Origin: Alphaproteobacteria bacterium
Lineage (GTDB): Bacteria > Pseudomonadota > Alphaproteobacteria > Parvibaculales > Parvibaculaceae
Assembly (NCBI GenBank): GCA_021775935.1
Contig: JAJFGY010000065.1
Span: 1-58,006, forward strand
Length of the DNA stretch: 58,006 nucleotides
Direction: 5' to 3'
Each line of letters opens with the position of its first letter. The stretch's first letter is position 1. This document shows, one piece after another, positions 1 through 58,006 of this stretch. The notes beneath the pieces are model-generated. The model made no database searches and was not told where the DNA came from. It worked only from the letters and a program-made list of their open reading frames with translations. Both the position numbers and the translations under genes were made by a program.

Positions 1-110
1 TTGAACGCGCAGGTCTCTCAACACTCAACGAAGGCCAGAAGGTCTCTTATGAGCTTGAGCCAGGCCGTGACGGCAAGTCATCTGCTGAGAACATCTCAGT
101 CGTCGACTAA
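1..110 (+). CDS. Cold-shock domain protein, C-terminal part (cut by window edge)
   Basis: Reading from base 3 gives 35 codons and a TAA stop at 108-110. The peptide (ERAGLSTLNEGQKVSYELEP...) is nearly the same as the C-terminal half of the complete cold-shock protein encoded at 475-684, so this is the 3' end of a tandem paralogue. CspA-type proteins are single OB-fold RNA chaperones of about 70 residues that melt structured mRNA. The 5' half, with the RNP motifs and the start, lies outside the window. An intrinsic terminator follows about 85 bp downstream. Confidence 0.9.
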   Translation, partial: ERAGLSTLNEGQKVSYELEPGRDGKSSAENISVVD

Positions 111-193
111 AGCGTTTTCAGTAAAAGTTTCAGACTTTTACGGTTCGAAAATGCGACAAGAAAAATCTTTGGTCTCAATCGACCAATGATCGA

Positions 194-229
194 ACCGCCT
201 CCAGCTTTTGTTGGGGGCGGTTTTTTTTG
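194..229 (+). terminator. Intrinsic terminator of the first cold-shock gene
   Basis: The 11-bp stem AACCGCCTCCA / TGGGGGCGGTT, with one G-U pair, closes on a short loop and is followed at once by a run of eight T. This is a textbook Rho-independent terminator for the truncated cold-shock gene, so the second copy probably has its own promoter. Confidence 0.85.
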
Positions 230-231
230 TG

Positions 232-474
232 CGCCCCTGCACACTCACGGGGTATTCGGTGGTCACCCAATAATAAAACGCTGATTTCTCTTTTGTTGAC
301 TTGAGCGCCCAAAATATTGAGAATTCTGGGATACGTTCTACATTTGATGCGCGCTATATATGAATTTCCGGTACGCCGGCGGCTTATTTATCCCCTGACA
401 ATGTGATCGTTGAAGACCCGTTCTTGTGCGCGGTGCGCAAGCGCGGACCCACTACGTGTTAGAGGAATACCAAT
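232..474 (+). promoter_or_regulatory. Promoter/leader region of the second cold-shock gene
   Basis: This 243-bp spacer follows a terminator and precedes a cold-shock gene, so it must hold that gene's promoter. A TTGACT at 296-301 could be a -35 box; no convincing -10 stands 16-18 bp further on. Long 5' leaders are usual for cspA-type genes, where they fold differently in the cold, but I did not derive a specific fold. An AGAGGA ribosome site at 461-466 ends the region. Confidence 0.4.
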
Positions 475-684
475 ATGCCTTCAGGCACAGTCAAATTTTT
501 CAACGCAACCAAAGGCTACGGCTTCATCGAGCCTGAAGATGGCGGCAAAGATGCATTTGTGCACATCTCTGCTGTTGAACGCGCTGGTCTCTCCACGCTG
601 AATGAAGGCCAGAAGGTCTCTTATGAGCTGGAAGAAGGCCGTAACGGCAAGACCTCTGCTGAAAACATCTCAGTTGCTGACTAA
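475..684 (+). CDS. CspA-family cold-shock protein
   Basis: This is a 69-residue single cold-shock domain, the normal length for CspA proteins. It has the start MPSGTVKFFN, the RNP1-like KGYGFI (around residues 13-18) and the RNP2-like DAFVHIS (around 26-32), which form the nucleic-acid-binding face of the OB fold. Such proteins bind single-stranded RNA and prevent secondary structure at low temperature or in growth transitions. The ATG is 8 bp after AGAGGA. It lies in tandem with a near-identical copy cut off at base 1, and each copy has its own terminator. The paralogues may be expressed under different conditions, which the sequence alone cannot show. Confidence 0.95.
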   Translation: MPSGTVKFFNATKGYGFIEPEDGGKDAFVHISAVERAGLSTLNEGQKVSYELEEGRNGKTSAENISVAD

Positions 685-749
685 CGGTTGCCGAATCATC
701 TCGAAGGGTGTGTAACCGTTTTCAGATAGGATGATGCGCCACGAAAATG

Positions 750-785
750 AGCCGCTTCCGGAGAAATTCGGAGGCGGCTTTTTTG
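750..785 (+). terminator. Intrinsic terminator of the second cold-shock gene
   Basis: A GCCGCTTCCG / CGGAGGCGGC hairpin is followed by a T tract. It lies between the convergent cold-shock and YjbR-type genes and may also help termination from the other side, where only a short T run follows. Confidence 0.85.
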
Positions 786-807
786 TGTCCAATCTCCCGC
801 GCCACAC

Positions 808-1188
808 TCAATCGTCTTGATTAAGACCGAGCTCTTTCTGCTTCTTCTTGGAAAGGCCTTGCGAGACGATCTTGTGGGACTCTTTGATGTAAGCCTTCAG
901 GTCTTTGTCCTTAAGCCCCGGCTTCTCGTAATTCTGGATCCAGCTCATGCCCCGCGACGCAAGATAAGGGGCAGGCCGCAAGCCAGGTTCCTCCTTCAGC
1001 ATCTCAAAGGAAATCTTGGAGACCTTGAAGGTCACGGCAGCCCTGGGCTTTCCTGACGCGTCGTCATCCCAGCCGCCAATGGCAAACACCTTGCCGCCCA
1101 CTTTCCAGACATGGGCGCCGCCCCACTGCACCACATAAGAGGTCGCCGGAAGCGAACCGCAAAATTTATTATACTGCTCGTAGGTCAA
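808..1188 (-). CDS. MmcQ/YjbR family protein
   Basis: The 126-residue product has the MmcQ/YjbR layout: an N-terminal helix (YEQYNKFCGSLPAT), then strands carrying WKVGGKVFAIGGW and VTFKVS, and a C-terminal YLASRGMSWIQ segment. The family has a CyaY-like fold and is predicted to bind DNA, but no biochemical role is settled. The start is TTG at 1188 with AGAGG a few bases upstream; no ATG fits. It lies 9 bp downstream of the cyclopropane fatty acid synthase gene on the same strand, so the two are probably cotranscribed. The Lys-rich tail (KKKQKEL) is unusual but common in this family. Confidence 0.85.
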   Translation of the reverse strand: MTYEQYNKFCGSLPATSYVVQWGGAHVWKVGGKVFAIGGWDDDASGKPRAAVTFKVSKISFEMLKEEPGLRPAPYLASRGMSWIQNYEKPGLKDKDLKAYIKESHKIVSQGLSKKKQKELGLNQDD

Positions 1189-1197
1189 AAGAACCTC

Positions 1198-2439
1198 TTA
1201 CGCGTCTGCCCCATCCCGGGCGATCATCGCGCGCTCGGCATCGATAATGAAGTTTCGGTTGAGCGGCACCGCGTCCCGCGCTGGCGAGAGCAAAAGCTGA
1301 AACACCATGTTGGAGCCATGCAGGAAACCAAGCTCGGCCGCGCCCAGATAAAACTCCCACATCCGGCAAAAGCGTTCGTCATAAAGCTCCGCCGCCTTGG
1401 CACGGTTTGCCGTAAAGCGCGTGCGCCAGTCCCGAAGCGTGTAATAATAATGGAGGCGAAGCACCTCCATATCATCCACCCACAGACCCTGACGCTCCAA
1501 TGCCTCAAAGGTTTCAGAGAGCGCGGGCACATAGCCGCCCGGGAAAATATACTTCCGAAAGAAGGGCCCGGTTGTGCCGGGCTGCGTGCTGCGGCCAATG
1601 GAATGGATGAAGGCATAGCCGTCGGGCTTCAAGAGATCGCGCACGGTGCCGAAATAATCATCAAAGTGGCCAATGCCCACATGCTCCATCATGCCCACAG
1701 ACACGACCCGGTCGAACTGGCCCTTATATTCCCGGTAGTCTTTCAGCACGAAATCAACTTTGTCAGCGACACCAGCTTCTTCGGCTTTTTGTTCCGCAAT
1801 CGCGACCTGTTCCGGCGAGACATTGAGCGAGGTGACGTGCGCACCTTCCTTGGCCATGCGAATGGCAAAGGCACCCCAGCCGCCGCCAATCTCCAGCACA
1901 CTCATGCCGGGTTTCAGGCCGAGCTTCGCGGTGGCGCGGGTGAGCTTTGCCGCCTGGGCATCTTCTAAAGACGTGTCGGGCGTTTCATAAAACGCGCAGG
2001 TATAGTTCAGGTCCTCATCCAGGAAGAGCTGATACATCTCTGTGGAGAGATCATAATGGGAGCGCGCCTGCTTCTTGGCATTGTCCACATCATTCGCCTG
2101 TTGGCGACGGCGCATGGAGCGCCAGGCGCGACGAAGCCCGCCTTGCACCTTGTGGCTGGCCAGCGGCCCGCGATTGATGGAGAAGAGAAAGAGAAGATCG
2201 TAACAGCCCGACCCGGCCTCGAATGTGAGCCCGCCATCCATATAGGCTTCAGCGGCAATAAGTTCCGGGTTGAGGAAGAGCTTCCACTTCAACGACTTGT
2301 CGTGAAGCCGCATGGTGACATGAACCTGCCCGTCACCATCGCTGGCGGTTCCAAACTCATGCTGAGACCCGTCCACATCATAAACCGTGAGACGCCCGGT
2401 CTGAACAAACGTGTTCAGCAAATTACTCAATGGCCACAT
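1198..2439 (-). CDS. cfa: Cyclopropane-fatty-acyl-phospholipid synthase
   Basis: The enzyme transfers a methylene group from S-adenosylmethionine to the double bond of unsaturated acyl chains in membrane phospholipids. The product is 413 residues from the ATG at 2439 (a TTG two codons upstream is possible), close to the usual 380-420. The SAM-binding motif VLEIGGGWGAFA stands around residues 181-192. The family signatures YDLSTEMYQLFLDEDLNYTCA and a C-terminal RTF/RMWEFYL region are present. It lies upstream of the yjbR-type gene in a short operon. Cyclopropanation usually belongs to stationary phase and stress; no promoter was identified. Confidence 0.95.
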   Translation of the reverse strand: MWPLSNLLNTFVQTGRLTVYDVDGSQHEFGTASDGDGQVHVTMRLHDKSLKWKLFLNPELIAAEAYMDGGLTFEAGSGCYDLLFLFSINRGPLASHKVQGGLRRAWRSMRRRQQANDVDNAKKQARSHYDLSTEMYQLFLDEDLNYTCAFYETPDTSLEDAQAAKLTRATAKLGLKPGMSVLEIGGGWGAFAIRMAKEGAHVTSLNVSPEQVAIAEQKAEEAGVADKVDFVLKDYREYKGQFDRVVSVGMMEHVGIGHFDDYFGTVRDLLKPDGYAFIHSIGRSTQPGTTGPFFRKYIFPGGYVPALSETFEALERQGLWVDDMEVLRLHYYYTLRDWRTRFTANRAKAAELYDERFCRMWEFYLGAAELGFLHGSNMVFQLLLSPARDAVPLNRNFIIDAERAMIARDGADA

Positions 2440-2534
2440 GATCAAAAAAGCCCCTCAATTTTCTCCGACGGCGACTTTAGAACATTAGGATCGAGCGCGC
2501 AGTTCAAATTGTGGCCGGACTTCACTCTATACTC

Positions 2535-2571
2535 ATCCGTCACCACCCGACTTGTTCGGGGAAATCAAGGA
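2535..2571 (+). repeat. Degenerate copy of the dispersed palindromic repeat
   Basis: The stretch GTCACCACCCGACTTGTTCG (from 2539) has the plan of the right half of the repeat at 2601-2701: a GTCA(C/T)CCC end and a CCCGA/TCGGG stem around an ACTTGT core. It reads as an eroded member of the same family. Confidence 0.5.
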
Positions 2572-2600
2572 TAAGAGACGACGGCGTCACGGTTTTAAGT

Positions 2601-2701
2601 TGTCATCCCGGCCGCAAAGGCTTTTGTGAGCCGGGATCCATTCTGAATCAGACGAAAACGAGAAAGCCCCGATGGACCCCGGACCAAGTCCGGGGTGACA
2701 G
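2601..2701 (+). repeat. Composite palindromic intergenic repeat (alphaproteobacterial REP-like)
   Basis: Two hairpins lie side by side. The left has TCATCCCGGC facing GCCGGGAT; the right has ACCCCGGAC facing GTCCGGGGT. The outer ends TGTCA and TGACA are also complementary. Elements ending in GTCCGGGGTGACA are scattered through many alphaproteobacterial genomes between genes. It occupies most of the non-coding 2440-2930 stretch, in which I see no gene. Confidence 0.7.
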
Positions 2702-2930
2702 GACGGTTGGGCTAAACCAATTGCGCAGCCCCGAACCTCATCCAAGCAAAGGGGAAGCGCCGCCCCAGGATTGGCAAGTCACCAGTCTTGAGGTTAGTTG
2801 TAGGTTGAAGTGTCTGAAATCAAAAGCGAGAAATTGCCGAATGAACGATCAACGTCAACCATGCGGACGAAGCAGACTTTGACTTCATAACTAATACTTG
2901 AGCGCATATAGTCAGGCAAAGGGGTAACCT

Positions 2931-3419
2931 ATGAGCCAGGACTTGGTTGACGTTCTCCAAGCGGAAATTGACTCGTGTTGGGCAAGGACTGGCTTGGGTA
3001 GATCTGTGAAAGTTCAAATAGCTCGCCAAGACGATGGTGGTCCACATGTCGAAATTGTCTCAGATCGTTATGAAATTGTCATCACAGAACGCGGCAGTGA
3101 AACTAGAAGGTTCTCGGGACTTTCACTTTCAGAAGCCGCTAGGTGGTACCTTTTTGATAAGGCCAGCAGTCACGCGCAGTCGAGGGAAGTAAAGGAGCGA
3201 CAAGCGCCCGAGAATGCTCCCTCAATTCCATTTGGACTTAAAGACGACGGCTATTCACGCTGGAATTGGATGGCACCAACCATAGAAACGATGCAGCGCA
3301 TTTCGCCAAGTTACGGGGAATGGGCGCGCCAAAACTACTCTGCGGTACTACGCCAAGCACCACTCCAAGGATATGAAATACGAAATGCCCGCTGGCCTCT
3401 TCTGCCGCAATTGGAATAA
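2931..3419 (+). CDS. Orphan hypothetical protein, possible Imm63-type immunity protein
   Basis: The 162-residue soluble protein has no signal peptide or membrane span. The order of its motifs (a strand ending YEIVITERGSE, then LSEAARWYLFDKASSHAQ, then an Arg/Trp segment WNWMAPTIETMQRISPSYGEWA) recalls Imm63 immunity proteins of polymorphic toxin systems, which carry a xERG strand and a DLDELLYWIF-like helix. This is resemblance from memory, not a search result. Base composition and codon choice are more AT-rich than the neighbours. No toxin gene is adjacent: the gene stands between palindromic repeats and a tRNA relic, consistent with an acquired orphan. A GGGGT precedes the ATG. Confidence 0.5.
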   Translation: MSQDLVDVLQAEIDSCWARTGLGRSVKVQIARQDDGGPHVEIVSDRYEIVITERGSETRRFSGLSLSEAARWYLFDKASSHAQSREVKERQAPENAPSIPFGLKDDGYSRWNWMAPTIETMQRISPSYGEWARQNYSAVLRQAPLQGYEIRNARWPLLPQLE

Positions 3420-3631
3420 TCAATTTAGGCTCAAACTGCCGTCACCGCTTGAGAAGCACTATGCATCGAAGGCAAATCACCAATCCCGCCAGCGCAATAG
3501 TACGATGCTCTACCAATCAAAAGAGCAACGCGTGAAAGCAAACAGGTCCGAGAAAATTGGTAGGGCTTCGTAGGACGTGAAAATCGGCACCCTTACCTAC
3601 TAAAATTGTGCTGTAAAATCAGAAGGTCAAC
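3420..3631. other. Non-coding spacer between the orphan gene and the tRNA relic
   Basis: I see no gene here. The stretch is AT-rich like the orphan gene. Around 3508-3532 the minus strand reads as a possible D-arm (GCTC ... TTGGTA GAGC), but no anticodon or T arm follows, so I do not call a tRNA. Confidence 0.4.
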
Positions 3632-3707
3632 TGGTACCGCAAGGGTGACTTGAAAACCCGCTCCCATCATTAAAAATGATGTGCTCTACCAACTGAGCTG
3701 AAACAAA
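3632..3707 (-). pseudogene. Decayed tRNA-Thr copy (tRNA pseudogene, anticodon now TTT)
   Basis: On the minus strand this 76-base stretch aligns without gaps to the intact tRNA-Thr(CGT) at 5161-5236; I count 62 of 76 identical positions. The D arm (GCTCAGTTGGTAGAGC) and the anticodon stem (CATCA/TGATG) are unchanged and the CCA end remains. The acceptor stem is broken (TTTGTTT facing TTGCGGT), the T stem has lost its 53-61 pair, and the loop reads TTTTTAA so the anticodon would be UUU (Lys). Genuine alphaproteobacterial tRNA-Lys has a different anticodon stem, so this is a mutated duplicate rather than tRNA-Lys. Confidence 0.75.
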
Positions 3708-3717
3708 CGTCTTCGCT

Positions 3718-4320
3718 TCACGATGGGACAGACGCCACCTCACCCCCACCAAACCGAACTTTCCAAACCCGATACACTTCCAACACTGCCAGCGGAACAA
3801 AGTGGGCGAGCGCGCCGCCAAACGTGTTGTGGATGGTGATCCAGTGGAGCAGCGTCATGATCGCGGCGAGATAGACCAGCCGCTGCAGAGTTTGCCAGCC
3901 GGGCCCCATCAGCCTGACCGACGCCGCGTTAGATGTGAGCGCCAAAGGCACAAAGATCAGAAACGCAACCCAGCCCGTCCAGATGCCAAGCTTCATGAAA
4001 TCAGCCGCCACAGCGCTGAGCGAGCCCAGATCAATCACATAATAAAGCGTGTGGAGTGCCCCATACCCGAACGCCGCAACCCCCAGATAGCGCCGCCGCG
4101 CCATCAGCCAGCGGACCCAAGCCGCGCCCGGAAACATCAGGCGCAAGGGTGTCAACATCATCGCGATGATCATGAAGCGCGCGGCAAATTCCCCCGTCGG
4201 ATGCAACAGACTTTCCAGGTCGCGTCCGTTAAGGGCGCCCGCAATCATGCCCGTAGACGGCAAAGCAAGGAGCGCCCAGAAAAAGAGAGGGGAATTAAGA
4301 ATTGCTTTGAGGGAAGTCAT
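3718..4320 (-). CDS. Ferric reductase-like heme-binding membrane protein (MsrQ-like)
   Basis: The product is about 200 residues with five or six hydrophobic spans. It shows the ferric-reductase-like transmembrane pattern: RRYLGVAAFGYGALHTLYYV with a His in the span, then LQRLVYLAAIMTLLHWITIHN with further His residues. These match the heme b ligands of MsrQ/YedZ-type proteins, which pass electrons across the inner membrane. MsrQ normally pairs with the molybdoenzyme MsrP, but no msrP lies nearby; the sulfite oxidase at 31679 has its own cytochrome. I start at the ATG at 4320 (MTSLKAIL); an in-frame ATG at 4371 would add 17 residues without a better ribosome site. The gene follows tspO on the same strand after a 208-bp gap. 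Confidence 0.75.
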   Translation of the reverse strand: MTSLKAILNSPLFFWALLALPSTGMIAGALNGRDLESLLHPTGEFAARFMIIAMMLTPLRLMFPGAAWVRWLMARRRYLGVAAFGYGALHTLYYVIDLGSLSAVAADFMKLGIWTGWVAFLIFVPLALTSNAASVRLMGPGWQTLQRLVYLAAIMTLLHWITIHNTFGGALAHFVPLAVLEVYRVWKVRFGGGEVASVPS

Positions 4321-4528
4321 GTGTGGGCTGGATCCTTGGAAAAGCAAGACAGGCCCCGCGCGAACCTGCATGATTCAAGGATAGGAACGCGCAGCCGCTC
4401 CTTCCAGAAAAACTCTGTTACAGATTGTAATAAGGGACGCACGAGCGCGCCGCCTCGACGCCCCTCAGACCATCAGTCAGCTTTGACCACGCCGCACACA
4501 GACCGGAACAACGATCCACGCTCCACGC

Positions 4529-4990
4529 CTATCCCGGCATGTTGAGCAGGACAATCGCGCTGTTCAGCACTGTCGCAAACCCGACCCACGCGGCGTAGGG
4601 AACAAACAGCACGGCGGACAGGCCATCCCGACGACTTGCCGATCTTATGAATTGAAGAATGGCCAGGAACAGGCACACGATTACGATGAGGGCCCATACA
4701 GGCTCCTGAGCGGCAAAAAAGAGGGGAGACCACAGGAAGTTCAAACCCAATTGCAAAACCCAAAGGCCCATCAAGGGCCCCGTATCCTCACGGTGCCAAA
4801 CCCGCCACCCAACAAACGCAATCATCAGGTACAAGACGGTCCATACCGGCCCGAACACCCAGCTGGGTGGATTGAAGAACGGCTTTTCCAGGTCGCTATA
4901 CCAGTCCCCCGGAACGGTAAGCGTCCCGATCGCTATACCACCACCCATCACCACCAGCAGGAACACTGCAAACGTGACCGTCTTACTCAT
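4529..4990 (-). CDS. tspO: TspO/MBR family tryptophan-rich sensory protein
   Basis: The 153-residue protein has five predicted transmembrane helices and the TspO hallmarks: WYSDLEKPFFNPPSWVFGPVWTVLYLMI near the N-terminus, WVLQLGLNFLWSPLFF in the middle, and PYAAWVGFATVLNSAI at the end. TspO proteins bind porphyrins and other tetrapyrroles in the membrane and modulate tetrapyrrole-linked gene expression or photo-oxidative stress in alphaproteobacteria. The heme gene block starts 400 bp to the right on the same strand beyond tRNA-Thr, which fits such a role. An AGGAGG-like GGAGGTACC lies just upstream of the ATG. Confidence 0.93.
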   Translation of the reverse strand: MSKTVTFAVFLLVVMGGGIAIGTLTVPGDWYSDLEKPFFNPPSWVFGPVWTVLYLMIAFVGWRVWHREDTGPLMGLWVLQLGLNFLWSPLFFAAQEPVWALIVIVCLFLAILQFIRSASRRDGLSAVLFVPYAAWVGFATVLNSAIVLLNMPG

Positions 4991-5160
4991 GTTGAAGGTA
5001 CCTCCTGTGATGCCAACCGGGGAAGAAGGCCGTTAACGACCCTGATCCGACCAGTACCCTCCCCTCATGCGCACGGTTTGGGTCATCCACTGCCTGGCTA
5101 TCAAGCGATATAGATCGCGGTCGCCGCTTTTCAAAGTCACAGGTGGATTTAGGAGTGAAA

Positions 5161-5236
5161 TGGTGCCGCTTGGGTGATTTGAACACCCGACCCCATCATT
5201 ACGAATGATGTGCTCTACCAACTGAGCTAAAGCGGC
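5161..5236 (-). tRNA. tRNA-Thr (anticodon CGT)
   Basis: On the minus strand all four arms fold: acceptor GCCGCTT/AAGCGGC, D stem GCTC/GAGC, anticodon stem CATCA/TGATG with loop TTCGTAA (anticodon CGT, reads ACG), and T stem GGGTG/CACCC with TTCAAAT. The encoded ACCA end is present. A degenerate copy in the same orientation lies at 3632-3707. Confidence 0.96.
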
Positions 5237-5382
5237 CCACGTGCCCCGATTGCAAAATCAACCGGGGATAACAATTGCGGCAAATCCATAAACCGAACCG
5301 CGCCCCATGTCTAGCTGGCATGTCTGGCGGACATGCCTACCAAGCTGGCAACGATCATTGCACGCCAACCTTTAAGGCTGCC

Positions 5383-6450
5383 TTACTCCCCGCAATTATG
5401 CGGTTCAGGTACCGGCGCACCGTCAACCGCCGGGGAGCCTCCACATAAAACTGCCGGTGGCGCCGGGGCTGCTTGGGGCTTGAGATTGACCTTTGCCATG
5501 AAGGCGCGGACTTCCGCCGCACTTTCGCCCGGCACTTCTTCCATGGCGATGTGACCCACATTCTCATAAATCACGAGCTTGGCCTGGGGCAGCGCCTCTT
5601 TCATTTTATGCGCACTCTCAACCGGGATCAGCGGATCATTCTCACCCCAGATAATCAGCGCTGGCAGATCAATAGTGGGCACCTGCTCAGCCAGGGTCGC
5701 ATCCGCAACGCCACGTTCAGCATACCCCTGGAAGCGCGTGCGCGTCGCACCGCGATTGCCATCATGAAGCGTCATATTGAAATAGCGATCGATCATCGCC
5801 TCGGTGACAAGACTGTCATCTTCAATGGAGTGCTTCAGGCCATCCTCAACAATCGAGCGCGGCGTGATCACCAGCATCAGCTGATTAACAACCGGCGTTG
5901 CCGCAAGACGAAACGCCAGCGGCGGAGAGGCATTGCCCACATTGCGCGGCATGCCGCTGGAGGAGACCGGAATAATGCCCTTGAGATCATCCCCATGGGT
6001 CACCGCATATTGCAGCGTGACACCGCCGCCCATGGAATTGCCGCCCATGACAAAATCTTCAAGGCCCAGATGCGTCACCAGCTCTTTGACGAAAGCGACT
6101 TGTCCCGCGCGCGTGTAATCATCGCTCTCATGAGTGCCCGTCAAACCGTGGCCCGGCAGGTCCAGCGTGATGACGCGATAATCATCGCTCAGAATTTCAA
6201 CCCAGGGCTCCCACGTGTGAAGCGAGGCATTGGATCCATGCACAAGCAGAAGCACAGGACCATCGCTCTTGCCCTCATCGCGAAAGTGCACCGTCGCGCC
6301 AGACGGCAGCGTCACGAATTGCGACGCCTCACTTGCATATTGGGGCAACAGCTCTTCGGTGGATTTATCAAGCGCACCCCATAGAGCAAAAAGGGCAATG
6401 AATGCAATCAGCACCAGGGCAATGAGCCCGCCTAAAATCCGACCTACCAT
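5383..6450 (-). CDS. Alpha/beta hydrolase, membrane-anchored
   Basis: The 355-residue protein begins with a hydrophobic helix (LGGLIALVLIAFIALFALWG, residues 8-27), so it is probably held in or exported across the inner membrane. The alpha/beta hydrolase core follows: the oxyanion-hole HGSNAS, nucleophile elbow GNSMGG (Ser around residue 140), acid in WGENDPLIP and histidine in NVGHIAMEE. The Pro/Ala-rich C-terminal tail ends in CGGSPAVDGAPVP. It could act on an ester, lactone or C-C bond substrate; nothing visible fixes this. The start overlaps the end of hemY by 7 bp with an AGAGGAGAG site inside hemY, so it is translated from the heme operon message. Confidence 0.88.
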   Translation of the reverse strand: MVGRILGGLIALVLIAFIALFALWGALDKSTEELLPQYASEASQFVTLPSGATVHFRDEGKSDGPVLLLVHGSNASLHTWEPWVEILSDDYRVITLDLPGHGLTGTHESDDYTRAGQVAFVKELVTHLGLEDFVMGGNSMGGGVTLQYAVTHGDDLKGIIPVSSSGMPRNVGNASPPLAFRLAATPVVNQLMLVITPRSIVEDGLKHSIEDDSLVTEAMIDRYFNMTLHDGNRGATRTRFQGYAERGVADATLAEQVPTIDLPALIIWGENDPLIPVESAHKMKEALPQAKLVIYENVGHIAMEEVPGESAAEVRAFMAKVNLKPQAAPAPPAVLCGGSPAVDGAPVPEPHNCGE

Positions 6451-8069
6451 TTTGTGCTCTCCTCTTTGCTGGACGCATCATCGAAACCAGAACCCACCGG
6501 CCCCGGATCATCCGGCGCGACAACAACATGTCCCGGCACGACACGTCCTGGAAGCGTATCACGCGCGCGCCTCTCGTCCAGAGACTTGTCGTCTTCGGCT
6601 TGACCTTGCCCAGAAACTTGACCGGAACCTTGACCAGCGCCCTGACCAGGCGTTTCAGCGTCCGCGTCTGCCACAAATTCGGCAGGGGCATCTTCTTGGG
6701 GCGTGGGAGAAGATGGCTCAGAGGACACATCAGGCGGCACAAGCGCCGCCCGGGCACCGCCCCGAGACACGGGCGTCTGCCAGTTCAGCGCATCAAAGGC
6801 GCCCGTCGCGGGCACCACCGCCACCCAGGTGTGAGACTGATAGCCCTCTGCCACCCAGCAAGGATCTGCCGGTGCGTGGATCGCGCGGGCAAGCCAGACC
6901 CGCGCAGCAGGCCCGTGATCTTCGGCCCCTTCAAGGGCCCCCATCATTTCACACACGCGCTGGCTGGGCTCCCCGGCCAGAAGCGGTTCCAATGCCGCAC
7001 GCGCCGTTTCAAAATCGCGCGCGCCAAGGGCCGCCCGTGCGAGCGCCATCTGACTTTCGCCTGCACCAGGATTGCGGGCGGACAGGCCCTTCACACGGCG
7101 CAACCTGTCGAAGGGCTTTTCGTCGTCAATGAGCGTCAGATAGACATCTGCCAGGTCGGGATGGGGATGGGTGGCCCAGGCCCGCTCAATCACCCGCCCG
7201 GCTTTCCGGGTCTGCCCCGCCTGCGCCATCAGACGCGCGGTAAGCGCTACCGACGGGGCGAAGGTCGGCTCTAGCTCAACAGCTTCATTTGCCAGGCGGA
7301 TCGCCTCGGTTTGCGCGCCTTCATCACCGCCATCGCCGTCACCAAGGCTGTCACCAAGGCTCATAGCCTGCGCTGTCAACAACACAGCGCGCCGCCGCCG
7401 CGCCACATCCCGTGTGACGAGCTTCACCTGAAGCATCTTATCAAGCGTTTGCGTAGCCGAGCTGTAATCCTCCGCAGCTGCCTGCGCTGTGAACGCCGCT
7501 TCTGCTGCCCATCCTGTGTGCGGACGCAGCGCAAAAGCTTTCTCTGCATAGGTCCGCGCCGCCCCCTTGTTGCCAGCCCTTTCAGCTTGCACATAAAGAC
7601 CACGCAGCCCCAGAAACTCCGTTTCGGAATGTCCGCGCATCTCTTCAAAGAAGCGTGTGGCACCAGGCCCATCGCCCTTCATCTGCGCAGCCTGTGCGGC
7701 AAGCAACAGGGTCATCGCGGGCTCATCCAGAAGCTTATGCGCCTCTGTCGCGTAGTGATCTGCTTCGCGCGTATCCCCCGCCGCAATCGCCACCATTCCT
7801 TTCGAGAGTGCCTGATATCCTTTGCGACGCTTGCGGGTCGCGAGGAAAGAGGTAAAGCCTGCCGGGCTGTTCATGAAAGTCGCCACCAGGCGGTAGCCAA
7901 GCACACCGAAGATCGTGGCGATCGAGACAGCAAACAGTCCTGTCACGAAGCTGGTGCGAATTTCATATCCCTGCCAGGTGACCGTCACGGTGCCCGGATG
8001 ATCCGCAAGCCAGATCGCTGCACCGGAAAGAAGAGCAATCACCGCAAAAGGAATGAGGACACGCCACAT
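6444..8069 (-). CDS. hemY: HemY-type tetratricopeptide membrane protein of heme biosynthesis
   Basis: The 541-residue product has the HemY layout: two N-terminal membrane helices (around 1-22 and 42-62) with the PGTVTVTWQGYEIRTS segment between them, the RRKRKG-like turn, then helical TPR repeats (residues 90-400). The proteobacterial HemY family is an inner-membrane protein linked to late heme synthesis, distinct from the Gram-positive oxidase of the same name. The C-terminal 110 residues are low-complexity, rich in Ala, Asp, Glu, Gly and Gln, longer than in enterobacteria (about 400 residues). Its ribosome site AAGGAG lies within the last codons of the upstream gene, so the two are translationally coupled. 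Confidence 0.92.
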   Translation of the reverse strand: MWRVLIPFAVIALLSGAAIWLADHPGTVTVTWQGYEIRTSFVTGLFAVSIATIFGVLGYRLVATFMNSPAGFTSFLATRKRRKGYQALSKGMVAIAAGDTREADHYATEAHKLLDEPAMTLLLAAQAAQMKGDGPGATRFFEEMRGHSETEFLGLRGLYVQAERAGNKGAARTYAEKAFALRPHTGWAAEAAFTAQAAAEDYSSATQTLDKMLQVKLVTRDVARRRRAVLLTAQAMSLGDSLGDGDGGDEGAQTEAIRLANEAVELEPTFAPSVALTARLMAQAGQTRKAGRVIERAWATHPHPDLADVYLTLIDDEKPFDRLRRVKGLSARNPGAGESQMALARAALGARDFETARAALEPLLAGEPSQRVCEMMGALEGAEDHGPAARVWLARAIHAPADPCWVAEGYQSHTWVAVVPATGAFDALNWQTPVSRGGARAALVPPDVSSEPSSPTPQEDAPAEFVADADAETPGQGAGQGSGQVSGQGQAEDDKSLDERRARDTLPGRVVPGHVVVAPDDPGPVGSGFDDASSKEESTKW

Positions 8070-8074
8070 GACCC

Positions 8075-9277
8075 CTACTCCTTGTTTGCTGCGACATGGG
8101 CAAGCACCCGGGCAGAAAGATCTCGCACAAGCGCATCGGTTGCCTGTCGTTCCTCAACAGCCTCGGTCCAGGGCGCTGCAACGTCGGCGGCCGGCCCCGT
8201 CAACAATTTTGCCTCCGCCAGCGCCCCGCTCAAATCTTCAAGCGCAAGCTTTGCTTCAATACGTGCGACGATCGCCTCAACACTCTCGCCCTCCACATCC
8301 CCAATCCGGCGAACCGTCACAATTGAAAGAGCATTGCCGACAAGGCGATCCCAAAATGTCGTTCGACCTGCTTGACGTTCTGCTGTGAGCAGAGGATCTA
8401 CAAGACCTGCGAATTCTTGCTTGAGCGATGCAAAGGACCGAACACCTTTGGGTGCAATCTCGCTCAACGCAGCCACCGCTGCGTCTTCAGGAGCAAGCGC
8501 TGAAATGGCACTCAGTTCTGCATCAAACGCACTTCCTGCGTCCACGGCCCGGCTCAGGTTTGCAAGCGCAATCCCAAGAGCTGCTTGCGCCGTTGGGTCG
8601 GGCCTGGCGACCTGTTCTTCCAGCGCTGCCACTTGAAGCATGAGTGTGTTGATCTGCTCTGCCGCGGCGTTCACACCCTGGGCAATCTGTCCCACACGTT
8701 CTGGAATGTCCGCTGGGAGCTGCGCGTCTTTCAAACCGCGCACATCTTCAGAAACGCTGCTGAGTGTATCAGCAAGAAGTGCCAGCTCCGCAGTCAGCCG
8801 GTCTGCATCCACGGCGGCCAATTGATCTTCAAATTTGGCGGCATCGTCCTGCATCTGTGCGGCAAGATTTTCCAGCGCCTGCAGACGCTCACCGATTGGC
8901 GCCGCTCCGATCTGTTCGGAATGCTGCGTAGCAGTTTTTTCAACCTCCGAGAGCCTTGAGAAAAGCCCATCCGTCCGGGTTTGAAAAAGTTCGCCAAGTT
9001 CACTGACCCGCGTGTCGATTTCAGCAAGCCGGTCCTCTTCCACATTCCCAGCTTGAGGGGCCACATACAGAAGACCGAAGCCAACAATGGCCGCCCCAAT
9101 CAATCCACCTGCAAGGCCCGCCGCCAGGGCAACAGACCGGTTTTGACCCGTCACATCCACCGCGCGCGCATCAATCGTCTTAGGCTCATCAGACATCTTG
9201 GCATCACCCGTCTGGTCACCATCGCGCGCGGCAGAACCCGTGGCTTTGCTGGAGGAAGATCCGTCTGTGTCTGTCAT
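8075..9277 (-). CDS. Mitofilin/Mic60-like inner membrane protein (COG4223-type)
   Basis: The 400-residue protein has an acidic, Ser/Asp-rich N-terminal tail, one membrane helix (around 48-71, ALAAGLAGGLIGAAIVGF), a long coiled-coil region (about 80-240) and a C-terminal helical domain (WDRLVGNALSIVTVRRIGDVEG...) characteristic of mitofilin. Alphaproteobacterial Mic60 sits typically between hemD and hemY, as here; it is the proposed ancestor of the mitochondrial cristae-junction protein and shapes intracytoplasmic membranes. Older annotations call it HemX-like. The last domain is acidic-rich and shows repeated ALA/AKL helices. Membrane-shaping function in this strain is inferred from family and position only. 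Confidence 0.85.
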   Translation of the reverse strand: MTDTDGSSSSKATGSAARDGDQTGDAKMSDEPKTIDARAVDVTGQNRSVALAAGLAGGLIGAAIVGFGLLYVAPQAGNVEEDRLAEIDTRVSELGELFQTRTDGLFSRLSEVEKTATQHSEQIGAAPIGERLQALENLAAQMQDDAAKFEDQLAAVDADRLTAELALLADTLSSVSEDVRGLKDAQLPADIPERVGQIAQGVNAAAEQINTLMLQVAALEEQVARPDPTAQAALGIALANLSRAVDAGSAFDAELSAISALAPEDAAVAALSEIAPKGVRSFASLKQEFAGLVDPLLTAERQAGRTTFWDRLVGNALSIVTVRRIGDVEGESVEAIVARIEAKLALEDLSGALAEAKLLTGPAADVAAPWTEAVEERQATDALVRDLSARVLAHVAANKE

Positions 9278-9427
9278 TACCCGACTGCCTTACTGAGTCA
9301 TTGTCCCGAGAGGGTCAAATACCCTCGTTACGTTGCCCCACTATACGCGAATTCAAGGGAGGGGAGGATAACCACCCAGGTGTTTTTCCCGCCTTTGCAT
9401 CTTTCAACAAAATCGGGCCAGACAAGC

Positions 9428-10138
9428 TCAATCAATCAGAGCGAGCAGGTCGGTCTCATTGGGGGCAGATGCAATATGGATCGCCTGAAGGCCGACGCCC
9501 TGCAGCGGAGCCGCTGCATTTGCAGAAAGACAATAGGCATTCACCTTAAACAATGCCGACTGGAGACCAGCCTGCGCGCAAAGATCTGCAAATATCTCCG
9601 CTGAGCGCTTTGAATAAAGCAGCACGGCCCTAATCGCACCACCCCGCAATCCCTCAACTGTCTCCGGAGAGAGAGCCTCGGCGGCTCGTGCCTCGTAAAG
9701 CACCACCCGCTCGACCCAGAAGCCTTCGGTCTTGAGAGCCCCTTTCAAATCACCCGCACTCACCGTGCCGGCAATGTGCAAAAGCGGCCCACCATCCGTG
9801 GCCAATTCCTGTTTCACCAATTGCGTGAGAGCGACGACATCACCGCTCGCTTCATACACATGGACAAAACCGGCCTGCCGCGCCATCGCTGCGGTCGTCG
9901 GACCCACTGCAAAGAGGGGCAGCTTAAGCCATTCGGGAAAATCAGAACGCCCCAAAACCGCCCGAAGCCCATTCGCACTTGTGACGAGCAGCGCCTGCAG
10001 CCCCGTTCGGGTGACCGGCGCTTCCGGATAAAACTCAATCGACAACAGGGGATCAACAGTCACCTTGTGTCCACGCAGGCGCAACTTGTCAGCCAGGCCG
10101 TCAGCGTCATCAATCGGGCGGGTTACCAGAAAATGCAT
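9428..10138 (-). CDS. hemD: Uroporphyrinogen-III synthase
   Basis: The 236-residue enzyme cyclises hydroxymethylbilane with inversion of ring D to uroporphyrinogen III. The family diverges strongly in sequence, but the typical features are visible: N-terminal LVTRPIDDADGLADKL, LLVTSANGLRAV in the first lobe, GDLKGAL and LLYSKRSAEIF in the second. It starts 17 bp after hemC on the same strand, with AAAGGTG before the ATG, and is followed by the Mic60-like gene after a 150-bp spacer. The spacer (9278-9427) holds no gene; a TATAGT on the minus strand might be a -10 element for an internal promoter, but no matching -35 was seen. Confidence 0.93.
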   Translation of the reverse strand: MHFLVTRPIDDADGLADKLRLRGHKVTVDPLLSIEFYPEAPVTRTGLQALLVTSANGLRAVLGRSDFPEWLKLPLFAVGPTTAAMARQAGFVHVYEASGDVVALTQLVKQELATDGGPLLHIAGTVSAGDLKGALKTEGFWVERVVLYEARAAEALSPETVEGLRGGAIRAVLLYSKRSAEIFADLCAQAGLQSALFKVNAYCLSANAAAPLQGVGLQAIHIASAPNETDLLALID

Positions 10139-10155
10139 GGGCGCACCTTTCGGGA

Positions 10156-11079
10156 CTACCAGGTGGCGAAAAATTCCGGACCACCCTTGGCCTTAAGCTC
10201 CGTGGCGGCATCCGCGCCAAGGGCCGCAGACAAGGCCGGGGATCCGTCCCGCTCTGCAGTGTGCACAATCTTACCGTCTGGTGTGAGAATTTGCCCGCGA
10301 AACCGGATCCGTCCGCGCTCAAAGACAGCATGCGCAGCCAACGGTGTTCGGCAAGACCCATCAAGGGCTGCCAAAAACGAGCGCTCTGCAGCCATGACGA
10401 TGGCTGTTTCCACATGGTGGATAGGCGCGAGAAGATGGGCAATCTCCTCATCCTCAACCCGACGTTCAATACCAACAATCCCTTGCGCCACTGCCGGGAT
10501 CATTTTGTTTGTCGGAATTGGATCTGTCACAAGCTCTGATTTGCCAAGCCTGTTCAGCCCCGCCATAGCCAGAAGCGTCGCCGACGCCACGCCATCTTCC
10601 AATTTCTTCAACCGGGTTCCCACATTGCCGCGGAACTGCACGATCTCGAGATCAGGACGCCGCGCCAGAACCTGAGCCGCCCGCCGCAGGGACGAGGTTC
10701 CGAATTTTGCACCTTGAGGCAGCGTCTCTAGAGACCGGGCTATTGGACTGATAAAGGCATCCCGGGGGTCTTCCCGCTCCAGCACACAATCAATAATCAG
10801 CCCTGGCGGCAGCTCGGTGGGCATGTCCTTCATCGAATGAACAGCCAGGTCGATCCGCTTGTCGTAAAGCGCCTCTTCAATCTCTTTGGTAAAGAGCCCT
10901 TTGCCGCCCACGTCAGACAGACGTTGTTCCTGGAGCAGGTCACCCGATGTGTTGATCGGGACAATTTCCAGAACCCCGTCTTCAAAGCCATGGGCGCGGC
11001 GAAGTGAAGCCGCAACAGTATTTGCCTGAACGAGAGCTAGATCAGAGCCACGTGTGCCGATACGAATGGGTCGTTGCAT
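10156..11079 (-). CDS. hemC: Porphobilinogen deaminase (hydroxymethylbilane synthase)
   Basis: The 307-residue enzyme polymerises four porphobilinogen units in the cytoplasm. Signatures: N-terminal IRIGTRGSDLALVQA, KGLFTKEIEEAL, AVHSMKDMPTELPPGL with the catalytic Asp region, FRGNVGTRL, and the dipyrromethane-cofactor cysteine in LDGSCRTPLAAHA (around residue 240). The gene is first in the minus-strand order hemC-hemD-Mic60-hemY-hydrolase. It is divergent from tsaD; the 137-bp space between them (11080-11216) must hold both promoters. This divergent hemC/tsaD pair is common in alphaproteobacteria. Confidence 0.97.
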   Translation of the reverse strand: MQRPIRIGTRGSDLALVQANTVAASLRRAHGFEDGVLEIVPINTSGDLLQEQRLSDVGGKGLFTKEIEEALYDKRIDLAVHSMKDMPTELPPGLIIDCVLEREDPRDAFISPIARSLETLPQGAKFGTSSLRRAAQVLARRPDLEIVQFRGNVGTRLKKLEDGVASATLLAMAGLNRLGKSELVTDPIPTNKMIPAVAQGIVGIERRVEDEEIAHLLAPIHHVETAIVMAAERSFLAALDGSCRTPLAAHAVFERGRIRFRGQILTPDGKIVHTAERDGSPALSAALGADAATELKAKGGPEFFATW

Positions 11080-11216
11080 GGAAATAGAACCAGATGGTAA
11101 GCGTGCGTGGCCTTCTTATACCGGGTTTGGCGGAACGCGCGAGCCCTGATTGACCCTGAATGTGCCCATGGTCACACTTTGAATGTACGCGCCAAACGGA
11201 TCGGAAGACTGAAATC

Positions 11217-12290
11217 GTGACCTCAGCCAGCGACATTGGACTGACCGTCCTGGGGATTGAGACCAGCTGCGACGAGACGGCTGTTGCGATCGTGCGCCAG
11301 CGCGACGGAGACAAACCAGAGCTTCTTGCCAACGAGGTCCTCAGTCAGATCGATGACCATGCACCCTATGGAGGGGTTGTGCCTGAGATCGCGGCCCGCT
11401 CCCATCTCGTCCATCTGGATGGGCTCGTAACCCGGGCTCTCCACAAAGCAGACCTCACGTTCAAAGATCTCAATGGTATTGCTGCAACCGCAGGGCCAGG
11501 GCTAATTGGCGGCGTTATTGTCGGGCTCATGACCGCCAAGGCCATCGCGTTGGTCCACAACCTGCCTTTTATCGGGGTGAACCATTTAGAGGGCCACGCG
11601 CTGACCACAAGGCTCACCAACCAGACCCCTTTTCCCTATCTCTTGTTGCTGGTTTCCGGCGGGCACTGCCAACTCCTCCACGTTAAAGCGCTGGGCGATT
11701 ATGTGCGGCTGGGCTCCACCATCGATGATGCGGTAGGCGAAGCCTACGACAAGACCGCTAAAATGATGGGGCTTGCCTACCCAGGGGGTCCAGCCCTTGA
11801 GGCGATTGCCAAGAAGGGCGACACCTCACGTTTCGACCTTCCCCGGCCCCTGCTCAATCGCAAAGACTGCGACTTCTCTTTTTCGGGTCTCAAAACCGCC
11901 GTCCGCAAACATGTACTTGAGCTCGCGCATCAAGGCGAGCTGGATAACCAGGACAAAGCAGACATTGCCGCCTCCTTCCAGGCCGCGGTTGCCGATGTGC
12001 TCGACAACCGGGTGACCCGCGCCATGCAGTGGACGAAGTCAGAACTTGGGGACCATCCACAATTGGTAGTTGCTGGAGGTGTTGCTGCCAATCAGGCACT
12101 GCGAGCCCGACTGACAGAGACCTGCCGGGCAAACGGCTTCACGTTGGAAGTGCCGCCTGTCGGTCTCTGCACCGACAATGGCGCCATGATCGCCTGGGCA
12201 GGACTGGAGCATCTGGCGGCAGGCCACACGTCGCCGATGGACCTGGAGCCCCGCGCCCGGTGGCCGCTGGACAAATCGACCACCCGCTAA
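11217..12290 (+). CDS. tsaD: tRNA N6-adenosine threonylcarbamoyltransferase
   Basis: TsaD (formerly Gcp/YgjD) transfers the threonylcarbamoyl group to A37 of tRNAs that read ANN codons, with TsaB and TsaE. From the GTG at 11217 the protein has 357 residues, near the family norm of 335-365. It shows VLGIETSCDETA (residues 11-22), the metal-binding NHLEGH (122-127), YLLLLVSGGHCQL, and the C-terminal VVAGGVAANQALR and CTDNGAMIAWAG blocks. A GGAAG lies 10 bp before the GTG; a longer in-frame ATG start at 11160 has no homology support. Confidence 0.96.
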   Translation: MTSASDIGLTVLGIETSCDETAVAIVRQRDGDKPELLANEVLSQIDDHAPYGGVVPEIAARSHLVHLDGLVTRALHKADLTFKDLNGIAATAGPGLIGGVIVGLMTAKAIALVHNLPFIGVNHLEGHALTTRLTNQTPFPYLLLLVSGGHCQLLHVKALGDYVRLGSTIDDAVGEAYDKTAKMMGLAYPGGPALEAIAKKGDTSRFDLPRPLLNRKDCDFSFSGLKTAVRKHVLELAHQGELDNQDKADIAASFQAAVADVLDNRVTRAMQWTKSELGDHPQLVVAGGVAANQALRARLTETCRANGFTLEVPPVGLCTDNGAMIAWAGLEHLAAGHTSPMDLEPRARWPLDKSTTR

Positions 12291-12318
12291 ACACCGTCGC
12301 TGAAAAGCAGAACGGCAC

Positions 12319-12353
12319 AAAAAAAGAGACGCCGGAGGAGGGTCCGGCGTCTC
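12319..12353 (-). terminator. Intrinsic terminator for the microprotein genes
   Basis: GAGACGCCGGA and TCCGGCGTCTC form a perfect 11-bp stem. Only the minus strand has the T tract (seven A on the plus strand at 12319-12325), so it ends transcription coming from the two small genes to its right. It may slow tsaD transcripts as well. Confidence 0.85.
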
Positions 12354-12433
12354 AGGATGCCTTAAGCGGGGGGACGCTTGGGGCAATGTCCAAATTCTCT
12401 AGGGAGGGGAGAGAGAATCTGAACGAGGGATCG

Positions 12434-12547
12434 TTAAATCAGGTGGCTTGCCTGCGCGAACAGAACAGCGGCGTAACCTGAAAGGACAACCGTTACAGCC
12501 GTTGTGCTGAACCGGTCGAGAATGTTTGAAAAACCTTGCTTGAACAT
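12434..12547 (-). CDS. Putative 37-residue membrane microprotein
   Basis: The open frame starts at the ATG at 12547 with AGGTG upstream and encodes 37 residues: a short basic/amphipathic head (MFKQGFSNILDRF) and one hydrophobic helix (TTAVTVVLSGYAAVLFAQA). It follows a second 37-codon frame (12589-12702) on the same strand, and an intrinsic terminator closes the unit. Single-helix microproteins of this sort usually regulate or assemble membrane complexes. No homologue is recognised. A hairpin at 12394-12418 lies between the stop and the terminator. Confidence 0.5.
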   Translation of the reverse strand: MFKQGFSNILDRFSTTAVTVVLSGYAAVLFAQASHLI

Positions 12548-12588
12548 GAGAACACCTATGCGTCTATGAGGGAATTGTGTGAGGAGGA

Positions 12589-12702
12589 TCAGAAGGAATA
12601 GTGACCAGCGACCTGGAAGGCGAGCCCAACGCTGTACAACGTCAGTGCGAGGGTGCTGATCGCGAGGGGACCGAAAGTCAGTCTCTGTGCAGCGTAGCTC
12701 AT
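12589..12702 (-). CDS. Putative 37-residue membrane microprotein, first of the pair
   Basis: The frame from the ATG at 12702 to TGA at 12589 encodes 37 residues: polar head MSYAAQRLTFG, one transmembrane helix (PLAISTLALTLYSVGLAF) and tail QVAGHYSF. It is too short for usual gene finders. Support comes from the downstream partner of the same length and type, the strand-specific terminator and the promoter motif shared with the TetR gene. The ribosome site is weak (GGAACGAG). Coding nature is inferred and not certain. Confidence 0.5.
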   Translation of the reverse strand: MSYAAQRLTFGPLAISTLALTLYSVGLAFQVAGHYSF

Positions 12703-12816
12703 GGGCTCGTTCCAGTTCACTTTTCACCGCGCCCCTTTAACACTGGATCGGTTGAGGGTTCCCATCCAAGAAGCGCGTCCATGAAAGCTATGTAAGAAGC
12801 CCTGAACGAAAAACAA

Positions 12817-12851
12817 TGAATGATTTCAAAAATATTCAATATTCACAAAAT
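12817..12851 (-). promoter_or_regulatory. Candidate TetR-site upstream of the microprotein genes
   Basis: The plus-strand text TGAA-N14-TTCAATATT recurs at 13585-13611 in front of the TetR-type gene, with the same spacing and orientation relative to the gene read on the minus strand. A local inverted repeat TGAATGATTTCA is included. The rest of 12703-12969 holds no gene. Confidence 0.4.
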
Positions 12852-12969
12852 GGTCGCAATTCGCCGATTTGACAGCACCTCGGGGCGCACCGCGAACACC
12901 ACACAGCCCCCAGACTCGCGAACAGCGAAAATCCAAGTGATTCAACAACTTAAGATGAAGGGGTAACCG

Positions 12970-13560
12970 TCACGCAGCCTGTGCGGGCGCTAAACCCCGC
13001 ACGATGAGCTGATAGACCCCATCCAGCTCTAGCTCCAATTTGTCGAGACTAAGGCGGGAAAAAAGCTGTGGATAAGAGAATTTGAGGGTCGCGGCCTGGA
13101 TCATCTCAGCGGTGAATTCAGGGTCCGGGACCTCAAACTCTCCTGCGTCCCGGCCAATGGTCAGAATCCCGGCAAGCACGTCTCGCTCTCGCTCCAAACC
13201 CTCATTGTGAAACTCCGGCCGCTCGGCTGTGATGAGCTGGGCCATTTCCACGATACGCGGGTTCTTTTCCAACGCATGGAAGGTGGTCCGCAGGTCCTGG
13301 AAGAGAAAGTCCTTCAACCGCTCTGCGCCCGTCCGCCCAGGACTATCCAGGATCGCCGTCAGCGCGTCTGCCGTCTGGATCGAAGCCCGCCGGCAGATTT
13401 CTTCCGCAATATCGAGCTTACTGGGGAAAAACCGGTAGAGATTGCCCGACGACATATCGCAGTCCCGGGCCAGCTCTGCCATGGTGGTCTTTCCATAGCC
13501 GTAATGGGTAAAACGCTCCTCAGCGGCTTCAATGATTTTTTCGCGTATTTCCTCACTCAT
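12970..13560 (-). CDS. TetR/AcrR family transcriptional regulator
   Basis: The 196-residue protein has a typical TetR N-terminal helix-turn-helix: IIEAAEERFTHYGYGKTTMAELARDCDMSSGNLYRFFPSK (residues 9-48). The helical ligand-binding domain follows, with an AQLITAERPEF segment. It starts at the ATG at 13560 (MSEEIREK); an alternative TTG at 13617 would add residues without family support. It diverges from gpsA. Its likely targets are its own promoter (palindrome at 13611-13624) and, by shared motif, the two membrane microproteins to its left. The effector is unknown. Confidence 0.92.
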   Translation of the reverse strand: MSEEIREKIIEAAEERFTHYGYGKTTMAELARDCDMSSGNLYRFFPSKLDIAEEICRRASIQTADALTAILDSPGRTGAERLKDFLFQDLRTTFHALEKNPRIVEMAQLITAERPEFHNEGLERERDVLAGILTIGRDAGEFEVPDPEFTAEMIQAATLKFSYPQLFSRLSLDKLELELDGVYQLIVRGLAPAQAA

Positions 13561-13584
13561 GGGTATGAGTGTAGTGCGACAGAC

Positions 13585-13624
13585 TGAACAATCAACAAAT
13601 CGTTCAATATTTCGCAATTGCGAA
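13585..13624 (-). promoter_or_regulatory. Candidate autoregulatory operator of the TetR gene
   Basis: A perfect 14-bp palindrome TTCGCAATTGCGAA occupies 13611-13624, 51 bp upstream of the TetR start and between that gene and gpsA. It overlaps the TGAA-N14-TTCAATATT motif that also stands upstream of the microprotein genes. Confidence 0.45.
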
Positions 13625-13668
13625 TAAGGCGGCCCTTTGCAGCAAAACGAGGTGAAACCTAAACGAAG

Positions 13669-14667
13669 ATGACGACGATCAGAACAATAGCCGTGGTTGG
13701 GGGCGGCGCGTGGGGAACGGCTTTGGCAACGGTTGCAGCCCGGGCTGGACGCAATGTCCTTCTATGGGCCCATGAGGCAGACGTTGCAGAAGCGATCAAC
13801 AGCTCTCATGAAAACACCACCTATCTGCCCGGTGTCCTACTTGATCCCGCGATTAAGGCAACGAGTGAGATGAGTGATCTCATCGGCACCGATGCATGCC
13901 TCCTCGTCCCACCCGCCCAGCACCTGCGTACCGTCACCAAAGACCTGCACGACGTTCTGCAAAAAGGGACACTGGTTGCAATTTGCGCGAAAGGCGTTGA
14001 GCAAAACTCAGGCAAGCTGATGAGCGAGATCGTGAAGGAAACCCTGCCCGATGCCATTCCTGCCATTCTGTCCGGTCCAAGCTTCGCAGCAGACGTGGCC
14101 CGTGGGCTGCCGACGGCGGTGACTTTGGCCTGTTCAGAAGAAAGTGCAGCGCTTTCCCTAGTGGATGCAATTGGGTCTCCTACATTTCGCCCCTATTGGA
14201 CATCAGATGTGATCGGCACCCAAATTGGGGGCGCCATAAAAAACGTACTCGCAATCGCCTGCGGCATTGTCGAGGGCAAAAAGCTTGGCGAAAGTGCGCG
14301 GGCGGCTCTGACTGCGCGCGGCTTTGCTGAAATGGTGCGCCTGGGAAAACGTTTGGGGGCAACACCGGAAACCATGTCAGGCCTGTCAGGCCTTGGCGAC
14401 CTCATTCTCACCTGTTCGAGCACTCAAAGCCGCAACATGTCTTTGGGCAGAGCCTTGGGATCGGGAACGCCGCTCAAAGAGATCCTGGAGGGTCGCAATT
14501 CAGTTGCAGAAGGTGTGCATACGGCGGCAGCGATTAAGACCATGGGTGCCAAGAGGCATTTGGACATGCCGATCTGCGATGCCGTCGCCGATATTGTCTC
14601 GGGCATTCAGGGTGTGGATGACGCAATCACATCCCTGCTTGCCCGCCCGTTTACAGCAGAGGGTTGA
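13669..14667 (+). CDS. gpsA: NAD(P)-dependent glycerol-3-phosphate dehydrogenase
   Basis: The enzyme reduces dihydroxyacetone phosphate to sn-glycerol-3-phosphate for phospholipid synthesis. The 332-residue protein has the dinucleotide-binding VVGGGAWGTALA (residues 9-20), AICAKGVEQ, the catalytic-lysine region IGGAIKNVLAIACGIVEG and LSGLGDLILTCSS. A GAGGTG lies before the ATG. It is followed by the YciI-type gene 67 bp downstream, an arrangement seen with tsaD in other alphaproteobacteria. Confidence 0.97.
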   Translation: MTTIRTIAVVGGGAWGTALATVAARAGRNVLLWAHEADVAEAINSSHENTTYLPGVLLDPAIKATSEMSDLIGTDACLLVPPAQHLRTVTKDLHDVLQKGTLVAICAKGVEQNSGKLMSEIVKETLPDAIPAILSGPSFAADVARGLPTAVTLACSEESAALSLVDAIGSPTFRPYWTSDVIGTQIGGAIKNVLAIACGIVEGKKLGESARAALTARGFAEMVRLGKRLGATPETMSGLSGLGDLILTCSSTQSRNMSLGRALGSGTPLKEILEGRNSVAEGVHTAAAIKTMGAKRHLDMPICDAVADIVSGIQGVDDAITSLLARPFTAEG

Positions 14668-14734
14668 GCCTGTTCAAAAGGGGTTCCGCCGCTTAAGCTC
14701 ACCTCAAACATAAAAACCAAAACAGGAAAACCAC

Positions 14735-15013
14735 ATGCTCTTTTGTATAGTCGGTATTGATAAACCAGACGCTCTCGATCTTCGCATGGCAAATCGTGAC
14801 GACCATCTGGCGCATTGGGCAAACACCGGCACTGTAAAACTGGGCGGCCCGTTCACCTCAGACGATGGTGAGCGCCTGGAAGGCTCCATGCTGGTAATCG
14901 ATGTTGCAGATCGCGCGACAGCACAAAAGCTTGCCGACGAAGACCCTTACGTGAAAGCCGGTGTCTTCGGCACACGCGAACTGCGCGCCTGGAAGTGGTT
15001 GCTCAAAGACTAG
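14735..15013 (+). CDS. YciI family protein
   Basis: The 92-residue product is a one-domain YciI protein (dimeric ferredoxin-like fold, related to muconolactone isomerase). It shows the His in RDDHLAHW, GGPFTSDDGERLEGSMLV and ADEDPYVKAGVF, which make up the putative active site. Family members are small cytoplasmic proteins of unclear reaction. It lies between gpsA and the EVE gene and is probably cotranscribed with them. Confidence 0.92.
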   Translation: MLFCIVGIDKPDALDLRMANRDDHLAHWANTGTVKLGGPFTSDDGERLEGSMLVIDVADRATAQKLADEDPYVKAGVFGTRELRAWKWLLKD

Positions 15014-15029
15014 AAAGCGAAGGACCGTG

Positions 15030-15467
15030 ATGGCTTACTGGCTTTTCAAATCCGAACCGGGCGCCTGGAGCTGGGATGATCAGGTGAAGCGCGGCGCCAA
15101 AGGTGAACACTGGGACGGTGTGCGAAATTATCAGGCCAACAATAATATGAAGGCCATGAAGAACGGCGATCTCGGCTTCTTCTATCACTCCGTGGATGAG
15201 AAGGCGGTCGTCGGGATCGTCCGCGTGATCAAAGAGCACTACCCAGATCACACAGACCCTAAAGAACGCTTTGGCATGGTGGACATTGAAGCCGTTGAGC
15301 CCTTCGTTAAGCCTGTAACTCTACAGGATGTGAAGGACACGCCGGAGCTTGGCGACATGATACTCGTCAACAATTCGCGCCTGTCGGTTCAACCCGTTAC
15401 AGCGGATGAATGGAAACGGGTTTGCAAGATGGGTGGTCTCAAAAAAGTGCCCACCGTGAAAAAATAG
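15030..15467 (+). CDS. EVE domain protein
   Basis: The 145-residue product starts MAYWLFKSEP and carries WDGVRNYQANNNMKAMKNGDLGFFYHS, the signature of EVE domains (PUA-like fold), which bind modified bases in DNA or RNA. This single-domain form is a housekeeping relative of human THYN1. I chose the ATG at 15030, preceded by GAAGGA and matching the family start; the open frame extends upstream without homology. It forms a small operon with yciI and probably the Rieske gene. Confidence 0.93.
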   Translation: MAYWLFKSEPGAWSWDDQVKRGAKGEHWDGVRNYQANNNMKAMKNGDLGFFYHSVDEKAVVGIVRVIKEHYPDHTDPKERFGMVDIEAVEPFVKPVTLQDVKDTPELGDMILVNNSRLSVQPVTADEWKRVCKMGGLKKVPTVKK

Positions 15468-15486
15468 CGAAGGCTAGTCCTACTTG

Positions 15487-15876
15487 ATGAGTTACGCAGA
15501 CGAGCAGCGTCGTGAGAAATGGCTTGCGAGGGTCCCGCCTATAGGGACGCACTTATGCGCCCTTGATGAGGTGGGCCAGCCTGGTGCCAAAGGCTTCACT
15601 TTTGGGGAAGGGCGCGAGCGGTTCGACATGTTTGTTGTGCGAACCGAGAAAGAGTGTCTGGCCTATGTCAACGCCTGCCCTCACGCCTTCACACCTCTTG
15701 AGACCTTCACCGATAAGTTTCTAACGCGCAAAAAGGATCAGATCCTCTGCACCACCCATGGTGCGCTTTTCAATCTGGACGACGGGTTTTGCACCAGCGG
15801 CCCCTGTGCAGGCAAAAGCCTTGTCACAATCCCAATTGAAATTGTCGGCGATCAAATCGTAATCGCACTGGGCTAA
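15487..15876 (+). CDS. Rieske [2Fe-2S] domain protein
   Basis: The 129-residue product is a free-standing Rieske domain of the NirD/ferredoxin type. Cluster ligands are visible: C64-P-H66 and C88-T-T-H91, with a long insert between them. It would act as a soluble electron carrier for an oxygenase or reductase, but no partner is adjacent. The N-terminus has a basic/aromatic segment (RREKWLARVPP). The start is ATG at 15487 (TTG one codon upstream also open). It faces the creatininase-like gene with a 19-bp gap. Confidence 0.9.
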   Translation: MSYADEQRREKWLARVPPIGTHLCALDEVGQPGAKGFTFGEGRERFDMFVVRTEKECLAYVNACPHAFTPLETFTDKFLTRKKDQILCTTHGALFNLDDGFCTSGPCAGKSLVTIPIEIVGDQIVIALG

Positions 15877-15895
15877 AGCATGCTTCAAAGAGAAG

Positions 15896-16642
15896 TCAGC
15901 TTGCGACAAACGCCGCGAAGTCCTCAACCAACCCTTTAGCCGAGAGATCCACCAGCTTCTTGCCGTCAGATGGATGAGCGAGCGAGGGGTCTGAGCCAAT
16001 GCGCCCATCGGGAAATTTCGCGCGATAATCTTCCGCGTCGGTGTAGCGGGCCGACGGCGCAATCTTCGGGCTCATCTCAACCGTCTTGATGGCATCGGGA
16101 TAGGCATATTGCGTCACCGCCACTTCAGACGGCGTGGCATGCGCCCCGTGGGATTTGCCATACGTGTCCATGCAATATTTGTAGACGGGTTTGTAGTCCC
16201 ACCAATTGGCAAGCTTGCACTTCACCGGCCCGCGATTGCTCCCATCGCGCGCCAGTGACCGGTCTGCATAAATCTCAGCAAACGCCGCCTGGATCGTCGA
16301 AACATTGCCGCCATGCCCATTGAAAAAATAAATCCGGTCAAAGCCGTGCCGCCCTAGCGACAATACCCAATCATAAATCACCGCAATCATAGTGGAGGGT
16401 CGCAGCGTCATCGACCCCGGAAACGCCATATGATGCTGCGCACATCCCACATTAAAGGTGGGGGCCACCAGCATGTCCGCGTCTCGCGCAGCATGTTCGG
16501 CAATCACTTCAGGACAAATCGCGTCCGTCCCAATCAACCCATTGGGCCCATGTTGTTCGGTCGAGCCGATCGGGATCACAATGCCCTTTGAGCGCGTTAG
16601 GTAGGCCTCCACTTCGGGCCAGCTGGACGTGTGCAGATGCAT
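15896..16642 (-). CDS. Creatininase family protein
   Basis: The 248-residue product has the creatininase fold signatures: IPIGSTEQHGPNGLIGTDA (metal-binding Glu/His and Asp), FNGHGGNV and a late SHGAHATPSEVA. These are the ligands of the two-metal amidohydrolase site. Family members hydrolyse creatinine, mycofactocin precursors (MftE), FAPy intermediates or formamides, so the exact substrate is open. Start at 16642 (MHLHTSSWPE) because AAAGGAAG is 6 bp upstream. It is divergent from the GNAT gene over a 145-bp spacer. Confidence 0.93.
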   Translation of the reverse strand: MHLHTSSWPEVEAYLTRSKGIVIPIGSTEQHGPNGLIGTDAICPEVIAEHAARDADMLVAPTFNVGCAQHHMAFPGSMTLRPSTMIAVIYDWVLSLGRHGFDRIYFFNGHGGNVSTIQAAFAEIYADRSLARDGSNRGPVKCKLANWWDYKPVYKYCMDTYGKSHGAHATPSEVAVTQYAYPDAIKTVEMSPKIAPSARYTDAEDYRAKFPDGRIGSDPSLAHPSDGKKLVDLSAKGLVEDFAAFVAS

Positions 16643-16787
16643 AAAACTTCCTTTCGAAGCTGGCAGTGTCGCGGACACGAACTCACAAAGCCAGTCGGAA
16701 TTTCGTCAACCTCAATCTCTCGAACGCGAAAGCTCATGACATTTCTCCTCCACTCCCATATCAAACGAGTTGGCAAAGGGAAGCTAG

Positions 16788-17231
16788 ATGACAGAGTCAA
16801 ATCCAACGCGGGCGCGGGCATCAGATGGGGCAGGCATCGCGACCGTTTATCTGACCGCAACCGCAAAGCTGGGTTTTCTTCCAAGGCGCCATGACGGACC
16901 AGACATTTGGCATCATTTCACGACCCTGCCCACCAAACAAGAATGCTGGATAGTACGCGACCAGGGCCGCATTGCCGCCTTTTTGGCAACGACACCTGGA
17001 TGGATTGACCATCTCTATGTTCATCCGAAAGCTCAAGGTCGGGGGCTTGGGTCAGTCCTTCTGGAACATGCGAAACGCACACTCCCTCTCGGGTTTGAAC
17101 TTTGGACATTTCAGCAGAATAGACGGGCGCAGACTTTCTATGACCACAAAGGCCTGCACGTCTCCGAGAGAACAGATGGTCGGCGTAACGAAGAACATCT
17201 CCCCGACCTGAAATATGCGTGGCGACCATAA
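16788..17231 (+). CDS. GNAT family N-acetyltransferase
   Basis: The 147-residue product carries the acetyl-CoA pyrophosphate-binding motif YVHPKAQGRGLGSVLLEHAK (around residues 82-101) and the later FQQNRRAQTFYDHKGLHV. This is the RimI-like single-domain layout; the acceptor is not evident. Its ATG follows GGGAAG. It is 12 bp upstream of the CoA-transferase gene and likely shares its message. Confidence 0.92.
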   Translation: MTESNPTRARASDGAGIATVYLTATAKLGFLPRRHDGPDIWHHFTTLPTKQECWIVRDQGRIAAFLATTPGWIDHLYVHPKAQGRGLGSVLLEHAKRTLPLGFELWTFQQNRRAQTFYDHKGLHVSERTDGRRNEEHLPDLKYAWRP

Positions 17232-17243
17232 GGACCAAAACAC

Positions 17244-18479
17244 ATGACGAGCGAAGATAAGAAACCATCCCCAAATGGCGCACTAGAGGGTATCCGCGTG
17301 GTCGATCTCACCAGCGTCGTCCTGGGCGCCTACGCGACCGCCCTGCTGGGTGACATGGGCGCTGACGTCATCAAGATCGAAAGCCCCAGTCCCAAAAACG
17401 GTCAGGGCGGCGACATTATGCGCTGGGCGGGCGACACACCGTCAGGTGAGGCTTCGGGCCTTGGCCCCATGTTCCTCACCATCAACCGCAACAAACGCTC
17501 TGTGCTGCTTGATTTGAAAAAACAGGCGGCCCGCGACGCGCTTCTCAAGCTCATCGCAACCGCCGATGTCTTTGCCGCAAACGTTCGCTATGACGGTCTC
17601 AAACGCTTGGGGCTTTCCTATGAAGACGTAAAAGCCGTGAAGCCTGACATCGTCTATGTCATTGGCACGGGGTATGGCGAAGACGGACCATATGGCGGCA
17701 GACCCGCTTACGATGACATGATCCAGGCGGCATCCGGCATCTCTTCCATGATGAGCGAAGTCGACGGCGACCCGCGTCCCCGGTTTTTTCCGACCCTCAT
17801 TGCCGATAAGACGACAGGCCTTTTCATGGCAAATGCCATCGTCACAGCGCTCTTCCACAAAGAACGCACAGGCGAAGGCCAGTTTGTGGAAGTGCCCATG
17901 ATGGAAAGCATGGTCTCTTTTCTGCTTGCAGAACATCTCTACGGCGAAACCTATGACCCGCCGACGGGACCCATCGGTTATGTGCGCGTAACCGCGCCAG
18001 ATCGCAAACCCTACAAAACGGCCGACGGATACATCGCCATCCTTCCCTACTCAGACCAGCAATGGCGCGATTTCTTCAACTTGGGAGGAAAGCCGGATCT
18101 CTTTGAGACCGACGCCCGCTTTGCGACTTACGAAAACCGCACCCGCAACATTCAGGGTCTCTACGCCATGGTGGAAGAAGTCACCGTGCACAAAACAACC
18201 GCAGAATGGGAAAAGGAGTTAGGCGCCAATGACATTCCCCATGCACGCGTCAACAAGTTGGGCGATCTCCGCCACGATCCTCATCTTGATGCCGTCGGTC
18301 TTTTTGAAAAGCGCAACCACCCCCATGAAGGCCCCTATTGGAGCCTCAATCACCCTGTGAACTATGAGGGAAGCCCCGCAAGTGTACGACGCGATGCACC
18401 TGTGCTCGGTGAGCACACCCAGGAAGTCATGAAAGAGGCGGGGTTGAATGAGACAGAGATTGCCGCTTTGGGTGACTAA
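17244..18479 (+). CDS. CaiB/BaiF (family III) CoA-transferase
   Basis: The 411-residue protein has the family III architecture: RVVDLTSVVLGAYATALLGDMGADVIKIE at the N-terminus, NRNKRSVLLDLK, and GGRPAYDDMIQAASG, where an Asp acts as the covalent carboxylate nucleophile. The enzyme moves CoA from an acyl-CoA to a free acid. The substrate cannot be read from the sequence. It follows the GNAT gene closely and overlaps the end of the convergent GGDEF/EAL gene by 4 bp. Confidence 0.95.
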   Translation: MTSEDKKPSPNGALEGIRVVDLTSVVLGAYATALLGDMGADVIKIESPSPKNGQGGDIMRWAGDTPSGEASGLGPMFLTINRNKRSVLLDLKKQAARDALLKLIATADVFAANVRYDGLKRLGLSYEDVKAVKPDIVYVIGTGYGEDGPYGGRPAYDDMIQAASGISSMMSEVDGDPRPRFFPTLIADKTTGLFMANAIVTALFHKERTGEGQFVEVPMMESMVSFLLAEHLYGETYDPPTGPIGYVRVTAPDRKPYKTADGYIAILPYSDQQWRDFFNLGGKPDLFETDARFATYENRTRNIQGLYAMVEEVTVHKTTAEWEKELGANDIPHARVNKLGDLRHDPHLDAVGLFEKRNHPHEGPYWSLNHPVNYEGSPASVRRDAPVLGEHTQEVMKEAGLNETEIAALGD

Positions 18480-20650
18480 GCTTTTTTCGCAAGTATGCGC
18501 GCTTGGCGATCACGCATAAGCGTTTCAAAGTCAGGGGCCTTAATTGGCCGCGACAACAAGAAGCCCTGCAATTCATCGCACCCAATGGCTGTCATAAAAT
18601 CAGCCTGTGCATCTGTCTCCACACCCTCAGCAACAATCTTCAGGTTGAGAGATTTTCCGATCGACACAATCTGGCGCGCAAGAATGGCGCTGGTTGCTTC
18701 GTGCACATTCGAAACGAAACTCCGATCAATCTTCAGCTCATGGGCGGTAAAGCGGTGCAAATAGGAAAGCGAGGAATATCCGGTCCCAAAGTCATCAATC
18801 AGAATTTCAATGCCACCATCTGCGAGGGCTTTGATCTGTGAGCTAGCGGATTCTTCATCCGTGATCATGGCAGATTCAGTTACTTCGACCTGAAGACACT
18901 GAGCGGGAACATTATGCTTCTTCAACGTGCCAAATACATCTTCCAGCACGCATCCCGCTGCCAGGTGAATAGGCGAAATGTTGACCGACATCGGACCTAC
19001 ATTAAGGCCTTCTTCGCGCCACCGCGCAATGTCTGAAACAACTCGGTCGAGAACGACGCGGCCCAGGTCAATAACAAGACCTGTTTCCTCTGCAATCGGA
19101 ATAAACAGACCAGGAGAGATCAACCCTTTGTCCGGGTGGTTCCACCGTGCGAGTGCTTCCCCAGCAACCGGCTCACGCGTCTCTGCGTCGAACCGAGGCT
19201 GATACATGACAAAAAACTGATCCGTATCGAGCGCAATACGCAGGTCGTGCTCAAGATGCATACGCTCATGCACCGCGCGGCTTAGCTCTTCATCAAACAA
19301 CTGGAAGCAGCCGCGCCCCTCATCCTTTGCACGATAGAGCGCAAGGTCGGCATTTTGCATCAACAATTCGGGGTCACCCTTGTCCCACGGGTAGTGGGCA
19401 ATCCCAATGGAGCATCCGGCGGTCATCGCAATGCCATCTATATAAAAAGGCTCCGCAAGCGCATCGATAATTTTCTGGGCAAGCACGGATACACCGTGAG
19501 TCTGATCTAGGTGACGTGCGATAATTGCAAACTCATCACCACCAATGCGGGCAACGGTATCTGTATTGCGAACAAGCTCGTGCAGACGTTTGGATGTTTC
19601 AACAAGCAGCTTGTCACCCACGCTATGGCCACGCGTGTCATTGACCATTTTGAAGTTATCGAGGTCGAGCAGCAGAAGAGCAAAACCCTCATCTGTTCGA
19701 TTAGAAACAGAGATCGCAAATTCGAGTTGGTCCAGCAGCTCCGCGCGGTTGGCGACACCTGTGAGTGAATCAGATGTTGCCTGAACCCGAAGCTTTTCTT
19801 CGAGTTCACGTCGTTCCGTCACATCCAACAAAATAAGGTACGCGCAGGGCTCGCCTTCATAGTCGATGATCAGGCCTTTGATCAGCAGCCAGAGCGGTGT
19901 TCCATCTGCGCGCTCAACCGACATTTCAAAATTCTCGGTAACACCCTTGGCAAGCAGCTGAGCCCGCAACTTTTCGTAAGTTGCTGTGTCCGACATAAGA
20001 TCTGGCACACTGAGCGTATCGGCAGACTTCCCAAGCACTTCCAGAAGCTCCGCCATGCTCTCATTGACATAGCGCAGGGAACGGTCACTCGGACGGGTAA
20101 TCACAACGGGGAAAGGAGCGCTATCTATCAGCGAGCGAAACCGAAGTTCAGAGCGTTGAAGCTCATTCAGTGTCTCAACTTGATAGGTCGTATCTTCAAT
20201 CGACCCTGCAAACATAGCGGGGGCGCCATCAGCACCAGCTGAAACGTGGCCCCGCGAACGGATCCACCGGACTTCGCCGTCAGGGCGTCTGATGCGGCAG
20301 GCCAGATCATAGGCTTCACGCGCATCCAGATGGGCCTGCACCCGCGCGGAAACCTCTTCCCGGTCTTCTTCATGGATTGCCGCAAGAATATCATCAAACG
20401 CGCTGACGCCTTCCTCAATGCCCAATACAGCACAGGCATTCGGCGTCATATAAAGGGAGCCCGTCTGCAGGTTCCAAAACCAGGCGCCGTATCCTGCCTG
20501 GCGCTCAGCAAGCTCGAGCCCTGCCTTGGCAAACGCAACATCTTCGAAGACGGGACCCTCTTGCGTTTGCGCAGCCGCAATCGCTGACGTCCGCTCTCGG
20601 CGTTTCGCAATTTTGCGCTGATTTTTACGTCGCGGCAGGCGGCGTCCCAT
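18476..20650 (-). CDS. PAS-PAS-GGDEF-EAL protein (cyclic-di-GMP turnover)
   Basis: The 724-residue protein has a basic head (RRLPRRKNQRKIAKRRER), two PAS sensor domains (about 40-155 and 165-280), a GGDEF domain with intact GGDEF (370-374) and inhibitory RxxD site (R361-N-T-D364), and an EAL domain (from about 470) with EAL (498-500) and DDFGTGYSS. Both catalytic domains look active, so it may make and degrade cyclic-di-GMP. No membrane span is visible, so the PAS domains probably sense a cytoplasmic signal. It is divergent from acetyl-CoA synthetase across a 266-bp spacer (20651-20916) with no credible gene. Confidence 0.96.
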   Translation of the reverse strand: MGRRLPRRKNQRKIAKRRERTSAIAAAQTQEGPVFEDVAFAKAGLELAERQAGYGAWFWNLQTGSLYMTPNACAVLGIEEGVSAFDDILAAIHEEDREEVSARVQAHLDAREAYDLACRIRRPDGEVRWIRSRGHVSAGADGAPAMFAGSIEDTTYQVETLNELQRSELRFRSLIDSAPFPVVITRPSDRSLRYVNESMAELLEVLGKSADTLSVPDLMSDTATYEKLRAQLLAKGVTENFEMSVERADGTPLWLLIKGLIIDYEGEPCAYLILLDVTERRELEEKLRVQATSDSLTGVANRAELLDQLEFAISVSNRTDEGFALLLLDLDNFKMVNDTRGHSVGDKLLVETSKRLHELVRNTDTVARIGGDEFAIIARHLDQTHGVSVLAQKIIDALAEPFYIDGIAMTAGCSIGIAHYPWDKGDPELLMQNADLALYRAKDEGRGCFQLFDEELSRAVHERMHLEHDLRIALDTDQFFVMYQPRFDAETREPVAGEALARWNHPDKGLISPGLFIPIAEETGLVIDLGRVVLDRVVSDIARWREEGLNVGPMSVNISPIHLAAGCVLEDVFGTLKKHNVPAQCLQVEVTESAMITDEESASSQIKALADGGIEILIDDFGTGYSSLSYLHRFTAHELKIDRSFVSNVHEATSAILARQIVSIGKSLNLKIVAEGVETDAQADFMTAIGCDELQGFLLSRPIKAPDFETLMRDRQARILAKKA

Positions 20651-20916
20651 GAGTGATCCCTCTAAAAAGGAGAGAATGCAGGGACACTTGGTAAGAAAGC
20701 CTAAATCCGCTTGGGATCTGCCAGACGATCAAAGCGTAGGGTTAATAATGGGTAACGCTGTTCCCGCAAACAGCACAGCGGATCAAGCTAGGAGACCGGT
20801 TCTCGTTCGAGATGGTGGACCAACAGCCAAAAAAGAGCACAAAAGAGCCAGCTACAACCTATAATGAAAAAAAGCAAAAATACGCGGTTGGTGGTGACCG
20901 CTCCCAGGAGGCCAGA

Positions 20917-22857
20917 ATGACAGACTCATCAATTTTTCCCGTAAGTGATGAATGGGCAGCCCGCGCTCACCTTGACGAGGCTGGCTATCAGAAGATGTAT
21001 GACGCCAGCATTGCCGACCCAGAAGGGTTCTGGGGAGAACAGGGCAAGCGCATCGATTGGATGAAGCCTTATACAAAAGTCAAAGATGTCTCCTACAACA
21101 AAGACAATCTGCACATCCGGTGGTTCAAAGACGGGAGCCTCAACGCCAGTGTAAACTGCATCGACCGTCACCTGGAGACAAAAGCAGATCAAGTCGCAAT
21201 CATCTGGGAGGGGGACGAACCAACTGACGACAAGAAAATTACCTACCGCCAATTGCACGCGGCGGTCTGTACGTTCGCCAATGTTCTGAAAGCCCAGGGC
21301 GTTAAAAAGGGCGATCGCGTCACGATCTATATGCCCATGATTGTGGAGGCGGCCTACGCCATGCTCGCTTGCGCACGCATTGGCGCTGTCCACTCAGTCG
21401 TCTTTGGGGGGTTCTCTCCCGACGCCCTGGCTGGCCGCATCATTGATTGCGACAGCAACTGCATCATCACCGCTGATGAAGGGGTGCGGGGCGGCAGAAA
21501 AATTCCGCTCAAAGCGAACACTGATGAAGCGGTCGCGAAATGCCCCGGCGTCACATCTGTGATCGTCGTGGAACGCACGGCATCCGGCGTGCCCATGAAA
21601 GCAGGCCGGGACGTTTGGTTTCATGAGGCCGCAGCCTCGGTCGGCGCTGACTGCCCCCCCGAAGAAATGAACGCGGAAGATCCGCTTTTCATTCTCTATA
21701 CATCCGGATCAACCGGTCAGCCCAAAGGCGTGATGCACACAACCGGCGGCTACATGGTTTATGCCTCCATCACCCACCAATATGTGTTCGATTATCACGA
21801 CGGGGATGTCTATTGGTGCACCGCTGACGTCGGCTGGGTCACAGGGCATAGCTACATTCTCTATGGACCACTGGCCAATGGCGCCACCACGCTCATGTTT
21901 GAAGGCGTACCCAATTATCCTGACGCATCGCGCTTCTGGCAGGTCTGTGACAAACATCAGGTCAATATTTTCTATACAGCACCTACCGCGATCCGCGCAT
22001 TGATGCGCGAAGGAGAAGGGCCTGTGAAAGCGACAAGCCGATCATCTCTCAGATTGCTTGGCTCTGTTGGCGAGCCCATCAACCCGGAAGCCTGGCTCTG
22101 GTACCATAACGTCGTGGGCGAGGGACGCTCCCCCATTGTAGACACTTGGTGGCAGACGGAAACCGGCGGCATTCTCATCAGCCCGCTTCCCGGCGCGATC
22201 GGTCAAAAGCCAGGCTCCGCAACCAAGCCCTTCTTTGGCATCAAGCCGATCATTGTCGATACCGAGGGCAAAATTCTCGACGGCGCCACTGAGGGTAATC
22301 TGTGTATCGCCGACAGTTGGCCCGGACAGATGCGGACCGTCTATGGCGATCATGATCGCTTCGCCAACACCTATTTCATTCAGTTTCCGGGCATGTATTT
22401 CACGGGTGATGGCTGCCGTCGCGATAAGGATGGCTATTATTGGATCACCGGTCGCGTCGACGATGTGCTCAACGTATCAGGTCATCGCATGGGCACTGCA
22501 GAAGTCGAAAGCGCACTCGTTGCCCACGCAAAGGTCGCGGAAGCTGCGGTGGTTGGCTATCCCCACGACATTAAGGGCCAGGGCATCTACGCCTATGTCA
22601 CATTGAACGTGGGCGAGGACCCGACAGAGGCGTTACAAAAAGAACTCGTCCAATGGGTGCGCAAAGAAATCGGACCCATCGCAAGTCCTGATCTCATTCA
22701 ATGGGCACCAGGGCTCCCCAAGACCCGCTCGGGCAAAATCATGCGGCGCATCCTGCGCAAAATTGCAGAAAATGAGTTTTCTAACCTCGGCGACACGTCA
22801 ACGCTCGCAGATCCAGGCGTCGTGGATGATCTTATCGAGAACCGCCAAAACCGTTAG
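20917..22857 (+). CDS. acs: Acetyl-CoA synthetase
   Basis: The 646-residue AMP-forming enzyme activates acetate to acetyl-CoA. It shows the adenylate P-loop [12 protein letters not shown], the A5/A8 motifs TWWQTETGG and [23 protein letters not shown], and the acetylatable lysine in [16 protein letters not shown]. Length matches the family (about 650). The ATG at 20917 follows AGGAGG; the frame stays open upstream to 20812, but that part lacks homology. A strong hairpin follows the stop. Confidence 0.95.
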
Positions 22858-22875
22858 ACATAGCGATCGCGCCAG

Positions 22876-22941
22876 CCGTTTGAGAACTGCCAAAACCTCT
22901 GATATTGCCCCAAAAATGGGGCATATCAAACGGTTTGTTTC
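22876..22941 (+). terminator. Candidate terminator after acs
   Basis: An inner stem GATATTGCCCC / GGGGCATATC (one bulge) is nested in an outer pair CCGTTTGA / TCAAACGG, followed by a T-rich GGTTTGTTTC. The remaining 22942-23116 stretch is AT-rich and probably holds the promoter of the PAS_5 gene. Confidence 0.55.
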
Positions 22942-23116
22942 ACCAATACTTCTTATGACAGATGTAAGGGAACGTCCTGCGCTGATGGGCCAACGAAGCC
23001 TATCTTAAACTGTTGATTTACTTTGTTCACGGAACAACACTCAATTTTTACTTTATTAGATCTACGTTTCTGGCATTGTCCACGGCGAAATTAGGGCTTT
23101 CCTGTCGGGGCTGGGT

Positions 23117-23617
23117 ATGAAACTGAAAACTGATGGCGCACAGGCGCTGCTGACCTATTGGGAACGCCTGAAACAGGGCAAGCGCTTGCCGTCAACAGCC
23201 GACCTGGATCTCGTCGATATTGCCCCCATCCTCGCAAACGTCATCGTCTATGAGAAATTGGACGACGATTTCAGTATTCGGTTTTTTGGAACAGAAATCG
23301 TCAAGCGCCTTGGTATAGATCTCACCGGAACAAATACGTCCGCCTACAAAGACGACCCCTTCGGCAAGCTAACGATCGATCATCTAAACCAGGTGGTGAA
23401 CGAACCTCTCATCTTGGTGGCAGAGTTCAATTCAGAGACAAACGAAGGTCCCGTTCTGGAAATTGAACAGATCATGTTGCCAATCGCCGATAAGGACGGA
23501 ACGCCTCGGTGCATCCTGTCCCACACCAGCCGAACCGAAGGTGCTGACGCAACAGTCACCGTGGAGCTGACGGAAAGCTTTCGAGGCCTGAAAGGTGTGC
23601 AGACGCTCAATCTCTAA
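23117..23617 (+). CDS. PAS_5-type PAS domain protein
   Basis: The 166-residue protein is almost entirely one PAS domain of the alphaproteobacterial PAS_5 type: LPSTADLDLVDIAPILANVIVYE, then RFFGTEIVKRLGIDLTGTN, and EQIMLPIADKDGTPRCILS. There is no output domain. Such proteins occur in many copies in alphaproteobacteria, with unknown partners. The gene overlaps the convergent nuclease gene by 11 bp. Confidence 0.85.
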   Translation: MKLKTDGAQALLTYWERLKQGKRLPSTADLDLVDIAPILANVIVYEKLDDDFSIRFFGTEIVKRLGIDLTGTNTSAYKDDPFGKLTIDHLNQVVNEPLILVAEFNSETNEGPVLEIEQIMLPIADKDGTPRCILSHTSRTEGADATVTVELTESFRGLKGVQTLNL

Positions 23618-24074
23618 GCGCCACCCCCGAGCACCAGCTGCCCCGTCTACCGCCATGATAGGCACGCGCAAGCCCTGCATTCAGAAGGGATGTACTGAGG
23701 TCGCCCGCCATCTGATGAGTTACGTGCGCCTGAACACGCCCGCCAAACTTGTCCGGCTCCACACCAAGGAGCGAAATCGCACTTCCTTCGAAGACCTTTA
23801 GGTGATCGGTGGCAGCCTCTGCCAGTGCCCGCTCTTCAGGACACTTTCCCCGACGCTCCGCCGCGTCAATGCCGGATAGGCGGACTGCCACCTGCACATC
23901 CTGACCCAGCCAGATCCGGGCGCGCACCTCAACCGTATCGCCGTCAATCACCCGAATGAGTGTCGCAGGGATCGGACCGGGCAAAACCTCAGCCGCAGAA
24001 GCTGCCGTTGGCCCACTTACGGCGATGGAAGAGCACCACACGGATAGCGCAAAGAAATATTGAAAAACTCTCAT
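23607..24074 (-). CDS. Secreted thermonuclease (SNase-like) family protein
   Basis: The 155-residue product has a signal peptide (hydrophobic FFALSVWCSSIAVSG, then AASAAE) and an SNase OB fold with RVIDGDTVEVRARIWLG, VRLSGIDAAERRGKC and KFGGRVQAHV. The Arg and Glu residues of the catalytic set (as in staphylococcal Arg35, Glu43, Arg87) are present. It probably acts as a calcium-dependent periplasmic or secreted nuclease. The C-terminus (GSWCSGVALRD) is typical for the short proteobacterial form. Confidence 0.92.
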   Translation of the reverse strand: MRVFQYFFALSVWCSSIAVSGPTAASAAEVLPGPIPATLIRVIDGDTVEVRARIWLGQDVQVAVRLSGIDAAERRGKCPEERALAEAATDHLKVFEGSAISLLGVEPDKFGGRVQAHVTHQMAGDLSTSLLNAGLARAYHGGRRGSWCSGVALRD

Positions 24075-24127
24075 TACGTGTATTTAGTACATCAATACAC
24101 GCATACCGGGCAAGCAGAGTGTGAGCC

Positions 24128-24307
24128 TCAGAAATCGCTGATCAGCCCTTTATGTTCCCAATCCCCGTAACGGGTGGGTTCCGGCCCCTCACGACCCAAT
24201 ATTTCACGCGGTGCATCAACGCCAGGGGATGCCTGCACACGACGCTCTTCAGCCTCGGCAAGAGCGCGCTTTGCTGCCGCACTTGTGTCTGGATTTTTGT
24301 CGCCCAT
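24128..24307 (-). CDS. DUF1674 protein, SdhAF4-like succinate dehydrogenase assembly factor
   Basis: The last 59 codons of a long minus-strand open frame end in EPTRYGDWEHKGLISDF, the invariant C-terminus of DUF1674/SDHAF4 proteins. In mitochondria and alphaproteobacteria these small proteins bind flavinylated SdhA during succinate dehydrogenase assembly. The start MGDKNPDT at 24307 is chosen; AGAAGG lies 12 bp upstream. An in-frame ATG at 24361 would give 77 residues but has no ribosome site. The open frame further upstream is only the shadow of htpX. No sdh genes are nearby. Confidence 0.82.
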   Translation of the reverse strand: MGDKNPDTSAAAKRALAEAEERRVQASPGVDAPREILGREGPEPTRYGDWEHKGLISDF

Positions 24308-24436
24308 GATCTGCTCAAACCTTCTGTCTCTCAACCCGCCCAACCATTCTGGCAGCGGCATTGAAGGAGACCATTTCTTTCTACATATAGGAGGGAGGCA
24401 AAAAACGCCAATAGCCGACCGCGAGGACAAGCCCCG

Positions 24437-25297
24437 ATGAACATGACAAAAACCGCGATCCTGCTCGCTGCCATGACAGCACTTTTTATGGGGATCGGTT
24501 TCATGATTGGCGGAGAAGCAGGCGCCCTTATTGCCCTGCTGGTGGCGGGCGGCATGAACCTGTTCGCCTACTGGAATTCTGACAAAATGGTTCTGCGCAT
24601 GCATGGCGCCCGCGAGGTAAGCGAGACAAATGCCCCCAACTATGTGCGCCTTGTAAAGCAGCTGGCGGCAAATGCAGGCCTTCCCATGCCGCGCACCTAC
24701 ATTATGGAAACAGAACAACCAAACGCCTTTGCCACGGGGCGAAATCCAGAAAACGCGGCTGTCGCCGCAACAACCGGCCTGCTCAATATGCTCACCCCCG
24801 AAGAATTGGCGGGCGTCATGGCCCACGAACTTGCCCACATCAAAAACCGCGACACGCTTACGATGACGGTGACAGCAACACTTGCCGGGGCCATTTCCAT
24901 GCTGGCCAATTTCGCCTTCTTCTTTGGCGGCAACCGCAACAATGCCGGAGGACTGATCGGCTCGCTCGCCTTGATGCTTCTGGCACCCATGGCGGCAGGT
25001 CTGGTCCAAATGGCAATCAGCCGCACCCGCGAATATAGCGCAGACCAGTTGGGCGCTGAAATTTGCGGACGGCCGCTCTGGCTCGCCTCTGCTCTGCAGA
25101 GGATTGAAGGAGGAGCGCTCCGCATTGACAATGACGCGGCTGAGAGAAACCCCGCGACTGCCCACATGTTCATCATCAATCCACTCCACGCCCACAAGCG
25201 AGACAGTCTCTTCTCGACCCATCCTGCAACAGCGAACCGCGTCGCAAAACTAAAAGCGATGACAGGCATGGCCCCAAAAGAAGGGCCGTGGGGCTAA
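24437..25297 (+). CDS. htpX: Protease HtpX (M48 zinc metalloprotease)
   Basis: The 286-residue membrane protease has two N-terminal transmembrane helices (residues 5-45), the zinc motif HELAH (130-134) followed by IKNRDTL, two further hydrophobic segments, and a [10 protein letters not shown] third-ligand Glu region. HtpX degrades misfolded inner-membrane proteins on the cytoplasmic side. The start is ATG at 24437 (MNMTKTAI). It heads a run with rsmB and rpe on the same strand. Confidence 0.96.
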
Positions 25298-25387
25298 GTC
25301 CACAGGAGCCCGCTGGAGCCTACAACTCGGGTCTGGCATCCGCTTTGGCTCTATGCTCTAAGCAAGCCGAGCAAAACAGGACCCAGA

Positions 25388-26731
25388 ATGACAGCCCGAA
25401 AAGAGCGACCCAAACAGGACGGCCCATCAAAACAGGATGGAACGGGCGCCAGGCGCGTGGCCGCCAATATTCTGCAGGCTGTCTTGAACAAGGGCGAAAC
25501 CCTGGAAACCGCGCTCAACCGGGAGCTGGGGGCCAGGGATCTGGCCAACCATCCAAGCGATCGCGCATTCGCCCGTGCCATCTCCACAACCGTCTTGCGC
25601 CGTCTGGGACAGATCGACGCCGTGTTAGATGCCATGCTCGATAAGACCCTGCCCGAGAGCGCGGCATTTGCCCAAGCGCTGTTGCGTGTTGGGACCGCCG
25701 AGCTTCTGTTTCTGGGCTCAGCCCCCCATGCCGCCGTCAATTGCGCGGTGGAGCTCACCAACAGCAATCGACACACAAGGCCTTTTCGAGGCCTGATGAA
25801 TGCCATTCTTCGCCGCGTAACCCGGGAAGGGGCCGATATTGTCAAAGCCCAGGAGGCTGGCATGACCAACACGCCGTATTGGGCATGGCGCAGCTGGGAG
25901 CTCGCCTATGGCGCGGACACAGCAGCAGCCATTGCAGATGCACATTTGGGCGAGCCACCGCTGGACCTTTCCGTAAAGTCCGCCCCACAGAATTGGGCGA
26001 AGACGCTGGGCGGGGAGTGCCTGCCCACGGGGAGCGTGCGTCTGTCTCACCCAGGCCGCATTGAAGAGCTTGAAGGCTATGGGGCAGGTGATTGGTGGGT
26101 GCAAGATGCCGCCGCTGCCCTGCCCCACAAATTGCTGGGCGATGTGTCCGGCAAGGCAGTGCTTGATCTCTGTGCTGCACCGGGCGGCAAAACCCTCGCT
26201 CTTGCCGCTGCCGGGGCCAACGTCACAGCCGTTGATCGCGCTGGGGGACGGCTGGAAAGACTGCGGGAAAACCTGACCCGCACAAAGCTAAATGCGGACA
26301 TCGTGAAAGCCGATCTCACCGATTGGGTGCCTGGCCGCAAATGGAAAAAAATCCTGCTCGACGCGCCCTGCTCTGCGACCGGCACCGCGCGACGCCATCC
26401 AGATGTGCTCCACTCCAAAACAGCGGGCGATATTGCAAGCCTTGCCCCTGTCCAGGCAAAACTCCTGAGCAAAGCAGCGGAGTGGCTAGAACCCGGCGGC
26501 ACGCTCATCTATTGCACCTGCTCACTGGAGCCACTGGAAGGCCCGGCTCAGGTTGGCCTCTTCCTGAAAAACAATCCTGCATTTTCCAGACATCCAATTG
26601 ATGCTCAGGAAATCGGCGGGCTTGCAGAATGCCTCACCCCAGAGGGTGACCTGCGCACCCTGCCAAGCCATCTGGGCGACAAGGGCGGTATGGACGGTTT
26701 CTATGCAGCCAGACTTGTTCTGCCAGAATAA
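25388..26731 (+). CDS. rsmB: 16S rRNA m5C methyltransferase RsmB
   Basis: The 447-residue protein has an N-terminal NusB-like RNA-binding domain (about 20-160) and a SAM-dependent m5C methyltransferase domain: motif I LDLCAAPGGKTLALAAAGA (259-277), motif IV LDAPCSATGTARRHPDV (324-340) and motif VI CTCS (376-379) with the two active cysteines. This order defines RsmB (Sun/Fmu), which modifies C967 of 16S rRNA. It is followed by rpe after 56 bp; rsmB-rpe-heparinase-purH is a recurrent order in alphaproteobacteria. Confidence 0.93.
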   Translation: MTARKERPKQDGPSKQDGTGARRVAANILQAVLNKGETLETALNRELGARDLANHPSDRAFARAISTTVLRRLGQIDAVLDAMLDKTLPESAAFAQALLRVGTAELLFLGSAPHAAVNCAVELTNSNRHTRPFRGLMNAILRRVTREGADIVKAQEAGMTNTPYWAWRSWELAYGADTAAAIADAHLGEPPLDLSVKSAPQNWAKTLGGECLPTGSVRLSHPGRIEELEGYGAGDWWVQDAAAALPHKLLGDVSGKAVLDLCAAPGGKTLALAAAGANVTAVDRAGGRLERLRENLTRTKLNADIVKADLTDWVPGRKWKKILLDAPCSATGTARRHPDVLHSKTAGDIASLAPVQAKLLSKAAEWLEPGGTLIYCTCSLEPLEGPAQVGLFLKNNPAFSRHPIDAQEIGGLAECLTPEGDLRTLPSHLGDKGGMDGFYAARLVLPE

Positions 26732-26787
26732 GACCACCACCCCCCAATCCATTGCACCACCCAAACTGACCTGATAAGCATCTTCAC

Positions 26788-27453
26788 ATGGCACATCCTG
26801 TAAAAATTTCCCCGTCAATCCTGTCTGCTGATTTCGCGCGTTTAGGTGAAGAAGTCAGCGCAATCACGAAAGCGGGTGCTGACTATATTCATGTGGACGT
26901 CATGGACGGTCATTTTGTGCCCAACATCACCATCGGTCCCGATGTCGTGAAGGCGCTGAAGCCTCATTCAGACAAACCGTTTGATGTGCATCTGATGATT
27001 TCACCGGTCGACCCCTACGTGGATGCCTTCGTTGACGCCGGCGCCGACATCATCACCTTCCATCCTGAGGCTGGCGCCCATGTCCATCGCACTGTGCAGA
27101 TGATCAAGGCACATGGCGTCAAAGCAGGCATTTCGCTGAACCCGGCAACCCCGGTCAGCGTGCTGGACGATATTCTCGAAGACATTGATCTGGTCCTCGT
27201 CATGAGTGTCAATCCGGGTTTTGGCGGACAATCCTTTATCGAAAGCCAGCTGCGGAAAATCGAGCTCATTCGTAAACGGATCGAAGAAACAGGCAAACAG
27301 ATCGAACTAGAAGTCGATGGCGGTGTGAACTTCGAAACCGCGCCGCGCGTCATTTCCGCAGGCGCCGACGTTCTGGTCGCTGGAACCGCAACCTTTAAGG
27401 GTGGCCCTACTGCTTATGCAGAAAACATTGCGACACTTCGCAAGCGGTCGTAA
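26788..27453 (+). CDS. rpe: Ribulose-phosphate 3-epimerase
   Basis: The 221-residue TIM-barrel enzyme interconverts ribulose-5-phosphate and xylulose-5-phosphate. It shows [33 protein letters not shown] with metal ligands, [20 protein letters not shown] and EVDGGVN. Length is standard. It lies between rsmB and the heparinase-like gene, all on the same strand. Confidence 0.97.
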
Positions 27454-27519
27454 ACGGCACGCCACCTCAATCAAACGGGACATCGTCCCGACAAGAGGCG
27501 CGCGCCAAGGACAAAGACG

Positions 27520-29469
27520 GTGAGCAAATCAGATCACAAATCTGGATCACCAGCCCGTCTTCAGGAGCGCCATGTCCTTCATCCGGGAAACCGCCTGAGC
27601 GATCTTTCGCTCGCAGCACTCCGCCGCACCGCTGATTTAAGTCTTGCGGCTCTCTACGCCACCTGGCCCTATCGCCAGACGTTGCGTGGGCCCATGCCCG
27701 ATACGATTACCTATTACCCAAAAGATTTGCGCCCCGGACGGGTCGACAAGGCAGACGCGCTTTTTCAAGGCCGGTATGACTTGCCCGGCGGACAAGTTCG
27801 CACAAACGGCCTCTCCCCTTTTGAGATGGAAGCGCCCAGCGAAACCTGGACAGAGGAGCTCCATGGCTTCTCCTGGGTGCGTCATTTCTCAGCTGCTGGG
27901 GGCAATGCAGCCCGCGCACACGCAAGAGGCCTCGTCCAAAGCTGGATCCAGACATCAGGGCAATGGCACGACATTGGCTGGCGCCCCCATGTGATCGGCA
28001 GGCGGTTGACCTCATGGGCAGCAAACGGTGCGCTCTTGATGGAAGAGTCCGATCTCATCTACCGCTCCACCCTCTTGCGCAACATGGCGCAGCAAGCCCG
28101 CCATCTGGCACGTACTGTTATGTGGGCCCCGGCGGGGGAGCAAAGATTGACGGCGGCCATCGGCCTTGCCTTCTCTGGCCTTTGTCTGTCGGAGGGAAGC
28201 CGGCGTCTGCGCAAGGGCCTGGACCTCGTCGGGCAGGAACTCACACAACAAATTCTGCCCGATGGCGGCCACATCAGCCGCAACCCCGTCGCGCAATTGT
28301 CGATCCTTCTGGATCTCATCTCTCTGCGCGATGCACTGGTGGCCCAGGGCCATGGGGTGCCCCAGCCTATTCGGAACGCGGTTGATCGCATGATGCCGAT
28401 GCTGCGCTTCTTCAAACATGGCGATGGCAAACTGGCCCTCTTCAACGGTGCCGACGAAGGCCCCGATGGCGCTGTTGATGCCGCCCTTGCCGAAGATGAT
28501 GCCAAAGGAAAGCCCTTCGGCTTTGCGCCACACTCCGGCTACCAGCGCATGGCAGCTGGTCCGACTTATGTGGCAGTAGATACGGGTCCTCCGCCTCCTG
28601 GGGCCTATTCCCATTCTGCCCATGCAGGCTGCTTGTCTTTCGAGATGAGTGTCGGACGGTGTCGACTGGTCACCAATTGCGGTGCGACCCGCATTCTGGG
28701 CGCAGACTGGCATGCCGCCAGCCGCGCAACTGCCGCCCATTCCACTCTGGTCTTAAACGACACATCCTCTGCCCGCTTCACCCAAGGCGCCCTCTCCCGC
28801 ATCTTGCTGGGCTCACGGCTAATGGAGGGTCCCGCCCGGGTTGAAAGCAGGCGCAATGAAAGCGAAGACGGGATCTGGCTTGATGCCGCCCATGACGGAT
28901 ACCGCAAACTTTTTGGTTTCGTTCACCGACGTCGGTTGTTCTTAAGCGCCACCGGTGAAGACCTTCGCGGTGAAGACAATCTGACGCGCGTGCCAGAAGA
29001 ACCTTCCAAACTGCTGGTACCGTTCACGCAAAAGAAAACAGACGACGAACCGGCGGCGTTCACCATCCGCTTTCATCTGCATCCCGAAGCCCGCGCGTCA
29101 CTGGCACACGACAAGTCCAATGTCCTGGTTCTTCTGCCAAACGGAGATGGCTGGCAGTTCCGTGCGCGCATTGAAAACGGCAACAGCGAAATCACCCTTG
29201 AGGAGGGCGTCTATCTGGGCTCCGCAGACAGAACGAGACGCAGTGAGCAGATCGTTGTGACGGCAGACGTTTTCAGGGAAGAGGCTACAGTCCACTGGGC
29301 CTGGCGGCGGCTCTCGACCCGAAATGCAGGCAAAACCGAAGCGGAGGAACCAGAACTTCCTGACCTGCCCACTCCCTTGCCGGAAATCCCTGAACTGAGC
29401 GACGATGTGAAGACCGAGACGGGGGAGACGGAACCGTCTGAGCAATCTGGGCAACAGGACCCGGAATAA
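27520..29469 (+). CDS. Heparinase II/III family protein
   Basis: The 649-residue product has an N-terminal alpha/alpha-toroid (about 60-330, with [14 protein letters not shown] and [13 protein letters not shown]) and a C-terminal beta-sheet domain of the heparinase II/III fold ([32 protein letters not shown]). The last 45 residues are Pro/Glu-rich and probably disordered. No signal peptide is visible. In alphaproteobacteria this homologue is conserved between rpe and purH, and its substrate is unknown; a polysaccharide-lyase role is inferred only from the fold. GTG start at 27520. Confidence 0.92.
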
Positions 29470-29581
29470 ACCGGATAATCCGCCATATTCTTTTCCAAAG
29501 ACTTGGCCCTTCCAGAGGCTTGGGTTTCGTGCTATCCGGCCCGGACAGACATACGCCCCGTTCTCATCTCAGGATCATCCG

Positions 29582-31171
29582 ATGCCCGCCGACATTCAGC
29601 CCGTACGCCGCGCCCTTCTTTCTGTCTCAGACAAAACGGGGCTCATCGAGTTTGCGCGTGCCCTGCACGAGGCAGGCGTTGACCTGGTCTCCACTGGCGG
29701 CACTTCAAAGGCCATTGCCGATTCAGGGCTCCCGGTCAAAGACGTCGCAGACATTACAGGCTTCCCGGAGATGATGGATGGCCGGGTGAAAACCCTCCAC
29801 CCCATGGTGCATGGCGGCCTGCTGGCGGTGCGCGATGACAAGGGTCATACCGCCTCAATGGAAGAGCATGGCATCGGCCCCATCGACCTGTTGGCGGTCA
29901 ACCTCTACCCGTTTGAGGAAACCGTCGCCAAAGGGGCCGACTACGATACTTGCGTCGAAAACATCGATATTGGTGGCCCCGCAATGATCCGCGCCGCCTC
30001 CAAGAACCATGCGTATGTGAACGTCATTGTCGATGTTGCGGACTATGATCAGGTGATTGCCGAAATTCAGGAGAAGAAAGGCACGAGCCTTACGACCCGC
30101 AAAGCACTGGCGCAAAAAGCCTATGCCCGCACAGCGGCTTACGATGCGGCCATCTCCAACTGGTTTGCAAACGAGATCGAAGAAGGTGCACCAGAGTACC
30201 GCGCACTCGGCGGAACTCTGAAGCAGACACTGCGCTACGGCGAAAACCCGCATCAGGGTGCAAGCTTCTATGTCACTGGAGAAAACCGCCCCGGCGTTTC
30301 AACCGCCACCCAGCTGCAGGGCAAAGAATTGTCCTACAACAATATCAATGACACAGACGCAGCCTTTGAACTGGTCGGCGAGTTTGATCCAAAACTTGCG
30401 CCTGCCGTTGCCATCATCAAGCATGCTAATCCGTGCGGTGTTGCCACATCAGGCAGCCTCGCCGACGCCTACCGCAAGGCGCTTGCCTGCGATCCCGTCT
30501 CTGCCTTTGGGGGCATCATCGCGCTGAACCAGACGCTGGACGGGGAAACGGCCGAAGAGATCGCCAAGATCTTCACAGAGGTCATCATTGCCCCTGACGC
30601 AGACGAAAACGCCCGCAAGATCATTGGCGGTAAGAAGAACCTCCGCCTTCTCACCACAGGCGGACTTCCAGATGCCCGTACACCGGGCCTTTTTGTAAAA
30701 ACCGTTGCTGGTGGTTTTCTTGCCCAGACCCGGGACAATGGCGTCATCGACGATCTGGAACTGAGGGTTGTCACCAAACGCGCGCCAACGACCCAAGAAC
30801 TCGCCGATCTCAAATTCGCCTTCCGAGTTTGCAAACATGTGAAATCAAACGCCATCATCTATGTGAAAGACGGCGCCACTGTAGGCATTGGCGCAGGTCA
30901 GATGAGCCGGGTAGACTCAGCCCGCATCGCAGCGCGTAAAGCAGAAGACGCCGCTGAGGCAGCAGGCCTAGCCGAGCCGCTCACCAAAGGCTCAGCAGTA
31001 GCGTCAGACGCTTTCTTCCCCTTCGCAGACGGGCTTCTGTCAGCTGCAGAAGCAGGCGCCACCTGTGTCATTCAGCCCGGCGGCTCCATGCGCGATGATG
31101 AAGTGATTGCAGCGGCAGACGAAAAAGGTCTCGCTATGGTCATGACCGGCATGCGTCACTTCCGCCACTAA
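29582..31171 (+). CDS. purH: Bifunctional AICAR transformylase / IMP cyclohydrolase
   Basis: The 529-residue enzyme catalyses the last two steps to IMP. The N-terminal cyclohydrolase domain has [22 protein letters not shown] and [15 protein letters not shown]. The C-terminal transformylase domain has [31 protein letters not shown], and ends [11 protein letters not shown] and [12 protein letters not shown]. Length is normal. The ATG lies 112 bp after the heparinase gene, and a NUDIX gene follows closely. Confidence 0.98.
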
Positions 31172-31194
31172 CCAACAAGCATGAGGTGAGAGCG

Positions 31195-31617
31195 ATGGAA
31201 ACAATCAGGCTCACCCATGCAATCGCTGTGAAAGTGCAAATCTGGCGCGAGGGGAAACTCCTCATCATCAAACGCGCACCAGATGATGATTACTATCCTG
31301 GCTTCTGGGACGTGCCCGGCGGCAGCCTGCATGCGGGCGAAACGGTTGATCAGGGCTTGAGGCGGGAAACAGAGGAAGAGGCCGGCCTCTCCCTTTCTCG
31401 CATTCGTCCCCTCACCACCTGGTCGCACGGCGAAGGCGAAATGTTCGAGATCGGCCTGTCTTTCCTCGCCACATCTGAGACCGATATTGTCACTCTATCA
31501 GAAGAGCATACAGAAGCTGTCTGGATGGCCCCCGAGCAAATCAGTGACTATGAGTTTCCACCCAATCTCGCCAAAGAGATCAACTGGGTAATCTCCAAAG
31601 ACTGGCATCACAAATAG
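31195..31617 (+). CDS. NUDIX hydrolase
   Basis: The 140-residue protein carries the NUDIX box GGSLHAGETVDQGLRRETEEEAGL (around residues 39-62; G-x5-E-x7-RE-x2-EE pattern), which binds Mg2+ for cleavage of a nucleoside diphosphate linked to another group. The substrate is open; MutT-like cleaning of damaged nucleotides is one option. The ATG at 31195 follows GAGGTGAGAG. It lies 23 bp after purH. Confidence 0.92.
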   Translation: METIRLTHAIAVKVQIWREGKLLIIKRAPDDDYYPGFWDVPGGSLHAGETVDQGLRRETEEEAGLSLSRIRPLTTWSHGEGEMFEIGLSFLATSETDIVTLSEEHTEAVWMAPEQISDYEFPPNLAKEINWVISKDWHHK

Positions 31618-31678
31618 AGCGCCACTGCTGGACGCAGCACCCCTCTCGTGTAGACTTTTGTGTAACCGGAGGAATGCC

Positions 31679-33019
31679 ATGTCAGATCAAACAGAAGCGA
31701 AAGACCGCAAGCCGTCTGAAGGGCTCAGAACACTTTATAAGCGCGATCCAATTGCTGCGGACCAACAGATATTTGGACGCAGAGCGCACGAAGATCGACG
31801 GGGATTTCTGAAGGGCGCGGGCCTTGCGACCATGACGGCGGTTCTGGGAATGGCGGTTCCGTTTCATCGCAACTTCCCGGCAGGGCTCATTCCGGCGGCA
31901 CTCGCAGAGGAGACCGAAGCTTTTTTCCTCGCGACAAAAGACGGCCTCACAATTCTAAACGACCGGCCGGTCAATGCCGAAACACCGGCACACTTGCTTG
32001 ATGATGATGTGACCCCAACGGCCAGACACTTTGTGCGCAACAATGGATTGCTGCCCGATGAAGCCCTTCGCATGTCCGCCCCCAATTGGACATTGACCAT
32101 TGATGGGGAGGTCGACACGCCGCTAACCCTCACCATTGCCGAGCTGAAAGAACGGTTTGAGGTCGTAACGCTTAATCTCTGCATTGAATGCGGCGGCAAT
32201 GGGCGGGCGGCCTTCAACCCCGGTGCCAGCGGCAATCAATGGACCTTGGGCGCTGTCGCCAATTCTGCATGGACGGGTGTGCGGCTGGCAGATGTACTCA
32301 AGGCCGCAGGCGTGAAAGATACAGCCGTCTACACGGCTCACTACTCTGCCGACCATCACCTCTCCCGCAATCCAGAAAAGCAGGCCATCTCCCGCGGTGT
32401 CCCCATTGCCAAGGCGATGGACCCCGGCATCCTCATTGCATTTGAAATGAACGGCGAACCCATACCGGCGCTGCACGGTTTCCCACTGCGTCTGGTTACG
32501 CCTGGATGGCCTGGCTCCACATCACAAAAATGGCTGGAGCGCATCGAGATCCGCGACCAGGTTCACGATGGCGCAAAAATGACCGGAAAGTCCTACCGTG
32601 TCCCCGCCTACCCGGTTGCCCCCGGTACCGATGTGCCCAAAGAAGATTTTGTCATCATAGAAGCCATGCCGGTGAAGTCGCTCATCACCCATCCAGCAAC
32701 AGGAACCACAGCGGGCGCGACAAACCAGGACGTGGAAATCCGGGGCCACGCCTGGGCGGGGGATCGAACCATAAGCACAGTTCATGTCTCCATCGATTTT
32801 GGCGCGACCTGGATCGAAACAACCCTCAGCGACGCCCCTAATCCCGGGTCATGGCAGCGGTGGCAGACGAGGGTGAAGTTTCCTCAAGAGGGCTATTACG
32901 AAGTCTGGGCGCGCGCGACAGACAGTAAAGGCGTAGCGCAACCCTTTGCGATTGATTGGAACCCGAAGGGTTATCTCAACAACTCTCTTCACCGCATCGC
33001 ACTCACGGTCAGCGCATGA
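31679..33019 (+). CDS. Tat-exported sulfite dehydrogenase, molybdopterin subunit (SorA/SoxC-like)
   Basis: The 446-residue protein starts with a twin-arginine signal (HEDRRGFLKG, RR at 40-41, then a hydrophobic LATMTAVLGMAVP), so it is exported folded to the periplasm. The oxidoreductase molybdopterin domain has the cofactor cysteine in LCIECGGNGRAAF and the dimerisation domain follows (VEIRGHAWAGDRTISTVHVSIDFGATW). It oxidises sulfite to sulfate. The downstream 99-codon c-type cytochrome overlaps it by 4 bp, as in SorAB. I did not assign soxC because no other sox genes are near. Confidence 0.9.
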   Translation: MSDQTEAKDRKPSEGLRTLYKRDPIAADQQIFGRRAHEDRRGFLKGAGLATMTAVLGMAVPFHRNFPAGLIPAALAEETEAFFLATKDGLTILNDRPVNAETPAHLLDDDVTPTARHFVRNNGLLPDEALRMSAPNWTLTIDGEVDTPLTLTIAELKERFEVVTLNLCIECGGNGRAAFNPGASGNQWTLGAVANSAWTGVRLADVLKAAGVKDTAVYTAHYSADHHLSRNPEKQAISRGVPIAKAMDPGILIAFEMNGEPIPALHGFPLRLVTPGWPGSTSQKWLERIEIRDQVHDGAKMTGKSYRVPAYPVAPGTDVPKEDFVIIEAMPVKSLITHPATGTTAGATNQDVEIRGHAWAGDRTISTVHVSIDFGATWIETTLSDAPNPGSWQRWQTRVKFPQEGYYEVWARATDSKGVAQPFAIDWNPKGYLNNSLHRIALTVSA

Positions 33020-33315
33020 GGCCGTTTCTCATCGCAGGGATAGCGTCGATAGTTCTGAGCACAGGCGTACTGGCCGAGGACGATCCTGACTTCGCACTTT
33101 TGCCCGACGGGACGGCGCAAGAGGATGTTTTCTATATGTGCAGCGCCTGCCATTCCGTCAAACTCGTGGCGCAGCAAAGACTCAGCCGCAAAAGGTGGGA
33201 CGAAACCCTCGACTGGATGGTGGAGGAAGGCGGCATGGCCGAGCTGGATGCTGAAGAACGCGAGCCCATCCTCGATTATCTCGAAACCCACTTCGGGGAA
33301 GAGACGCCGCGCTAG
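33016..33315 (+). CDS. Small c-type cytochrome, SorB-like electron acceptor
   Basis: The 99-residue product has a signal peptide (RPFLIAGIASIVLSTGVLAE) and one heme-binding CSACH (CxxCH) motif after an acidic segment. Start ATGA overlaps the stop of the molybdenum subunit, so translation is coupled. It would accept electrons from sulfite oxidation and pass them to a terminal oxidase. The methionine axial ligand is probably in GGMAELDAEE. It ends 2 bp from the convergent MFS gene. Confidence 0.88.
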   Translation: MRPFLIAGIASIVLSTGVLAEDDPDFALLPDGTAQEDVFYMCSACHSVKLVAQQRLSRKRWDETLDWMVEEGGMAELDAEEREPILDYLETHFGEETPR

Positions 33316-33317
33316 TC

Positions 33318-34787
33318 TTAGCGATCTGCCTCGGCAAGCTCAGCCCGCTCTTCTTTCACAAAGAGCATCAGGAGCATCCCGCCGACGAGCAACAAAAGCA
33401 CGGATCCAAAACCAACGCGCTGGCTTTCTGAAAGCGCTGTTGCGACACCAACAAGCAACGGTCCAAGAAACGCTGTTGCAGTGCCGGACAAAGCATAGAG
33501 GCCAAAGAATTCAGACATCTTTTCAGGAGGCGCAATGCGCGCCAACATGGTGCGGCTGTTTGCATAGGCCGCGGTAATGAAGATCGCAATCAAGATCACG
33601 ACTGTGACATACGCAACTTCGGGAACCGTGCGGAAGAAGGGCAGAGACCAGAGGGGTTCTGCCGCCGCAGCGTCATAGGAAAAAAAGAAAATTTCATTGG
33701 GCGTCATAGAAACCGCGAGCAACAATCCAAGCGACGTACCGCCAATGGAAATCAGGATTGCGTTGCGCGAGCCAAAGGTATTGTCGAGCCAGCCTCCAAA
33801 GAAGCCGCCGGCCACCGCAAAGACGGATAGGATGACACCATAAATGGTGAGCGTGAGCGGTCCCCATCCAAAAACACCCGCGGCATAAACACCGCCGAAA
33901 ATGAGCACGGCAGTTTTCCCATCATTGTAGAACATGCGGGCAAAGAGATAGAGCGCGACATTGCGATAGTGCTTGAGGCCCTTGACCGTTCGCACAACAG
34001 AGTGCAACCCGTTTTGGATCGCATCTTTGGCGTTGGCGCCCCGCGCTGCTACGTCAGGTGTGAAGAAAATGAGCGGCAGGGAAAAAATCGCCATCCAAAT
34101 GGCGGCAATCGGCCCCGCGATGCGACTATTCTCATGAGCCGACACATCAAGCCCAAAGAGCGCCACAGAAGGCACAAAACTCCAATCCACAACACCGGGC
34201 AACGTGAAGGCGATCAACATAAAGATCAGGATCAGGAGCGAACTCAAATTTCCAAGCGCCAGCCCAAGCCCGGAGAGACCCGCAACCTTTTTGTGAGGGG
34301 CCACATAAGGCAGCATCGAATTGTGGAAGACAGCAGAGAACTCAAACGCCACATTTGCGATGATAACAAGCGCAGCCGCTCCCAGTATGCCAATGCCTGC
34401 ATCCATCGGAAGCGCGAACCACATGGAGAAGGTTGCCATTGCCATAATGGCGACAAAGGAAACGATCCAGGGTTTGCGCCGCCCGCCGCTGTCGGCAATC
34501 GCCCCTAGTAACGGCCCCAAGAGAGCGATGACAAATCCGCCAATCGCATTGATGTTCCCCCAGATCGCTTGACCGCGCACCGGGTCACCCACCACATGGG
34601 TCGAAAAGTAGGGCGCAAAAATGTAGATCGTAATGAGGATCACGTATGGATTGCGCGCCCATTCAAAGGTTGCCCAGGAGATCTGGCCCTTTGTGTCGGC
34701 AGGTTCCCCGCCCACAGCGGAGAGAAGCTGCGCACTTGCCTCGCCCGGCACTTGCACACGCACCGGTTCATCATCCTGGATACTCAA
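33318..34787 (-). CDS. MFS transporter, UMF1 (Atg22-like) type, copy B
   Basis: The protein of about 489 residues has roughly twelve membrane spans and the UMF1 pattern: WATFEWARNPYVILITIYIFAPYF, GFVIALLGPLLGAIADSGGRRKPW and FHNSMLPYVAP. It is about 64 bp downstream of a clear paralogue (34851-36251). I favour the TTG at 34787 because GGGGAG stands 7 bp before it; in-frame ATGs at 34817 and 34841 lack one. Substrate unknown; fungal Atg22 exports amino acids. The pair may form a heteromer or serve two substrates. Confidence 0.9.
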   Translation of the reverse strand: MSIQDDEPVRVQVPGEASAQLLSAVGGEPADTKGQISWATFEWARNPYVILITIYIFAPYFSTHVVGDPVRGQAIWGNINAIGGFVIALLGPLLGAIADSGGRRKPWIVSFVAIMAMATFSMWFALPMDAGIGILGAAALVIIANVAFEFSAVFHNSMLPYVAPHKKVAGLSGLGLALGNLSSLLILIFMLIAFTLPGVVDWSFVPSVALFGLDVSAHENSRIAGPIAAIWMAIFSLPLIFFTPDVAARGANAKDAIQNGLHSVVRTVKGLKHYRNVALYLFARMFYNDGKTAVLIFGGVYAAGVFGWGPLTLTIYGVILSVFAVAGGFFGGWLDNTFGSRNAILISIGGTSLGLLLAVSMTPNEIFFFSYDAAAAEPLWSLPFFRTVPEVAYVTVVILIAIFITAAYANSRTMLARIAPPEKMSEFFGLYALSGTATAFLGPLLVGVATALSESQRVGFGSVLLLLVGGMLLMLFVKEERAELAEADR

Positions 34788-34850
34788 TGGTCGCTCCCCT
34801 GGTTTGGGAGAGAGCATGGGCGAGGAAGGCCCGGGATGCAAACCCGGCCT

Positions 34851-36251
34851 CTAGGCAGCCCCGCGTTCTTCTCGAACCGGCAACAGCAAGGCAAATCCGA
34901 CCAGCAAAAACACCACGACGACAAAGAGGCCTGCCCGCTGGCTGTTGGCTGCACTTGTCGCCAATGCAATTACGAAAGGCGCAACAAAACTTGTTGCTTT
35001 GCCAGAAAGAGCATAAAGACCAAAAAACTCGGTCATCATCTCTTTGGGAGCCAATCGGGCCATGAAAGTCCGGCTGGCTGCCTGCGCAGGACCGCCGCTA
35101 ATGCCGATCAACACACCCGCCAGCATGTAAACCTGTTCACCTGTACTCATAAAAGGTCCAGCCCCGGGGACGGGTGGGGGCACCGCTATGAAAAAGAAAA
35201 TCGTGTCTGAAGTGATCGAGACAGAGGCGAGCGTACCAACAACAAGACCTGCGACGGCAACAAGGATCGTGCGCTTGGAGCCAAACCGGTCATCCATCCA
35301 GCCGCCTAGGAAAGCCCCGATGGCTGCGAAGATGGAGAGCACAATCCCAAACAGAGCCAGGGTTGTGATCTCCCATCCAAATGTGCCTGCTGCGTAGATA
35401 CCGCCAAAGGCAAAGATCGCCGACAGGCCGTCATAATAGGTCATCCGCGCAACCAGAAAGAGTCCGATATTTTTGTAAGAGCCAAGCTTCGCCACAGTGG
35501 CGCGAAGCTGCGCAAGCCCACCGCGAATTGCCGCACCCGCTTTAACCCGAGTGCGCGGAGCATCTGGCGTTAGCAGAAATATCGGCAAAGAAAAGAGCGT
35601 ATACCAGAGCGCTGCAAGCGGTCCGGTAAAGCGCTCAGCTTCGCGCATCACAGGATCAAGCCCAAAGAGCGGTTCAATGCCGATCATCGTGACGCCGCTT
35701 TCAACATCCGCCACAAGGAACATCAGGACAAAGAAGAGCGCCGCAAGCCCGCCCACATATCCAATCCCCCAACCAAAACCCGACAGCACACCCATACGCT
35801 TTTCAGGCACCAGGGTCGGCAGCATGGCGTTGTAGAAGACAAGCGCGAACTCCATGCCCAAAGCAGCACAGACAACGGCACCCATGACAAAGCCAGGTCC
35901 GTCAGGTGCACCGGGCAACGCATTCCACAAAAGCGCCGACCCGATGACAAAGAGAATGGAGAAGAAAACGAGCCAGGGTTTCCTGGCGCCCGTCTGGTCA
36001 GCAACCGCCCCCAGCAACGGGGAAGCTATGGCAATACCAAGTCCCGCGATGGACTGGGTATAGCCCCACAGAACCTGACCTTGAACCGGATCGCCGATAA
36101 AACCAGACGCAAAATAGGGGGCAAAGATGAAGGTCGTAATGAGCGTAAAATAGGGTTGGTTGGCCCAATCAAAAAACGCCCAGCTAAACTGCCCGGCACG
36201 CGAGGCAACCGGGCCCCCAACAGCATTTCGTTCCCCACCTGACTCAGACAT
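34851..36251 (-). CDS. MFS transporter, UMF1 (Atg22-like) type, copy A
   Basis: The 466-residue paralogue of the neighbour shares WAFFDWANQPYFTLITTFIFAPYF, IASPLLGAVADQTGARKPW, FYNAMLPTLVP and the late ASRTFMARLAPKEMMTEFFGLYALSG. About twelve spans are visible. Gene order and strand make it the upstream member of a two-gene operon. The two proteins are similar throughout, so the pair arose by tandem duplication followed by considerable divergence. No substrate can be inferred. Confidence 0.92.
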   Translation of the reverse strand: MSESGGERNAVGGPVASRAGQFSWAFFDWANQPYFTLITTFIFAPYFASGFIGDPVQGQVLWGYTQSIAGLGIAIASPLLGAVADQTGARKPWLVFFSILFVIGSALLWNALPGAPDGPGFVMGAVVCAALGMEFALVFYNAMLPTLVPEKRMGVLSGFGWGIGYVGGLAALFFVLMFLVADVESGVTMIGIEPLFGLDPVMREAERFTGPLAALWYTLFSLPIFLLTPDAPRTRVKAGAAIRGGLAQLRATVAKLGSYKNIGLFLVARMTYYDGLSAIFAFGGIYAAGTFGWEITTLALFGIVLSIFAAIGAFLGGWMDDRFGSKRTILVAVAGLVVGTLASVSITSDTIFFFIAVPPPVPGAGPFMSTGEQVYMLAGVLIGISGGPAQAASRTFMARLAPKEMMTEFFGLYALSGKATSFVAPFVIALATSAANSQRAGLFVVVVFLLVGFALLLPVREERGAA

Positions 36252-36345
36252 CGCCCCTCACACATATTTGTTGAGAGGGACTTTACTTAATGGCGGTGAC
36301 AAACGATATGCTTATCAAAACAAATTCGAACACAATGGGGCAGGA

Positions 36346-37335
36346 ATGGAAATTCTACTATCGGCAGATGGGGCGAGAGCTTTAGGAGAGCGCTTTTCGG
36401 CCATGGGCGGGATCACACCCATCTTGTTTCAGCGCGATGGCACTCTGACCCGAGAGGGCAAGGAAGTCTCGCGGGACGAGATCAGTCCTAAAGGTTCATG
36501 GCTCAGCCTTGACGTTCTCATTACCAAACGCGTCTTTGACTATGTGGACCACATCCTGAACCTCCCGTCACTGGAATGGGTACAATCAACAGCTGCCGGT
36601 TTCGACAATCCTCTCTTTGTGGAGATGGCTAAGAAGGGGATGCGCCTCACCAATTCTGACGCCCAGGCTGTTGCCATTTCAGAATTTGTTTTGGGGTCCG
36701 TCCTGGCCGAATTTCAAAACCCCACTGCCCGGCTTCAAAAACAAGCGGAGAAAAAATGGGAAGGCATTGGCTTTCGGGAAATTGCCGGTACCACCTGGAT
36801 GATTGTCGGTATTGGCAATATTGGTAATGAAGTTGCAAAACGGGCCCGCGCTTTTGATGCGCACATTATTGGGGTGAAACGGACCGGCGAAAGCCCGGAG
36901 GCTCACGAAACCATCCGACCAGCAGACATGAAAGCACGGTTGCCGGAGTGCGATATTGTTGTCTTCACAAGTCCGCTCAATAAGGAAACCCATCACATGG
37001 GGGATGCCGCCTTCTTTGCGGCAATGAAAAAGGACGCAACCTTTGTCAACATCGGGCGCGGTGGATTGGTAAACGAAACAGAGCTTATTTCAGCCCTCGA
37101 CAATGGAACACCAGCTGTTGCGATCCTGGATGTGTTTGAGACCGAGCCCCTGCCCGAAACAAGTCCGCTATGGGATCATCGCCGTGTGCGCGTGACACCG
37201 CATTCATCCCCGAAGACAGATGGCACACAACTGCGCGCCCTGGATCTGTTTCTGGAAAATCTCGCAGCCTTCGTAAAAGGCGCACCCCTTCGAAATGAAG
37301 TACCTTCCGCAACCATCATTGGGTCGGCGGCATAA
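36346..37335 (+). CDS. D-2-hydroxyacid dehydrogenase family protein
   Basis: The 329-residue protein has the NAD-binding motif MIVGIGNIGNEVAKRARAF (a GxGxxG variant), NKETHHMGDAAFF, VNIGRGGLVNE and ILDVFETEPLPETSPLW, with the Arg-Glu-His catalytic set (Arg in INIGRG region, Glu, and His in VTPHSS). Members reduce 2-keto acids such as glyoxylate, hydroxypyruvate or aromatic keto acids. It starts at the ATG at 36346 after GGGGCAGGA; the open frame upstream is the shadow of the divergent MFS gene. It overlaps the LysR gene by 20 bp at the 3' end. Confidence 0.92.
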   Translation: MEILLSADGARALGERFSAMGGITPILFQRDGTLTREGKEVSRDEISPKGSWLSLDVLITKRVFDYVDHILNLPSLEWVQSTAAGFDNPLFVEMAKKGMRLTNSDAQAVAISEFVLGSVLAEFQNPTARLQKQAEKKWEGIGFREIAGTTWMIVGIGNIGNEVAKRARAFDAHIIGVKRTGESPEAHETIRPADMKARLPECDIVVFTSPLNKETHHMGDAAFFAAMKKDATFVNIGRGGLVNETELISALDNGTPAVAILDVFETEPLPETSPLWDHRRVRVTPHSSPKTDGTQLRALDLFLENLAAFVKGAPLRNEVPSATIIGSAA

Positions 37336-38203
37336 TCTGCCCTTCCAGGCGGGCTTTAAGGTAGTCCTTCCGCCCAATCACAAACCGTCTAAATTCACTG
37401 ACCCGGGCTGTCGCACGTAAATCGCGGTGCGACAGCAACCAGATTTGCATGCGCGGCGAAGGCTCCGTAAGCCGGACAAATTCAGGAACCGCGTCTCCGG
37501 CAAAACAGGGAAGCATACCGATACCAAACCCGGCTTTGGCTGCTTCAACTTGCATGGGCAATTGATCAAACCGACCGACCGTTTGCAGATGGGGATAGGC
37601 ACTGCGCGCAACCCAGCGCTCCCGGTGGGCAGCGTCACCAAACCCAACCCAGCGTGCGCTCTTGCTTGTCTCAAGCGGCCCATGCGCATCAAGATAGTCT
37701 GGGGTCGCATAAGCCGCATCATGAAGGACGCCAAGCTGCCGCCCGATCAAATGTTCCGGCGGATTGTCTGTAAAACGAATGGCGATGTCTGCCTCACGCT
37801 TTGAAAGATCAAACGTACTCCAGCTTTCATTCACTTCCAGATTAATGGAGGGATATGCCGCCATAAATTCCAGGAGGATCGGCCCCATCAAATACATGGC
37901 AAACATATCCGGCAAGGTTACCATCAGCGGGCCAGCGAGCTCCTTATCCGCACCGCGCACCTGACGTTCGACACCCAACAGGTTATTCTCCATCGTCTGC
38001 GCAACCGGGAGCAGAGCCTCTCCAGCTCGGGTGAGCTCGAACCCGTCACTCCGCCGCTCAAACAGACGCGTATCGAAATCAGCCTCCAGGGACTCGATCC
38101 GCCGGGAGATGGTCGTGTGGCTCACCCGAAGCACTTTGGCGGCCGCCCGCATGGAGCCCGCATCTGCTGCTGCCAAAAAGAGGCGTAGATCGTCCCAATT
38201 CAT
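37316..38203 (-). CDS. LysR family transcriptional regulator
   Basis: The 295-residue protein has a LysR helix-turn-helix (LRLFLAAADAGSMRAAAKVLRVSHTTISRRIESLE, residues 6-40) and a periplasmic-binding-like effector domain. It is convergent with the hydroxyacid dehydrogenase and divergent from the ECF41 operon. The 264-bp spacer to the right carries the ECF41-type promoter and presumably the promoter of this gene. Whether it regulates either neighbour is not evident. Confidence 0.93.
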   Translation of the reverse strand: MNWDDLRLFLAAADAGSMRAAAKVLRVSHTTISRRIESLEADFDTRLFERRSDGFELTRAGEALLPVAQTMENNLLGVERQVRGADKELAGPLMVTLPDMFAMYLMGPILLEFMAAYPSINLEVNESWSTFDLSKREADIAIRFTDNPPEHLIGRQLGVLHDAAYATPDYLDAHGPLETSKSARWVGFGDAAHRERWVARSAYPHLQTVGRFDQLPMQVEAAKAGFGIGMLPCFAGDAVPEFVRLTEPSPRMQIWLLSHRDLRATARVSEFRRFVIGRKDYLKARLEGQIMPPTQ

Positions 38204-38396
38204 GTGGTCTGTTTCTGCATCAGGCTGGACCCGAAGGCCGCGTTTAACTCATCAGCGCCCTGACATATGCGTCTCTGCAGGTCATGCAAGAGGCTTGCAA
38301 ATAAAAAGGGACCATTTCTTGGCTTAGTTCAGGAACCTAAATGGCCCTTTCCACAGAACCAATTTCCGCCCAGGCTCTCAAAATCATCGCCCGCTT

Positions 38397-38423
38397 TGTC
38401 ACAAGAGCCCTCACTGGCTCGTC
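38397..38423 (+). promoter_or_regulatory. ECF41-type promoter of the membrane protein-CMD-sigma operon
   Basis: TGTCACA (38397-38403) is followed after exactly 16 bp by CGTC (38420-38423). This is the consensus -35/-10 of ECF41 sigma factors. It lies 45 bp before the GTG start at 38468, leaving space for a short leader and the AAGGAG site at 38456-38461. The operon's last gene is an ECF41 sigma factor, so this looks like positive autoregulation. Confidence 0.8.
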
Positions 38424-38467
38424 ATATGTGCAAGGCGGCCAAAACCGCTGATCTAAGGAGCTCCAAA

Positions 38468-38848
38468 GTGGCCAAAATCGTCCTCGGTGTCATAGCCGTC
38501 ATCTACGTGATAAACGCAATCATCATGTGGTTCGCGCCTGTGTACTGGTACGAAACCACCCCGGGCGTCGCCATGATGGGCCCCTTCAACCTGCATTTTG
38601 TGCGCGACATTGCGTTGATCTATCTCCTGGCAGGCGTCGCCTTTGCCTGGTCGGTCAAAAACAACACACCACAGGTCGCCATCACAGCGGCGGTGTGGCC
38701 GTGCCTCCATGGCCTTTTCCACATTCAGATCTGGATTGCTCGCGGGGTGCCGCTCGATGAGATCGCTCTGGTCAATCTGGTCGGCATACAGTTTCCTGCC
38801 TGGGCGGGCCTCTATTTCGCGACACGACTTGCATCCTCAAAGGAGTAA
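38468..38848 (+). CDS. Four-helix membrane protein of the ECF41 operon
   Basis: The 126-residue product has four predicted transmembrane helices (VLGVIAVIYVINAIIMWF; FVRDIALIYLLAGVAFAW; VAITAAVWPCLHGLFHIQIW; IALVNLVGIQFPAWAGLYFA). A conserved-looking RD and several His/Trp residues lie in the spans. I recognise no family. The start is GTG at 38468 because AAGGAG stands 6 bp upstream and the ECF41 promoter ends just before. It is 3 bp upstream of the AhpD-like gene, so all three genes form one unit. Confidence 0.75.
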   Translation: MAKIVLGVIAVIYVINAIIMWFAPVYWYETTPGVAMMGPFNLHFVRDIALIYLLAGVAFAWSVKNNTPQVAITAAVWPCLHGLFHIQIWIARGVPLDEIALVNLVGIQFPAWAGLYFATRLASSKE

Positions 38849-38851
38849 CCC

Positions 38852-39397
38852 ATGATCCGCTGGCTTCTGCATCTTGGAACCCGTTCCATGGAGCGCAAGA
38901 CGAACTATGACGCGGGCTATATGCACGATGTAATCGACACATCGACTTCTGCCGGATTGAAACTGGCGCTCTTGCCGCTTCTCTCCCAACACAGAGAAGA
39001 CGCGCCCAAACCACTGTGGTTCGGCGCGGGCCTCGCCTCTGTCCTGGAGGGAGACTGCGGACCTTGCGTGCAGCTCATGGTCGACCAGGGACTGTCTGAA
39101 GGGGTCGACCCAGCCCTTCTGCGCGCAATTCTTGCGCGAGACTTTGACGCCATGGGCAATGAAGCAGCACTTGGCGTTCGGTTCGCCGAAGCTGTTATTG
39201 CAGGCAACATGGAAAGCGAAACTCTGCGCATGGAAGTGGAGCATCGCTTTGGCAAAAGAACAGTGATTGCGCTTGCCTACGCCACCGCCTTTTGTCGCAC
39301 CTACCCCGTCTTGAAGCGTGGCCTGGGCCACGGTCTTGCCTGCCAGAAAATCAATGTCGGCGACAAGGTGGAGACCGTGATAAAAAAGGCTGCATGA
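38852..39397 (+). CDS. AhpD-like/carboxymuconolactone decarboxylase family protein
   Basis: The 181-residue all-helical protein carries LEGDCGPCVQLMVDQGL, a CxxC active-site pattern of the AhpD/CMD fold, where the thiols reduce peroxides or the site acts on lactones. This is the class of enzyme known to accompany ECF41 sigma factors (CMDs, oxidoreductases or epimerases). It ends in ATGA overlap with the sigma gene, indicating coupled translation. Confidence 0.82.
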   Translation: MIRWLLHLGTRSMERKTNYDAGYMHDVIDTSTSAGLKLALLPLLSQHREDAPKPLWFGAGLASVLEGDCGPCVQLMVDQGLSEGVDPALLRAILARDFDAMGNEAALGVRFAEAVIAGNMESETLRMEVEHRFGKRTVIALAYATAFCRTYPVLKRGLGHGLACQKINVGDKVETVIKKAA

Positions 39398-40308
39398 ACG
39401 ACACCGCACCAGATACCGCAACTACCACGTTTGAACAGGAACGCGGTCGACTGACTTCTCTTGCATATCGCATGTTGGGGGAGCGGGCGGCCGCCGAAGA
39501 CGTTGTGCAAAACGCCTGGTTGCGCTGGGCCGGCACGGACGAAACGGAGATCAAAACCCCCGCCGCCTGGCTCACCACAGTAACGACACGGCTCGCAATT
39601 GATGCCCTTAAAAGCGCACGCCACAAACGTGAAGTCTATACCGGCATCTGGTTACCAGAGCCCATTCTCTCTGAAACTGACACCCCCCAATCCACACCTG
39701 AAGATCAAGTCGCCGAAACACAGGAAGTGCAGCTGGCACTCCTCTGGGCGATGGAACGCCTGGCACCTGATGAACGAGCGGCCTTCATTCTCCGTGAGGC
39801 ATTCGACACGGACTATGAAGACATCGCCTCAATGTTAGAAAAATCTGAAGCCGCCTGCAGGCAGCTCGTTGCCCGGGCAAAGAAACGTGTCAGTGAAGAA
39901 AGCCCCAGGTTTGATGCATCGGTTGCTGAAGTTAGTGACCTCTTGCTCCGCTTCATGAGCGCGGCACAAGCGCACAACAAGGAAGAAATTCTCTCGCTTC
40001 TCGCCCCCAATGCCCTCGCCCTGTCGGACGGCGGCGGCAAAGTCCGAGCCGCCTACCGGCCCCTTGTCGGGCCAGGTGATATTGCAGATGTCTTTATGGC
40101 TTTGCTTGAAAAGAATGCGAAGATTCTAGCGCCAAGGATAGTTCTGGCGAACGGCTTGCCTGCTGTCGTGTCGCTGCAAGAAGACACCGCATCAGACGTT
40201 ATTATCAGCGTCGTCCCAGGTGAGGATGACCTGATAAAGTGGATCTATGTGATGCGCAATCCTGACAAGCTCGACCGCGCATCACAAGACATCAAACCTA
40301 CCGCCTGA
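39394..40308 (+). CDS. ECF41-family RNA polymerase sigma factor
   Basis: The 304-residue protein has sigma region 2 (TSLAYRMLGERAAAEDVVQNAWLRW), region 4 (ERAAFILREAFDTDYEDIASML) and a C-terminal SnoaL-like extension. Three ECF41 signatures are present: WLPEP in the linker (residues 86-90), DGGGK (212-216) and NPDKL (289-293). In this group the fused extension, instead of a separate anti-sigma factor, regulates activity. Start is ATG at 39394, overlapping the CMD stop. It ends with an 11-bp overlap on the convergent membrane gene. Confidence 0.95.
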   Translation: MNDTAPDTATTTFEQERGRLTSLAYRMLGERAAAEDVVQNAWLRWAGTDETEIKTPAAWLTTVTTRLAIDALKSARHKREVYTGIWLPEPILSETDTPQSTPEDQVAETQEVQLALLWAMERLAPDERAAFILREAFDTDYEDIASMLEKSEAACRQLVARAKKRVSEESPRFDASVAEVSDLLLRFMSAAQAHNKEEILSLLAPNALALSDGGGKVRAAYRPLVGPGDIADVFMALLEKNAKILAPRIVLANGLPAVVSLQEDTASDVIISVVPGEDDLIKWIYVMRNPDKLDRASQDIKPTA

Positions 40309-41017
40309 CCAGCATGGTCGTCCGGGCTTCTGCCATGAAAATAAGGTTCGCATGCAGGAAGAGGGTCAGCCCCAACATCTCCATTGCTTCTTCAATGCTC
40401 GTCGAGATGATCTGAAGCAAGCTGCCCTGGCCATACCTACTCTCAAAGAGCGCATCTAACGGCTCAAGCCCCAGCGCGCCGCCGACATAGATCGCACCTG
40501 AGATCACAAACAGGATCGCAATGTGCCGGGGCAGATCAAAGAGGAAGGGGATAAGCAGTGCCACAAACCCTGCGACGAACGCGGCCCCGAAAAAGATCCA
40601 GGGATTAAAAAAGATCCCTGTCAGCTGAAAATGTTCGCGAAGCGGCACATCCACAGTCTCGTGAAACCCGACAGTCTCATCAATGGAGAGCAAGAAAAAG
40701 ACCGCGGCGATGAAAACCCAGCTGTACGAAACGAGCCCGTCCCTTACCCGGTCCTTATGCCAATTGATGAACGCACATGCAGCGATCAGCACCATCAAAG
40801 CACTTGAATACCAGGCACCCAGATTGCGCTCTGCATCCAGCGCGAAATGTCGCAAGTCTCGTAGAACAGTCTCCGTCCCCACCTGATGGACAAAGACTTC
40901 ACGCAACACCCCAAGCGCAATAACCATTGCCGTCGCCATATAGGCGTAGCGCACAATGTCGGAGGGGATAACAATCGAAACCCCACGCCACCGCGAATAT
41001 GCTTGTACAAAACTCAT
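40298..41017 (-). CDS. Membrane protein of unknown function
   Basis: The 239-residue product has about seven hydrophobic spans (for example MATAMVIALGVLREVF; ALMVLIAACAFINW; VFIAAVFFLLSIDETV; FFGAAFVAGFVALLIPFLF; IAILFVISGAIYVGG) and conserved-looking Glu/His positions in DETVGFHE and EEAMEMLG. This pattern occurs in alphaproteobacterial membrane proteins of unknown role. ATG at 41017 is chosen over the in-frame TTG two codons earlier because GGGAG stands before it. No partner is apparent. Confidence 0.8.
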   Translation of the reverse strand: MSFVQAYSRWRGVSIVIPSDIVRYAYMATAMVIALGVLREVFVHQVGTETVLRDLRHFALDAERNLGAWYSSALMVLIAACAFINWHKDRVRDGLVSYSWVFIAAVFFLLSIDETVGFHETVDVPLREHFQLTGIFFNPWIFFGAAFVAGFVALLIPFLFDLPRHIAILFVISGAIYVGGALGLEPLDALFESRYGQGSLLQIISTSIEEAMEMLGLTLFLHANLIFMAEARTTMLVRR

Positions 41018-41251
41018 ACCCAACTCCCTATGGACGGGGCATGCCTCATGTTCAAGGTGCCCCGCTGCCAGCTCTCTGCACCAGTCGTGCCAGTCCCCAG
41101 ACCTAAAAGTTGCTGAATTCTTAAGAGAGGCCCGTCACTTGTCCCAAACCGGGACAGAGGGCAGAGATGCCTGTGCCCCATTGGGGGATTAACGCTGCCT
41201 TGACTTCCAGCGACTAAGAAGAAGGAACGGCATAAAACTTGCGGAAACTGG

Positions 41252-42235
41252 GTGAACCTTTCCGTCACGAACATGGTGCCCAAGGACCTGCAGACGATGA
41301 AACAAAAAATCATTGAAGACCTGAACCCAAACATTGTGGAGACATGGGGCGGCAGAACGGCGCGCCTTCATCACACATTGCAGGAGGACAATCTTTTCTC
41401 AGATGATGTTCTTGCAAGTCTCATCGAACGCATGCCCCAGGCGGTCAGTCCCATCAACACAATGGCAGCGTCAGGGCACGATGCGGACACATGGTCTTAC
41501 TGCGACAGAAGTGGGCTGTCTGGCCACGACGTTCTAGAGGCGATCAAGCGCGGACGCCTCTGGATCAACATGCAGAAACTTGAGGAGCATGACAGTCGCT
41601 TTGAAGCTCTGCTTGAAGACATTTACGCTGAGCTCGGTCAAGAAATTCCTGGCTTTAAACCATTTCGGAAGTCACTTGGCTTGCTGATCTCCTCACCTAA
41701 CGCGCAAGTTTTCTATCACGCTGATGTACCAGGCCAGTCACTTTGGCAGGTTCGTGGTGAGAAGCGCATTCATATCTATCCGCCAAACGAACCCTTTCTC
41801 AGACCCAAAGATCTGGAGAACATCATTCGCGGCGTGACGGAGGAAGAAATTCGCTACGACCCGTCCTATGACGCCCACGCTGAAGTCTATGACCTGAAGG
41901 CAGGCGACATGCTGCATTGGGAACTAAACGGGCCACACCGCGTGACGAATGGCAATTGCCTGAACGTCTCTGTGACAACCGAACATTGGACACCCATGAT
42001 CCGCCGGTCCTTCGCCATGAACTATGGCAATGGCGTGTTGCGCAGCGAGCTGGGTTGGACACCCAAGTCCCGCGCGCTTAGTGGGCCCGCCTTTTGGGCC
42101 AAGGTCGCGCTCACGGCTTTCTGGCGCAAATCAGGGTTGCAGCAGAAGCAATCCTTCAAACGGGTGATGCGCTTTCGTGTGAACCCAAACGCCCCTGAAG
42201 GCATCAGTCCGATGTCTATCGGAGCAGCAGAGTAA
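41252..42235 (+). CDS. Cupin/JmjC-like 2-oxoglutarate-dependent oxygenase candidate
   Basis: The protein of up to 327 residues has a cupin_8/JmjC-like core: an HxD iron site in YHADVPGQSLWQVRGEKRIHIYPP (His around residue 156) and a distal His in NGPHRVTNG (around residue 229), typical of protein hydroxylases. Start is uncertain: GTG 41252, ATG 41273 or ATG 41297 (MKQKIIED, with AGGAC upstream) all fit. It is the first of three co-directional genes with a flippase and a CelD-like acyltransferase. It might hydroxylate a protein or sugar-linked substrate for the cell surface; this is inference. Confidence 0.75.
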   Translation: MNLSVTNMVPKDLQTMKQKIIEDLNPNIVETWGGRTARLHHTLQEDNLFSDDVLASLIERMPQAVSPINTMAASGHDADTWSYCDRSGLSGHDVLEAIKRGRLWINMQKLEEHDSRFEALLEDIYAELGQEIPGFKPFRKSLGLLISSPNAQVFYHADVPGQSLWQVRGEKRIHIYPPNEPFLRPKDLENIIRGVTEEEIRYDPSYDAHAEVYDLKAGDMLHWELNGPHRVTNGNCLNVSVTTEHWTPMIRRSFAMNYGNGVLRSELGWTPKSRALSGPAFWAKVALTAFWRKSGLQQKQSFKRVMRFRVNPNAPEGISPMSIGAAE

Positions 42236-42244
42236 GCCCTTGGC

Positions 42245-43651
42245 ATGAGCGATACAGTCGGCACAAACGAAACAATAAAAAGCCTGCTCTCTGCGCCAGG
42301 GTTGCGCGCCTTCCTGAAAGCACGCATCGGGTCGGACGCAGAGTCGCGAGAATCAGCATTTGCCGCATTAAAAGTATTGATCATTCGCTGCCTCGGCGCA
42401 GCTCTTGCCTATGGAAGCCAGGTCCTGCTGGCGCGCGTATTGGGCCAAACAGATTATGGCATCTTCGCTTTGGTCTGGGTATGGATACTTGTGCTCGGGC
42501 ACCTCTCACCTTTGGGTTTTGCCCAAGCTGTCTGCCGCTTTGCACCACATTATGAAGCGCGAGACGAAGACGCTCTTCTCAGAGGCTTCCTGCATACTGG
42601 CGCCTTTTTTGTTGCAGGCGCCTCAATTGGGCTCGCGTTGGTAGGTGCCGCCATCCTCTGGTTTGCAGCACCCATCATAGAGGCGGTCTACATTCTGCCC
42701 TTTGCCATCGCCCTGATGGTGTTCCCGCTGTTTGCGTTGCAGGACTATGTTGAGAACATTGCCCGTGCGTTCAACTGGACAATCATTGCCATCACGCCGC
42801 CATTCGTTATCCGGCATGGACTGATTGGCCTGGGCGTATTGACAGCCTTCCTTCTGGGCCTCCCTGTCTCCGCAAGCCTGGCAATAGGGGTGGTTCTTCT
42901 CGCAACGCTGGTGAGCCTGTTGGTGCAAACCGCGTTTGTATGGCTGCGGCTTCGTAAGGTGGTCACCCCTGGACCCCGCAGGCAGCGGATCCGCGAATGG
43001 TTCACCACAGCAATCCCCCTCGTCTTTGTCGACGGCACACTTATTCTGTTTTCAAACGCGGATATTCTGATCTTAAGCCTCTTTGTCGAGCCAGCGACGA
43101 TCGCGGTCTATTTCGCCGCCTCGCGAATTCTGCAACTCGTCGCTTTTGTGCAATACGCCGCAACCGCAGCAACAGCACAGCGGTTCACAGCTTTGAATGC
43201 GCGGGGCGACGCAAGCACCTTAAGCAAACTTGCGCGCACAACCACCCAGCTGACACTCCTTGCGTCGGCAGCGGCTGCAGCAGCAATCTATCTGGCTGCC
43301 CCCTTCCTGCTTGATCTGTTTGGTGAAGGGTTTGGCGGCGCGATGCCCGTCCTTGCTATTTTGATGGTCGGCTTGATCGCTCAGGCATTCGCGGGACCGG
43401 GCGAGGACCTCATGAACATGCTGGGTGAAGAACGTGCGTGCGCCATAACCTGTGTGGGAGCCCTCGTTTTGAACATTCTACTCAACTTCGCGCTCATTCC
43501 AGGCTTCGGTATCATCGGTGCTGCGATTGCCACCGCAGTTTCTGTTGGGACACGCAGTCTCATTCTCACCTACCTGGTCAAACGCAAATTGGGACTCGAT
43601 ATCGCTTTTTGGTTCCCCGCCAAACGAGTGGCGCAAGGGGGTGTCGCATGA
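42245..43651 (+). CDS. Polysaccharide flippase (Wzx/MATE-like MVF superfamily)
   Basis: The 468-residue membrane protein has about twelve to fourteen spans and the polysaccharide-flippase pattern: GSQVLLARVLGQTDYGIFALVWVW near the start, FSNADILILSLFVEPATIAVYFAA in the middle and LNILLNFALIPGFGIIGAAIATAV near the end. Such proteins move lipid-linked oligosaccharides across the inner membrane. It starts 9 bp after the oxygenase gene. No glycosyltransferase, polymerase or chain-length gene is present in the window. Confidence 0.9.
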   Translation: MSDTVGTNETIKSLLSAPGLRAFLKARIGSDAESRESAFAALKVLIIRCLGAALAYGSQVLLARVLGQTDYGIFALVWVWILVLGHLSPLGFAQAVCRFAPHYEARDEDALLRGFLHTGAFFVAGASIGLALVGAAILWFAAPIIEAVYILPFAIALMVFPLFALQDYVENIARAFNWTIIAITPPFVIRHGLIGLGVLTAFLLGLPVSASLAIGVVLLATLVSLLVQTAFVWLRLRKVVTPGPRRQRIREWFTTAIPLVFVDGTLILFSNADILILSLFVEPATIAVYFAASRILQLVAFVQYAATAATAQRFTALNARGDASTLSKLARTTTQLTLLASAAAAAAIYLAAPFLLDLFGEGFGGAMPVLAILMVGLIAQAFAGPGEDLMNMLGEERACAITCVGALVLNILLNFALIPGFGIIGAAIATAVSVGTRSLILTYLVKRKLGLDIAFWFPAKRVAQGGVA

Positions 43652-44832
43652 ATATGGTTCTAACACCGACCCCTTTCGGGCAGGCAAAGGCTGAAGTGCC
43701 AAGGCATGACCTGAAAACCCAGATCCTGGACAGAACTGAACTCCTGGCTCTTGGTGCAGAATGGGAAGAGCTGGTCGACCACGCGCTGGAAGAGAATGCC
43801 TATTACTGTCGGCACTATTGTGAGGCGCTGCTTGCGCATATCGAAAAGCATCCGGTGCGCACAATCGCGATCTGGAAGGCAACGAGACTTATCGCGCTTC
43901 TCCCCTTCACTACTGAGCGCAGCCACTGGGCAGGCATTTTGCCCGTCAACATCGGGTGGACCACACCCTATACAACAACTTCAATACCGCTCATCGATCG
44001 CCGCAATGAGGAGGAAGCTGTTGAAGCACTCCTTACAGCAATGAACGCACGGTCGACCGGAAGCAACATTTGGATCCTGCCTGGTCAAACCCTAGAAGGC
44101 TCAGTCAACTGTGTCCTCCGCAAAGGCATGGTTGCGAAAGGAATGCGGTTTCAAACATTCGATAAGTTTGATCGAGCACTGCTTGAGCGGCGAGGCAGCT
44201 TTGACGACCACATGAAAGAGCACCTCTCCAAGAAACGCCGCAAGGATCTTAGGAGAAACCGCAAACGTCTGGATGAACTGGGCGAAGTGACCTGGGAGGT
44301 TCACACCAAAGGGTCGGCGCTAAACGCTGCGGTTGATGCATTTCTACGGATAGAAGCATCTGGTTGGAAAGGCGAGCGGGGTACAGCGCTCGATTGTAAC
44401 GACACAACCCGCGCATTTGCCAAACAAGCATTCGGGGACCAGGGGCACGGTTCGATCACGCGTGCCGATGTCTTGTCTCTTGATGGGCTGGCAATCGCCA
44501 TCAACTTGACATTGATGGCAGGCCGCACTGGCTTCACAATCAAATGCGCTTTCGACGAGGCCTTTAAGGCCCAAAGTGCCGGTCTGTTGCTTGAAGAAGA
44601 GATGATCCGCAATGTCCTTGAGGACGATTGGACCGACCGGCTCGATTCAGCAACAGCTGCGGGGCATTTGATCACATCTTTCTGGAACGAGACGGCTGCA
44701 GTCGGCGATCTGCTGATTGATGCCAACCCAAGCGGGGGAAACATCCGGTTCCGCCTGCTTCAAGCCCTGGAAACCACACGGCGCGGACTGCGCGCAAAAG
44801 CAAAAGCGATTGTCACCCGACTTCGCCCTTAG
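43648..44832 (+). CDS. GNAT/FemAB-like acyltransferase of the CelD/BcsL type
   Basis: The 394-residue protein has two GNAT-like lobes and the CelD-family segment KEHLSKKRRKDLRRNRKRLDELG with FLRIEASGWKGERGTA, followed by FTIKCAFDEAFKAQSAG. CelD/BcsL homologues act in polysaccharide (cellulose) acylation. Its ATG overlaps the flippase stop (ATGA), so the two are translationally coupled. The acceptor is presumably a surface glycan moved by the flippase; this is inferred from context. Confidence 0.88.
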   Translation: MNMVLTPTPFGQAKAEVPRHDLKTQILDRTELLALGAEWEELVDHALEENAYYCRHYCEALLAHIEKHPVRTIAIWKATRLIALLPFTTERSHWAGILPVNIGWTTPYTTTSIPLIDRRNEEEAVEALLTAMNARSTGSNIWILPGQTLEGSVNCVLRKGMVAKGMRFQTFDKFDRALLERRGSFDDHMKEHLSKKRRKDLRRNRKRLDELGEVTWEVHTKGSALNAAVDAFLRIEASGWKGERGTALDCNDTTRAFAKQAFGDQGHGSITRADVLSLDGLAIAINLTLMAGRTGFTIKCAFDEAFKAQSAGLLLEEEMIRNVLEDDWTDRLDSATAAGHLITSFWNETAAVGDLLIDANPSGGNIRFRLLQALETTRRGLRAKAKAIVTRLRP

Positions 44833-45752
44833 GGCACAGGGCCTTCTGCGCGGCCCTCTTCCTCCAGCCAGACGAGAAACTGCGACACAGCAGGATCATC
44901 TCTCATCACATTTGGAACTGCCCAGCAATAAGGGGCGGTGGAGAGTTTTGGTCCCTCAAGAGGGACAATCAATCGAGCATCAGCCAGATCCTCTTTGATA
45001 AGCGGCAGGGGACCGAGCGCAAACCCGAGCCCGTCAACGGCTGCTTGCAGCGCCAGATAGAAATGATCAAACCGGCGAACCGCAACATCGTCGCCCACAC
45101 CACTCTCGCCTGCCGCGGCAAACCATCGGTCCCAGGAGCCAGATCGTGTATCAGCTACTAGCAGCGGCAGATGTTTTAGGTCTGCCGGTGTAGAAACCGG
45201 GTGAGCGGCAGCAAACGCCGGGCTACAAACCGGAACCTCCTGTTCGGTGAAAATGATCCCGCTCGAAAGACTATCCATATCAAGGGAACCGGCGCGCCTG
45301 ACAGCAATATCGAACTGTCCGGGCGGCACACGCTCAAGCGATTGATCTGATGTGATCAGCCTGAGCTCAACGTGGGGATGGGCGAACTGAAACCTGGCCA
45401 GACGCGGAAGCAACCATCGCATCGCAAAGGTGGGCAGCACATTAAGGGTCAATGCCCTGGCGATGTTTTGGTCATTACGCAGGGTCCTGGCAGCTGCGGC
45501 AATGTCCCCAAACGCCGCGCCAACCTTATCTGCAAACATCTGCCCGGCGCGTGTCAGCGTCACCCGCTTGCCGTGGCGGTCAAAAAGAACGGTACCCGCC
45601 CACTCCTCTAAGACCTTCACTTGTCGGCTTACAGCACCATGGGTTACGTGCAGCTCGTCTGCGGCGCGCGTGAACGATCCGTGCCGCGCTGCCGCTTCGA
45701 AACTCCGCAACGCAGTAAGCGGCGGAAGGGTCTGGAGATCGCCATGGGACAT
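44829..45752 (-). CDS. LysR family (GcvA-like) transcriptional regulator
   Basis: The 307-residue protein starts with LRSFEAAARHGSFTRAADELHVTHGAVSRQVKVLE (residues 14-48), the GcvA-type LysR helix-turn-helix, and has the usual effector domain. It is divergent from the TauE/SafE gene, with the operator-like palindrome GTGAGTTTAACTCAC just upstream of its start, so it probably controls that gene and itself. It overlaps the acyltransferase end by 4 bp. Confidence 0.92.
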   Translation of the reverse strand: MSHGDLQTLPPLTALRSFEAAARHGSFTRAADELHVTHGAVSRQVKVLEEWAGTVLFDRHGKRVTLTRAGQMFADKVGAAFGDIAAAARTLRNDQNIARALTLNVLPTFAMRWLLPRLARFQFAHPHVELRLITSDQSLERVPPGQFDIAVRRAGSLDMDSLSSGIIFTEQEVPVCSPAFAAAHPVSTPADLKHLPLLVADTRSGSWDRWFAAAGESGVGDDVAVRRFDHFYLALQAAVDGLGFALGPLPLIKEDLADARLIVPLEGPKLSTAPYCWAVPNVMRDDPAVSQFLVWLEEEGRAEGPVP

Positions 45753-45755
45753 TAA

Positions 45756-45770
45756 GTGAGTTTAACTCAC
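45756..45770 (+). promoter_or_regulatory. Candidate LysR operator between LysR and TauE/SafE genes
   Basis: GTGAGTTTAACTCAC is a near-perfect palindrome (one central mismatch) located 4 bp upstream of the LysR start and 100 bp before the TauE/SafE gene. LysR-type boxes have T-N11-A with dyad symmetry, which this fits. Confidence 0.45.
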
Positions 45771-45869
45771 AAGAGCGGAGCTGAAAAGTCGTTTTGAAAC
45801 CTCGGGATTTTGGAGGATAAAGAGACCAAGAGACGAGCTAAAGCGCTCTCACCTCACAAAGGACAGACC

Positions 45870-46637
45870 ATGATCAGCGCCGGCCTCACCATCCTTATCG
45901 CCATCACCGTCATCGCCACCGCCACCCTGTCGGGGATTTTTGGGATGGCTGGCGGCATTGTGTTGATGGGGATGCTTCTGGTCATCTTACCTGTTGGCTC
46001 AGCAATGATGCTCCACGGCGCAACCCAGGCTGTCTCCAATGGCTACCGAGCCATTCTCACCCGCAGCCACATCGTCTGGCCCATTTTCACCTTCTATATT
46101 GGAGGCGCTTTCATTGCTCTCGCCGTCTTGAGCGCGATCTCTTTTGTGCCCGACAAAGCGCTCGTATTCCTCTGTGTCGGCGCTGTGCCGTTTATCGCCG
46201 CAGCACTGCCCTCTCACCTGTCACTCGACATCACAAAGACGGGCATGCCAGTTTTCTGCGGATTTATCATTACACTGATTAATCTGGTGGCAGGTGTTGC
46301 AGGCCCCCTGCTTGATGCCTTTTTTGTAAAGTCCGACCTGACCCGCCATCAGGTGGTCGCAACAAAGGCAATCAGCCAGACCCTTAGCCATCTGTTGAAA
46401 CTGGTCTACTTTGGTATCCTGGTGCGCGAGGCAACGATGGACGCCAATGGCAGTCTGGCAAGCCTGCCATGGTGGCTCTACGTGATGGTCATTCCCTGCG
46501 CCATGCTGGGCGCGACATTGGGAACGAAGGTTCTCGACAAGATTTCTGATACGAATTTCCGCAAGTGGAGCCAATGGATCATCCTGACCCTTGGCGCAAT
46601 CTGCATGGCCCGCGGCATCTCGTTGCTGGTGCTATAA
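45870..46637 (+). CDS. TauE/SafE family sulfite/anion exporter-like protein
   Basis: The 255-residue membrane protein has about eight spans and the TauE/SafE features SGIFGMAGGIVLMGMLL at the start and FIITLINLVAGVAGPLLDAFFV in the middle. The family exports sulfite, sulfonates or related anions. I start at the ATG at 45870 because AAAGGA precedes it and the family starts with a membrane span; the open frame extends upstream. It is controlled probably by the divergent LysR. A link with sulfite oxidase at 31679 cannot be shown. Confidence 0.88.
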   Translation: MISAGLTILIAITVIATATLSGIFGMAGGIVLMGMLLVILPVGSAMMLHGATQAVSNGYRAILTRSHIVWPIFTFYIGGAFIALAVLSAISFVPDKALVFLCVGAVPFIAAALPSHLSLDITKTGMPVFCGFIITLINLVAGVAGPLLDAFFVKSDLTRHQVVATKAISQTLSHLLKLVYFGILVREATMDANGSLASLPWWLYVMVIPCAMLGATLGTKVLDKISDTNFRKWSQWIILTLGAICMARGISLLVL

Positions 46638-47366
46638 ACGCGAACGCTTTCCGCCGAGAATCTCTGCAAGCAAGGTCAGAACCTTCTCAGAGAAACCAAA
46701 CCCGAAATGGGTCGTATCAACCTCGATATTTTCAACGTTGGGGCTCCAATGATCAATGGATGCCTGCCAGGCGACAATCCCATCTCTTTTTGAGTAGATC
46801 GACGTAACCGGCATCTCCAGAGGCACCGTGTAGCGATCGGAAACCTTCGTCTCGATCTCTTCGCGCTCAGCGTGTGAATACAGAAGCGGACCAGGGCTTG
46901 TATATTGCGGACCACCGATCAGCGGTGTCCCAAGAGAGATGACCTGGGAGACAGCACCCGGATTGTCCCGAGCCGCTTCCCGTGCCACGACACCACCGAG
47001 GCTCCACCCGACAAGGGCAATCGGCTCGCCCACTTCTTCATGACGGCTTGCGAGAACGTCCGTGAACTTCTCAAGCAGCTCTTCAACCTGCCCGCCATTC
47101 CTGCCGAGGCCCCAGTCATAGGGCGTGTATCCAAGGAAGCGGAGATATTCACGGATCACGAACATTGACTGCTCGCCAGCACCCAGACCGGGCAACAGCA
47201 GGACAGGTTTGCCATAGCCTTTCAGATTTCTTGGTAACCGCCACCAGAACAAAGACAGTTTCGCGAGCTCCAGCGGCGTCAGCAATTCCCCAAGCGAATG
47301 GGAAAGAGCGGGTCTGGAAATCCCCTCAAGCGGCTGTGGCAGATCTTTGGGCGATTGATGCAACAT
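46632..47366 (-). CDS. Alpha/beta hydrolase (lipase-like), copy B
   Basis: The 244-residue product has PVLLLPGLGAGEQSM (oxyanion loop), nucleophile elbow GWSLGG, acid in YSKRDGIVAWQAS and histidine in TTHFGFGF, so the triad is complete. It resembles the larger neighbour at 47508-48251 across its whole length (for example LLTPLELAKLSLFWWRLP against LLTPIEFARLLLLWWTLP). No signal peptide is present. Substrate is unknown; PGAP1/lipase-like enzymes cleave esters. The ORF start MLHQSPKD has no strong ribosome site. Confidence 0.88.
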   Translation of the reverse strand: MLHQSPKDLPQPLEGISRPALSHSLGELLTPLELAKLSLFWWRLPRNLKGYGKPVLLLPGLGAGEQSMFVIREYLRFLGYTPYDWGLGRNGGQVEELLEKFTDVLASRHEEVGEPIALVGWSLGGVVAREAARDNPGAVSQVISLGTPLIGGPQYTSPGPLLYSHAEREEIETKVSDRYTVPLEMPVTSIYSKRDGIVAWQASIDHWSPNVENIEVDTTHFGFGFSEKVLTLLAEILGGKRSRL

Positions 47367-47507
47367 GGAACATCCTTTGTGCGGTGCAACAAAACATATG
47401 TCCCGTTTCTACGAAAAGACCAGAGCATTGGATGTTCACTTCTGTTGATGCACTGCATCACAAATGCACACCAGAGTGAAAAATAGCGGAAAATTGGGAG
47501 AGTCCGA

Positions 47508-48251
47508 CTACCGGGCACTCACAATGGCAAGACGCTCGGCGATAAGAGTGAGAACTTCCTTGGACATGCCAAATCCGAAATGGGTTGTGGAGACCTCGAT
47601 ATTCTCTGCATCCGGGCTCCATTCATCAACTGAGGCCTGCCAGGACACCACCCCATCGCCTTTGGAATAGATTGAGGTCACCGGCACAGCCAACGGTGTG
47701 CGATAGCGTTCTGCGATCCGCGCTTCGATCGCATCATGATCAAGCCCGCGCCGTCCAAAGAAGCGCGCCGTCGCAGTATATTTAGGACCGCCGACAAGAG
47801 GACTGCCCAATGTGATGACCTGCGACACGCAATCTGGATTGTCCCTGGCCGCTTCCCGCGCAAAATATCCCCCCAGGCTCCACCCGATCAGCACGATCGG
47901 TCCTCCTGCCTCACGGGCACGCGCGCGAACGATCTCGGCAACTTTGGGAAGCTTATCCATCACACGCCCATCATTGCGGCCAAGGCCCCAATCATAAGGC
48001 TGGTAACCAAGCACACGCAGATATTCGCGAATGATAAGCATGGACCTTTCGCCACCGCCAAGACCTGGCAGAAGCAGAACCGTCTGACCTTTGCCCCGCA
48101 GATTAAACGGCAACGTCCACCACAGCAGCAAGAGCCGCGCAAACTCAATGGGCGTTAACAGTTCCCGCAATGCATTGCTGATCGGAGGACCGGTGACATC
48201 CTCCATTGGTCGCGGGATATTCTGTTCTGACGAAGGTCCCATAAAACCCAT
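47508..48251 (-). CDS. Alpha/beta hydrolase (lipase-like), copy A
   Basis: The 247-residue paralogue has TVLLLPGLGGGERSM, IGWSLGGYFAREA (nucleophile), YSKGDGVVSWQAS and TTHFGFGMS (histidine). It lies 141 bp upstream of copy B on the same strand. The two are a tandem duplication; the catalytic residues are conserved in both, so both are likely active. It is divergent from the TIGR03032-type gene across a 41-bp spacer. Confidence 0.88.
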   Translation of the reverse strand: MGFMGPSSEQNIPRPMEDVTGPPISNALRELLTPIEFARLLLLWWTLPFNLRGKGQTVLLLPGLGGGERSMLIIREYLRVLGYQPYDWGLGRNDGRVMDKLPKVAEIVRARAREAGGPIVLIGWSLGGYFAREAARDNPDCVSQVITLGSPLVGGPKYTATARFFGRRGLDHDAIEARIAERYRTPLAVPVTSIYSKGDGVVSWQASVDEWSPDAENIEVSTTHFGFGMSKEVLTLIAERLAIVSAR

Positions 48252-48292
48252 CCCTGCTATTGCCGACGCACCAAACCTGCTAAGGAAAGGTC

Positions 48293-49384
48293 ATGACCGT
48301 AGACCCTGACATGCCCGACCCGCAATCTCCGAATGATTCTGCAACCCCGCCTGCTGGGACACAAATCTCCTGTTCCAGAAATTTGCCCGGATGGATCGCG
48401 AATAACGGTGTGAGCATTGTCTTCACCTCCTATCAATCAGGGATTGTCTATTTCGTAGGCGTACAGCCAGGTGGCGGGCTTTCTGTTCATCAGACGGGAT
48501 TTCCGCGCGCCATGGGGCTAAGTGCCCAGAAGCAGCGCATCTATCTTGCCTCTCACGCACAGATCTGGCGCATGGAAAACATGTTGCGTCCAGGCGAGTT
48601 CGCCAACAATCAATATGACGCGTGTTACGTTCCGCGAAACGCACAGACCACCGGCGATGTCGATGCACACGAGATTTCCGTGGAGCCCGATGGACGTATC
48701 ATTTTCGTCAACACATCCTATTCATGCCTCGCCACGCTTGACCCGGTGCACGGTTTCAAGCCTCTGTGGCAACCCCCCTTCATTACCAAACTCGCCCCCG
48801 AAGACCGCTGTCACCTGAACGGTCTGGCAATGGAGGACGGGAAGGCAAGATATGTCACAGCGGTTTCGCGCAGCGACAGCGTCAGCGGATGGAGAGATAG
48901 ACGGGGGGAAGGTGGCGTCCTCATCGACGTTCAACAAGACCGTGTACTGACCGACAAACTCTCTATGCCGCATTCTCCAAGGCTGCATAACAACCAGCTT
49001 TACGCGCTCAACTCCGGACGCGGACACCTGGTGCGCATTGATCGCCAATCTGGTGCTGCAGAGGAAATTGCATTTCTGCCGGGCTTCGTGCGCGGCCTCT
49101 CCTTTCACAACAATCATGCCATTGTCACGCTCTCGCTTCCGCGCGACCAGTCCTTTGCGGGGCTGGAACTTGATGGTGAGCTGCAAAAGCGTGACGCGGA
49201 CCCCTGGTGCGGTGTCCAGATTATCGATCTTGCGACCGGCAATGTGGTGGAGTGGCTGCGCCTGGATGGCGAAATCCGCGAGCTGTTCGACATCGCGGTT
49301 CTGCCAGAGGTCAGATGCCCGCTCGCTGTGAGCCCCTTGGCGCCTGAATTTGCCAGCACCGTTACCATGGCAGATCCGGACTAG
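48293..49384 (+). CDS. TIGR03032 family protein
   Basis: The 363-residue product shows the TIGR03032 hallmarks: FTSYQSGIVYFVG, DVDAHEISVEPDGRIIFVNTSYSCLATLD, DRCHLNGLAMEDGKARYVTA and MPHSPRLHNNQLYALNSGRGHL. The repeated strand pattern suggests a beta-propeller. The family has no assigned function and often stands near surface-protein or peptide-modification genes. ATG follows AAGGAAAGG. The autotransporter gene begins 174 bp downstream. Confidence 0.88.
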   Translation: MTVDPDMPDPQSPNDSATPPAGTQISCSRNLPGWIANNGVSIVFTSYQSGIVYFVGVQPGGGLSVHQTGFPRAMGLSAQKQRIYLASHAQIWRMENMLRPGEFANNQYDACYVPRNAQTTGDVDAHEISVEPDGRIIFVNTSYSCLATLDPVHGFKPLWQPPFITKLAPEDRCHLNGLAMEDGKARYVTAVSRSDSVSGWRDRRGEGGVLIDVQQDRVLTDKLSMPHSPRLHNNQLYALNSGRGHLVRIDRQSGAAEEIAFLPGFVRGLSFHNNHAIVTLSLPRDQSFAGLELDGELQKRDADPWCGVQIIDLATGNVVEWLRLDGEIRELFDIAVLPEVRCPLAVSPLAPEFASTVTMADPD

Positions 49385-49558
49385 ACTTTAGATCTGGGTA
49401 TTAACCAGCCTGAAGAAAATGGGTGTTTCTGTAGTGGATCCAGCTGAGTTAATTTGACTCACTCACCCTCTTCTCTGTTAATACCCTGACAAGCCTGACC
49501 ACGCGCAGTCTGACGCGATGCGCGCCTCTTCTGGTTGGGTTTTCAGGGGGTATTGTCT

Positions 49559-52500
49559 GTGAGTAATACGAGCCGCAATATGTCTGGCCACCGCCTGGCA
49601 TTGATGCTGTCGACTTCTGTCTTGTCGATGGGCGCCTATGGGCATCTGCGCTCTGCGAAAGCAGCCAACGAATGTGGCATCATTGCTCCCGGTGGCACGG
49701 CCACCTGTACCCCTGCAGGCAACAATTTTGTCGGCGGCATCGACTATGACGTGAACAACGCGACAATTATTGTCCAAGATGGTGTCATTGTCAGCACGAC
49801 CGCAAACAACACGTCAGCGATCGCAAACGGCGCCGGTGGCGTTGATCTGGGAAACCTCACCACGACGACGCAAGGCACCGTCAATCTGACGACTACGGGC
49901 GATGGTTCGCTCGGCATCTCCACTGGGTCTGGCGGCGGCAATTCTTCAACGGTCACAACCAGCGCCGGCACGACAATAACAACCTCTGGCACAGGCTCAC
50001 ATGGGATCGGCGCCTATAACGGCGCAGCGGGTGGAGCCATCACCATCACCGCGCCTGGAGCAATTTCGACATCTGGCGCAGGCGCGATAGGCATTACGAC
50101 GCTAAACTTTGGCGGGGCAACGACGATCAATGCAGGCACCATATCGGTCACCGGCGCAGGTCCCGCATTTGGCATTTATGCGGTCTCCTTCGGGAGCACG
50201 ATTGATGTCACCACCTCCGGCGTCTCGGTCACCAACGGGTATGGCATATATGCCCTGGCGTCTGGCGCGGGCGCCGGTGCGGTTAACGTCACCACAACCG
50301 GAGCTGTTTCCACAGGAAGTACCGGCATAATAGCTGCCTCACAATATGGTGACGTGACAGTCAATGCGGGAAGTCCTGTGACAACGACAGGCGCAGGCGC
50401 GTCTGCGATTAACGCTTTCGGAACGACGGGCAATGTAAGCGTCACCTCATCGGGTGTAACATCCAGCGGTGTTGGCGGATACGGCATTTACGCGCGCAGC
50501 ACGACAGGCTCAATCAGCCTGGCGGACACGGGCACGATCACAAGTGGCGGTTACGGGATCTATTCACGGTCGACCGGTAGCGCAACCACCATCAATGTCA
50601 ATAACATCGCCGCAAGCAATGGCTATGACGCTATCTATTCCATCAGCCAGACCAATCTGTCAGTGACCGCGAGCGGCCTCCTGACAGCCACGGGCGCTCC
50701 TGATGCTGATGGCATCCAGGGCGTCGCCATAACCGGTACCCTGACTGTACAGGCTGCAAACATCACTGCCGATGATGACGGCATCAATGTCTATGGCGGC
50801 GCGGGCGCAACAGTGACCACGACCGGCACAATCACCGCGGGAGACGAGGGCATTGAGGTGGTTACCGCAGGCGCTGGTAATGCGGCAGTGACTGTCAACA
50901 ACGTCACGGCCACTGGCGTAAACAATGACGGCATTCGGGTTACTGCTGGTGGCGCAGCTTCTGTCAACGTGAACGGCGCAGTGCTCGGCGGATCAACGTC
51001 AGGCGCGGGCGCAGGGATTGATGTAAATGGCAGCACGGCCACAACCATCACCATCAGTGGTACGGGCTCTGTCGGCTCCATGTCCGATTACGCGATTGAG
51101 ACGGTAGGTGCTGGCGCAACCACCATCAACAATAGCGGCACAATTACCGGTCGAATCACGCTCACCGGCAATGATGACGTCATCAACAACCTCTCCTCCA
51201 ACAGCATCAACCTGCGCCGGTTTACCGACACAAATGCCGATGGGGTTCGCGACACGGAAGCTATCGGCGTGGTCATCTTTGGCGCGGGCAACGACACGTT
51301 CAATAACGCGGCGACCGGTACCGTCCGCGTATCGACCGTGACCGGCGCAACCGCTTTCAATACAGCCAACGAGACCTTTGCGACCGGCTCTGCCGCACTG
51401 TCGATCACAAATGCCGGCATCGAGCAGGGTCATATTGTCGGACTGGAAACCTTCATCAATTCAGGCACGCTCACCCTTGCAGATGCTGAGACCGGCGGCA
51501 CAACTGCTGTGGCAGGTGACGTTCTGGCCATTACGAGCCTTGGTGTTCCAGGTGCTGGTGGCACATCGAACTTCATCTCCAACGGCGGCCAGCTTCATCT
51601 CGACACAGTGCTGGATACAGGCGCTATCGACACAACAGACGTTCTTATTCTTGATAGTGTGACAACGGGCGCAGGTGGGGCGACCGGGATTACGATCACA
51701 GATGCAGGCGGCGCTGGTGGTATTACCGGAACCGGAGCCACAAACGGCATTCGGGTTGTCGAAGTTCGCGGTGTCGGCTCGGCGAGTGATGCGTTCACCC
51801 TGTCCCGGGCCGTCGTTGGTGGCGTCTTTGAATATGAACTCAACCAGGCAGACGGACAGAATTGGTACCTTCAGTCTGACGGTTCCTTCGCGCGACAGAT
51901 CCCGGCCTATCAGGCGCTCCCGCTCGCACTTGCAGGCTTCGCCCGCGATCAAATGCCCTGGGCGCAAAAGCGCTGGGGTCATGTCGAGGGCATTCAGGAA
52001 GCAAAGACAGGTGCGTGGTTGCGCGGTGGCTATGTGCGCGGCACGGAAGAATTCGGCGGCACCCGTCAATATGAGGCCCGTGATCGGTTTGCCCAGGCGG
52101 GCTATGATGTGGTTCTCGATACTGGTCTGCCAGGTCACTTCAGCATCGGTGGGCTTCTTCAGCACACATCCACAGATACATCTCTCACCAATGGCAATGG
52201 CTCAACATTTTCTGCAAGTGGGTATGGCGCCGGGCTGAGTGCTTACTGGACAAACAATGCCGGACTGTTCCTCGAAGCGCTTGCAACACTTACCCGGTAT
52301 GAGGTTGAGATCGACCGACAGAACCTGGCCGATGTCGCAGATACGGACGCCTACACCTATGCGGCGGGGCTTCAGATCGGCCATCAGTTCCATGTGGCGG
52401 GCACGAGAGATCACTGGACAGTCACACCGCGTGCATCGTTCACATTCATCGATAGTGACATAGACAATTTCACCGACGCATCGGGCATCGCGGTCGACTT

Positions 52501-52813
52501 TGCCGACAGCGACAGCATGCTGCTGGAAGCCGGAATGGTGAGTGGTCTTGACCTCGACCTGCAGGGCAACCGCATTCTGAACCTCACTGCAGAGATCGGC
52601 ATTGAGCACAATCTCCTGGGCGAAAACTCAGTTACCGCCAACGGCACAAACTTCTCCGCAGACCGCGACAATACAAGAGTGACATTTGGTGCAGGGGCCA
52701 CGGCGCATCTGGGAGACGGGTTTTCTCTCTTCGTCCGCGCGGAAGGACGGGCATCTCTCGCCGGTGAGGGTCATTCTGAGCAAGCATCTGCCGGGGGACG
52801 CATTACCTTTTAG
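49559..52813 (+). CDS. Type Va autotransporter with GYGIY-repeat passenger
   Basis: The protein of about 1084 residues (GTG at 49559 with AGGGGG upstream) has a signal peptide ending LRSAKA-ANE, a Gly/Thr/Ser/Asn-rich passenger (about 40-780) that reads as a beta-helix, and a C-terminal 12-strand barrel (about 800-1084) ending in the terminal Phe of GGRITF. The passenger has recurring GYGIYA/GYGIYS blocks about 30 residues apart. Such proteins are exported and displayed on the outer membrane as adhesins or enzymes. There is no obvious catalytic motif. A TGAGT-N7-ACTCA inverted repeat stands at 49445-49461 upstream. Confidence 0.9.
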   Translation: MSNTSRNMSGHRLALMLSTSVLSMGAYGHLRSAKAANECGIIAPGGTATCTPAGNNFVGGIDYDVNNATIIVQDGVIVSTTANNTSAIANGAGGVDLGNLTTTTQGTVNLTTTGDGSLGISTGSGGGNSSTVTTSAGTTITTSGTGSHGIGAYNGAAGGAITITAPGAISTSGAGAIGITTLNFGGATTINAGTISVTGAGPAFGIYAVSFGSTIDVTTSGVSVTNGYGIYALASGAGAGAVNVTTTGAVSTGSTGIIAASQYGDVTVNAGSPVTTTGAGASAINAFGTTGNVSVTSSGVTSSGVGGYGIYARSTTGSISLADTGTITSGGYGIYSRSTGSATTINVNNIAASNGYDAIYSISQTNLSVTASGLLTATGAPDADGIQGVAITGTLTVQAANITADDDGINVYGGAGATVTTTGTITAGDEGIEVVTAGAGNAAVTVNNVTATGVNNDGIRVTAGGAASVNVNGAVLGGSTSGAGAGIDVNGSTATTITISGTGSVGSMSDYAIETVGAGATTINNSGTITGRITLTGNDDVINNLSSNSINLRRFTDTNADGVRDTEAIGVVIFGAGNDTFNNAATGTVRVSTVTGATAFNTANETFATGSAALSITNAGIEQGHIVGLETFINSGTLTLADAETGGTTAVAGDVLAITSLGVPGAGGTSNFISNGGQLHLDTVLDTGAIDTTDVLILDSVTTGAGGATGITITDAGGAGGITGTGATNGIRVVEVRGVGSASDAFTLSRAVVGGVFEYELNQADGQNWYLQSDGSFARQIPAYQALPLALAGFARDQMPWAQKRWGHVEGIQEAKTGAWLRGGYVRGTEEFGGTRQYEARDRFAQAGYDVVLDTGLPGHFSIGGLLQHTSTDTSLTNGNGSTFSASGYGAGLSAYWTNNAGLFLEALATLTRYEVEIDRQNLADVADTDAYTYAAGLQIGHQFHVAGTRDHWTVTPRASFTFIDSDIDNFTDASGIAVDFADSDSMLLEAGMVSGLDLDLQGNRILNLTAEIGIEHNLLGENSVTANGTNFSADRDNTRVTFGAGATAHLGDGFSLFVRAEGRASLAGEGHSEQASAGGRITF

Positions 52814-53333
52814 GCGAACCGGCCTCGAGCAGTAGCGCAATGCCGGCACCAACAAAACCCAGACTGAACAGGATGCCACCAAGAAAGTAGCCCCATCCGT
52901 AAGGGGAGGCATCGATGAACCCCAGTCCAAGAGAGACAATGGGAACCGCGATCCAGAAGCCGGACACCCAAAGCGGATAAGTGCGGTGCCGCACCATGTC
53001 GATTGCAAGCACAAACAACCCGCCAGAGATAAGCTGCACGGCGACCCCATAGACATCAATGCCGAAGGGCGTGTGATCTGGGCCGATGATCGCCGCTTGT
53101 CCGACGGCGGCAAACCCAGAACCCACTAAGGCGAGCGGCCCGAGGTTTTCCGCGCGCGCAAGGTAGATAGCCATCAGCCCAAAGAGCAGTGCCACATCAA
53201 TAACAAAGTAGAAGCTCTCAAGGCCGGGCGACGCCTCTACCCAGGGAACAAAACTCGATATCAACCGGAGTACACCGCCGACAAGCGCGAAAACCGCGCC
53301 GACGCGCATAAGAGTTGGATAGGTAAGGGTCAT
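52803..53333 (-). CDS. Small membrane protein downstream of the questin-oxidase-like gene
   Basis: The 176-residue product has about five to six hydrophobic spans (VGAVFALVGGVLRLISSF; FYFVIDVALLFGLMAIYL; ALVGSGFAAVGQAAIIG; VAVQLISGGLFVLAI; VSGFWIAVPIVSLGLGF; FLGGILFSLGFVGAGIALLLE). No family is recognised; it may relate to DUF998-like proteins. I start at ATG 53333, where ATGA overlaps the stop of the preceding gene. The 3' end overlaps the autotransporter gene by 11 bp. Confidence 0.72.
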   Translation of the reverse strand: MTLTYPTLMRVGAVFALVGGVLRLISSFVPWVEASPGLESFYFVIDVALLFGLMAIYLARAENLGPLALVGSGFAAVGQAAIIGPDHTPFGIDVYGVAVQLISGGLFVLAIDMVRHRTYPLWVSGFWIAVPIVSLGLGFIDASPYGWGYFLGGILFSLGFVGAGIALLLEAGSPKR

Positions 53334-54409
53334 GAGGTTTCCGATATTTCGGCGCAAGAATTTGTCGGGAGCATCGCGCGCGCATGGCCCGGCACCATCA
53401 AAAAACGCTCATCGCCGCTCGCCGCGAAGAATCTCAGACAGACCTCAGAAAGCTTGATCACGTGATCATCCCCGTGGGGCACGGCCGCAGATGCGATCTG
53501 GTCAGGTGTCTCGGGAACAAGCACCCCTGGTCCAGGCGTGGGATATTCAGAATAGGCCGCATGAAGTCCAGCCGCAGCCTGCCAGCCATAAGAGACAAGC
53601 CGTCGCGCCGTCGCATCGCTCACATAAGGAGCAATGTTGAGGATGGCCCCCACAACAGTTATCGCATGCGTAAAGACAATGGCGGTAAGCGGCGTATGGA
53701 CCCGGTCCTGAAACACCTGAGCGAATTCCGCTGCAATCTCGTGTGCTAGTTTTTGGAGATCTCCCTGCACATTGATCAGGGAGATGACCGCGCCAAACCG
53801 GTCTGCGTGATCCAACTGTTCAAGGGCTGTTGTAATCGCGCCAGAATTGCGGCGGTGTTCAGCAGGAACCAGAGGAACTTGCAGAAGAGCCTCTGCTGGC
53901 GTCAAGTTGAGCGACGGGGCATCCAAATCCGTGGGGAGCGGCTGATAGGACCCAGCCCAAAGAGCCAACCCTTCTGCCAACTCCCGGCGACGAAGCGCCG
54001 TGTCTTCGACACCAAGGGCACGCACACCATGTCCAACACGAATAATGCCATGGGCTGCCGCAGCAAAGAGCCCAGGGGCAAGCCGCGCTGCCCATTGATC
54101 AAGAACGGGTTCCCAGGCGCCACTCGCCAGGCGATGGCGGAAAAAGGAACGCCAGGCATCAAGCTGCGTGGGATCGCCCAGTGCACCTTCCCAGATCGAG
54201 CCATCCAGAGGCGCTACAGGATCACGTTCGGGAAGAATATCCCCAAGGTTGGCGGCAACCCATTTCCCCGCGGCCTCGCCCTGCCCCATTGCAATCAAGG
54301 CCTCCGCCGCCATGGGCACATGATTGACAAACCCATTGCTCATCAACGGTCCCAGTTTTTCAAGCGGTTCCAAAGCTGTATCCAGAAGGTCGTAGCGGAG
54401 AGGAGACAT
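53330..54409 (-). CDS. Questin oxidase-like (DUF4243) family protein
   Basis: The 359-residue protein shows NHVPMAAEALIAMG near the N-terminus, HGIIRVGHGVRAL, TALEQL, THAITVVGAIL and GDDHVIKLSEVCL near the end. Together these fit the questin-oxidase/DUF4243 family, in which conserved histidines act in Baeyer-Villiger-type oxidation of fungal questin. In bacteria the substrate is unknown. It is coupled (ATGA) to the small membrane gene downstream, and is divergent from the DUF1330 gene, sharing an AT-rich operator-like spacer. Confidence 0.82.
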   Translation of the reverse strand: MSPLRYDLLDTALEPLEKLGPLMSNGFVNHVPMAAEALIAMGQGEAAGKWVAANLGDILPERDPVAPLDGSIWEGALGDPTQLDAWRSFFRHRLASGAWEPVLDQWAARLAPGLFAAAAHGIIRVGHGVRALGVEDTALRRRELAEGLALWAGSYQPLPTDLDAPSLNLTPAEALLQVPLVPAEHRRNSGAITTALEQLDHADRFGAVISLINVQGDLQKLAHEIAAEFAQVFQDRVHTPLTAIVFTHAITVVGAILNIAPYVSDATARRLVSYGWQAAAGLHAAYSEYPTPGPGVLVPETPDQIASAAVPHGDDHVIKLSEVCLRFFAASGDERFLMVPGHARAMLPTNSCAEISETS

Positions 54410-54425
54410 GACAGATCCTTTTAAA

Positions 54426-54477
54426 AAGTATCTTCTTTAGATAACAACGCCTGGTTATTTATTCAAGTATTTTCTTT
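54426..54477. promoter_or_regulatory. Operator-like repeats in the divergent spacer
   Basis: AAGTATCTTCTTT (54426-54438) and AAGTATTTTCTTT (54465-54477) form a direct repeat, 12 of 13 bases identical, 39 bp apart. Between them lie TATCT-N5-AGATA (54429-54443) and ATAAC-N8-GTTAT (54441-54458). The remaining 54410-54566 spacer is AT-rich and must hold both promoters. A winged-helix (HxlR or PadR-like) or MarR regulator could bind here, but none is encoded in the window. Confidence 0.45.
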
Positions 54478-54566
54478 CGTTAATAAAAGGAGGGATTGGC
54501 ACTTCCCACAAATGCGGTTCCTAAGGCACTCTCCAAACAATCAAAACTTCAGGAAAGGTCGCCGAA

Positions 54567-54863
54567 ATGACCGTCTACGCTATGGCGTTTGTTGAGATCA
54601 ATGACAGAGAACATTACGCAAAATATGAAGCGGGCTTCATGGAGGCGCTGGCGCCCTTTGGCGCAGACATCCTGGCCGTCGATGAGGCCCCCACTGTACT
54701 GGAAGGCGAGGCACCTAAGGGGCGGATTGTGCTTATCCGCTTCCCATCGGCTGAGAAGCTCGATGCCTGGTATGGCTCGGACGCCTATCAGGCAATCCTG
54801 CCTTTCCGTCTTGCGGCCTCCAACGGCCATGTCATAAGCGTCAAAGGATTTGAGGCGCCCTAG
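54567..54863 (+). CDS. DUF1330 family protein
   Basis: The 98-residue product is a dimeric ferredoxin-like protein with the DUF1330 signatures AFVEINDREHYAKYEAGFMEAL, ILAVDEAPTVLEGEAPKGRIVLIRFPSAEKLDAWYGSDAYQ and LPFRLAASNG. The family function is unclear; possible roles include binding small aromatic ligands. It is preceded by CAGGAAAGG and divergent from the questin-oxidase-like gene. It lies 17 bp from egtD at its 3' end. Confidence 0.92.
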   Translation: MTVYAMAFVEINDREHYAKYEAGFMEALAPFGADILAVDEAPTVLEGEAPKGRIVLIRFPSAEKLDAWYGSDAYQAILPFRLAASNGHVISVKGFEAP

Positions 54864-54880
54864 CCAAAACCGAAAAGGCT

Positions 54881-55828
54881 CTAGGCTGCGTCCAACATAG
54901 TGACGCTGAACAGCTTCTCTTCATCCATCCACACTTTGGACATGGTCCAGCCTTCGCTTTCGGCAAGCTGGACCAATTCCTCCAGGGCGAACTTGCGGGA
55001 GTTTTCTGTGTGGATTGTTTCACCCTGCTCAAAACCGATCTTCTCATTGCCAATCGAGACCGTCTGATCAATCTGGCTCACCAGATGCATCTCAACCCGT
55101 GACGCATCCTCATTCCACCGCGCCTCGTGGGAAAACCGATCAAGCGCAAACGTGCCATCCAGCTCCCGATTGATGCGTTTGAGGATGTTGAGATTAAACG
55201 CGGCCGTCACGCCTGCTGCATCGTCATATGCAGGGATCAACCGGCTGACATCTTTCTTAAGGTCAGCCCCCAGCACGAACGAAGAGCCATCGCCAAGGTC
55301 GCGCCTTGCGCGTCCAAAAAATTCTGAGATCTCATTATTCGATAGATTGCCAATCGTCGAGCCGGGAAAAAAGCCAATCGTCCGCCCACTCCCTTGCGCT
55401 TCATCTGGAACCGCGATGGGGGACAGGAAATCGCCGACCACCGAGACGATGGAGAGATCTGGATAATCGTTCTGCAGCTGCGAGGCCGTCTCTGCAAGAA
55501 ACTCGGCAGACACGTCGATCGGTACGTAGCAATTCAAATCATCGAGCGTATCGAGCAAAAGACGTGTCTTCACAGACGCGCCAGATCCATACTCCACAAG
55601 CGTTGCACCCGGTCCCGCCGCAGCAGCGATTGCTCCCCGGCAAGTCTCCAGAATTTTTGTCTCGGTGCGCGTCGGATAATATTCCGGCAGGTCGGTAATT
55701 TCTTCAAAGAGCTGCGAGCCCCGCTCATCATAGAGCCATCGGCAGGGGAGTGTTTTCTGTGAGGAGCCAAGCCCTGCCAGAACATCCGTAGCAAACTCTT
55801 CATCAACTGCGCGCATCGTGTCCAACAT
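54881..55828 (-). CDS. egtD: L-histidine N-alpha-methyltransferase
   Basis: The 315-residue SAM-dependent enzyme trimethylates histidine to hercynine, the first step to ergothioneine. It shows LFEEITDLPEYYPTRTE, the SAM motif VEYGSGASVKTRLLLDTL, FFPGSTIGNLSNNE and LGADLKKDVSRLIPAYDD, all characteristic of EgtD. Its ATG overlaps the stop of egtB by one base (TAATG), so translation is coupled. Confidence 0.96.
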   Translation of the reverse strand: MLDTMRAVDEEFATDVLAGLGSSQKTLPCRWLYDERGSQLFEEITDLPEYYPTRTETKILETCRGAIAAAAGPGATLVEYGSGASVKTRLLLDTLDDLNCYVPIDVSAEFLAETASQLQNDYPDLSIVSVVGDFLSPIAVPDEAQGSGRTIGFFPGSTIGNLSNNEISEFFGRARRDLGDGSSFVLGADLKKDVSRLIPAYDDAAGVTAAFNLNILKRINRELDGTFALDRFSHEARWNEDASRVEMHLVSQIDQTVSIGNEKIGFEQGETIHTENSRKFALEELVQLAESEGWTMSKVWMDEEKLFSVTMLDAA

Positions 55829-57108
55829 TAAGAAGCATCCTTTGCGAGCCGAAGACCAGAAAACTGCCAGCGCTTATCCGGGTGGAAAAAATTCCGATAG
55901 GTCGCCCGCATGTGCCCACCTGCTGTGACGCAGGAGCCACCGCGCAGCACCATCTGCCCGCTCATAAATTTGCCGTTATATTCACCCACCGCACCCGCAG
56001 CAGGTTTGAAGCCCGGATAAGATGTGAAAGGACTGGCTGTCCATTCCCACACATCTCCAAAGAGGCCGCACAAACTGCCGTCCTCACCGACTTGTGGGCG
56101 CGGCCGCAACATGTCCGATGAAGCAAAATTGCCTTCGGGCACACGATCTGCCGCCGCATGCTCCCACTCGGACTCTGTCGGTAGCCTCGCGCCAGCCCAG
56201 GTCGCATAGGCGTCCGCTTCGTAGAAACTGACATGGGAAACAGGGGCATCGAGATGAACCGGCTGCGGCCCCCTCAAAGTCAGTGACCACCAGGCATCAT
56301 CTTGGGCGTACCAATAGAGCGGTGCCTTCCAGGCCCTTTCAGAAGCAAGCGCAAATCCGTCTGACAACCAATATTGAGGATCCTCATATCCGCCAGCGTC
56401 CATGAACTGGATCCACTCGCGATTGGTCACCGCGCGGCTTGCCAGATCGAAAGGCCGGACCAGCACCTCATGAGCGGGACCTTCACAGTCAAATGCAAAG
56501 CCCTCGCCCCTAGCGCCGATGGAAATTTGGCCGCCCTCAAATGAGATCCAACGCGGCGCACCGCTGGATTGCGATTTCATTTCCAAGGGAACAGCCGGAG
56601 CATAAGCCGGGCGAAGGGGGTTCTGGGCAAACAGGTGCAAAACATCAGTCAGCAAGAGTTCTTGATGCTGCTGTTCATGATGCAGACCGAGCTCAATGAG
56701 GGCTGCCAGTTCTTTGTCCACTTTGCCTGCCAGCAATCGTTCCATCGCCGCGTCCACATGGGCGCGATAGGCACGAACATCCTCAAGCGGGGGACGTGCC
56801 AACATGCCACGCGCAGGGCGCGGGTGCCGCTCACCAACAGCGTCATAGTAGGAGTTGAAAAGGTAACCGTAATTTTCATCAAACAATGTGTAGTCGGGCA
56901 CATTCGGCGCGAGAACAAAGGTCTCAAAAAACCAGGTCGTGTGCGCCAGATGCCATTTGACAGGGCTTGCATCTTCCATGGATTGCACGGTTGCGTCTGC
57001 ATCGCTCAAATGATCGCTCAGAGCAAGAGACTGTGAGCGCACGACGGAAAAATCGCCAAGCGCAATTGATACCGCCCCCTGCAATGGGGTCGATGAGGGA
57101 GGGGTCAT
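55828..57108 (-). CDS. egtB: Ergothioneine biosynthesis sulfoxide synthase EgtB
   Basis: The 426-residue iron enzyme couples hercynine with a thiol donor to a sulfoxide. The N-terminal DinB-like part has the iron ligands in [14 protein letters not shown] and [15 protein letters not shown]; the C-terminal FGE-sulfatase fold is marked by [25 protein letters not shown] and LRGGSCVT...[16 protein letters not shown]. The order DUF427-egtB-egtD on the minus strand forms an operon. No egtC (glutamyl amidase) or egtE is present here; other genes may supply the C-S lyase, or a cysteine-using pathway may apply. Confidence 0.95.
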
Positions 57109-57109
57109 A

Positions 57110-57532
57110 TCAGGCCTCTCTATGGAACTCGAGATTGTCTGGGTAGAAGGCGATATAATCTTTCAACATCACCGCTGCGGGAATGGGATCTTCATAGGTC
57201 CATGCAATGGCAGAACCCGCTAAACCCTCAGAACCCGAAAACTCAAAATAGGACGCATCCCCCTTCCGCGGGCAATGAGTCGTCCGGTCTGTCGGCTGAG
57301 CCAGCTCTAACCGAACGTCGCCACGGGGGAAGTAGAGCACAGGCGTATGCCCCTGCTCGTGAACAATGACAACGTCATGACTGTCAGCAAGAACCTTATC
57401 GCCAAGGACAACAGAGATTTTTTGACCTGCAGCAACAAAGGCCAGCGGCTTTTGAAAGCTCGTCTTGGTTGGTGCGTTCGGCGGCAAAAGCCTATTGGCC
57501 GCGTCACCTGGTGCTGTCTGCTGCTCTGCCAC
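57110..57532 (-). CDS. DUF427 domain protein
   Basis: The 140-residue product is a DUF427 protein with [41 protein letters not shown] and a final [26 protein letters not shown], all conserved in the family. It starts at GTG 57532. The stop is one base upstream of the egtB start, so it is the first gene of the egtBD operon. The function is unknown; the tight link suggests a role with low-molecular-weight thiols, but that is inference. Confidence 0.9.
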
Positions 57533-57893
57533 TATTCTCTCCTCCCCAATAATCGCTCTTCAACGGGGTCAAGTGCATATAGGCGTTAGGCGATACCGAA
57601 CGAGATCTCAAAATCGCACCCGGCTGGTTCAAAAACAGACCGTACCGTACTCAGTTTGAAACGCCAGAGCCAATTGACAGGCTCCTGACAAAAACTGGCA
57701 GTTATATCCCGGTGTAAACCTATTGTGATCAAATGCAGGTCCACAGGGGTGCATTCAAAAAGATCATGGAATTACTGCGCAAATGCCCTGAACGAGAGGG
57801 GCAATGCACTTCATCAGATATGTTTCAGCCGCTTTGTCCCCGCGCACCCGTATGCGACGCAGGCGCACTTAAGAACCCTTGGAGTGCCTCCCT
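57533..57893. other. Spacer upstream of the DUF427-egt operon
   Basis: I see no convincing gene on either strand. It must contain the promoter of the DUF427-egtB-egtD operon. Short plus-strand open frames from about 57725 have skewed composition and run antisense to the partial gene at the edge, so I do not call them. Confidence 0.4.
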
Positions 57894-58006
57894 CTATTGG
57901 GCGCGAACACGCACTGCCAAACGGCCAAGAGCAATCAGCGACACGCAGGCCCAAACACCTTCCAGCACAACAAAGGGCATGTAGGAGATAAGCCAGGACG
58001 CGTATG
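57894..58006 (-). CDS. Membrane protein, C-terminal part (cut by right edge)
   Basis: The minus-strand frame enters at the edge and stops (TAG) at 57894 after 36 full codons: one hydrophobic helix YMPFVVLEGVWACVSLIALG then a basic tail RLAVRVRAQ. The pattern (a Trp before a VSL-ALGR end) recalls the C-terminus of CBU_0592-type small membrane proteins, but only the last helix is visible. Confidence 0.5.
   Translation of the reverse strand, partial: YASWLISYMPFVVLEGVWACVSLIALGRLAVRVRAQ

Follow-up and report, generated by a model that had tools for sequence, protein, structure and literature searches.

A decayed full-length tRNA-Thr copy as the probable remnant of a tRNA-carrying integrative element in a Parvibaculaceae genome

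In the stretch of 58,006 nucleotides from a member of the Parvibaculaceae that was analysed here as a whole (the window), an intact tRNA-Thr(CGT) gene is accompanied by a degenerate copy of itself, termed the relic, located 1.5 kb away on the same (minus) strand. The question raised by this locus is how a second, decayed tRNA came to lie there. The initial annotation of the sequence had considered either a segmental duplication or an old integration that copied the tRNA. The features of the locus, together with those of two integrative elements found in related genomes, are listed in Table 1.

Table 1. Features of the tRNA-Thr(CGT) locus and of related elements; positions refer to the window unless another locus is named. 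G001–G006 are the congeners of the window's own genome, G000.
Feature	Position	Strand	Basis or remark
Cyclopropane-fatty-acid-synthase-like gene (CFA), anchor opposite the hydrolase gene	1198..2445	-	Conserved neighbour
Genome-specific block	2446..3735		Left border near 3735 (BLAST); right border by inspection, 2446 to about 2530
Orphan ORF, 162 aa, weakly Imm63-like	2931..3419	+	Pfam Imm63, E 0.0066, below cut-off
One-mismatch copy of TTAGTAGG	3557..3564	+	10 bp start to start from the copy at 3567..3574
One-mismatch copy of TTAGTAGG	3567..3574	+	
TTAGTAGG, candidate integrase arm-type site	3596..3603	-	No other exact copy in the window; lies 28 bp beyond the 3' end of the relic
tRNA-Thr relic, anticodon TTT, acceptor stem broken	3632..3707	-	Alignment, Rfam, fold
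fer, ferric-reductase-like membrane protein gene	3718..4371	-	Pfam; orthologue at the same locus in G001–G004
tspO	4529..4990	-	Pfam; also at the locus in G001 and G004
Intact tRNA-Thr(CGT), host gene	5161..5236	-	ARAGORN; Rfam 71.5 bits; 76/76 identical in G001–G004
Alpha/beta hydrolase gene, anchor upstream of the tRNA	5383..6450	-	Conserved neighbour
Element in G005	L071 6961-16504		Splits host tRNA-Thr(CGT), carries a complete copy
Element in G006	L072 2984-17412		Splits host tRNA-Thr(CGT), carries a complete copy

The relic and the intact tRNA-Thr(CGT) gene

Alignment confirmed that the relic is a gapless, full-length copy of the host tRNA-Thr(CGT), with matches at 62 of 76 positions; if each site agreed at random with a probability of 25%, so good a match or a better one would arise with a probability of about 6e-25. 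As initially described, the D arm and the anticodon stem are identical; the identity is unbroken at positions 9-33 and 36-45. The 14 changes fall at positions 1, 2, 3, 5, 8, 34, 35, 46, 47, 53, 59, 66, 67 and 72, nine of them being GC to AT, and the anticodon has passed from CGT to TTT. No change was found over the 35 positions of the D arm and anticodon stem, a region picked post hoc, and all 14 lie in the other 41. The described breakage of the acceptor stem was borne out by inspection, with one Watson-Crick and three G-U pairs left of seven, and the Infernal alignment to the Rfam tRNA model revealed the loss of one pair in the T-stem. Scored with this model, the relic obtained 37.9 bits (gathering score 29; positions 9-63 of 71 covered) against 71.5 for the intact gene, which is the sole gene called by ARAGORN in the whole window, the relic remaining uncalled. 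The fold z-score of the relic is -0.96, like that of shuffled sequence, versus -4.19 for the intact tRNA. The relic therefore shows tRNA homology, broken pairing and no gene call, the criteria of a tRNA pseudogene. The broken acceptor stem and the changed anticodon are shared with ordinary bacterial tRNA pseudogenes, from which the relic differs in being accompanied by candidate element-end sites, described below.

The BLAST match between the two copies spans tRNA positions 6-76, more than a mere end fragment of the tDNA would give. Conservation is best from tRNA position 9 to 76; as five of the 14 changes lie within the first eight bases, the true start of the copy may be near position 9, and the relic may be a long 3' part of the tRNA if those eight bases are non-homologous. 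Past the 3' end, homology detected by BLAST continues for six bases only, and alignment of the flanks of the two copies gave scores no higher than those of shuffled sequence (z -0.7 downstream and -0.3 upstream). The highest count of matching bases with the relic (62/76) is shared by the host tRNA and four other tRNA types, and the tRNAs carried by the elements of G005 and G006 come no closer (60 and 57 of 76, respectively). When 385 genomes of the class were queried with the relic, two candidates per genome being scored, eight genomes gave matches at E 1e-15 or better, with at most 88% identity outside the window; these matches were provisionally taken as ordinary tRNA genes, and a second relic may have escaped this search. 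Two further candidates were rejected. A third tRNA-like stretch (3506-3516, 11 bases, D arm) was equalled in score by 86 of 300 mononucleotide shuffles, and a phage or viral derivation of the relic was dismissed, with no exact match of a 25-base stretch of it in viral contigs and no phage match for the orphan ORF.

Genes around the two copies in related genomes

The ferric-reductase-like gene, fer, and tspO do lie between the two copies, as annotated from the sequence and verified with Pfam. They are the only recognised genes in this interval, which contains no integrase; fer ends 10 bp from the relic, and no second copy of tspO or fer was found near the locus. The locus was compared within a genus sample of seven genomes, G000 to G006, and with 20 loci fetched from 20 of the 33 family genomes outside the genus. 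In four of the six congeners (G001–G004) fer is found at the locus after a single tRNA identical to that of the window, in the order tRNA, sodC, fer and CFA, with tspO ahead of sodC in G001 and G004. In these genomes the relic was detected neither by BLAST nor by the covariance model at E values up to 3. The initial annotation had proposed looking in relatives for an empty site with a single tRNA: four congeners indeed possess one tRNA and no relic, but the site is not empty, fer being kept in all of them and tspO in two. Since none of the four congeners that keep fer has the relic, the genes between the two copies did not come to their position through it, and tspO and fer are ordinary, non-duplicated, long-term neighbours of the tRNA. 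The sodC gene, located between tspO or the tRNA and fer in G001–G004, is missing in the window (4372-4528).

On the upstream side, the alpha/beta hydrolase gene lies 0.1-2 kb from tRNA-Thr(CGT) or its 5' half in all seven genomes of the genus, and near the tRNA in 16 of the 20 loci of other genera, being unseen in the fetched stretch of the other four (one cut by a contig end). In contrast to the congeners, none of these 20 loci has tspO, sodC or fer beside tRNA-Thr(CGT), and these genes follow it in one clade of the genus only.

The DNA specific to the window consists of the relic and about 1.2 kb harbouring the orphan Imm63-like gene, and this block, like the relic, is absent from all four fer-bearing congeners. 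Among 40 family genomes the orphan ORF is present in its own alone; tblastn retrieved three Pantoea plasmid genes annotated as Imm63 (E 1e-3 to 3e-3), and no phage match, PHROGs family or PADLOC family was obtained. No integrase was recognised in the block, and no relative of the integrases described below was detected in the window's genome at E 1e-70. Comparison of the block with 54 ORF translations from G001–G003, G005 and G006 gave a best E of 0.004, and BLAST revealed no further tRNA fragment (5' or 3' half) at the G000 locus. Elsewhere in the genome, sequence of the block recurs only as repeat-type stretches of 30-33 bases in four other contigs, corresponding to part of a CCCGG-rich palindromic repeat at about 2668-2703. 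The interval between fer and CFA (the window and L067–L070) is a variable spot, the cargo of which changes from species to species and is in part defence-like: a DndB/DpdB-like protein and a D12 adenine methylase in G004, an HNH endonuclease with other ORFs in G002, a set of smaller ORFs plus three larger ones that match no family in G003, and nothing in G001, where about 130 bp separate fer from the next gene, CFA. Elsewhere in the window, the cold-shock-gene region (350-722) reached 35.2 of 78 bits with the cspA thermoregulator model, below the gathering score, and the G004 copy of this region passes the model with 83.2 bits.

Integrative elements of G005 and G006 and the TTAGTAGG motif

In G005 and G006 the hydrolase gene is followed by positions 1-39 of tRNA-Thr, 95-97 bp of other DNA, a complete tRNA-Thr, a primase/VapE-like gene, a tyrosine integrase, DNA methylases and, lastly, tRNA-Thr positions 31-76. 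The halves overlap in a 9-bp core, ATTCGTAAT, in the anticodon loop and, when rejoined in a script, give a complete tRNA-Thr(CGT) accepted by ARAGORN, so the split gene is that of the host and the whole copy is an extra one. The carried and the rejoined host tRNA are identical in G006; in G005 they differ at positions 6, 16 and 67, the changes at 6 and 67 compensating each other as a pair. Both integrases contain a phage-integrase domain and an arm-DNA-binding domain, are 62% identical to each other, and were detected at E 1e-70 in these two genomes out of 40 of the family and order.

The element type is known from these two examples. Among 385 class genomes no close integrase was found at E 1e-60 (at most five candidates scored per genome), with one distant match of 38% identity, and the viral contigs yielded one integrase match of 31% and no exact left junction. 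Of 581 plasmid records matching the left end of the G006 element, none covered over 80% of the query, the best ten covering 34-56%. The only plasmid relative of the integrase at E 1e-60 (40.6% identity) is on Legionella fallonii plasmid III, which was rejected as a similar element, no tRNA being called there by ARAGORN; a recombinase-adjacent tRNA-Thr on a Sphingomonas plasmid, lacking the TTAGTAGG motif, was set aside as well.

Three other observations concern tRNA-Thr-associated sequences in related genomes. G005 (reverse complement of L071) contains two copies of a small membrane-like protein gene (3101-3325 and 13809-14027), 41% and 59% identical to their G002 counterpart, of which one lies next to the carried tRNA and the other on the host side; its element may have captured host flank along with the tRNA. 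In G014 (L127, 3924-10026) an intact tRNA-Thr(CGT) is followed 6 kb downstream by a 33-base 3' copy (93.9%), with no integrase evident by eye among the listed ORFs of 120 aa or more; tRNA-Thr(CGT) is possibly an integration site in this genome too. Finally, G001 harbours a decayed 3' half of tRNA-Thr starting at the ATTCG core, in reverse orientation (L074; G001:C59, about 17433-17477), near a tRNA-Gly and 86 kb from the intact tRNA-Thr.

In tRNA-gene islands with tyrosine integrases (Islander), a fragment at attP is reported to restore the split tRNA gene (PMC4383910). The elements of G005 and G006 share with these islands the tyrosine integrase, the crossover in the anticodon loop and the transfer of the tRNA-Thr 3' half to the opposite end, but differ in that the host gene stays split, with both halves left, and a whole tRNA lies inside. 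The window in turn is unlike these islands in having a decayed tRNA only, with no integrase and no 3' half, and the span from the intact tRNA to the relic shows the same orientation of the two copies but neither the integrase nor the end fragment of the Islander signature. A full-length tRNA-like sequence, the 'pseudo-tRNA', is also carried by the integrative ssrA islands of Dehalococcoides; there, however, the target is reported to be ssrA, and the sequence is tRNA-Gly-like, is situated within a coding gene at about 4.4 kb from attL and does not replace the target (PMC3146451).

The motif TTAGTAGG was first spotted by eye at the ends of the G005 element and beside the relic, and was tested afterwards. 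No other 8-mer is found at every one of the four element ends, any common 8-mer being obtained in 2 of 2000 mononucleotide shuffle sets, and the motif is presumably the binding site of the N-terminal arm domain of the integrase. The window contains one exact copy (0.11 expected) and 14 copies with at most one mismatch, three of which lie within 75 bp of the relic; the Poisson chance of three such sites in 150 bp is about 8e-6. Elsewhere in the window no 60-bp stretch contains three sites, and a three-site cluster with one exact copy is unique, except for overlapping copies, among the fetched loci of at least 3 kb (1.48 Mb, partly redundant). Shuffling of the 100-bp flank produced an exact copy in 13 of 5000 trials and three sites with one exact in none of 5000. 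No copy with up to one mismatch lies within 100 bp of tRNA-Thr(CGT) at any of 26 control loci (4 of the genus, 20 of the family and 2 of plasmids; the upstream flank of L146 is cut by a contig end), and none was found within 100 bp of the intact tRNA of the window.

Within the family, the pattern TAGTAGGN4TAGTAGG was found in one genome of 40, that of G005, three times and always within the element ends, and its backward control pattern once across all 40. An inverted pair of sites follows the relic at +57/+67, both with a mismatch, and another follows the carried tRNA of G005 at +52/+63, 11 bp apart, one with a mismatch; in G006 no copy with up to one mismatch occurs in the 300 bp after the carried tRNA, the site preceding that tRNA instead. 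The likeness of the downstream flank of the relic to that of G005 is at most suggestive (z 2.3, against 1.2 for G006, with some shuffles higher), and the upstream flank gave z values of 1.1-1.3 against the element ends, with no trace of an outer end.

Age and origin of the relic

At fourfold sites, the window lineage has accumulated 0.44-0.57 substitutions since its common ancestors with G001–G004. The distance of the relic, 0.21 (0.15 if counted from position 9), is lower, so its decay began after the split from these genomes; for a neutral scar older than the split, 14 or fewer changes in 76 positions have a probability of about 0.003 or less. Such late decay is consistent with an arrival after the split and agrees less with an ancestral right attachment site of a tspO-fer segment.

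The relic probably entered as the replacement tRNA carried by an integrative element that targets tRNA-Thr, as in G005 and G006, and has since decayed. Two features of those elements are found beside fer, namely the extra whole copy of tRNA-Thr, here decayed, and neighbouring TTAGTAGG sites (one exact and two with one mismatch), while no tyrosine integrase gene was recognised and no 5' or 3' half of the target tRNA was found at a border. In the two relatives, elements of this type split the host gene within the anticodon loop and bring along a complete tRNA-Thr. In the window lineage the element, or its tRNA end, would have lodged between fer and CFA after the split from the relatives, for which either insertion at a secondary site or recombinational import of a neighbouring stretch would suffice. 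With the intact host tRNA making it redundant, the carried tRNA would then have decayed, and the integrase and the far end would have been lost, leaving the relic, the candidate arm sites and the orphan immunity-like gene. As the candidate integrase sites are situated beyond the relic, away from fer, the element-derived DNA would be that from the relic to CFA. The initially suggested old integration is thus supported as regards a link to integration, but not as regards the interval between the two copies as the inserted or duplicated unit.

A plain tRNA pseudogene, arising by ectopic duplication limited to the tRNA and subsequent decay, with the TTAGTAGG sites present by chance, would agree with the host tRNA being nearest by raw matches, although tied with four other types, with the excess of GC to AT changes (9/14), as in neutral decay, and with the lack of recognised element genes in the block. 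We regard this origin as unlikely in view of the three-site cluster, given its low chance probability, its absence from all 26 control loci and its uniqueness in the fetched sequence bar overlapping self-copies. Duplication of the tRNA together with its flanks, to which the full-length same-strand copies 1.5 kb apart might point, is unsupported, since homology stops at the tRNA ends; with neither flank alike and no second tspO or fer nearby, this first suggestion of the initial annotation is extremely improbable.

The other form of the integration proposal holds that tspO, (sodC) and fer are an old integrated segment with the intact tRNA at its left end and the relic as right attachment site. 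The restriction of these genes to one clade of the genus (0/20 loci of other genera), the position of the relic directly behind fer, homology best from position 9 on, as a displaced 3' part would show, and the use of tRNA-Thr(CGT) as an integration site in G005, G006 and possibly G014 all speak for it. It is nevertheless quite unlikely, although a weaker form, in which tspO, sodC and fer themselves reached this tRNA long ago, may hold, in line with their absence beside it in the 20 loci of other genera: the interval contains no integrase, the 10-bp gap between fer and the relic is too short for inside arm sites, the candidate sites lying outside, none of the four other fer-bearing genomes has kept the relic, which is moreover under-diverged for a neutral scar predating the split and is not an end fragment of the tDNA. 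That the relic is still a working RNA, such as a tRNA-like regulator, could explain why the 14 changes spare the D arm and anticodon stem, a region delimited post hoc; the broken acceptor stem, the lost T-stem pair, the shuffle-like fold and its absence from G001–G004 make such a role very improbable.

If the relic does derive from a G005/G006-type element, a full-length pseudo-tRNA beside arm-type sites would be the scar of a tRNA-replacing element, distinct from the end fragments sought by island finders. The published search is reported to demand an integrase and a distance of 2 kb or more from tRNA to fragment, and a scar like the relic would be passed over (PMC4383910). The elements of G005 and G006 themselves would be found by that search through the whole tRNA and the 3' half; the split 5' half, which it does not look for, is the evidence that the whole tRNA belongs to the element. 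In both genomes the host tRNA-Thr(CGT) is split and the element carries the working copy; a host that lost the element other than by precise excision would therefore be left without this tRNA. We consider the chances to be about even that there is a class of elements which bring a complete replacement tRNA instead of mending the split gene, on which the host would then depend, and whose decay would leave full-length pseudo-tRNAs behind.

Follow-up and report, generated by a model that had tools for sequence, protein, structure and literature searches.

ECF41 sigma factors are widespread, and their regulon was thought to amount to a single COE operon; according to its title, a study in Azospirillum is said to report that motility is controlled by an ECF41 factor. 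The combination of an ECF41 factor, a COE partner and a TGTCACA-N16-CGTC promoter is well described. In the loci studied by Wecke et al. 2012 (R. sphaeroides RSP_0606 and B. licheniformis ydfG), a sigma factor with a fused C-terminal extension and a WLPEP linker is accompanied by a COE-type partner behind this promoter, and a genome-wide search recovered the COE and ECF41 genes as the only conserved regulon members, other neighbors being mentioned mainly as hypothetical proteins (PMC3426412). The conclusion drawn there was that each such factor governs just one target or operon (PMC3426412). The RpoE9/SMb20029 locus of S. meliloti likewise consists of a CMD gene followed by that of an ECF41 factor, with a TGTCACA-type promoter and a mapped transcript start, and the CMD gene is the single, canonical target (PMC6180224). 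The locus analyzed here has the same fused extension, WLPEP linker, COE-type partner, promoter type and order of CMD before ECF41, but differs from those of Wecke et al. in that a small membrane protein (MEM) is encoded first, the partner is a long CMD protein with a DCGPC motif, and a second CMD gene is predicted as a target in trans; no MEM is described in the S. meliloti system. What is known is extended by a MEM family that recurs both in cis and in trans, by the clade of long CMD proteins and by a conserved second CMD target, and no description of them, of DUF4345 or of ECF41 membrane neighbors was found in the literature searched, many subscription papers being outside its reach. A conserved membrane partner and conserved trans targets offer two new handles on the signal and purpose of ECF41.

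The operon lies in a 58,006-nt stretch of alphaproteobacterial DNA, hereafter the window, and its layout can be read directly from the sequence and its ORF translations. The MEM gene (38468..38848, + strand) runs from a GTG start to TAA and encodes a 126-aa four-helix membrane protein; it is followed by the long CMD gene (38852..39397, + strand; 181 aa), and then by the ECF41 sigma factor gene (39394..40308, + strand; 304 aa), which overlaps the CMD gene by ATGA. Gene order and overlap are exactly those of the three-gene unit described in an earlier note on this DNA. The MEM start at 38468 is supported by the presence of ATG at the equivalent codon in four aligned relatives. A Shine-Dalgarno sequence (AAGGAG, 38455..38460, + strand) lies 7 nt upstream of the GTG, and AAGGAGCT is kept in the three closest relatives. 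A divergent LysR-type regulator gene upstream (37316..38203, - strand) is not thought to be part of the operon, while a convergent uncharacterized ORF downstream (40298..41023, - strand; 241 aa, membrane-protein-like) overlaps the 3' end of the sigma factor gene. A search against Rfam gave no match.

This sigma factor belongs to the SigJ type of ECF41 proteins and is full-length. It matches NF007214 over residues 7-296 with 308.8 bits (cut-off 271), contains sigma regions 2 and 4 (Pfam Sigma70_r2 and r4_2), and aligns with the M. tuberculosis SigJ structure (5xe7; E 2.8e-47), with which it shares its architecture, although in the window protein this alignment spans only residues 11-254. Regions 2 and 4 are joined by a linker that reads GIWLPEP and includes the WLPEP motif named for ECF41 (PMC3426412). 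A SnoaL-like C-terminal extension of about 100 residues is indicated by its motifs, the span of the NF007214 match and the 5xe7 alignment to residue 254; a separate Pfam match to SnoaL was absent from the sigma factor. DGGGK and NPDKL both fall within the extension, and we take them to be ECF41 extension motifs, following the earlier note, which had listed them with WLPEP as three marks of the family; all three are present in the translation. With a CMD-fold gene directly upstream, overlapping by ATGA, and a cognate promoter before the operon, the ECF41 identity, promoter and CMD-type partner given in that note are borne out. As to its view that the fused domain takes the place of an anti-sigma factor, no anti-sigma domain was recognized among the operon neighbors scanned, but MEM itself is uncharacterized.

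The ECF41-type promoter, TGTCACAAGAGCCCTCACTGGCTCGTC, occupies exactly 38397-38423 on the + strand, with the -35 element TGTCACA at 38397-38403, a 16-nt spacer and the -10 element CGTC at 38420-38423, 44 nt before the operon; both position and spacing are as first noticed. The consensus is the same as that published for ECF41 (PMC3426412), and the transcript is expected to start at about 38428-38432. The bare count of motif copies was rejected as evidence. Two exact matches occur in the window against 0.02 expected, the second of which (51638-51664, - strand) lies inside, and on the opposite strand of, an autotransporter-like ORF and is a chance copy. A genome-wide scan, suggested in the earlier note, yielded six exact matches against four for a backwards control, showing that the motif alone is not specific and that its few exact copies are mostly due to chance; single unconserved sites therefore carry no weight. 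The operon site, in contrast, is conserved: its core (11 positions, -35 plus -10) does not vary among the five Rhodobiaceae aligned, whose spacers are 66% identical. Moreover, the motif is found with at most one mismatch within 300 bp of 45 of 57 ECF41-linked MEM loci (38 exact), with 0.2 expected from scrambled motifs; most of the loci lacking it belong to sphingomonads, in which an NmrA/SDR-like gene comes first and bears the motif in the loci read. The invariant core beside a diverged spacer, together with the motif before most ECF41-linked MEM loci, makes the operon promoter credible.

One might argue that a different promoter drives most transcription of the operon and that the motif is incidental, given that exact matches arise by chance elsewhere in the genome, both within coding regions and upstream of genes that appear unrelated. 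A case in point is a site upstream of an electron-transfer flavoprotein oxidoreductase-like gene (contig C290, L006 1501-1527; L209), which was rejected as a target: it is exact only in the window's genome and in G009, its -35 element carries a single mismatch in G143 and FE80, and it lies about 127 nt from the gene in generally conserved sequence, including the spacer. That site is probably incidental. For the operon, such a reading is very improbable in view of the core conservation in five species and the recurrent placement upstream of MEM genes; a search for a sigma-70-like promoter upstream of the operon also gave no match, and transcript starts have been mapped behind the same motif in R. 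sphaeroides, B. licheniformis and S. meliloti (PMC3426412, PMC6180224). For other sites in the window's genome (L001, L003), neither G009 nor G143 has an exact match upstream of the corresponding gene. At the first of these (contig C72, L001 1501-1527), the exact motif stands 32 nt before a 150-aa hypothetical gene with a CDVCVGCGC motif.

The product of the second gene had been taken for an AhpD/CMD protein with a CxxC motif. The fold stands: Foldseek matches its AF2 model (pLDDT 90.9) with probability 1.00 to 3lvy, 2gmy and 6e8l (E-values about 0.04), and the closest solved relative of its family profile by sequence is the debrominase Bmp8 (6ohi; E 2e-5). The CxxC pair (C69 and C72) is also present, but the family motif CxxCxxxH is replaced by DCGPC, with no histidine at +4 in any of 18 aligned members, and the window protein has no Pfam family above cut-off, hence no PF02627 match, whereas 10 of the 18 members match PF02627 at E <= 0.1 (best 5.8e-5). 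Further differences from the CMD/AhpD family are extra N-terminal helices and an invariant C164; across the 18 aligned members D68, C69, G70, C72 and C164 are invariant. By alignment and predicted fold, then, this protein belongs to a divergent CMD-fold clade that lacks the AhpD histidine. The long CMD occurs in 23 genomes of our class sample, all 23 of which carry ECF41. In two of the genomes examined (G266, L103; G211, L104), the long CMD gene, accompanied by MEM in the former, bears the ECF41 motif while the sigma factor gene is on another contig, which points to ECF41 action in trans.

Such action is also suggested by a second CMD gene in the window's own genome. On contig C227 an exact copy of the motif lies 44 nt before a gene for a canonical AhpD-like CMD protein of 147 aa (CAYCVNMH). 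This unlinked CMD gene has an orthologue in four relatives (G143, G009, FE80 and SP61), where the exact motif lies 34-41 nt ahead of the start codon, and across these five genomes the core is 100% and the spacer 50% identical. No ECF41 gene was found near it within the loci fetched from these genomes. In the more distant Rhodobiaceae MAG NORP32 (G611; L124), the orthologous canonical CMD gene is directly followed by a second ECF41 gene, and a separate locus comprises the promoter, MEM and the long CMD with an adjacent ECF41 gene of its own. This suggests that the other genomes lost the second sigma factor gene and kept the CMD target with its promoter; in this simplest history, the retained target is presumably now served by the window ECF41. 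The congeners G009 and G143, both with 100% estimated completeness, have one ECF41 above cut-off each, while a second ECF41 could be absent from the window's assembly because that assembly is 88% complete. The published single-target view (PMC3426412) counts against a trans target. Nevertheless, the pattern of conservation indicates that the window sigma factor very probably switches on this distant CMD gene. The description of the regulon as self-contained in the earlier note is thus not supported, since a conserved exact site precedes an unlinked CMD gene with no neighboring sigma factor gene.

To place MEM we scanned 84,980 species genomes with a subset of seven MEM sequences, recovering 111 relatives, of which 80 were kept. 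Contrary to its initial description as new to such a locus, MEM recurs as the first or an early gene of ECF41 operons across Alphaproteobacteria. The order MEM-long CMD-ECF41 is seen in Rhodobiaceae, Hyphomonas and Zongyanglinia, MEM-ECF41 with no CMD in Methylobacterium, and SDR-MEM-ECF41 with a divergent CMD in sphingomonads; elsewhere MEM is paired with CMD apart from any linked sigma factor gene, or stands alone. In the class sample, MEM is present in 20 of 289 genomes, and 19 of these 20 also carry full-length ECF41, as against 49 of the 289 overall (Fisher 1.3e-15); the comparison proposed at the outset came out in favor of an association. Genomes with an unlinked MEM carry ECF41 in five of six cases (p 1.4e-4); both p-values are indicative only, as the sampled genomes are related. 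By its genomic distribution, MEM is a partner that accompanies ECF41 time and again in Alphaproteobacteria. Two relatives come from records labeled as other phyla, a Myxococcales MAG (L137) and an Actinobacteria MAG (L174), with 49% and 33% identity, respectively; the ECF41 of L174 falls among sphingomonads in the tree, which suggests contamination or transfer.

The earlier note had proposed a membrane signal input, in which MEM would be a sensor that inhibits or activates ECF41 directly or via its C-terminal extension. Autoregulated operons often include the regulator's own sensor, MEM is often the leading gene of the operon and an immediate neighbor of the sigma factor gene on one side or the other, sometimes with no CMD as in Methylobacterium, and its co-occurrence with ECF41 is strong. 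These features make a sensor possible, but the distribution disfavors it: 30 of the 49 ECF41-bearing genomes in the class sample have no MEM, and linkage to MEM, mapped onto a tree of 91 ECF41 sequences, switches 10 times, at least 6 of the switches being forced by starred branches. Such gain and loss of MEM beside a sigma factor that is itself conserved disfavors an obligate sensor role. MEM is also found with CMD but no linked sigma factor, or alone, and a lone MEM gene can bear an ECF41 promoter as a target would. An ECF41-type motif is seen before four of 34 lone MEM genes (G123, G227, Caulobacter segnis and Sphingomonas asaccharolytica; three exact and one mismatched), against 0.07 expected by scrambling, and all four genomes have ECF41 elsewhere; an antisense control gave two of 34 at one mismatch and none exact, and the other 30 lone genes have no such promoter. 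Finally, the predicted structure of MEM, essentially four helices joined by short loops, leaves no cytoplasmic domain to which a sigma factor could bind. We accordingly regard the sensor as unlikely, and MEM is best read, from its genomic contexts, as a target or effector of the ECF41 regulon.

The AF2 model of MEM (pLDDT 93.8) has long helices at residues 2-22, 42-65, 68-91 and 98-119. Only four residues are invariant in the family, namely H43 and D47 (HFxxD) and H81 and H85 (HxxxH), and in the model the first pair sits where the second long helix begins, the second pair close to where the third one ends. As these helix ends are on one membrane face in an antiparallel hairpin, they are likely to form a single polar site, which the positive-inside rule would place in the periplasm. 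Resting on the four invariant residues and the predicted model, a metal or redox-cofactor site is the likely interpretation. MEM had no Pfam match above cut-off, its score against DUF4345 being 12.4 bits against a cut-off of 26.5, whereas three members of its family match the DUF4345 profile weakly (best 2e-4). A sequence search of solved structures gave no match, and Foldseek gave no structure match at E <= 0.001; the most plausible of its weak matches is NACHO/TMEM35A (probability 0.92, TM 0.56/0.54; E-values not significant). The weak profile match and the Foldseek resemblance together constitute a likeness to DUF4345/NACHO, from which the window MEM is set apart by falling below the curated DUF4345 cut-off. 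Could MEM be a small exporter or importer of the substrate of the CMD enzyme? It is a small four-helix membrane protein, apparently co-transcribed with the enzyme, and its weak Foldseek similarities to varied four-helix proteins include an SMR family transporter (6wk5). That match, however, has a probability of 0.21 and a TM-score of 0.27-0.31, and the invariant histidines and aspartate, placed where transmembrane helix 2 begins and shortly before helix 3 ends, resemble a cofactor or catalytic site more than a transport path. A transporter appears less likely even than the sensor. Tentatively, MEM may instead found a new family of small membrane proteins with a redox or metal site (three histidines and one aspartate) that work with CMD thiol enzymes. 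It would then be a core part, so far undescribed, of the ECF41 regulon of Alphaproteobacteria, both in cis and in trans, either supplying the enzyme with electrons or shaping the signal perceived by ECF41.

Taken as a whole, the observations are probably best explained by an autoregulated ECF41 operon with an additional CMD target in trans, in which MEM and the CMD proteins are effectors. The sigma factor would be held in check by its own fused SnoaL-like extension until the latter responds to a signal, probably a small molecule. Once active, it would drive transcription of its own gene and of those for MEM and the long CMD from the TGTCACA-N16-CGTC site, and would also act in trans on the distant gene for the canonical AhpD-like CMD. 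That both promoters depend on this factor is what we infer, as are the nature of the signal and what MEM and the long CMD do. As thiol enzymes, the CMD proteins may act on oxidants or electrophiles, MEM being their small membrane partner, in which H43, D47, H81 and H85 would form a metal or redox-cofactor site. The four invariant polar residues of the MEM family are open to mutation, and the small regulon of MEM, long CMD and canonical CMD can be tested jointly for the stress that it relieves.

Two other features of the window deserve mention. The autotransporter-like ORF (49535-52813, + strand; 1092 aa) has long degenerate G/T/S-rich repeats and a C-terminal β-barrel-like end. On the - strand, at 33318-36251, two adjacent and similar multi-helix transporter-like ORFs of 507 and 466 aa apparently arose by tandem duplication.
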